From Candidatus Woesearchaeota archaeon (GTDB lineage: Archaea; Nanobdellota; Nanobdellia; Woesearchaeales; JASKKU01), in contig JASKKU010000007.1 in assembly GCA_030154045.1 (NCBI GenBank), forward strand, positions 1 through 35,321: a DNA stretch of 35,321 bases, given 5' to 3'. A program made the translations under genes and the position numbers. Positions 1 through 35,321 of this stretch are shown here, piece by piece (the stretch's first letter is position 1; every line of letters starts with the position of its first letter). The notes beneath the pieces were generated by a model, which worked only from the letters and a program-made list of their open reading frames with translations, did no database searches and was not told the DNA's origin.

Positions 1-149
1 ACAGCATAATCATTAGCAGGATTGCTAGCTGGAAAAGATTTAACAGGAAATAAACTCAAACCAAAAGCCAACGCACCAACTAAAAAAGACTTAAAACGAC
101 TAGGTTTTTGTTTTTCATAAGTTCCATCAACAACATTATCCAAGCTCAT
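1..149 (-). CDS. 5' end of a putative exported protein (partial, runs off the window)
   Basis: Reverse-strand translation from ATG at 149: MSLDNVVDGTYEKQKPSRFKSFLVGALAFGLSLFPVKSFPASNPANDYAV..., basic N-terminus followed by a hydrophobic segment resembling a signal peptide. Confidence 0.6.
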   Translation of the reverse strand, partial: MSLDNVVDGTYEKQKPSRFKSFLVGALAFGLSLFPVKSFPASNPANDYA

Positions 150-259
150 GATACCACTAACAAGTTAAAAATATAATAATATTTAAACTTTTCGATTTAA
201 AAAATTACAAAACATTTAAATAAAAAACATAAACCTTTCACTGAAAACTTTCAAGGTTC

Positions 260-2968
260 GTGAAAATGAGAGAGAAAAAACCAACATTTCTAAGCAAACT
301 TAACGAAGCTATTGAAGGCAAAAGCAATAAAAAACTCATAAACAGTCTAATGGTTTTCTTATTGGTATTGATACCTATACTATTGAGCATTTATCTAAGA
401 ATCCAGCCTTATTACTTGCCTGCAACAGACGATTGGGCTACAAACGCCATAGAAAGACAAGTTAAGGCGAGTATTTCTCAAGCAATTGCCGAAAAGTATC
501 CTCTGCTTCCAGATTTCGAACGTAACAAACTAATAGAACAACAGTACTCTCTATATGTCTCTAAAAACAAAAATTTCTTAGAAAGCCAGGCACAACTGCT
601 CTCGCAAAATTTCAAGGACCAATTAAGAAGCGATGAGGAAAATGTTACATACTTAATAGCCATAGACCCATATCATTATTACAGAGTTGCAAGAAACGAA
701 ATAAAATTAGGTTATCCTGGGGATATAAAAATAGATAACAAGACTTCGGTTGATTACCTAATGTTTGGCGGAGCCCCTATTGAAAACAAGCCAAAATACA
801 CCGGTTCTTTCACAAACCTTCTTGACTTCCTTGAATCAAGGTCATATAAAGTTTTACACGCCTTAGGCTTCAAGCCTAGCTTGATGAAAGTTGCATTCTT
901 TATGCCTTTAATACTAATGACTTTAGCGGTAATCCCTGCATTCTTCTTGGGTAAAAGGTTATCCGGAAACATTGGAGGGTTTTTTACTGCTGTTATTGTT
1001 GCTATTCATCCTTTTGTATTAAGAAGAACAGCCGCAGGTTTCAGCGATACTGATGCGTTCAACATTTTATTTCCAATAACAATTGCTTGGTTTTTCCTGG
1101 AAACTATTAAAAGCTCAAACCTCAAGAGAGGAATCATATTCTCAATTCTAACAGCGTTTTCAATTTGGTTATACTCAATTGCGTGGGGTGGTTTCGGTTC
1201 AATGCTAGTTATTCTACTAGGAAGCATTGGCTTATACTTAGGTTATCTATTATCAAAAGCCATTTTTGTTAAAAAAGACAAAAACAAAAAAGAGGTTATT
1301 GATAGGATAAAAACCGAATTAATCTTTGTCGGCGTTTTGTTGTTATCTACATGGCTTTTATTATCTTTCAGACCTGGTTCAATGATCAATTTTAGCTATT
1401 TATTTACTGTTGTCAAAAATACTTTAGGTTTCACACAGATTAAAGCTGTTGCCACGACAAAGATCTGGCCTAATGTTTATACAACTGTTGCAGAATTAAA
1501 CCCGGGAAGCTTAAATGATGTCATAAACTCTTCTGGAGGAAAGATAGTGTTCTGGTTCTCCATAATTGGCGTTGCTTTAGCTTTCCTAACAAAGGATAAA
1601 AACGGAAAATGGAACCCTGCTTTCGGAATACTTTTACTTTTGTGGTATGCCGCAACTTTATACGCAGTATCCAAAGGAATAAGATTTGTATTACTAGTTG
1701 CTCCTGTGTTTGCAGTTTCTTTAGGATTGTTCATCGGAAGAACAATTGAAGTAGTCTCAAACTACTTTGATAAATGGTTTGAGATCAAGAAAAACACCTC
1801 TAGAATTTTGTTGATTGTCCTATTTGCAATGATTGTTTTTGTAGGGCAAAATTCCCTGTTTGCCCAGGCAAAAGCTGTAGCCTACTCAGAATTCCCAAGC
1901 ATGAACGATGGCTGGTATAATGCGCTCACTGCAATAAGGGATAATTCTTCAAAAGACGCGATCATAACATCTTGGTGGGACTTCGGGCATTGGTTCAAAG
2001 CAATAGCACAAAGACAGGTAACGTTTGATGGCGCAAGCCAGAACACTCCTATGGCCCATTGGGTTGGAAGGAGTTTGTTAACTGATAATGAAACTGAAGC
2101 ATTGACCATTTTAAGAATGCTTGACTGCGGCTCAAATTATGCATATGATTTAATCAATGAAAAACTCAACGATAGTTATGCCTCTGTAAAACTTGTTAAA
2201 AAGATAATTTCTTTGCCAAAATCAAAAGCAAAACAAGAATTATTAAAAAATTTCTCTGAGCAGGAAGCCAATGAAATCTTAAACTACACCCATTGCACTC
2301 CGCCGGAAGCATTCTACATAACTTCTGAGGATATGGTTGGAAAAGCAGGCGTGTGGGCGCACTTTGGTAGCTGGGACTTTGAAAAAGCTGCAATGTACAA
2401 AGAAGTAAAAGGCAAACCTTACAAAGTAGCTAAAGACATCCTAATGAACAAGTTTAACCTTTCGCCTGAAGATGCTGAGAGATACTATAACGAGATTCTA
2501 ACGACGAAAAACGCAGACTACTGGGTATCACCTTGGCCTGCTTATCAAGGCAGCGAAACAAGTTGCAAGCAGAACAATGAAACCTTAGATTGCATAAAAT
2601 TATTCTCACAGAACCAAGGAATTAGAGTTTTAATTAACTTATCAAACATGGAAGCTTACATAAATGAATTTAAAGAACAAAACAGACCTGCTGAATTTGT
2701 TTACTTTAAAGACAATGAACCTGTAGTTAAGAAATACAACAATCCTGTGGTGAAATTAGGAATCGCTCTAAAGAACGAATCAAACAAGTATTCGGTAATC
2801 ATAAGTGACCCATTGCTAACTAATAGTTTATTCTCAAGGCTATTCTTCTTTGAAGGAAAAGGAACAAAGTACTTTGACTTGTTTAAAGAGACCACAACCG
2901 TTTTCGGAGAAAGAATTTATGTTTGGAAAGTCAACTGGGATAAGTTCTTAAGTGATTTTGAAGGTTAA
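260..2968 (+). CDS. aglB: STT3/AglB-type dolichyl-phosphooligosaccharide-protein glycotransferase
   Basis: 902 aa, many TM segments, catalytic-type motif SWWDFGHW followed by soluble C-terminal domain; start is GTG 260 or ATG 266. Confidence 0.9.
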   Translation: MKMREKKPTFLSKLNEAIEGKSNKKLINSLMVFLLVLIPILLSIYLRIQPYYLPATDDWATNAIERQVKASISQAIAEKYPLLPDFERNKLIEQQYSLYVSKNKNFLESQAQLLSQNFKDQLRSDEENVTYLIAIDPYHYYRVARNEIKLGYPGDIKIDNKTSVDYLMFGGAPIENKPKYTGSFTNLLDFLESRSYKVLHALGFKPSLMKVAFFMPLILMTLAVIPAFFLGKRLSGNIGGFFTAVIVAIHPFVLRRTAAGFSDTDAFNILFPITIAWFFLETIKSSNLKRGIIFSILTAFSIWLYSIAWGGFGSMLVILLGSIGLYLGYLLSKAIFVKKDKNKKEVIDRIKTELIFVGVLLLSTWLLLSFRPGSMINFSYLFTVVKNTLGFTQIKAVATTKIWPNVYTTVAELNPGSLNDVINSSGGKIVFWFSIIGVALAFLTKDKNGKWNPAFGILLLLWYAATLYAVSKGIRFVLLVAPVFAVSLGLFIGRTIEVVSNYFDKWFEIKKNTSRILLIVLFAMIVFVGQNSLFAQAKAVAYSEFPSMNDGWYNALTAIRDNSSKDAIITSWWDFGHWFKAIAQRQVTFDGASQNTPMAHWVGRSLLTDNETEALTILRMLDCGSNYAYDLINEKLNDSYASVKLVKKIISLPKSKAKQELLKNFSEQEANEILNYTHCTPPEAFYITSEDMVGKAGVWAHFGSWDFEKAAMYKEVKGKPYKVAKDILMNKFNLSPEDAERYYNEILTTKNADYWVSPWPAYQGSETSCKQNNETLDCIKLFSQNQGIRVLINLSNMEAYINEFKEQNRPAEFVYFKDNEPVVKKYNNPVVKLGIALKNESNKYSVIISDPLLTNSLFSRLFFFEGKGTKYFDLFKETTTVFGERIYVWKVNWDKFLSDFEG

Positions 2969-2992
2969 AAATTAATTTTTATTTTTTTTTAA

Positions 2993-4477
2993 TTAACCTG
3001 AAAAGATAATCTTCTTGAAATGCAAAATCTTGTCTGTGGTTAAAGCCTTAAACATAAATAATGAAATTATATAAACAAAAGATGCGATGGTTAAAACTAA
3101 GACTGCTTCAATAATTGCGTTCGTAAGAGTAAACAATTTCTTAAGAACAAAAATACTCAGTAAAAACAAAACATTAGACAAAACCACCTTTAATTGAAGC
3201 TTAAAATCAATTTTGGCCTTATAATCTTTTGTAATAATTTTGTGAGTTAAGTAAGCCATCAGAACCCAGCTTAAGGAAGTCGCGATTGCTGCACCCATCA
3301 CTGAAAACATAGGGATTAAAATTATATCCAAGATAACATTAAACAAAGCAGCATAATATACAACCTTAGACCTTTCTTTGGCTTTTCCTATGCCTGCAAC
3401 AATAGCAAAATTAATCTCTCTAATAGCCCTAAAAACAAAAAACGCTGCGAAAATTCTTAAAGTATTAGCTGCATCCAAATATTTCGCTCCAAACAAAACC
3501 TTGATAACTAATTCAGGATATGCAAAAAAAATTAAACCCAAAGGCAAAGACAAAAATAGAAAGTTGTTGTATATTAAATTCAAAGCTGAAATAATTGTTT
3601 TATCTTTCTTTTCGTGATACCATCTTGAGAATTTAGGAAAAAGGATGATTTGCAGCGGTGTAATAAAAACAAGCATTATCGTTAAAGAAGGCAATGCAAT
3701 ATTGTACAAGCCAGTAGCCTCAGCTCCTTTAAAAAATGTTAATAATATGATATCTGAATAAGTTAAAATTATGCCTGCAGCTGTTGAAAACATTATAGGC
3801 AATGCATAAGAAAACATCTCTCTAACTAAATCCTTGTTTATTTTAGCTTTTGTTTTAATTATATCTTTAAAATTAAGAACAAAGAAGATATAATAAACAA
3901 GTATGGTTATCAAAGCACCAAACAAATAGGAATATGCAGGAACCCTAACACCTAAATCCGTGGTTGAAAAAAGAATTATAGATAAAAATAAAATTGAAGA
4001 TAGATTCATCACTTCAGCTATCTTAAAATAGACAACCTTTTGATATGCTGAAAAAAGATACATCAAAGTGGGCAATATAGTATGAAAAGCAAATAAAACT
4101 AAGAGAATATTGTAAACACTCAAAGCAAGAGGAGTTTTAAAGTAATGCTCTACTAAAAAGTTTCTTAATAGAAACAGAATTAATGTGATGACCAAACCCA
4201 AAACAAACTGCGGAACAAAACCAACAATCATCACGCCTTTTATTCTAGATTTATCCTTTTTCGCAAGGTATTTGTTTATAAAAAACAGGGTTGCCTCTGA
4301 CAATCCTAAATCCCTAAATGGAGCAAAGAAGAATATGAATGAGTATACTGCATAAAACAAACCATACTCAAACAAAGAAAGATTCCTCGCAAACAAAATT
4401 CTCAATGAATAAGCTAAAACTCCTGCAAGAATTGCAAGAGCATAAACAAAAATTGCCTGCTTGAAGGTTTTGTTCAT
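2993..4477 (-). CDS. Polysaccharide flippase / MATE-like membrane protein (Wzx/RfbX type)
   Basis: About 495 aa, around 12-14 TM segments, oligosaccharide flippase-like pattern; start revised to ATG 4477 because an AT-rich TATA-like element (about 4500-4513) lies about 29 nt upstream. Confidence 0.8.
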   Translation of the reverse strand: MNKTFKQAIFVYALAILAGVLAYSLRILFARNLSLFEYGLFYAVYSFIFFFAPFRDLGLSEATLFFINKYLAKKDKSRIKGVMIVGFVPQFVLGLVITLILFLLRNFLVEHYFKTPLALSVYNILLVLFAFHTILPTLMYLFSAYQKVVYFKIAEVMNLSSILFLSIILFSTTDLGVRVPAYSYLFGALITILVYYIFFVLNFKDIIKTKAKINKDLVREMFSYALPIMFSTAAGIILTYSDIILLTFFKGAEATGLYNIALPSLTIMLVFITPLQIILFPKFSRWYHEKKDKTIISALNLIYNNFLFLSLPLGLIFFAYPELVIKVLFGAKYLDAANTLRIFAAFFVFRAIREINFAIVAGIGKAKERSKVVYYAALFNVILDIILIPMFSVMGAAIATSLSWVLMAYLTHKIITKDYKAKIDFKLQLKVVLSNVLFLLSIFVLKKLFTLTNAIIEAVLVLTIASFVYIISLFMFKALTTDKILHFKKIIFSG

Positions 4478-4692
4478 TAAAACCAATAAAGTTTGTTTAG
4501 GTTTAAAAATTTAATTGAAACATAGAACAAACCAAACATCAATAATATTTACAGAGCATGTTTTTTATACTTTGAGAAATCTAGTTTATATTATTAAAAA
4601 AATTAAAAAAACTATACTAAAATACAAATTCTTCTCTTAAAAAATGAATCAATCAAAAACTTTAAAAAAGATTTAGTTTTTTACCCTCAAAA

Positions 4693-4983
4693 ATGGATTT
4701 CATTAGGCAGGTCTATGTTGGCATTTTATTAACAACGAGTTTTATGGGTAGTTATTTTCTTAAAGAAACTCCAAATATTAATTCGACTTATACCATAAAA
4801 CCCATAATTAAGAAACAGTATTATAGTATATATCAAAATTATAATATATCTCAAAACAAAAAAGATAGAAAAGGAGACAAAAAAAGTAAAAACACCATCT
4901 TAAAAGAATATGCTGTTCTGCCTAGGAGACTCGAAGACATACTTGATAGCATTAAAATAGCAAGCCAAGATAAAAAAGATTAA
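4693..4983 (+). CDS. Hypothetical small protein with hydrophobic N-terminus (possibly membrane-anchored/exported)
   Basis: 96 aa ORF; VYVGILLTTSFMGSYFL hydrophobic stretch; TATA-like actttaaaaaa about 30 nt upstream. Confidence 0.45.
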   Translation: MDFIRQVYVGILLTTSFMGSYFLKETPNINSTYTIKPIIKKQYYSIYQNYNISQNKKDRKGDKKSKNTILKEYAVLPRRLEDILDSIKIASQDKKD

Positions 4984-5363
4984 TTTTTGTTTTTTGAAAC
5001 ATAATCAATAACTGCCCGTTTAAGAACTTTCAAAGGCAAAGTTGCACACTTGATTCGATTAACTCCTAAAGGAACTTTAACTAGTTTTCTAATAAACTCA
5101 TCATCAAGCTTCAAAACCTCATCAATGCTTTTGCCAATTACCTGCTCAAGCAACAGGTCTGAAGAAGCCATTGAGATTAAACAACCTTTGCCATCAAACT
5201 TTGCGTCTTTTATAATACCATCTTCAATCTTTAGAAAAATCTCAACTTGATCTCCGCAAACTTGATTCCTGTCATTAAAAGAAGCATTAAACTCCTTTAA
5301 ATTCCCTTTATAAACAGGCTTCTCGCTCCGTTCTATCAGAAAATCGTACTCCATTTGTATCAC
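4980..5363 (-). CDS. sufU: SufU/IscU-like Fe-S cluster scaffold or sulfurtransferase
   Basis: 127 aa with conserved Cys/Asp motifs NQVCGDQ, GKGCLIS, IKCATLPLKVL; last gene of suf cluster. Confidence 0.85.
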   Translation of the reverse strand: MIQMEYDFLIERSEKPVYKGNLKEFNASFNDRNQVCGDQVEIFLKIEDGIIKDAKFDGKGCLISMASSDLLLEQVIGKSIDEVLKLDDEFIRKLVKVPLGVNRIKCATLPLKVLKRAVIDYVSKNKN

Positions 5364-5412
5364 TTGTTTTTAACATTTCATTTTAATTTCAACAATTTAA
5401 GACTTTTGGTAA

Positions 5413-6606
5413 TCACAAGGCATTAATCCAATTCAAAGCATCAATAAACTTATCAACCTCTTCAAAAGTGTTGTAAAAATAAAAACTCACTCTTGCAGAA
5501 CCGTTAATATTCAAAAACTCGTGCAAAGGCATCGCGCAATGATGCCCTGCCCTTATAGCAATGTTCCTCATGTCCATGAAAGAAGCAACATCGTGCGCAT
5601 GAAACCTTTTGTGGTTGAAAGCAATAATTCCGGTTTTATCTTCTAAATCAGAACCATAAATAGTTATGTTCTTAACACTTTTCATCTTTTGCAGAGCATA
5701 CTCAACAAGCTTCTTTTCATGTTCTACAATATTATCAAAACCGATTTTGTTTAAGTACTCTAGAGCTTTCATCAAACCATAAGCCTGAACAAAAGGCATT
5801 GTACCTGCTTCAAATTTGTAAGGCAACTCCGCAGCTTTAAAATTATTTACATTAACTTGAGAAATCATCTCGCCGCCGCCAAGAAAACAAGGCATTTCCT
5901 CAAGCAAATCCTGTTTGCCGATTAAAACTCCTATACCAACAGGAGCCAGCATTTTATGACCTGAAAAAACCAAGAAATCAATATAATCTAAATTAACTTT
6001 GTGATGCGGAACAAGCTGAGCTCCGTCACAAATTGTTATTGCTCCCTCTTTTTTCGCAATCTCAAATAACTTTGGATTAGTTACATAACCTGTAACATTT
6101 GATAAACCTGTCAAGGAAACAATATCCTTGCCTTTAACCTTTTGCAAAAAATCCTTTTCATCAAGTTTAAATTCTTGATTCAAACCAACGAACTCAATTT
6201 CAACATTTTCATATCTTTCCTTGGCAATAAACCACGGAACTATGTTAGAATGATGTTCTAAAACACTAATCAGAACCTTAACCATGCCTTTTTTCTTAAC
6301 AATCATTCTTGTCAAAGAATCCGCAAGCAAATTCAAAGATTCAGTTGAATTTTTTGTAAAGATAACCTCTTTGCTCTTAACGCCAAAGAAATCTGCCAAA
6401 AATTTCCTGGATTGTTCATACAACTCAGTAGCTTTTTCGCTCAGCTTGTAAACACCTCTAAGAACGTTCGCATAATTATTTTTATAAAACTGCTCCACAG
6501 ACTCAATCACTTGCAAAGGCTTTTGTGTTGAGGCCGCATTATCAAAAAAGATTACATCCTTAAGAATAGGGAAATCTTTTCTGATTTCCTCAACATTAAA
6601 GCTCAT
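5413..6606 (-). CDS. sufS: Cysteine desulfurase SufS
   Basis: FFDNAASTQKP N-terminus, PLP-lysine motif FSGHKML, active-site loop RAGHHCAMPLHE. Confidence 0.95.
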   Translation of the reverse strand: MSFNVEEIRKDFPILKDVIFFDNAASTQKPLQVIESVEQFYKNNYANVLRGVYKLSEKATELYEQSRKFLADFFGVKSKEVIFTKNSTESLNLLADSLTRMIVKKKGMVKVLISVLEHHSNIVPWFIAKERYENVEIEFVGLNQEFKLDEKDFLQKVKGKDIVSLTGLSNVTGYVTNPKLFEIAKKEGAITICDGAQLVPHHKVNLDYIDFLVFSGHKMLAPVGIGVLIGKQDLLEEMPCFLGGGEMISQVNVNNFKAAELPYKFEAGTMPFVQAYGLMKALEYLNKIGFDNIVEHEKKLVEYALQKMKSVKNITIYGSDLEDKTGIIAFNHKRFHAHDVASFMDMRNIAIRAGHHCAMPLHEFLNINGSARVSFYFYNTFEEVDKFIDALNWINAL

Positions 6607-7388
6607 AATTCCACCTTTTCTATAATGGAATCAAAAAACTTTTCCTTCAGATACTTTCCTAACTGCTCTCTAACAAACAACAACTCAGCATCTTCTCTTG
6701 ATAAACCTTTCGCCATGAAATAAAATAGAGCATCTTCATCAAAGCCATAAATTAAAGCAGAATGTGATGCTTTAACCTCATTATCATTAACCTCAAGTAT
6801 AGGAGTTAACTCAACCTCATCACCTAAATTCAAGCATCTCAAGTTCATAGCAACATCAACATCTTTTGAATTAACAAAAGCCTTTCCTTGAGAAGAAAAA
6901 TTACTCAAATTAACAGCCATCAAATTCAAATAAGTCTTGCTATTATCATTTACAAAAATCAAAGGGTCAACTTTAACAAAACCCCTAGAAATTAAAGCCA
7001 TATTTACAGAAAGCTCAACTTTAGGTTTTGAAAATGTTTGCAATTTAAGATCCAGTTTTGTCAAATCAACAAACGAGTTAAAACTCGCGTTTGACAAAGC
7101 AACAACATTAAGTTCAAAAATTCCATTCAACTCAAAAACAACATTCAAGGAATCCAAAAGAACAAATATAATTTTTCCTTCTTTATTTTTTGAGGTTATT
7201 TTCAGATTGGATTTGTTTTTAACAACAAAACAAACAGATTTTTCTTCGAAGTTTAAATCAAGAGCATCATCTTCAATAGTATAAAAAACATAATCGCCTA
7301 ACTTTAAATCATTATTAAAACTCGAACTAACTTCAACAAGCTTTGATTTGATTAAATCCTCTAATCGCTCAAAATTAGTTTTTTTCAT
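6603..7388 (-). CDS. sufD: Short SufD-like Fe-S assembly protein
   Basis: 261 aa; conserved C-terminal SufB/D core NLRCLNLGDEVELTPILEVNDNEVKASHSALIYGFDEDALFYFMAKGLSREDAELL; between sufB and sufS. Confidence 0.85.
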   Translation of the reverse strand: MKKTNFERLEDLIKSKLVEVSSSFNNDLKLGDYVFYTIEDDALDLNFEEKSVCFVVKNKSNLKITSKNKEGKIIFVLLDSLNVVFELNGIFELNVVALSNASFNSFVDLTKLDLKLQTFSKPKVELSVNMALISRGFVKVDPLIFVNDNSKTYLNLMAVNLSNFSSQGKAFVNSKDVDVAMNLRCLNLGDEVELTPILEVNDNEVKASHSALIYGFDEDALFYFMAKGLSREDAELLFVREQLGKYLKEKFFDSIIEKVEL

Positions 7389-7389
7389 T

Positions 7390-8757
7390 TTATCCTATAG
7401 CATTTTCAAACTGCATCTTAAGCAGTTTATTAAATTCAACAGCATACTCCATCGGAAGCTCCTTAGCAACAGGATTCAAAAATCCAAGTACAAGCATTGC
7501 CTTTGCATCTTCCTCTTTAATACCCCTAGACATTAGATAGAATAAAGCATCCTCATCAAGTTTTCCAACAGTAGCTTCATGCTTAACAATCGCTTTTTTA
7601 TTCTTGATCTTATTCCTTGGATATGTATTACTAAATGAATTATCGTCAAGCATCAATGCATCACAGCTTACATCCACTACAGCATTGTCTGCTTTTTCAT
7701 CAACAAATACAAACCCTCTATAAGTATGAATTCCTGAATCAAAACTTATGCCTTTGCTAACAATCTTTCCTCTAACATTTTTTCCTAGAGCAATGATTTT
7801 TGCACCCGCGTCTATGTTTTGATTTTTTCCAGCAATCGAGATTCCTAAGATATCTCCTCTAGAGTTATCTCCTTTAAGTATAATTGCAGGATATTTCATA
7901 TTTATTCCCGAACCTAAATTTCCGTCAACCCATTCTATGACAGCATTTTCTTCAGCAAGCCCCCTTTTAGTTGTCAAGTTCAAAACATTCTTGCTCCAGT
8001 TTTGAATTGTCGTATAACGCATCTTTCCGTTTTTATGAACAAACACTTCAACTACTCCTGCATGCAAACTCGCTTTGCTATATAAAGGAGCTGTACAGCC
8101 TTCAATGTAATGCACTGACGCACCTTCTTCAACAATAATAAGACTTCTTTCAAACTGGCCTGTGCCTTCAAAATTCATTCTAAAGTAAGTTTGCAAGGGC
8201 AAATCAACTTTAACATTTTTAGGAACATACAAAAAAGTTCCCCCAGACCAAGCAGCAGTGTTCAATGCCGCAAATTTATTATCAGTAGGAGGAATAAGTT
8301 TGCCAAAGTATTTCTTAACTAAATCAGGGTAAAGTTTAACAGCTTCATCCATTGAAGTAAATATGACACCCTGCTTAGCCAAAGATTCTTTTATCTTTCT
8401 ATAAATCATCTCTGACTCAAACTGTGCCCCGCTTCCAGCAAGAAATTCTCTTTCTGCTTCCGGAATCCCAAGCTTGTCAAAAGTTTCCTTGATCTCTTCA
8501 GGCACTTCATCCCAGTTAGAAGCGGTTTTCTCAGCAGGTCTCAAGTATAAATAAACATCGTCAAAGTTTACATTTATTTCAGGGGCCCATTTAGGCAAAC
8601 TCAACTCAAAGAAATGTTTCAAGCCTTCCAATCTTAAATTAAGCATCCATTCAGGTTCGTTCTTAACTTTGGAGATATCCCTAATTATCTGCTCGCTTAC
8701 GCCTTTCTTAGCTTTGTAAACAAAATGCTCTTTTTGATTTTTCTCAACATCTTTCAT
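7390..8757 (-). CDS. sufB: Fe-S cluster assembly protein SufB
   Basis: 455 aa; VDVSCDALML and IVKHEATVGKLDEDALFYLMSRG retain the Cys/His/Glu of SufB. Confidence 0.95.
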   Translation of the reverse strand: MKDVEKNQKEHFVYKAKKGVSEQIIRDISKVKNEPEWMLNLRLEGLKHFFELSLPKWAPEINVNFDDVYLYLRPAEKTASNWDEVPEEIKETFDKLGIPEAEREFLAGSGAQFESEMIYRKIKESLAKQGVIFTSMDEAVKLYPDLVKKYFGKLIPPTDNKFAALNTAAWSGGTFLYVPKNVKVDLPLQTYFRMNFEGTGQFERSLIIVEEGASVHYIEGCTAPLYSKASLHAGVVEVFVHKNGKMRYTTIQNWSKNVLNLTTKRGLAEENAVIEWVDGNLGSGINMKYPAIILKGDNSRGDILGISIAGKNQNIDAGAKIIALGKNVRGKIVSKGISFDSGIHTYRGFVFVDEKADNAVVDVSCDALMLDDNSFSNTYPRNKIKNKKAIVKHEATVGKLDEDALFYLMSRGIKEEDAKAMLVLGFLNPVAKELPMEYAVEFNKLLKMQFENAIG

Positions 8758-8760
8758 TTT

Positions 8761-9465
8761 TTAAACAGAATCATAACCTTTATCTTCAATAACTTTAGCC
8801 AAAGAGAAATCCCCTGACTTTATAATTTGGCCTTTTTTATAGACATGCACATAATCTACATCTAAGTAATCTAAAATTCTTGTATAATGCGTAACTAAAA
8901 TAATGCCTCTTGTTTTTTTCAAATAGGACACAACAGAAGCAATAATCTTGAGGTTATCTACGTCAACTCCTGAATCAATCTCATCAATCAAAAGATACCT
9001 TGGATTAATCAACAAGACCTGCAATAATTCCAACTTCTTTTTTTCTCCACCACTAAAACCAGAAAAATCTCTGTTCAAGATTCCTCTATCAAGTTTCAAA
9101 AGCTGCAAATATTCATCCAAAAGTTTACTGAATTCAGCTGAATCTTTAACTTTATTCTTAGCAATATTCCATAAAAAGTTCCTTAATCTTACGCCTTCCA
9201 AGTCAGGAGTATACTGAAATATCGCTGTCAAACCAGATTCAACTATTTCATTTGGCTTCAACCCAACAATGCTTTTCCCATCTAACTCAATTTTACCTTC
9301 CACCTTAAACAGAGGATGGCCCATAATCCCATATATCAAAGTGCTCTTACCAGAACCATTCGGACCCATCAGAACATGGAGCTCATTCTCCTTAACATCA
9401 ATAGAAACATCCTTTACAATCCTCTCATCGTTAACGCAAACGCAAACATTCTTCAAAGATAACAT
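8761..9465 (-). CDS. sufC: Fe-S assembly ATPase SufC
   Basis: ABC ATPase: Walker A GPNGSGKSTL, signature FSGGEKKKLE, Walker B LLIDEIDSGVD; start revised from 9492 to ATG 9465 (MLSLKNVCV) because TATA-like 9491-9500 lies about 30 nt upstream. Confidence 0.95.
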   Translation of the reverse strand: MLSLKNVCVCVNDERIVKDVSIDVKENELHVLMGPNGSGKSTLIYGIMGHPLFKVEGKIELDGKSIVGLKPNEIVESGLTAIFQYTPDLEGVRLRNFLWNIAKNKVKDSAEFSKLLDEYLQLLKLDRGILNRDFSGFSGGEKKKLELLQVLLINPRYLLIDEIDSGVDVDNLKIIASVVSYLKKTRGIILVTHYTRILDYLDVDYVHVYKKGQIIKSGDFSLAKVIEDKGYDSV

Positions 9466-9490
9466 TTTAAGCTTTAGAAAAAACCAAGCC

Positions 9491-9563
9491 ATATATAAAA
9501 TTAACGAAAAATTAACATATGTTAATTAAAAGTTTTAGAATATAAAATTAACAGCAACGTTAA
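9491..9563 (-). promoter_or_regulatory. suf operon promoter with upstream palindromic operator candidate
   Basis: TATA-like atatataaaa (9491-9500), perfect 18-bp palindrome AATTAACATATGTTAATT (9510-9527), second inverted pair TTAAC-N6-GTTAA (9548-9563). Confidence 0.55.
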
Positions 9564-9623
9564 CTAAACAAGATTAATTAAAAATTCTTTTAAAAACGAA
9601 AACAGTATTTTCATTAGAAGATT

Positions 9624-10532
9624 TTAATTTAAATCATCTAATTTCGTTGTAACGATTGCTTTATCCCAGACAAGAATTGTGTGCTCAAACTGAGAAACCA
9701 AACCTTGATTTTTCTCAACAAGAGGTGGAAAAGCAACAATGATGTCTTCTCTTACAAGAATATCCAAAGCTTGATTAACTAATTCCTTCCTAAACTTCTT
9801 TTCAAGCCATCTTCGAGCAAAAGGCAGGCCTTTATACTTTTTAATCTCTTTCAAAACCATGCTCGCGAAAGGATGTCTTACATTCCTTTTTCTAAATTGC
9901 ATAAACACATTTGGGACACCTTTCTCAACAACTAATCCAAAACCATTAGTTGCAAAAGGTTCAATTGCAACAATCATACCTTTTTCTAAAGTTATTTTAC
10001 TTCCAGTATCATAATTGGGAACACTTAAACCAGAATGCAACTTATACAAACTTAAAGAATGACCAGAAAGATTCCTTATAGGAGAAAAGCCTTTCTCTTC
10101 AATTGTTTTTTCAATAACCTTACCTATCTCACTTAAAGTTATCCCTGGCTTGATAATATTAATAACATTATTCAACGCTTGTCTTGAAGCATCCAACAAA
10201 TCACTGTGTTCTCCAGATAGATTTATGGTTATAGCATTATCACCTAATGCTCCATTATAACAAGCTCCAACATCCAGTTTAACAACATCTTTTTCAGTAA
10301 TAATAGTTTCATCAAAATTATCAGAACAATAATGAGCAGCAAAACTATTAACAGATATCTGTGAAGGAAACGCCGGAATAGCGCCTTGCTCAATTATAAA
10401 ATTATCCACTGCATCCAAAATCTCTCTTATCTTTGCTCCGGGCTTAATCAAACTTTTGCCATATGCTAAAGCTTTCGCAGAGATCTCTCCTGCTTTAATC
10501 CAATCATCATACTCTTTTGATTCAAAACTCAT
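9624..10532 (-). CDS. map: Methionine aminopeptidase type 2
   Basis: Metal ligand motifs KLDVGACYNGALGDNA, SGHSLSLYKLHSG, AIEPFA, QFEHTILV. Confidence 0.92.
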   Translation of the reverse strand: MSFESKEYDDWIKAGEISAKALAYGKSLIKPGAKIREILDAVDNFIIEQGAIPAFPSQISVNSFAAHYCSDNFDETIITEKDVVKLDVGACYNGALGDNAITINLSGEHSDLLDASRQALNNVINIIKPGITLSEIGKVIEKTIEEKGFSPIRNLSGHSLSLYKLHSGLSVPNYDTGSKITLEKGMIVAIEPFATNGFGLVVEKGVPNVFMQFRKRNVRHPFASMVLKEIKKYKGLPFARRWLEKKFRKELVNQALDILVREDIIVAFPPLVEKNQGLVSQFEHTILVWDKAIVTTKLDDLN

Positions 10533-10693
10533 GCTTTCTTTCTTTAAACGATTACTTAAAAGTTTTATGGTATTGTTATTTTTTATGGTTATTTTTCATA
10601 AAAATTATCCTTCGAGAAACAGAGAGAAATAAACAAAGAATAAAATTCACACTTATAAAAAATTTATAAATACAAAATTAGTAATCTTAACTT

Positions 10694-11556
10694 ATGGAAC
10701 CGGTAAGCCAACTGTTAACAGAAAGTTTAATTGAAAGCACAAAGATTACTCTATTAATTTTTGTAATGATGATTATAGTTGAGCTATTTGTAATTAAGTT
10801 CAAAAATAAAATAATTAAAAAAATAGATTCCAAATCAGTAAAAAAAACATCATTCCCTCATTCTTTGGCATAATCCCTGGTTGTATTGGTACTTTTGCTA
10901 TGGATTCTTTATATATGGCAGGACTATTAAGTTTTGGCGGTTTAACTGCAACATTAATTTCAACAAGCGGAGATGAAGCTTTTCTAATGTTAAGTCTGGC
11001 TCAACAGGGCAAAATCTCTTGGGCAATTATTCTCTTATTAACAGCAATTCTATTCTTTTTGGGTATTATTGGTGGATTGCTTGCAGATGCTTTTGTAAAG
11101 AAATTAAAAGTAAAATTCTGCGAGAAGTGCAGCATTAAAATTCATAGAGGAAAAGAGTTCAAACTAAAACACTTCCTTAAAGAACATGTTCTTAATCATA
11201 TAATTAAGAAACATATCTGGAAAATTTTTCTCTGGATCTTCGCGGCGTTGTTTGTTATTAGTTTTATTGAAGAAAACACAAGTTTTAATCCTACTTTAAT
11301 CAATAGTTTTTATGCCTTGCTCATAGGAAGCATAATCGCAATTCTGCCAATCTCTGGACCTAATGTCTTTTTAATAATCATGTTCTCAAAAGGGTTAATT
11401 CCATTTTCTGTTCTCTTGGCAAACTCTATAATACAGGATGGCCACGGCTTATTGCCAATATTAGGCTTTTCCCTTGATGACGCATTCAAACTCAAGCTCT
11501 TCAATTTCATCTTTGGTTTTATTATTGGTCTAATCCTTTTATCCTTTGGATTATAA
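10694..11556 (+). pseudogene. Putative manganese/heavy-metal exporter (DUF2899/ArsP_2-like), split by a -1 frameshift at an A8 run (10840-10847)
   Basis: Frame 1 ORF 10694-10873 (MEPVSQLLTESLIESTKITLLIFVMMIIVELF...) continues in the -1 frame as KKNIIPSFFGIIPGCIGTFAMDSLYMAGLLSFGGLTATLISTSGDEAF... to 11556; membrane permease with TMs, PGC and STSGDEA motifs. Confidence 0.6.
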
Positions 11557-11673
11557 TGCCAAGAATCAAGAAACAAAGAATAAAGAAATAAAAACAAAAA
11601 AGCAAATAGAGACTTAAAAGTAGTAACCCTTTATCAAAAACTTTAAAATATAGGAACAAGATAATTCTCATAT

Positions 11674-13926
11674 ATGAATAATTGTAAAACAAAAGTAATG
11701 TTAGAAGGGGATGAGTATATTCTGATGGTTGATTGTAATCAATGCCCTCTTTCTGCCTCACTAGAAGACAACAAAGAATGTATGAATACGATATTTTCAT
11801 CTTTGCTAAAAAATAAAAATGTAACAAAAGTCGTTTTATCTCAAAAAAGAGATTATGAATATAATGAAAAACAAATTTCTCTCTTAAAAGAAATTGCAGA
11901 AATTTATAGAAGAATCATTGAAAACAAAACTCGCTTTTCTTTAATTAATGCTGAAGGTTCAGTTGATAAAAAAGTGAGCGAGTACTATGTTCGATTTAAA
12001 AAATTTATTTTAAATGAAATAAAATCTGATCCTGTTGGAACTTATGTTGAGTTGGTTAGATTAAGAAGAGAAATAAAAGTTGAGTTTCAGGATAATTTAA
12101 ACAAAGTTAGCAATCTTTTGTCTATGCTCGATGAAATTATTGGCATGTTAGAGAGAACTAAGCTAATAACAATCCTTAAGCCTTATCTTCCTGGCTATGT
12201 TGTTGGCGATAGAAGAATTTATTCAAAAATCTTTTATCCAACCATAAAACCTGACTTCATGTTCTCAAAATTAATGGCAACATATCCGCACGAAGGTGAA
12301 GTTATTGATAGTTATTTCTTGCCTGATGAAACAGAGGTAACGATCTTCTCTTTGCCAGATAATCTGCTTAAACTTTATCACATCATTCCGCCAGAATTAA
12401 AATTGAGCGAAGAAGAATATACAATCTTAGATAAAGCAAGAGCGATTTTAACTGAGCACACACCCAATAGGGAAGAGTTCACTAACCCTACAAGAGTTAG
12501 AGATGTTTTCTATAATGTTGGGAGGGATTTAATTGAAGAGTTGGCTCAACAAGATAATATAAACTTGACACCTGAAAAAATTGACCAGATGGCTAAAATT
12601 TTAGTAAGATATACTGTAGGTTTTGGACTTATTGAGATTCTTCTAGAAGACGAAAACATTCAAGATATTACAATTAACAGCCCTCAAGGAAAAAATAAAG
12701 TCTTCTTGATCCACTCAAAACACGAGGATTGTTTTACAAATATCATCCCTACAACTGCAGATGCTGAATCCTGGGCTTCAAAATTAAGAATGATTTCTGG
12801 CAGGCCACTTGATGAAGCCAATCCCATTTTAGACACTGAAATTGAAGTTCCTTATGCTAGAGCAAGAGTTGCTGTAGTCACGCAACCTCTGAATCCGAAC
12901 GGATTGGCTTTTGCTTTCCGAAGGCATAGAAACAAACCGTGGACCTTGCCTTTGTTCATTAAAAACAGGATGCTAAGTCCTTTAGCTGCAGGTCTGCTCA
13001 GTTTTCTTATTGACGGCTCAAGGACTTTCCTAGTTGCAGGTACAAGAAGCGCTGGTAAATCTTCATTGCTGGGAGCTATGATGGTAGAAGTAATGAGAAA
13101 ATTCAGAATTATTACAATCGAAGACACTCTAGAATTGCCAGGTGAATATCTAAAAAACTTAGGATACAACATTCAACAATTAAAAGTTGCTTCAGCATTA
13201 AGTAAACAAAGTTCAGAAGCTAGCGCAACAGAAGGTATTAGAACAACATTAAGGTTAGGCGACTCAGCGTTATTTGTTGGAGAAGTAAGAAGCGAAGAAG
13301 CGCGAGCATTATATGAAGCAATGAGGGTTGGCGCATTAGCAAATGTTGTTGCAGGCACAATCCATGGGGATTCTCCTTATGGTGTATATGATAGAATTGT
13401 GAATGATTTAAATGTGCCAAAAACCTCTTTCAAAGCTACAGACATAATCATTGTTGCTAATCAAATAAGAAGCCCTGACGGTTTGAAAAGAGAAAGGAGA
13501 GTCCTTCAAATAACAGAGGTTAGAAAGAATTGGGAGAATGACCCTCTCCTTGAGAAAGGTTTTGTTGATTTAATGAAGTATGACCCAGAAGAAGATGCCT
13601 TAGTTGTTACGAATGAATTAATGAACGGTGATTCAGAAATCTTAAAATCAATTGCAGGCAATGTAAGAGAATGGGCTGGAAACTGGGATGCGATTTGGGA
13701 TAACATACTGTTAAGAGCAAAAATTAAGGAGGAGCTTGTAAAAGTAAGCGAAAACCTCAAGGATGATTCCTTGCTTGAAGCAGATTTCGTTATTGCCTGT
13801 AATGACCAGTTCCATAAGATTTCTGATAAAGTAAAAAACGATTTAGGCAAACTGGATTCAAAAGAGATATTTTCAAGATGGAAAGCATGGCTCGATTTCG
13901 CAGTAAGAAATCGAGAGAAAAGTTAA
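11674..13926 (+). CDS. Type II/IV secretion system (archaeal pilus) ATPase, GspE/VirB11/TadA-like
   Basis: 750 aa; Walker A AGTRSAGKSSLLGAMM, IITIEDTLELP, RLGDSALFVGEVRSEEARALYEAMRVGALANVVAGTIHGDS; archaeal N-terminal Cys motif CNQCPLSASLEDNKEC. Confidence 0.92.
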   Translation: MNNCKTKVMLEGDEYILMVDCNQCPLSASLEDNKECMNTIFSSLLKNKNVTKVVLSQKRDYEYNEKQISLLKEIAEIYRRIIENKTRFSLINAEGSVDKKVSEYYVRFKKFILNEIKSDPVGTYVELVRLRREIKVEFQDNLNKVSNLLSMLDEIIGMLERTKLITILKPYLPGYVVGDRRIYSKIFYPTIKPDFMFSKLMATYPHEGEVIDSYFLPDETEVTIFSLPDNLLKLYHIIPPELKLSEEEYTILDKARAILTEHTPNREEFTNPTRVRDVFYNVGRDLIEELAQQDNINLTPEKIDQMAKILVRYTVGFGLIEILLEDENIQDITINSPQGKNKVFLIHSKHEDCFTNIIPTTADAESWASKLRMISGRPLDEANPILDTEIEVPYARARVAVVTQPLNPNGLAFAFRRHRNKPWTLPLFIKNRMLSPLAAGLLSFLIDGSRTFLVAGTRSAGKSSLLGAMMVEVMRKFRIITIEDTLELPGEYLKNLGYNIQQLKVASALSKQSSEASATEGIRTTLRLGDSALFVGEVRSEEARALYEAMRVGALANVVAGTIHGDSPYGVYDRIVNDLNVPKTSFKATDIIIVANQIRSPDGLKRERRVLQITEVRKNWENDPLLEKGFVDLMKYDPEEDALVVTNELMNGDSEILKSIAGNVREWAGNWDAIWDNILLRAKIKEELVKVSENLKDDSLLEADFVIACNDQFHKISDKVKNDLGKLDSKEIFSRWKAWLDFAVRNREKS

Positions 13927-13929
13927 AAA

Positions 13930-16059
13930 ATGAACTCTGAAGAAGAAATTCGAGAGAAGTATATTAAAAAATTAAAAGAATCCTTAAATGAAGTTAATCA
14001 AGCAAGCACTGTTTCAAAAGTTTCTGATTTTGAGTTAGCTAACGAAATAAGGTCAAGTGATTATCTTGTGTTTAGGGAAGCAATGCTAACAAAACAACTA
14101 TCATTCTATGAAAAAATTTGCAAGACTTTTGGAAATGTTATTCAAATAAGCTTATCAAAAGATACAGAAGATAAAATAAAAGAAGCCATAGAAATCGCTC
14201 ATTTAAACATCAAACCATCTGATGCTGTTTCTTTCGCTGTATTGTTTCCTCTACTCATTGCCGGCGTGATTATGATTGCTTCTTTGGCATATTCAGCAGT
14301 ATTTCAGAAACCTCTTGACATGTTTCTTATGTTATCTGCGTTGATGCTTTCATTAGCTTTAATAGTAGTTTTATTAAAAGTTCCAGAATATATTAGCAAA
14401 AAAATGCAGACCAGAGCATCTGACCAAATGATTCTTGGTGTTTTCTACATCGTAAGTTTCATGAGACACACTCCTAACTTAGAATTAGCCATTGAGTTCG
14501 CAGCAAACCATCTACCTATGCCATTGTCTTTGGACTTTAGGAAAATTCTTTGGGATTTAGAAACAGGCAAGTTCCAAAACATTCAAGATTCTTTAACAAA
14601 ATACTTAGAAAAATGGCGAAAAACTAACCTGGAGTTTGTTGAAGCTTTCAACCTAATTCAAGGTTCCCTCCTTGAAGGAGATGAGAATAGAAGAATAGAG
14701 CTTCTTGATAAAGCAATTAGCGTGTTGCTAGAAGAAACATATGAAAAGATGCTTCATTTCGCTCAAGAATTAAAGGGGCCTATCTCAAGTTTGCACATGT
14801 TTGGTATAGTCATGCCTCTTCTAGGTTTAGTGATTTTACCTCTAATGGTTGGATTTCTAGGAGGGGTTTATTGGTATCACATTTCAATGCTTTACAACAT
14901 CATCTTGCCCTTAGGCGTGTTTTATCTAACAAAGAAATTCACAGCTATAAGACCTGCTGGAACTAGTGAAGTGGATTTAAGTTTTATAAAACAAAATAAG
15001 CCAGTATTGCTTAAAGGCGCAGTCATTGCTTTAGGAGTAATCTTTGTATTATTAGGATTATCCCCAATTTTTATACATGCAATGCTTGGCGATAACGCTG
15101 ATTTTGAGATTGCGGGTTTAACTTTTTTAGACTATAGGCAAGCAGATAATGGAAAATCTATTGGACCTTTTGGAACAATTTCTACATTGATATCTATTCT
15201 AATACCTTTAGGCATTGCTTTAGCCATTGCTGTTGATAAGTATGTTACAAATAAAACACTGATTAAATTAAGAGAGCAGATTGCAGAATTGGAAAAGGAG
15301 TACAGTTCTGCCTTGTTCCAATTAGGAAACAGATTAGCAGATGGTTATCCTATTGAAAATGCTTTTGAGAGCGTTTCCAATATCATGAAAGGAACTAAAG
15401 CAGGAAAGTTCTTTGCCTTGATTTCGGCAAACATCAAGCAATTAGGGTTAGGAGTTTACGATTCCATCTTTAATCCAAAAGTTGGAGCAATAAAAGAATT
15501 CCCATCAAACATTGTTGAAAGTTCTATGAAGATTCTAGTTCAAACAATCAAGAAAGGACCTCAAACCGCAGCAGTTGCCATAACAAACATTGCAAAGTAT
15601 ATTCAGGAGATTCATAGAATTAACGAGAGATTAAGGGATTTATTAACAGAAGTTACTTCTAGTATAAGAAGCCAGATTCAATTCATCGCGCCAATAATTG
15701 CAGGCATAGTCGTCGCATTAACTTCAATGATAACTGTAATAATGGGAAAAATAAAAGAACAGATTACATCAATCGCAAGCCAAGGCGGTCAAGCAAGTCA
15801 ACTTGAATCTCTTATGCACTTGTTTAGCAACAATATTCCGCCATATCATTTTCAAATAATTGTTGGCATCTTCTTAATAGAAATGGTTTACATTATGACT
15901 ATTCTACATAATGCAATTGAAAAAGGAGAAGATAAGATTAATGAGCAATACTGGATAGGCAACAACTTACTACGCAGCATAACCTTATACTCTCTCATCA
16001 CTTTTATTATGATACTTGTATTCTCTATGATCGCTTCAGTAATAAGCCTCTCAGGGTAA
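13930..16059 (+). CDS. Type II secretion/pilus assembly membrane protein, TadC/FlaJ (GspF)-like, duplicated domain
   Basis: 709 aa, two GspF-type modules with TM segments, starts 4 nt after the ATPase stop. Confidence 0.88.
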   Translation: MNSEEEIREKYIKKLKESLNEVNQASTVSKVSDFELANEIRSSDYLVFREAMLTKQLSFYEKICKTFGNVIQISLSKDTEDKIKEAIEIAHLNIKPSDAVSFAVLFPLLIAGVIMIASLAYSAVFQKPLDMFLMLSALMLSLALIVVLLKVPEYISKKMQTRASDQMILGVFYIVSFMRHTPNLELAIEFAANHLPMPLSLDFRKILWDLETGKFQNIQDSLTKYLEKWRKTNLEFVEAFNLIQGSLLEGDENRRIELLDKAISVLLEETYEKMLHFAQELKGPISSLHMFGIVMPLLGLVILPLMVGFLGGVYWYHISMLYNIILPLGVFYLTKKFTAIRPAGTSEVDLSFIKQNKPVLLKGAVIALGVIFVLLGLSPIFIHAMLGDNADFEIAGLTFLDYRQADNGKSIGPFGTISTLISILIPLGIALAIAVDKYVTNKTLIKLREQIAELEKEYSSALFQLGNRLADGYPIENAFESVSNIMKGTKAGKFFALISANIKQLGLGVYDSIFNPKVGAIKEFPSNIVESSMKILVQTIKKGPQTAAVAITNIAKYIQEIHRINERLRDLLTEVTSSIRSQIQFIAPIIAGIVVALTSMITVIMGKIKEQITSIASQGGQASQLESLMHLFSNNIPPYHFQIIVGIFLIEMVYIMTILHNAIEKGEDKINEQYWIGNNLLRSITLYSLITFIMILVFSMIASVISLSG

Positions 16060-16115
16060 GATTATGATACTTGTATTCTCTATGATCGCTTCAGTAATAA
16101 GCCTCTCAGGGTAAG
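16006..16115 (+). repeat. Exact 55-bp x2 tandem duplication
   Basis: 16006-16060 attatgatacttgtattctctatgatcgcttcagtaataagcctctcagggtaag repeated identically at 16061-16115. Confidence 0.98.
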
Positions 16116-16131
16116 TTAGATTAAGCATATA

Positions 16132-16156
16132 ATAAAATTAGATGCCCTAATTTTAT
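16132..16156 (+). terminator. Hairpin downstream of the pilus operon, possible terminator or processing element
   Basis: Perfect 10-bp stem ATAAAATTAG / CTAATTTTAT with 5-nt loop ATGCC. Confidence 0.35.
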
Positions 16157-16215
16157 CATTCTTAAAGAAAAACCATACAAAACATTTAAAAACACAAAAC
16201 AATTCCATCTTCACT

Positions 16216-16959
16216 ATGAAGGAGTTACAACTTATAGATGTTATTAATGAATTATCCTTAAATCTAGGAAAACTTAAGAGGTATGCTTTAAACAGCAATT
16301 TAGATGGAACTCTATTCAACAATCTTGATATAAAAGCGATGTTCCCTGTAGTAGAAGGGCCAATCAAGACTTATATCACGAATAACAGATATTTTGACAA
16401 TCACTTCAGAACCATTCTCGCAATAGAACATGATAAAATAGACCCTAAGAACATAGGTAGCATTGCTTCAGAGGTTTCAGAAATTTATGTTGATTGGTTA
16501 TGTTCTCAAACAGATAATTTACTAAAGTCTATTGAAGCTTTAAAAGACAAATATCTCTCAGACTTAAGAGAGTATAACCTTTTAAAAGAGAAAGGTAAAA
16601 CTGACCAGAAACTTGAGAAAAAACTTGAAAAGGAACAATCTGAGTTCAGCATCATTTGGGATATTCCAAATATTCCTGAAAAACTTTACAATCTAAGCAA
16701 TGGAATTAAACAGGTTGAAAACAGCAACTATGAAACGGCATATCTTTCAGAACTCTTAGAAAATATTTCAAAAAATGCAGAAAGCATAGAACCTCTAATG
16801 AAAGAATTGTACCAACTCAAAGAAGTCAAAGGGATGGTAACTCAAATAAATGATGTTGAAAAGTGTTTTGAAAAAATTCATGAAAGCATCAATGAAAAAC
16901 CTGAGATGTTCCACTTACTTGGCATATTTTATTTTTATTTTTCAAAACTTAAAAGATAA
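16216..16959 (+). CDS. Hypothetical helical protein
   Basis: 247 aa ORF, charged/helical; TATA-like catttaaaaa centred about 29 nt upstream of the ATG. Confidence 0.65.
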   Translation: MKELQLIDVINELSLNLGKLKRYALNSNLDGTLFNNLDIKAMFPVVEGPIKTYITNNRYFDNHFRTILAIEHDKIDPKNIGSIASEVSEIYVDWLCSQTDNLLKSIEALKDKYLSDLREYNLLKEKGKTDQKLEKKLEKEQSEFSIIWDIPNIPEKLYNLSNGIKQVENSNYETAYLSELLENISKNAESIEPLMKELYQLKEVKGMVTQINDVEKCFEKIHESINEKPEMFHLLGIFYFYFSKLKR

Positions 16960-16980
16960 AAAAATCTAAAGGTGAAAACA

Positions 16981-17706
16981 ATGTCATTAAATGAAAAAAA
17001 GCTTGAAGAAGCAATTCAATACTATAAGGATGTTTATCAAGTTAGAGATGAGATTAGAGAAAAACTAGAAATCAATGTTAATAATGACCTACAGAAATAC
17101 GTAAGTTCTCCTCTTTCAAAGATCAAAGTTGATATCAAATTTATAAACCGAAATACATATTACTTAAACATCAAACCAGGGGTTACTTCAAGCAAACCAA
17201 TAGAACTTGAGATACAAGCTTCTCCTGAAAACAATTTAGAATCTTTCATTGAATCGTATGAAAATGCTTACTTTGGAATGTTAAATTCTTTAAACGAAAT
17301 AATTAAAGAAAAGATTAAAGACTCAAAAGCTGTTTTTGGGATAGCAAAACCAAAAGTTTCAATAGACTTTGGAAGCTATGACCCTCTGTTGGATTTATCC
17401 TCAAAAATTGAAGAACTTGAATATTTAAAAGATGTTCTAGAAGAAAACCGCAATTATCATCCCAAACTTGAAAGCATATTAAACAAGAAAGAAGAGATGT
17501 ATGCTTTTTTTAAAAGAATCAAAGACTCAACTGAATACAAAATGTTGTTCTTTAAAAAATTCAACGAAGAATCTCAAAATTTCAGGTCAAAGAATGAATT
17601 ACTCGCCATTGAAAAATACATCAAAAAAATCATTAAAGAATATAAACACTTGAAGAAGTATCTAGAACTTCCCGCAACAGCAGCATACTATCATTTAAAG
17701 AATTGA
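16981..17706 (+). CDS. Hypothetical helical/coiled-coil-rich protein
   Basis: About 241 aa; start revised from 16972 (GTG) to ATG 16981 preceded by AAAGGTG (Shine-Dalgarno-like). Confidence 0.65.
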   Translation: MSLNEKKLEEAIQYYKDVYQVRDEIREKLEINVNNDLQKYVSSPLSKIKVDIKFINRNTYYLNIKPGVTSSKPIELEIQASPENNLESFIESYENAYFGMLNSLNEIIKEKIKDSKAVFGIAKPKVSIDFGSYDPLLDLSSKIEELEYLKDVLEENRNYHPKLESILNKKEEMYAFFKRIKDSTEYKMLFFKKFNEESQNFRSKNELLAIEKYIKKIIKEYKHLKKYLELPATAAYYHLKN

Positions 17707-17721
17707 ACAAAAATAAGTAAT

Positions 17722-18015
17722 TCAGTCATCATCAACTGTAAACAGTTTGCTGTCCCTGACCTTAAATAAACCTATTCTTGCGCCAGCATCTAACCAGCCG
17801 TGCGCATAATTGACAGCCGCAAACGCGTTCACAAAATCTCCTTTTGAATAGAAAAAACTAGCATCTTTGAAGTATCTTTCAGCCATATCCAAGAAATCTA
17901 AAGCTTCTTCTTTACGGGATTCATCAAAGCCTGCATCCTTAACTTTGTTTAAAGCCCTCTGTGTAACATCAAAATAATGGTTAAGCCATTCCTCTGAGAT
18001 TATGTTTTTTACCAT
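17722..18015 (-). CDS. DUF357 family protein
   Basis: 97 aa; GDFVNAFAAVNYAHGWLDAGARIGLFKV is characteristic of the archaeal DUF357 family. Confidence 0.88.
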   Translation of the reverse strand: MVKNIISEEWLNHYFDVTQRALNKVKDAGFDESRKEEALDFLDMAERYFKDASFFYSKGDFVNAFAAVNYAHGWLDAGARIGLFKVRDSKLFTVDDD

Positions 18016-18036
18016 TAATCAAAAAATAATTTTTTA

Positions 18037-18056
18037 GTTTAAAAAGCTTTTTAAAC
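18037..18056. promoter_or_regulatory. Symmetric bidirectional TATA-box palindrome between DUF357 and GGDEF gene 1
   Basis: Perfect 20-bp palindrome GTTTAAAAAGCTTTTTAAAC; its centre is 31.5 nt from both divergent ATGs (18015 minus, 18078 plus). Confidence 0.65.
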
Positions 18057-18077
18057 AATCTCTCGTTTCTGTAAATT

Positions 18078-19145
18078 ATGATAAAAAAAGATTGCAATCT
18101 AAGTGATAATGAAAAACAGACCTTAATAGAATATATTAAATTCACGGATGATTTTATTAAAACCCCTGAAAAAGAACTTGCAAGAACAATTAATATGATT
18201 ATTGAACCTTTAACAAGAATCTGGAAAGCCAAACTTACAAAAACATTCTTTAACCACAATGGCATCATAAGTTATGACCTTCAAGGCATTGAAGATGAAA
18301 TCTTAAAACAAGAAATCTTAATAAACGCACATAAGAGAAGAGATTTAGAAAATATCCTCGAATCATCAGGAAAATTCGAAATCAATGAAAATATTCTTTA
18401 CATTCCTCATAATGAACAAGAAGAATCTGAAATATTTAAACCAATTCCATTAGAGCAAAACGAAATCAAAGGCTGGCATCCAAAGGACATGTTTCTAAGC
18501 ATTTATAGAAAGGGCCACAGGATTTATGGTTACACATCATTTGACCTACCTAAAGAAGAAAATCCTATTGAAAAAAGTATCTCAAACATTCATTATTCAA
18601 ACGCAGCGATATCTTTTCTTTTGGAAATGTACTACTATAAAAACATCGCGCCTTACAGAGATGCCCAAACAGGAGTTTATAATAAAAATTATTTAGAAGA
18701 AGAATTAAAAAGAATAAAAAAAAGCAATCCTAATGGGAATTATCTAATAATAAATATTGATATTAATAACCTAAAAAAAGTAAATGATGAATATGGGCAT
18801 TTAGAAGGAGACAAACGGATAAATTATGTTGCAGATAAACTCAAAGAAAATCTAAGAAATAATGAAATCATAATCCGTTGGGGCGGAGACGAGTTCTTAA
18901 TCTTAGCAAAAGATGTTAATATTGAAGAGGTTTCTGGATTATTTCGTCGTTTAAAGTCAATTCTAAGCGAAAACAAATCAACAGAACTTAAGGAGTTTTA
19001 TGGAGTTTCTATAGGCTTTGCATACGGTACTATAAACAGCGATGAAGACTTCGAAAAATTATATAGGATTTCTGACAAGATGATGTATAAAAACAAGAAT
19101 GCAAAGGCCATGCTTTATTTTAATCCAAAGCTCAAAGGCGAATAA
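18078..19145 (+). CDS. GAF-like + GGDEF domain protein (putative diguanylate cyclase)
   Basis: C-terminal NIDINNLKKVNDEYGHLEGDK ... IIIRWGGDEFLIL ... YGVSIGFAYG ... KMMYKNKN; N-terminal GAF-like segment. Confidence 0.9.
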   Translation: MIKKDCNLSDNEKQTLIEYIKFTDDFIKTPEKELARTINMIIEPLTRIWKAKLTKTFFNHNGIISYDLQGIEDEILKQEILINAHKRRDLENILESSGKFEINENILYIPHNEQEESEIFKPIPLEQNEIKGWHPKDMFLSIYRKGHRIYGYTSFDLPKEENPIEKSISNIHYSNAAISFLLEMYYYKNIAPYRDAQTGVYNKNYLEEELKRIKKSNPNGNYLIINIDINNLKKVNDEYGHLEGDKRINYVADKLKENLRNNEIIIRWGGDEFLILAKDVNIEEVSGLFRRLKSILSENKSTELKEFYGVSIGFAYGTINSDEDFEKLYRISDKMMYKNKNAKAMLYFNPKLKGE

Positions 19146-19206
19146 AAACACAACTCTTTCTTAATAAAAAAACAAATAACAACAGATTAATAAAAATAAG
19201 AGAAAA

Positions 19207-19217
19207 CTTTTTAAACA
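19207..19217 (+). promoter_or_regulatory. TATA-like element upstream of GGDEF gene 2
   Basis: CTTTTTAAACA, identical 11-mer to 18047-18057 upstream of GGDEF gene 1. Confidence 0.45.
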
Positions 19218-19247
19218 CAAGATACTAAAAAGTAAATTAATATACAC

Positions 19248-20312
19248 ATGATATCTAAAATGGCAAATTTACTAGTTTTAAAAAAGAAAAATGAGTTTAA
19301 CAAAAACAATGAATCAGTAATACACAAAGTTTTAGATGAATTTATAAATCTCAATGAAAACGAACTTGCTAGATATATAAATGAAAAGATTCTGTCTAAT
19401 ATTAAAATCTGGAAAGTTAAACTAACAAAGGTTTACTTAAACAACTCCCTTTCATCCTATGACCTTATAGGAATCTCTGATGAAATTTTAAAACAACAGA
19501 TTCTTATTGAAGCAATTACTAAAGATGATATAATTTCTCATAACGAAATTTTATCCAAATTCAGAATCTCAGACAATGTCATTTATATCCCAAAAGAAGA
19601 AAAAGACAGTGATGCAAGTGTAATAAAACTTGATCAAATAGTAAAACAAGGCTGGGACGAAGAAGATTTTTTGGCAGTGGTTTATTCTTTTGGGAAAAAC
19701 TTTTATGGTTTCACCTGCTTTGAACTGCCTAAGGTAAATAATCCCATAAATAAAAGTTTGGAACAGATTTCAAGAATTGGCAAAATCATCTCTCTCTTAC
19801 TTGATTACTATTTTTACCATAACATAGCACCTTATCTTGATTCACAAACAAAGATTTACAATAGAAATTATCTCAACAAATTCTTATCCGAACTAAAAAA
19901 TAACGATAACAATTTCTTGCTAATAAACATTGACATCAATAACCTTAAAAAAATCAACGACCTTTACGGCCATCTGGAAGGCGACAAAGTAATAAATTAT
20001 GTAGCTAAAACCTTACGACAATGCACTAGAGAAAATGAAAAAATTATTCGATTTGGTGGTGACGAGTTCCTAATAATTGCAGACAACGCAAACATAGACA
20101 ATGCAGCAAAATTGTTAAACAGGATTGAAGAATCGCTAAACCAAAAAACAGCAAACCTTAAATCATATAACGGGGTTTCTATTGGATATGCTATCGGAAA
20201 GATCTCATCAAAAGAAGAGTTCGAAAGGCTGTACAAACTTGCTGATGAAATGATGTATCAGAATAAAAAGAGAAAAAATGTTATACATTATCTCAACTCC
20301 AATAGGCAATAG
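19248..20312 (+). CDS. GAF-like + GGDEF domain protein (putative diguanylate cyclase), paralogue of the upstream gene
   Basis: NIDINNLKKINDLYGHLEGDK ... IIRFGGDEFLII ... YNGVSIGYAIG ... EMMYQNKK; N-terminal shared blocks IWKVKLTK, SYDLIGISDEILKQQILIEA. Confidence 0.9.
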   Translation: MISKMANLLVLKKKNEFNKNNESVIHKVLDEFINLNENELARYINEKILSNIKIWKVKLTKVYLNNSLSSYDLIGISDEILKQQILIEAITKDDIISHNEILSKFRISDNVIYIPKEEKDSDASVIKLDQIVKQGWDEEDFLAVVYSFGKNFYGFTCFELPKVNNPINKSLEQISRIGKIISLLLDYYFYHNIAPYLDSQTKIYNRNYLNKFLSELKNNDNNFLLINIDINNLKKINDLYGHLEGDKVINYVAKTLRQCTRENEKIIRFGGDEFLIIADNANIDNAAKLLNRIEESLNQKTANLKSYNGVSIGYAIGKISSKEEFERLYKLADEMMYQNKKRKNVIHYLNSNRQ

Positions 20313-20955
20313 CAAAGACATTACACTAAGAGCTTTAGAAACTCTAAAAGATTCCAATCTGATTATTTGTGAGGATTCTAGAAGGATAAAGAACCTATTG
20401 AAAATACACAACATTGATTACAAAGATAAAACTTTCATAATCAACAACGAGTACAACGAAAAGAAGCAACTAAAAAAAATAATAGAACTAATAAAAACAA
20501 ACAACATTGCTTGCTTAGTAACCGATGCAGGCACTCCATTAATTAGCGACCCAGGGTTTTTAATAATAAGGGACTGTATTAAACAAGAGATTCCTTTTAC
20601 ATCAATACCAGGACCAAGCGCTGCAATAAATGCCTTAATTTTATCAGGATTTCCGAGCCATGCTTTTGAATTCTTAGGTTTCTTACCAAAAACCAAAGAA
20701 AAGAAAAAGAAAATATTAAAAGGAATATCAAAAACTAGGACAACTATTTTTTATGAAAGTCCTTATCGAATTAAGAAAACCTTAGAGATTCTAAATGATG
20801 TCTTGCCAACAAGATTAGTCTGTATTTGTAGAGAGATGACAAAAAAATTCGAAGAAACTATAAGAGGAACACCTAAAGAAGTGCTTGAAAAGATTCACTC
20901 AAATCCAAAAGGCGAATTTGTTCTGTTAATTGCTCCAGAAGACTACAAGATATAA
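20278..20955 (+). CDS. rsmI: 16S rRNA (cytidine-2'-O)-methyltransferase RsmI family
   Basis: LYIISTPIGNSKDITLRALETL, DSRRIKNLL, VTDAGTPLISDPG, SIPGPSAAINALILSGFP, FYESPYRI; overlaps the preceding gene by 35 nt. Confidence 0.92.
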   Translation: MLYIISTPIGNSKDITLRALETLKDSNLIICEDSRRIKNLLKIHNIDYKDKTFIINNEYNEKKQLKKIIELIKTNNIACLVTDAGTPLISDPGFLIIRDCIKQEIPFTSIPGPSAAINALILSGFPSHAFEFLGFLPKTKEKKKKILKGISKTRTTIFYESPYRIKKTLEILNDVLPTRLVCICREMTKKFEETIRGTPKEVLEKIHSNPKGEFVLLIAPEDYKI

Positions 20956-21002
20956 TTTAAGCAAAAAAACAAAAAAGAACACAAAACAACAAAAAAATCT
21001 AA

Positions 21003-22457
21003 TTAGTATGCTCTTGAAATTATTACCCAATACTTTGACTTCTCGCCGCAAACAGCGCACTTTTCAGTTTTATCCTTTGGCTGATCAAAAGGTATAACCC
21101 TTGTTGTAACTCCATCAGTTTTCTCCCTAAGATTATCTTCGCAGACAGGATTTCCACAGAAAGGTATTAACACCCAATTACCTTCGTTTATTTTCTCTAT
21201 AGCGTTAACAAGATCACTACTCCTTATCGTATGCTTTTCAATATGCTGCTTTACCCTGTTGTAAAGGTTTTTATGAATGTCATCCATTAAGTTTAGGATG
21301 TTATCCAAAAGAGAATCATTCATTTCATAAGTTGTTTTCTCTAAGGTATCTCTCCTCACAACTGTAACTACATTTTTGTCTAAATCTTTTTGACCTAGTT
21401 CAATCCTAATAGGTATACCTAAGAGTTCAGCTTGATTGAACTTCCAACCAGGAGTATTATCGCTTAAATCAACATCAACTCTTAATTTAGATTGTAACAT
21501 TTGTTTTATCTTTTCAACACTACCTAAAATTTCTTCTTTATTGTTTTCTCTATAAATCGGAACAATTCTCACTTGAATAGGAGCAACCTTTGGAGGTAAC
21601 ACTAATCCCTTGTCATCTGAATGCATCAACACCGTTGCGCCAATCAATCTGGTAGAAAACCCAAAAGAGTTCTGATAAACATAATGCTGTTCTCCGTCTT
21701 TTCCTAAGAAAGAGATATCAAAAGCCTTTGAGAAATTCTGGCCTAAATAATGCGTTGTCCCCAATTGCAAAGCCTTGCCATCAGGCATCAATGCTTCAAT
21801 AGTGTAAGTATTTACCGCTCCTGCGAACCTTTCCCTCTCAGTCTTCTCGCCTTTCACAACAGGAATTGCTAAAAGGTCTTCGCAGAGTTTAGCATATTCA
21901 TCCAAAAACATCAAGGTCTCTTTTTTACATTCTTCTTCAGATTCATAAGCACAATGACCCTCGTGCCACAAAAATTCCCTGCTCCTAAGAAGCAATTTAA
22001 CAGCATTAGTTTCCCATCTCACAATATTACACCACTGATTCATTTTCAAAGGCAGATCTCTCCAAGACCTTATCCACCTTGAATAAGAATCATAGATAAT
22101 GGTTTCCGATGTAGGTCTTATTGCCAATCTCATCTCATTTTCATCCTTTCTCTCAATCCAGGCAACCTCAGGATTAAAACCCTGGGCATGCTTTGCCTCC
22201 TTTACAAAGAAAGATTCAGGAATAAACATTGGAAAATAAGCGTTCCTAACGCCTTTTTCTTCCAAAACCTTATTGAAATACTCTTGGATTTTTTCCCATA
22301 TGAAATAACCATTGGGCCTAAGAATCATACAACCTTTAACTGGAGCATAATCTGCCAGCTCAGACTTAAGCACAACCTGAGAATACCATTCGGCAATATC
22401 TTCTGATTTTTTTACTGTAATTCCAAGGTCTTTTTTTTCAGCCTTTTTCGAACTCAT
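21003..22457 (-). CDS. proS: Prolyl-tRNA synthetase (archaeal/eukaryotic type)
   Basis: Class II aaRS motifs: APVKGCMILRPNGYFIWEKIQ, LAIRPTSETIIYDSYSRWIRSWRDLPLKMNQWCNIVRWE. Confidence 0.95.
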   Translation of the reverse strand: MSSKKAEKKDLGITVKKSEDIAEWYSQVVLKSELADYAPVKGCMILRPNGYFIWEKIQEYFNKVLEEKGVRNAYFPMFIPESFFVKEAKHAQGFNPEVAWIERKDENEMRLAIRPTSETIIYDSYSRWIRSWRDLPLKMNQWCNIVRWETNAVKLLLRSREFLWHEGHCAYESEEECKKETLMFLDEYAKLCEDLLAIPVVKGEKTERERFAGAVNTYTIEALMPDGKALQLGTTHYLGQNFSKAFDISFLGKDGEQHYVYQNSFGFSTRLIGATVLMHSDDKGLVLPPKVAPIQVRIVPIYRENNKEEILGSVEKIKQMLQSKLRVDVDLSDNTPGWKFNQAELLGIPIRIELGQKDLDKNVVTVVRRDTLEKTTYEMNDSLLDNILNLMDDIHKNLYNRVKQHIEKHTIRSSDLVNAIEKINEGNWVLIPFCGNPVCEDNLREKTDGVTTRVIPFDQPKDKTEKCAVCGEKSKYWVIISRAY

Positions 22458-22526
22458 AAATCAAAGTACAAGAAAGAAGTTTAAATAATTTTCCAACACG
22501 CAAAGCAAACAATGTTATCAAATAAG

Positions 22527-23237
22527 CTAATAAATCAAACTGCCTTCAAAACTTTTGCCGTGAATAGCATTCCTCAGATTAGAGAAATCTCTCCCATCAA
22601 GAATCACAACCTTTAGATTATTCTTTTGACAAAATCTCGACGCCACAGGGTCAAAAGGAAAATTTTTGCCTGCTGTAAACTCCCCAGCAAGGTCTATAAA
22701 ATCCTTCCAAGAAGTCTTAACAATAACTTTAACTTTTCTGAACTTCTTTGGGTCCCTGTCATAAAGAAACCTTACATTTGTAAGGTTAAAAACTATGTTT
22801 GTATTATAAACCTTAGCGCAAGCGCTTGCAACATAATCTGATGAAAAACCTGGCTTGAATCCCCCATAAATGATTACTCTTTTATTTGTTTTAGGAATAT
22901 AAAAAGGATTCTTGACAACTTTCTCATAAGCTAAACCTTTGAACGCTTCCAAGACTAAGAACGCATTTAAATCAACAACCCTTAATCCAAGTCTATCAAG
23001 AAAAAACTCATCCTTGATTCCTAAAGAACGTAAAGCATTAATGTATTCTCTCGCAAAAACTCCGCCTCCAACCGAGATAATTATTTTACCATTCTTCCGT
23101 TCATTCAAAAGCCCTTTAACAAACTTCAAAAATGAATTCAGGTAATCCAAATCAAATTTATTCTTTTTAAACAACACAGAACCGCCTAACGAGAAAACAA
23201 AATTCTTTTGAGGATTAATTTTAATTTTCTTAATCAT
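22527..23237 (-). CDS. pyrH: Uridylate kinase (archaeal UMP kinase type)
   Basis: Amino acid kinase fold: FSLGGSVL, ISVGGGVFAREYI, FDPVASRFCQKNNLKVVILDGRDFSNLRNAIHG. Confidence 0.85.
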   Translation of the reverse strand: MIKKIKINPQKNFVFSLGGSVLFKKNKFDLDYLNSFLKFVKGLLNERKNGKIIISVGGGVFAREYINALRSLGIKDEFFLDRLGLRVVDLNAFLVLEAFKGLAYEKVVKNPFYIPKTNKRVIIYGGFKPGFSSDYVASACAKVYNTNIVFNLTNVRFLYDRDPKKFRKVKVIVKTSWKDFIDLAGEFTAGKNFPFDPVASRFCQKNNLKVVILDGRDFSNLRNAIHGKSFEGSLIY

Positions 23238-23241
23238 AATC

Positions 23242-23577
23242 TCACCTCAAATTCAAAAGAACAATACCTAAAATAATTATGATAATTCCTAGCCAATTAT
23301 TCAATTTAACTTTTTCTTTTAAGGTGGAGGCTGAAAAAACAACTACCCAAACATAGGATAGGGAACTTATAGGATATGCTATGGATATAGGCAAGAATTT
23401 CACAGCAAAAACAAAGAATATTGTTGATAACAGATAAATAAAAAATCCAAAAATAACTTTCTTATTGTTTAATAATTTCCAGACCTTAAAATCCTTAGAA
23501 CCTTTTTTCAAAAATAAAGCTCCAAGTGAATTAAGTATTGTAGATAAAAGCAAGGAAAGATAAGCAAACAGAATCAT
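23242..23577 (-). CDS. Small multidrug resistance/EamA-like 4-TM transporter subunit
   Basis: 111 aa, FLPISIAYPISSLSYVWVVVFSASTLKEKVKLNNWLGIIIIILGIVLL. Confidence 0.75.
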   Translation of the reverse strand: MILFAYLSLLLSTILNSLGALFLKKGSKDFKVWKLLNNKKVIFGFFIYLLSTIFFVFAVKFLPISIAYPISSLSYVWVVVFSASTLKEKVKLNNWLGIIIIILGIVLLNLR

Positions 23578-23951
23578 TTTTTATCACTCCTTGAACCCAA
23601 CTTAAGATTAAAATTATCATCATTTAAAACATAAATTCCAAAGATGATGGTTAAAATTCCAGAAACCTTCCAAAAGGTTAAAGGTTCATTAAAAATAAAA
23701 TTAGAAAGAATAGCAACCCAGATAAAACCTGTTGCAATTACCGGATAAACCAAAGAAAGCTTCTCATACTTAAGCGCATAGATAATCAATAATGCTGAGA
23801 CAAAGTAAAAACCTAACGCAGTTATCAAGTAAGGGTTAAACCAAGTTAAAGGATTTAAAAACATGGTTTCTGATGCCATTTTATAGAACATTTGAGCAAA
23901 CGCATTAAGAAAAGTTGCTATTATCACAAAGATTATCGAAAGTTTATTCAT
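23574..23951 (-). CDS. Small multidrug resistance/EamA-like 4-TM transporter subunit
   Basis: 125 aa, YEKLSLVYPVIATGFIWVAILSNFIFNEPLTFWKVSGILTIIFGIYVL; overlaps downstream partner by 4 nt. Confidence 0.75.
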   Translation of the reverse strand: MNKLSIIFVIIATFLNAFAQMFYKMASETMFLNPLTWFNPYLITALGFYFVSALLIIYALKYEKLSLVYPVIATGFIWVAILSNFIFNEPLTFWKVSGILTIIFGIYVLNDDNFNLKLGSRSDKK

Positions 23952-23991
23952 AAGCTGGATTTATATAACATCTTATTAAAAACTTTTCCAT

Positions 23992-25143
23992 ATGACAACC
24001 TTTTTAAAAAATCAGAGTTTTCTCGCATTAATGAAACGTTATTACTTAAAGGATTTTAGTGAAGAGGAATTAACAAAAATAAAACATTCTCTACCTAATT
24101 GGCTCTCTCTGCATATTGATTACGATAATGAACTTTCAATAATGGTTGAAGCGTTTGGAAAACATAACAAAACCAAGTTTTGTAACCCTGTCTGCAAGTA
24201 TTGTTATACAACTCAGATTCCTAATTCTGAAAAAAAGAAGCTGATTAACTATGCCAAAGATTTATACCCTCACGACATCTTAAACAACCCTGAACTAAAA
24301 GAAGACATCCTTGAAGCAAAAGAGATTGCTAAAAAAATAGGCCTACCTTTAAGAATCTCAACTTCTGGAAAAGGTTTAACTAAAGAAATTGCCAAGTTTT
24401 TAGAAGAAAATTCCGATATTATTGAGATAACCTTAAATTCTGTAAACAAAAAAACGCGCTCAGAAATGATGAGAATCCCTGAAAAACAATCTGAAAAAGA
24501 AATACAAATAATTTCTGACTTAAAAAAGTCCAACAAAGTTTACCTAAGCAGCATAATCTCCCAAGACAACTTTGAAGAAGTTTCTGAAATATTGGAATTT
24601 GGAAAGGGCTATCCAAAGAACATCCTTATTCCAATTGCAGTAACAAAATGGAGTTCTGAAAAGTTCTTAACAAAAGAACAAAGAAGAAAAGTAATAAATC
24701 TTGCAGGCAATTATCAAAATGTTGTCCTAGCGGGCACATTCTTCTCTGAATTAACAGAATTCCTGCCTTTGTTTTTAGAAGGCTTAGATCTGAATAGAGA
24801 AATAAAGCACAAAACTTTGCTAATTTCATCACCTTCTTTTGGTTTTGTAATAGAAGAAATCGCTAAAAGATTAAAGCAGGAATTCTTAGAGATAAAAAGC
24901 TCTTTTGGCGGCAATATAACTTCAGCAGGTCTTTTACTAGGAAACGATATAATCAAAGCATTATCTAAAAATCCAGAATTATTAAGCAGGGTTGAATTTG
25001 TCATATTGCCTTACATTAGTTTAAATGAGAATAAATTTATTGATGGAATCTCATTAGAAAAACTCTCGGAAAAGTTTAACAAACCTTTCATAAAAGGACC
25101 AAAGAACTATTTTGAACTTCCAGAATTCCTGGATGAACTGTAA
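23992..25143 (+). CDS. Radical SAM protein with DUF512-like C-terminal domain
   Basis: CNPVCKYC (CxxxCxxC) cluster motif; C-terminus SSFGGNITSAGLLLGNDIIKAL...VILPYISLNENKFIDGISLEKLSEKF resembles DUF512. Confidence 0.75.
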   Translation: MTTFLKNQSFLALMKRYYLKDFSEEELTKIKHSLPNWLSLHIDYDNELSIMVEAFGKHNKTKFCNPVCKYCYTTQIPNSEKKKLINYAKDLYPHDILNNPELKEDILEAKEIAKKIGLPLRISTSGKGLTKEIAKFLEENSDIIEITLNSVNKKTRSEMMRIPEKQSEKEIQIISDLKKSNKVYLSSIISQDNFEEVSEILEFGKGYPKNILIPIAVTKWSSEKFLTKEQRRKVINLAGNYQNVVLAGTFFSELTEFLPLFLEGLDLNREIKHKTLLISSPSFGFVIEEIAKRLKQEFLEIKSSFGGNITSAGLLLGNDIIKALSKNPELLSRVEFVILPYISLNENKFIDGISLEKLSEKFNKPFIKGPKNYFELPEFLDEL

Positions 25144-25158
25144 AAAAATTAAAGATTT

Positions 25159-25662
25159 TTAATTGGAATAATACTCTTTCAATTTCTCCATAACAGCATC
25201 ATACTCTAAATTTTTCAAAGAACCACTGCCTCTCTTTTTCACTCTATCCAAAGACTCGTAATTCTTTGAACCTTCATAAACTGCGTGATAAATTCCTTCA
25301 AAAAGAGTTACATCCTCTGTTTTAACTTTATCATCTGAAATTATTTTATTTAATATACCCTCAATACTATTTTCATCATCCCTGATCTTTCTATACTGAA
25401 ATAAAGCCAAAAAGTTGTCCTTGCTAAATCCCTTATATTTATCAATGGTTTTTTCGTCACATAGATTTTTCTTCAGTGAAGTTATAAATTCTCTCTTAAT
25501 CTTAGTCTTTACGTTTGAATTAGCATAATGTATCCTAGAGACAAAATATGATGCTGGGATACTCAAAACTGAACCAATAAAAGCCTTGCCAAGTTCTGAA
25601 AAGTTTAAATCATACTTATCTTTTAAATCATCTAAAATCAAATGAAGCGGTTTATTTTTCAT
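25159..25662 (-). CDS. Hypothetical protein
   Basis: 167 aa ORF between convergent and divergent coding genes; TATA-like tatata elements upstream. Confidence 0.5.
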   Translation of the reverse strand: MKNKPLHLILDDLKDKYDLNFSELGKAFIGSVLSIPASYFVSRIHYANSNVKTKIKREFITSLKKNLCDEKTIDKYKGFSKDNFLALFQYRKIRDDENSIEGILNKIISDDKVKTEDVTLFEGIYHAVYEGSKNYESLDRVKKRGSGSLKNLEYDAVMEKLKEYYSN

Positions 25663-25734
25663 TATACTCTCCCCAATGAGTATATAAGTAAAGTAAACAC
25701 CTATATAAACTTTACGACTCTAGAGTGAATACGC

Positions 25735-27621
25735 TTAAAGCAATGTTGCTGCTTTTGATGCTGCGGACCTCTTGTTAAATCCTTTTGGCAGAGTAATATG
25801 AGCGCTTATAGCCAGGTCCTTTAATCTTTCAGCAATATGGATTATTCCTGTGTTGTATTTATTAACAAACCTATCTGTATATTGAACAGCATCTAATTGT
25901 TTGGGGTCTCCAAGGAACACGATTTTGCTGGTTTCTCCTGTTCTTCCAAGAATAATTGAAGCAACAGTCCTTGGAAAGTTTTGAGCCTCATCTACAATTA
26001 TAAATCTATCATTTAAAGTCCTGCCTTGCAAGAACTGAGGTGTTAAAAATTCAATCAGGCCAACCTTCTCTAATTGGTAAATGAAATCCTCTAATCTCTT
26101 CTTATACCAAAGGTCTCCTCTGTGAGTTCTATCATAAAAGATATCTATAAGATTATCTCTCACTGACCTTTTCCATGGTTCCATCTTATCAGATTCACTT
26201 CCTGGCAAGAAACCTATAGGCTGTGCACCAATTTCTTTAGTTGACCTAACATAAGAAATTCTCTCATAATCTCTCTTCCATACTTGATACAAACCAGCTA
26301 ACAATGCTAATACACTTTTACCAGCACCTTGCTCGCCAATAACACTAACAACAGGAATCTCTTTTGATAACAAGAATTCAAAGAAAGGAATTTGGTCGCC
26401 TTCAGGCATGATATTCTTGTGAAAAGGATACTTTGAAAACATCTCTTCAACAGAAAAGAACTCTTCTTCAACATCAAATTCATCTAAGTAGCGATTATCT
26501 GTATTAAACTCTCTAGAGATAATTTTAAGCAAATCAGATTTTGTTATTTTAGACTTTTTACTCTTCTTAACCTGGTCTTTTACTCTATTTAGTTTATTAA
26601 TGATTTTTTGTTGGTCATATTCTTGGATTTTATCTTTATTTGAGTTTCTGTTATTATAAAGGTATTTTTTATCTAATTCCCAGCAATCCTGAAGATACTG
26701 CTCAAAATTCTCTGGAGGCTTTATATGCTCTTTATCTCCAGTAATAAAAAGATAGTTTTTCCAAGGCTCATCTTCAGAAAGAGGAGGGTCAAATTTCAGA
26801 ACCATGTTTGGACGAATCAACTCACGAGGTATTTTAAAATCTGTAATAATTTCATCTAGACCTTTTTTAATAATGACATTAAAATCTTTGTACTTTTCGC
26901 TAAGCTCTTCCTCTCTTTTTAAGACTTGTTTTCCAGAGTAAACCGAATCATACTGAGTAATACGCTCTCGTTTATAATTTTCAATAGAAAATTTAACACC
27001 AATAACCATCGCCTTGTTAATGAAACTCCCATCCTCTGTAATCATAATTAATTCCTGGTCCTCATTAAGCATCTTATTTATATTTAACAAGTCATAAATA
27101 ATCCTAACATCGTCATCCGGCTTGAAATATCTCTGGAATGTTTTATTAAACTTATCCTTATCATGCAAAACATACAAAAACTTTCCCTTATTTGGCAGAG
27201 TAATTCCTTCCGTAGGGATTTCCCCTTTTTCCCAACCTAAATCATAAATAAACCTCAAAACGTCTAAAGCTCTACGAGCCATAAACCTTACATAACCGTC
27301 TTTCTTATGGTCATCTTTTATTCTATCCAATTCTTTCTCAACGACTTGTGATAACACAAAATTATTCGGCTTACCAACGGGTTCATATGTAGGAAAGTTC
27401 AGACCATATTTGTTAGAAAATTCAGTTTTCAATTCTTGAGGAACATCATTTCCTGTCAAATAGAAAGGTGCAAACGGGTCGATCAGCAGGATGTTAGTAT
27501 CAACAGAATAAACTTTTTTATTATCTTGCAAATTTTGTAAGAAAGCGTTTTCGTTATATTCAAACGGAAACGTATTAACTTTATCTTCTAGAGACTCCTT
27601 TTCCATCACTTCATTACTCAT
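25735..27621 (-). CDS. PIN domain + PhoH-like ATPase fusion
   Basis: PIN: VYSVDTNILLIDP, MITEDGSFINKAMVIG; PhoH: VSVIGEQGAGKSVLALL, VRSTKEIGAQPIGFLPGS, FIIVDEAQNFP, FLGDPKQLD; start revised from 27684 to ATG 27621 (MSNEVMEK) because a strong TATA box CTTTAAATATA lies at about 27644-27656. Confidence 0.9.
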   Translation of the reverse strand: MSNEVMEKESLEDKVNTFPFEYNENAFLQNLQDNKKVYSVDTNILLIDPFAPFYLTGNDVPQELKTEFSNKYGLNFPTYEPVGKPNNFVLSQVVEKELDRIKDDHKKDGYVRFMARRALDVLRFIYDLGWEKGEIPTEGITLPNKGKFLYVLHDKDKFNKTFQRYFKPDDDVRIIYDLLNINKMLNEDQELIMITEDGSFINKAMVIGVKFSIENYKRERITQYDSVYSGKQVLKREEELSEKYKDFNVIIKKGLDEIITDFKIPRELIRPNMVLKFDPPLSEDEPWKNYLFITGDKEHIKPPENFEQYLQDCWELDKKYLYNNRNSNKDKIQEYDQQKIINKLNRVKDQVKKSKKSKITKSDLLKIISREFNTDNRYLDEFDVEEEFFSVEEMFSKYPFHKNIMPEGDQIPFFEFLLSKEIPVVSVIGEQGAGKSVLALLAGLYQVWKRDYERISYVRSTKEIGAQPIGFLPGSESDKMEPWKRSVRDNLIDIFYDRTHRGDLWYKKRLEDFIYQLEKVGLIEFLTPQFLQGRTLNDRFIIVDEAQNFPRTVASIILGRTGETSKIVFLGDPKQLDAVQYTDRFVNKYNTGIIHIAERLKDLAISAHITLPKGFNKRSAASKAATLL

Positions 27622-27746
27622 CTTCAACAAATTTTCACGAAACATATATTTAAAGGTTACCATTCCACAATAGTTAATTCTCATAACATATTATGTAGAA
27701 AACAAATCAGACAGAAATCAAGATTCAAAATCATAGAAAAAGACGA

Positions 27747-29471
27747 CTATATGCCGAAATCTTTAGAAAGTCTATTATTTTTCCTGTTAAGATAAGTCGT
27801 ATGCAGTAGCTTATGGGCTTTCTCGCTTAAAGGCTTTTCAAGAAACTCTTCATATAATTTATTTATTGATGGATTAAGATGGCTTAATCTAACACTCTTC
27901 ATCTCGTCATTCTTTCTTAAAGCTTTAATTCTTTTCTGCACAATTTCCATATTTGTAGGAATTGGTTGACCGCCGCCACCAACACAACCGCCTGGGCAAG
28001 CCATAACCTCAATAAAATCATACTTGTCTAAATTATCAAAAATTTTCCTTGCCTTTCCCAAAGTCTGAACAACAGCAAACCGTATAGTTCTACCATTTAT
28101 TTCAACACTACCTTCTCTTAAAAAGCCGTCTTCACTAACATTACTAAATTCAAACTCCAACTTTTCCTGATTAGTAAGCAGATGATTAACAGTCCTTAAA
28201 GCAGCCTGGCATACTCCGCCTGTTAACCCAAAAATCGTGCCAGCTCCTGAAGACTCTCCCAAAGGAGAATCAAAACTACCTTCCTTTAACTTAGCGAAAT
28301 CTATGCCATAAGACTTTAACAGCCTGGCAAGCTCTCTCGTTGTCAAAACAAAATCCACATCTTCTATAAATTCATACCTTCTCGCTTCCTCTTTTTTTGC
28401 TATACAAGGCATTATAGAAACTAACTTCAATTGTTCAGGATGCTTTCCTATCTTCTTTGCAAAGTATGTCTTAAATACAGCACCAAACATCTGTTGAGGA
28501 CTCTTACAACTAGATAGATTTTCAATATGCTCAGGATAAAACTCTTCCACAAACTTAACCCATGCAGGACAACAGGAAGTAAACATAGGCAATTTTCCAT
28601 TGCCTTCAAGTCTTTTTATCAACTCATTAGCCTCTTCAACAATGGTTAAGTCGGCACCAAACTGAGTATCAAAAACATAATCAAAGCCAAGCATTCTTAA
28701 AGCAGTTATAAGCTTGCCAGTAGAGATTTCTCCAGCAGGCAACCCGAACTCTTCCCCTATGGAAACCCTCACAGAAGGCGCAATCTGTGCTGCAACGATG
28801 TAATCCTTATCATTCAAAATAGAAACAACCTCATCAGTCTCAGACTTCTCTTCCAAAGCACAGGTTGGACAATTAATCACACATTGACCGCAAAAAACGC
28901 ATTCGGTTTGATTTATAGGAACCTCATAAGCTGTGCTAGGCCTAACACTCCTACCTCTACCTGCATAAGTTAAAGCATTAACCGTTTGCAATTCACTGCA
29001 CACTTGAACACATTTCCCGCATTTTATACACTTAGACAAATCTCTAATAAATGCATAAGAAGAGTCATCCACATCTTGTTTTTCAGTAGGGTTCTCATTG
29101 CTTAAGATTTCAAAAGGTATCTCTTCAATTTCGTATTCGTTAGCATACTCAAAAAGCTTGCAATCTGTCGATTTATTACAAGACAAGCACTCCTGTTTAT
29201 GGTCAGCAATCAACAACTGTAAATTAGTTCTACGAGCATCAAAAACCTTCTCAGAATTCGTTACAATATTCATTCCTTCTTTAAGTTTTGTTGAACAAGA
29301 AGTCCTCAACTTTCCATCTACTTCCACAACACAAAGCCTGCAAACCGCTCTTGGTTCCAACAGCTCATGATAACAGAATGTTGGAATCTTTATGCCTATC
29401 TTTCTGCAAGCTTCCAAAACTGTTAAACCATTATCAAATTCGTATTCCTGTCCATTAATCTTTACTTTCAT
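27747..29471 (-). CDS. hydA: [FeFe] hydrogenase catalytic subunit HydA (group A, NADH-linked type)
   Basis: N-terminal [2Fe-2S], HKQECLSCNKSTDC (Hx3Cx2Cx5C), two 4Fe-4S motifs, H-cluster motifs TSCCPAWVKF, MPCIAKKEEARR, EVMACPGGCVGGGGQP. Confidence 0.97.
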   Translation of the reverse strand: MKVKINGQEYEFDNGLTVLEACRKIGIKIPTFCYHELLEPRAVCRLCVVEVDGKLRTSCSTKLKEGMNIVTNSEKVFDARRTNLQLLIADHKQECLSCNKSTDCKLFEYANEYEIEEIPFEILSNENPTEKQDVDDSSYAFIRDLSKCIKCGKCVQVCSELQTVNALTYAGRGRSVRPSTAYEVPINQTECVFCGQCVINCPTCALEEKSETDEVVSILNDKDYIVAAQIAPSVRVSIGEEFGLPAGEISTGKLITALRMLGFDYVFDTQFGADLTIVEEANELIKRLEGNGKLPMFTSCCPAWVKFVEEFYPEHIENLSSCKSPQQMFGAVFKTYFAKKIGKHPEQLKLVSIMPCIAKKEEARRYEFIEDVDFVLTTRELARLLKSYGIDFAKLKEGSFDSPLGESSGAGTIFGLTGGVCQAALRTVNHLLTNQEKLEFEFSNVSEDGFLREGSVEINGRTIRFAVVQTLGKARKIFDNLDKYDFIEVMACPGGCVGGGGQPIPTNMEIVQKRIKALRKNDEMKSVRLSHLNPSINKLYEEFLEKPLSEKAHKLLHTTYLNRKNNRLSKDFGI

Positions 29472-29482
29472 TTTATTAAAGC

Positions 29483-31234
29483 TTAATCTTTAGTAATAGC
29501 ATTAAACTTGCATACTTCAAAACACTTGCCGCAATGGATGCATTTGCTTTGGTCAATGAAATGCTTTTCTTTAGGTTGGCCCTCAATTGCCTGCACAGGA
29601 CAGTTCATTGCACAGACATGACAACCTATGCAAGCATCAGTAATAGTATAAATTACAGGACCAGATATCTTCTGTTCATACTCATTAATAAAAAACCTCA
29701 AACTCGATTCAATTACATTAGGAGTTCCTTGTCCCAAACCGCACAGAGAGTTATTCTTTACATAATCAGATAGCTTATTCAATAGATCTAAATCTTCATA
29801 ATTCGCATTATGATTTATTATTCTATCAATAATCTTCTTAAGTTGGACAACGCCTTCTCTGCAAGGAGTACATTGCCCGCAGGATTCCAACCTCAAAAAG
29901 TCCAGGAAGAAACTCACAAGTTTAAGTATAGAATCATCTTGATTTAAGGCAATCAAACCTCCAGAACCCAACATTGACCCTATTTCCTTTAAAGAATCAT
30001 AATCCAAAGCAATATCAAAAAGTTCTTTAGGTACTAAACCTCCTAAAGGGCCCCCAATTTGCACTGCCTTAAGTTCTTTCTTGCTTCTTGAACCTCCAGC
30101 AATATCGTATAAAACAGTCTTCAAAGGAGTCCCCATCTTAACCTCGATGATTCCTGTATCTTCCAAATCACCGCTCAAACACAGAACAACAGTCCCTCCT
30201 GAATTCTCTGTTCCTAAGTTGGCAAAGAATTCCGCTCCTTTCTCAAAAATCAGAGTTACAGATGCATAAGTTTTAACATTGTTTATGTTAGTTGGCTTTC
30301 CTAGAATTCCTCTCTCAGCAGGATACGGTGGCCTTACCCTTGGCTGACCTCTTTTCCCTTCAATAGATTTTATCAATGCAGTCTCCTCTCCGCAAACAAA
30401 CGCGCCAGCACCTTCCACAACTTTAATATCAAAAGAAACCTTGTTGAAAATGTTTTCTCCTAGATAACCATTCTCTCTTAAAATTTTTATCGCTTGTTTA
30501 ATTCTCTGAGAAGCCAAAGGATACTCTTCTCTTACATAAATAAATCCCTTCTTTGCACCAGTAGCATAAGCACCAATAAGCATGCCTTCAATAACAGCAA
30601 AAGGGTCGCTCTCTAAAAGGCTTCGATCCATAAAAGCTCCAGGGTCGCCTTCATCAGCATTGCATACCAAGAACTTGACATCTGATTGAGCTTGCCTTAA
30701 GAACTTCCATTTCAAACCTGTTGGGAATCCTGCACCACCTCTGCCTCTCAACTTAGATTTCAAAAGTTCATTTATAACTTCTTCTGGATTAAGCTCCAAA
30801 GCCCTTTTTAATCCCTTAAACCCATCATTCTCAATATATTCTCTCAAAGACAAAGGTTCAATAACACCGCATCTCCTAAGCAAAAACCTGTCCTGATATT
30901 TATAGTAAGGGACATCATTAATCTTTTCAAAGCTTTGATTATCTCTTTTATACAATAAATTCTCCGCAACTCTGTGATTAAGTAAGGAATCAACAATCGT
31001 TTCAACATCTTTAACTTTAAGATTTGTATATAAAATAGAACATGGTTCAACAACCATTAAAGGGCCTTTTCCACATAAACCTATACATCCAACTTCCTTA
31101 ATCTCAACATCTATGCCTTTATCACTAAACTCCTGCTTTCTTTCCTCAATCAACTGTTTCAACTTATCCATCACTGCAAGCGAATCACTCGCTCTGCATG
31201 CAGTTGCTCCGCAGATCCTTAGGGTATATTTCAT
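29483..31234 (-). CDS. hydB: [FeFe] hydrogenase flavoprotein subunit HydB (NuoF-like, FMN/NADH)
   Basis: GRGGAGFPTGLKW, CNADEGDPGAFMDR, GAGAFVCGEETALIKSIEG, ESCGQCTPCREG, C-terminal 2x[4Fe-4S]; ORF track start 31273 is a TTG, ATG 31234 (MKYTLRICG) preferred. Confidence 0.95.
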   Translation of the reverse strand: MKYTLRICGATACRASDSLAVMDKLKQLIEERKQEFSDKGIDVEIKEVGCIGLCGKGPLMVVEPCSILYTNLKVKDVETIVDSLLNHRVAENLLYKRDNQSFEKINDVPYYKYQDRFLLRRCGVIEPLSLREYIENDGFKGLKRALELNPEEVINELLKSKLRGRGGAGFPTGLKWKFLRQAQSDVKFLVCNADEGDPGAFMDRSLLESDPFAVIEGMLIGAYATGAKKGFIYVREEYPLASQRIKQAIKILRENGYLGENIFNKVSFDIKVVEGAGAFVCGEETALIKSIEGKRGQPRVRPPYPAERGILGKPTNINNVKTYASVTLIFEKGAEFFANLGTENSGGTVVLCLSGDLEDTGIIEVKMGTPLKTVLYDIAGGSRSKKELKAVQIGGPLGGLVPKELFDIALDYDSLKEIGSMLGSGGLIALNQDDSILKLVSFFLDFLRLESCGQCTPCREGVVQLKKIIDRIINHNANYEDLDLLNKLSDYVKNNSLCGLGQGTPNVIESSLRFFINEYEQKISGPVIYTITDACIGCHVCAMNCPVQAIEGQPKEKHFIDQSKCIHCGKCFEVCKFNAITKD

Positions 31235-31280
31235 TTTTTGTTCTTTTTTTCTTTTAAGTTCTTTTTCAATCAAAATTTTA

Positions 31281-31757
31281 TTATTCCTGCTTATGATTTC
31301 CTTCTGATTTCATAATTTCTTTAATCAAAGCTTTCATTTTGTTATAGTTAAGATTTCCATAAATCTTATTATTAATCCTGCAAACAGGCGCCATCGCACA
31401 AACGCCTAGACATCTAACTTCTCTCAAAGTAAACAACTTATCTTTTGTGGTTTGATTAACATCTATCTTAAGAACATCCTTTACAGCTCTTTTAAGTTCA
31501 CTACTATGATTTATATGACAGGCAGTGCCTTCGCAAACCTCAATAACATACTTTCCGCTAGCCTCTAACTTAAACTGGTTATAAAAAGTAGCAAGCCCAT
31601 AAAGTTTAGACAGAGGAATATTTCTCTCAAAGCTTATTTGTCTTAGAACTTTCTCGGGAAGATAGCCATACTTTTTATTTACTTGCGAAAGCTCTTCAAG
31701 AATACTAACTTTATTAAACAATTCATCAAGATTCTCAATATCCTCTTTCAAATCCAT
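31281..31757 (-). CDS. hydC: [FeFe] hydrogenase subunit HydC (NuoE-like [2Fe-2S] protein)
   Basis: CEGTACHINHSSELKRAV ... REVRCLGVCAMAPVCRINNKIYGNL; start ATG 31757 preferred, TATA ctatataaaa 31781-31790 about 29 nt upstream. Confidence 0.93.
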   Translation of the reverse strand: MDLKEDIENLDELFNKVSILEELSQVNKKYGYLPEKVLRQISFERNIPLSKLYGLATFYNQFKLEASGKYVIEVCEGTACHINHSSELKRAVKDVLKIDVNQTTKDKLFTLREVRCLGVCAMAPVCRINNKIYGNLNYNKMKALIKEIMKSEGNHKQE

Positions 31758-31894
31758 TGACAATAAAACTCTCGAAGTAGCTATATAAAACTTATTCTCA
31801 TCTCAAAAGTGAAAAAAACAAACCTTAAAATTCACACTAGATTAACAAAAACCTTAACAAAAACTTTTTAATAACAAGGAATCATCAATAAGTT

Positions 31895-32662
31895 ATGAAC
31901 AAAGAAAACAACAAAGTCATTTTATTGCACAAACAAACATTTAAGAGTTTCTTAGTTGATAGAAGCAAAGATTTTCATTCCAACTTCGGCATGATAAAAA
32001 AAGAGCAATTAGAAAATGCCAAGCCTGGCGATATACTAAAAACAAACACTAACAAAGAACTTATTGTCATCAACCCCGAATTCTCTGATTTATATGATAA
32101 AATAAAAAGAAGAGCTCAGATAATCCCAAAAAAAGATATTGGTTTAATTTTAGCAAACACATTAATCGGAAAAGATGACATTTGCATAGATGCTGGCTCA
32201 GGCACAGGCGCTTTAGCAATTGCTTTGGCAAGATACTGTAAAAAAGTTTTCTCGCTTGACATAAGAGAAGACCATCAAGAAATCGCAAAAAGCAACGCTG
32301 AGTTTTTAGGAATAAAAAATATTGAATTCTTGATTGGAGACATTTATGATGCAAACTTTGTAGCCTCAAAACTTAAAGGGATAAAGGCCTCTTTATTAAC
32401 ATTAGATGTTCCTGAACCTTGGCAAGCTATAGATACAGCAAAAGCAGTATTAAAAACAGGCGGTTTCATTGCAGTTTATACACCTACAATAATCCAAAAC
32501 GCTGAGTTTTTAAACGAACTAAGGAATCACGAAGAGTTCATTCACATAAAAACAGTAAATGTAATGGAACAGCAATGGGAAATTGAAGGCAGAAAAATAA
32601 GGCCAAAAAGCTGGAGCATCTATCATTCAGGTTTTATCTCATTAGCCAGAAAGATAAGATAG
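31895..32662 (+). CDS. trmI: tRNA (adenine-N1)-methyltransferase, TrmI type
   Basis: SAM motif CIDAGSGTGALAIALARYCKKVFSLDIREDHQEIA with archaeal TrmI-like N-terminal domain. Confidence 0.88.
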   Translation: MNKENNKVILLHKQTFKSFLVDRSKDFHSNFGMIKKEQLENAKPGDILKTNTNKELIVINPEFSDLYDKIKRRAQIIPKKDIGLILANTLIGKDDICIDAGSGTGALAIALARYCKKVFSLDIREDHQEIAKSNAEFLGIKNIEFLIGDIYDANFVASKLKGIKASLLTLDVPEPWQAIDTAKAVLKTGGFIAVYTPTIIQNAEFLNELRNHEEFIHIKTVNVMEQQWEIEGRKIRPKSWSIYHSGFISLARKIR

Positions 32663-33516
32663 TCTTTTAATTCATCATAATCTTTGATTAAAGTTATTTT
32701 TCTCTTGAATTCTTTAGAATTTTTTAAACCGCTTATCAAAAACAACGAGAGTTTTTTAAGCGCATTAATATCTTGTTCTAACTCAACAAGCCTAAGCAAA
32801 ATTGTTGATTTCGAAGCTTTTTTATCATACTTTATTTCTGAGAATATTCCAGGGTTTCTCAACGCAGCTCTTCCAATCATTACGGCATCAACCTTATCTT
32901 TAACTTTAAAATAGTCTTCCCTGCTCCAGATATCGCCATTGCCCACAACAATTTTATTCGTTAATTCTTTAGCCCTAAATATAGAATCCCAATCACTTTT
33001 GCCCGAATAGCCTTGCTTAGCAACCCTGCCATGAATTATAATCATATCAACAAAAGGTTCAACAGCCTTAACAACCTCTTCAATATTATTCTTATAATAA
33101 CCCAACCTTACTTTAACACTAACCTTCAACTTAGTATTTTCTCTAATAGTTCTTACAAGAGTTCTTAACAAACGCAAATCCTTTAACAATGCAGAACCAG
33201 AACCTGAATCAACAATCTTTCTTGAAGGACAGCCAGCATTCAAATCAATGATATCATAAATATTCAATTCATCTATAAACTGCACGGCCTTTTTTATTAT
33301 CTCTTGATTGTTACCAAAAATCTGTATTCCTTTCAATCCAGGCTCTTTTTTTCCTTCAAAAACTAGTTCTCTTGTCTTATCATTGCCATAAACCAAAGCA
33401 AAACTACTGACTAAAGGAACAAAGGTTAAGTCAGCGCCTAATTCCTTAGCAATAATCCTAAAGCTTAAAGTTGTAAGCTCACTCAAAGGAGCCAGCATTA
33501 ACTTAGCTTTAACCAT
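32623..33516 (-). CDS. dus: tRNA-dihydrouridine synthase
   Basis: LAPLSELTTLSFR, DLNAGCPSRKIVDSGSGSALLKD, VKVRLGY, IIHGRVAKQGYSGKSDWD, VMIGRAALRNPGIF. Confidence 0.92.
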   Translation of the reverse strand: MVKAKLMLAPLSELTTLSFRIIAKELGADLTFVPLVSSFALVYGNDKTRELVFEGKKEPGLKGIQIFGNNQEIIKKAVQFIDELNIYDIIDLNAGCPSRKIVDSGSGSALLKDLRLLRTLVRTIRENTKLKVSVKVRLGYYKNNIEEVVKAVEPFVDMIIIHGRVAKQGYSGKSDWDSIFRAKELTNKIVVGNGDIWSREDYFKVKDKVDAVMIGRAALRNPGIFSEIKYDKKASKSTILLRLVELEQDINALKKLSLFLISGLKNSKEFKRKITLIKDYDELKDYLIFLANEIKPE

Positions 33517-33642
33517 AAAAATTAAAGAAGTCGCTAGTTATTAAAAGTTTAGTGATTAATAGACACACTTTCATAAAATTAAAAAAGGAACAACTAAAAT
33601 TAAAATAAAAGATAAAACCAACGAATAAAAAAGAACACAAAA

Positions 33643-34674
33643 TTGATCAAACTATTATGTTTAGCTTTAATAGTCTTCTCTCTTTTAAATCCCTTAGCTA
33701 AAGCTACAGACCTATTAAAAATTGAAAGGATCACTCCATATAATACTTATTTAAACCTCTCAGGACTAATGTATGTTTCTTCCACAAATGTTGGTATTGG
33801 AACAGCCAATCCTTTGTACACTTTAGATGTGACTGGAATGGGCAGGTTTACTAGCACATTATATGCAAATTCAAACATAAGGGTTGATGGAGGCACAACC
33901 CCAAACATTTTCTTTGATGCCGCTCAAACAGGAGATATTGCTATTAGAGGTAATGGCGAAAACTTGGAAATCTACGAACCCGAAGATGCAAACAAAGTCT
34001 GGGCAAGGTTCACAGATGATGACAGTCTTCATCTGATTGGAACTCCAAACCTTTATGTGGATGGTTTTGTAGGCATAGGAACTACAAGTCCTGCTTACAA
34101 CTTAGATGTATATGGAACAATTAGAGCAACCTCAAATATTAGGTCGCCAATATTTTATGATTCCGATGATACAAATTATTATCTAAATCCACAATCAGAG
34201 TCTAACTTAAAGAACTTAAATGTCCAGAGTTTAACAATCAAGAACACCTTAAAGTTCAATGACGCTTCTAGCCTCAATTCTGCATCAGATACAACATTTT
34301 TAAACAAGATAAAAAATGTAGATGGTTCAGGAAGCGGCTTAAATGCAGACTACCTTGATGGAAAAGATTCAAGTGTTTTTCCTAACATAATAACTTCAAG
34401 CTCTGAACTACCTGTTGTAAAAAAAATTGTAAGGTTTTATAAAACATCCAAAACGTACAATGATGTCTTTGATATTGTTAGAATAGAATTTTCAAACAAC
34501 ACCTTAACTTTTGGCGGTACAGTCGTTGTACAATATTGGAATGGTGCAGGTACTTCAGTATTACATGGTGTTTTTTCCTCAGAAGGTAACGGCAATGATT
34601 TTCCTATGTATCTTCGTGGAACCAATATAGCAAAATCCACATCAGGTGCAGTAGGTGATTTAAATATACTATAA
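33643..34674 (+). CDS. Exported tail-fibre/adhesin-like protein with VGIGT repeats
   Basis: Signal peptide-like N-terminus (TTG start); two VGIGTxxPxYxLDV repeats; FYDSDDTNYYLNPQSESNL and GSGLNADYLDGKDSSVF tail-fibre-type motifs. Confidence 0.75.
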   Translation: MIKLLCLALIVFSLLNPLAKATDLLKIERITPYNTYLNLSGLMYVSSTNVGIGTANPLYTLDVTGMGRFTSTLYANSNIRVDGGTTPNIFFDAAQTGDIAIRGNGENLEIYEPEDANKVWARFTDDDSLHLIGTPNLYVDGFVGIGTTSPAYNLDVYGTIRATSNIRSPIFYDSDDTNYYLNPQSESNLKNLNVQSLTIKNTLKFNDASSLNSASDTTFLNKIKNVDGSGSGLNADYLDGKDSSVFPNIITSSSELPVVKKIVRFYKTSKTYNDVFDIVRIEFSNNTLTFGGTVVVQYWNGAGTSVLHGVFSSEGNGNDFPMYLRGTNIAKSTSGAVGDLNIL

Positions 34675-34916
34675 GGAGCTTATGGAACTCCGCATTCTTT
34701 TTCAGTCCAGCACTCTCAGGCATCTGGTTCCGGATACGGGGATTATTTTATATTTGTTGTTTTAGAACTCTAACTTGAAAAAGAGAGTGATCTAAATCAA
34801 CTTAACATCATTTGGGCGCCTTCTATTTAAGTTTATAAATCTAAACCAGATTATAACTCATAGCAAAACATTAAAAACAAAAAATTTAATAAGTTAAAGA
34901 TATAGAAAAAACTATA

Positions 34917-35321
34917 TTGAACTTCAAAAACAGGTATTATTATAGGACTTTAGTAATTTTTATTACTTTGTTAGCCATTTCTCTAAATCTCTCAGTTATA
35001 TTTGCTACAGATTTACTTAGCATTGGAAAAATAACTCCGTATAACACCTACTTGAATATATCTGGATTAATGTATGTTTCTTCCACAAATGTTGGTATTG
35101 GAACTGCCAATCCTTCTTCAACATTACATGTCGTTGGAAGCGCTACTATCACAAATGGCTTAACTGTCTCTGGTGGAACAGTTTCTTTACCAAATGGACA
35201 AATAAATGATGCTGAAATCTCGGATTTAAGCTGGACTAAATTAAAAAATTATCCTGCATCCTGCGGAGCTGGAAAAGCTATTCAAGCATTAGGAGATACT
35301 TTAACTTGTGTAGATGTTAAT
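34917..35321 (+). CDS. Second exported tail-fibre/adhesin-like VGIGT protein (5' part, truncated by window end)
   Basis: TTG start 34917: MNFKNRYYYRTLVIFITLLAISLNLSVIFATDLLSIGKITPYNTYLNISGLMYVSSTNVGIGTANPSSTLHVVGSATITNGLTVSGG...; paralogous to the 33643 gene. Confidence 0.75.
   Translation, partial: MNFKNRYYYRTLVIFITLLAISLNLSVIFATDLLSIGKITPYNTYLNISGLMYVSSTNVGIGTANPSSTLHVVGSATITNGLTVSGGTVSLPNGQINDAEISDLSWTKLKNYPASCGAGKAIQALGDTLTCVDVN

Follow-up and report, generated by a model that had tools for sequence, protein, structure and literature searches.

Does an archaeon of the order Woesearchaeales make cyclic di-GMP (c-di-GMP)? The question is raised by two neighboring genes, each encoding a GGDEF domain, in a stretch of 35,321 nucleotides from a Candidatus Woesearchaeota archaeon (assembly GCA_030154045.1, contig JASKKU010000007.1; hereafter the window). 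For a long time this signal molecule was regarded as almost confined to bacteria. A 2018 census knew of a sole archaeal GGDEF domain, from one methanogen, and cautioned that contamination might explain the bacterial-type regulators of unfinished archaeal genomes (PMC5847659). A 2021 study listed more than 300 archaeal GGDEF matches, many of them in DPANN and Asgard archaea, and did not detect c-di-GMP in Haloferax or Sulfolobus, two model archaea (PMC8646023); a 2022 review called for confirmation of GGDEF domains in archaeal contigs (PMC10086821). Because DPANN matches were published earlier (PMC8646023), the pair described here belongs to an already known family. Our literature search, with subscription journals mostly outside its coverage, found no paper characterizing an archaeal diguanylate cyclase.

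The first gene, GGDEF1 (18078..19145, plus strand), encodes a protein of 355 amino acids with an orphan N-terminal domain (residues ~1 to 190) and a GGDEF domain (residues 194 to 343). The second, GGDEF2 (19248..20312, plus strand), encodes a 354-amino-acid paralogue of the same layout (N-terminal domain, residues ~1 to 193; GGDEF domain, residues 197 to 343). An initial annotation had described two adjacent paralogous open reading frames with the motifs RWGGDEF, RFGGDEF, and NIDINNLKK(V/I)ND.YGHLEGDK; coordinates and strand prove exact, and all of these motifs are found in the two proteins. In alignment the proteins are 47% identical end to end and 44% identical within the N-terminal domain, and they form sister rows (support, 99/91) in a 50-row tree of GGDEF domains. 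Given this full-length identity and sister placement, the pair most likely arose by tandem duplication.

A palindrome, TTTAAAAAGCTTTTTAAA (18038..18055, no strand assigned), is the probable common TATA region of GGDEF1 (plus strand) and a divergent DUF357 gene (minus strand). GGDEF2 probably has its own promoter, since a TATA-like element, CTTTTTAAAC (19207..19216, plus strand), lies upstream of its ATG. The end of GGDEF2 overlaps by 35 bases the start of a gene for an RsmI-like 16S rRNA (cytidine1402-2'-O)-methyltransferase (20278..20955, plus strand), and given this overlap the two genes may be translationally coupled. The RsmI-like gene matches TIGR00096 with an E value of 1e-70 and stands on an archaeal contig; RsmI, the 16S rRNA C1402 2'-O-methyltransferase, is typically a bacterial rRNA modifier. 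Upstream, at 11674 to 16059 (plus strand), lie genes for a TadA/FlaI-like secretion ATPase (T2SSE) and for a 709-amino-acid TadC-like membrane protein that no Pfam family matches, followed by two unknown open reading frames (16216 to 17706). We set aside a linkage of GGDEF1 to these TadA/TadC-like genes, as GGDEF1 is served by a divergent promoter region of its own.

A profile search recovered a complete GGDEF domain in both proteins, as the initial annotation had proposed, with scores well above the curated cutoffs: 114.1 bits for GGDEF1 and 120.3 bits for GGDEF2 with Pfam (cutoff, 23.8), in agreement with 106.9 and 114.7 bits with NCBIfam TIGR00254 (cutoff, 37.4). With domain E values of 7e-33 and 9e-35, respectively, the identification is not due to chance. 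The domain aligns over its full length with those of PleD-type cyclases and DgcR (6zxm; E value, 8e-20), which carry a REC input domain where GGDEF1 and GGDEF2 instead have a private N-terminal domain.

The active sites were likewise reported as intact, and residue mapping bears this out. The metal ligands are kept (D228 and D271 in GGDEF1, with equivalents in GGDEF2, in alignment to PleD and tDGC), as are the guanine contacts N236 and D245 in both copies, which correspond to PleD N335 and D344. The phosphate lysine K233 and the C-terminal lysine K340 are retained in GGDEF1, with the same residues in GGDEF2. The substrate and metal motif of GGDEF1, DINNLKKVNDEYGHLEGD (18759..18812, plus strand), holds D228, K233, N236, and D245, whose roles are assigned by alignment to tDGC, in which Asp126 and Asp169 are metal ligands and Asn134 and Asp143 contact guanine (PMC4215984). 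The GGDEF signature of the same protein (residues 269 to 273; 18882..18896, plus strand) is preceded by R260-x-x-E263, a version of the inhibitory site. D228, K233, N236, D245, GG.EF, and K340 do not vary between the two copies or across five further GGDEF proteins from archaea, and the catalytic residues are conserved between GGDEF1 and GGDEF2 despite divergence to 47% identity. All catalytic residues mapped from PleD and tDGC are present except the C-terminal Arg of PleD. The second residue of the DxD motif, Asn in both proteins and Ala in tDGC, does not belong to the named metal ligands of tDGC. We rejected the N of DINN as a lost metal ligand: numbering against PleD and tDGC assigns that role to the D before it, and this D is retained. 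Together, these residues make GGDEF1 and GGDEF2 look like catalytically complete diguanylate cyclase genes.

The closest comparison is with tDGC of Thermotoga maritima (PDB 4urg, 4urq, and 4urs; PMC4215984), in which the metal, guanine, and GGDEF residues are as in our pair, the Arg after the C-terminal YxxK is likewise lacking, and the second DxD position is likewise not Asp; 4urg and 4urs are among the best PDB sequence matches of the two proteins. In contrast, tDGC has an RxxD inhibitory site and another N terminus, and it is bacterial. The inhibitory sites of our two copies read RNNE and RENE (RxxE) rather than RxxD. The RxxD Arg and Asp are present in 57% of diguanylate cyclases (PMC4215984), so RxxE does not exclude membership in this group, although the product may inhibit these proteins less strongly or in a different way.

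Several of these residues also admit a different reading, in which the domains are nucleotide binders with weak or no cyclase activity, serving as GTP, c-di-GMP, or ppGpp switches or making linear dinucleotides and acting by protein contacts. The RxxE site and the missing C-terminal Arg fit such a role, as do the N and L that replace two phenylalanines of PleD (F330 and F331 in PleD numbering) and a genome without a standard c-di-GMP receptor (see below). However, all metal and base residues named for tDGC are retained in both copies, and tDGC is described as an active enzyme, yet it lacks the same Arg and the same second Asp. GGDEF-derived receptors, moreover, usually lose the GGDEF motif. 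We consider a binder role unlikely and retain the cyclase reading in what follows.

Any sensing would presumably fall to the N-terminal domain, part of which the initial annotation had described as GAF-like, with the suggestion that the two copies may read different ligands. Residues 1 to 190 have no Pfam match, with GAF absent at an E value of 0.1, and no match in a PDB sequence search; hhalign against three archaeal GAF domains gave a probability of 0.2%, with very shallow alignments. A two-row profile recovered no homologue of this domain among 287 further genomes from the order, and the matches to a full-length profile among 370 further genomes from the phylum were confined to the GGDEF part; a light search of bacteria found none either. 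The domain is therefore an orphan among the genomes searched in the order and phylum. AlphaFold, given the two sequences, returned a pLDDT of 53 overall and about 30 to 60 in the N-terminal region, and a single-sequence fold of the domain reached 33. In this low-confidence model the elements follow each other as H-H-E-E-H-H-E-H-E-E-long H, an order that a GAF domain leading into a signaling helix could have. The best Foldseek matches, aligned over the full length, are phytochrome-linked cyclases, namely, the Idiomarina bacteriophytochrome-activated diguanylyl cyclase (5llw, 5llx, and 6et7), in which a PHY domain (related to GAF), a helix, and a GGDEF domain succeed each other; with an rmsd above 20 Å and a low-confidence model, the architecture alone is comparable. 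A GAF domain is thus possible on predicted topology, while the sequence comparisons with Pfam, the PDB, and hhalign did not recover one.

We next consider the remainder of the circuit in the host genome bin, which is 805 kb in size and 95% complete and on which the gene absences reported here rest; its size and gene content point to a DPANN archaeon. The initial annotation had proposed a search for EAL, HD-GYP, PilZ, and MshEN domains, and HD-GYP alone was found. A protein of 495 amino acids is encoded on a different contig from the GGDEF pair (C25, 1348-2835), two genes from ftsZ. It matches HD_5 with 93.6 bits (E value, 1.5e-26) and carries HDAGK and HHEREDGSGYP, in agreement with both the HDxGK and the HHExxDGxGYP motif. 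Its best PDB match is the HD-GYP phosphodiesterase PmGH (4mcw; E value, 4e-24), from which it differs in its N-terminal part and, apparently, in the third-metal Glu, which is not evident. The gene looks like that of an intact HD-GYP phosphodiesterase. A second HD-GYP sequence, on contig C17 (L034, 5500-5850), is a truncated remnant without the N-terminal half and the HD motif.

EAL domains are absent from the host bin and present in 1 of 60 genomes sampled from the order, PilZ is absent from the host bin and from all 60, and neither MshEN nor ComFB was found in the host bin. The sole EAL match belongs to a PAS-GGDEF-EAL-like protein with a degenerate GGDEF motif, SLGGDKF. No c-di-GMP riboswitch was found within the window or in a genome search run without a positive control. 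HD_5 occurs in 21 genomes of the order, 14 of which also have a GGDEF match versus about 12 expected, so that GGDEF and HD_5 co-occur no more often than by chance; one genome of the host's own family has HD_5 and no GGDEF match.

The same search bears on which dinucleotide would be made. No DAC (the c-di-AMP cyclase) was found in the host genome, while the search was positive in Methanocaldococcus jannaschii, Haloferax, and Methanosarcina. This absence would suit a pair that makes c-di-AMP in place of the missing enzyme, and a product such as 3',3'-cGAMP would suit the HD-GYP protein, since 3',3'-cGAMP is a substrate of some HD-GYP enzymes, among them 5z7c, which the protein on C25 also matches. 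Against either product, the guanine contacts D245 and N236 are kept in both copies, whereas the Hypr enzymes that make cGAMP (GacA) replace the Asp corresponding to D245; retention of D245 speaks for GTP and against ATP as substrate. A product other than c-di-GMP thus seems quite improbable.

Our best reading of these sequences is a system in which two GTP-specific enzymes would make c-di-GMP, an HD-GYP protein would erase it, and a further receptor would respond to it. In each chain, a long helix would connect a private N-terminal sensor domain with the GGDEF half-site; ligand binding would cause two chains to dimerize through the helix, bringing two GTP-loaded half-sites face to face to form c-di-GMP. 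The HD-GYP protein from elsewhere in the genome would break down the product, which would be read by a receptor other than PilZ, MshEN, or ComFB. We infer enzymatic activity, product identity, dimerization, ligand sensing, and output from these comparisons. Counted against the cyclase reading are the lack of a detected receptor or riboswitch, the RxxE site, an N-terminal domain without relatives, a related genome with HD_5 and no GGDEF, the chance-level overlap of GGDEF and HD_5, and the truncated second HD-GYP. With these points weighed, we think it reasonably probable that GGDEF1 and GGDEF2 are genuine archaeal diguanylate cyclases whose helix dimers make c-di-GMP, with degradation by HD-GYP and a receptor outside the PilZ, MshEN, and ComFB classes.

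Within the order, GGDEF matches occur in 35 of the 60 genomes, a sample of nearly one genome per family. The statement that GGDEF is rare in archaea accordingly needs qualifying, also in view of the >300 published matches (PMC8646023). Several of the order's proteins have PocR-GAF-GGDEF, PAS-GGDEF, or REC-GGDEF architectures. The initial annotation had also proposed a phylogeny against bacterial GGDEF domains; our tree samples bacteria thinly, at 13 of 50 rows. Stand-alone GGDEF proteins of ~190 to 200 amino acids from a class-level family (f106) form an archaeal clade with support of 100/99 that includes one row from the order, and these proteins were probably kept vertically. Like the GGDEF pair, they are archaeal, with an intact site and archaeal neighbors, and they differ from it in lacking an N-terminal sensor domain, keeping the RxxD site, and occupying a separate branch. 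Three of the f106 genes lie near a gene for an archaeal D-aminoacyl-tRNA deacylase, and two of the three adjoin a gene for a divergent DUF5684-like membrane protein. Outside the f106 clade, archaeal and bacterial rows interleave, which, with few bacterial rows sampled, suggests repeated transfer. The nearest placed row to the pair is a Clostridia protein (support, 97/90), a placement biased by the retrieval of that protein with this query.

On the contig, archaeal genes stand on both sides of the pair, including those for an AglB/STT3-like protein, DUF357, a family-I ProRS, and a TrmI-like methyltransferase. The codon scores of GGDEF1 (-0.94) and GGDEF2 (-1.01) are close to the window mean of -0.98 (SD, 0.05), and both genes have a GC content of 0.30, like several neighbors. 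A TTTAA box precedes GGDEF1 by 28 bases and GGDEF2 by 38 bases, with comparable boxes at the TadA, ProRS, TrmI, and other genes. Because codon usage is host-like, the TTTAAA boxes resemble those of the neighbors, and the flanking genes are archaeal, GGDEF1 and GGDEF2 look native to an archaeal host; the contig is archaeal, as initially annotated, and the same three features led us to reject bacterial contamination. Elsewhere in the window (27747 to 31763, minus strand), a three-gene [FeFe] hydrogenase operon encodes a group A6 catalytic subunit, above the curated cutoff of NF040763, alongside NuoF-like and NuoE-like subunits. That the pair is a recent bacterial import or a binning contaminant without function in this cell, as the interleaved tree, the query-biased Clostridia placement, and the bacterial-like RsmI next door might suggest, is the least probable account, given the single 35-kb contig, on which archaeal genes flank the pair on either side, the host-like codon scores and promoter boxes, the lack of a bacterial homologue of the N-terminal domain in a light search, and an HD-GYP gene that sits on another contig near ftsZ.

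The fuller proposal of a native archaeal c-di-GMP circuit, with two ligand-gated cyclases bearing private sensors, one HD-GYP eraser, no DAC, and a receptor class as yet unrecorded in bacteria, is one that we put forward tentatively, as somewhat short of an even prospect. At this locus the GGDEF genes show host features and are embedded in an archaeal contig, and the small genome to which they belong also has an eraser gene. Concrete proteins are thereby at hand for testing the use of c-di-GMP by archaea, and there is good cause to seek receptors other than PilZ.
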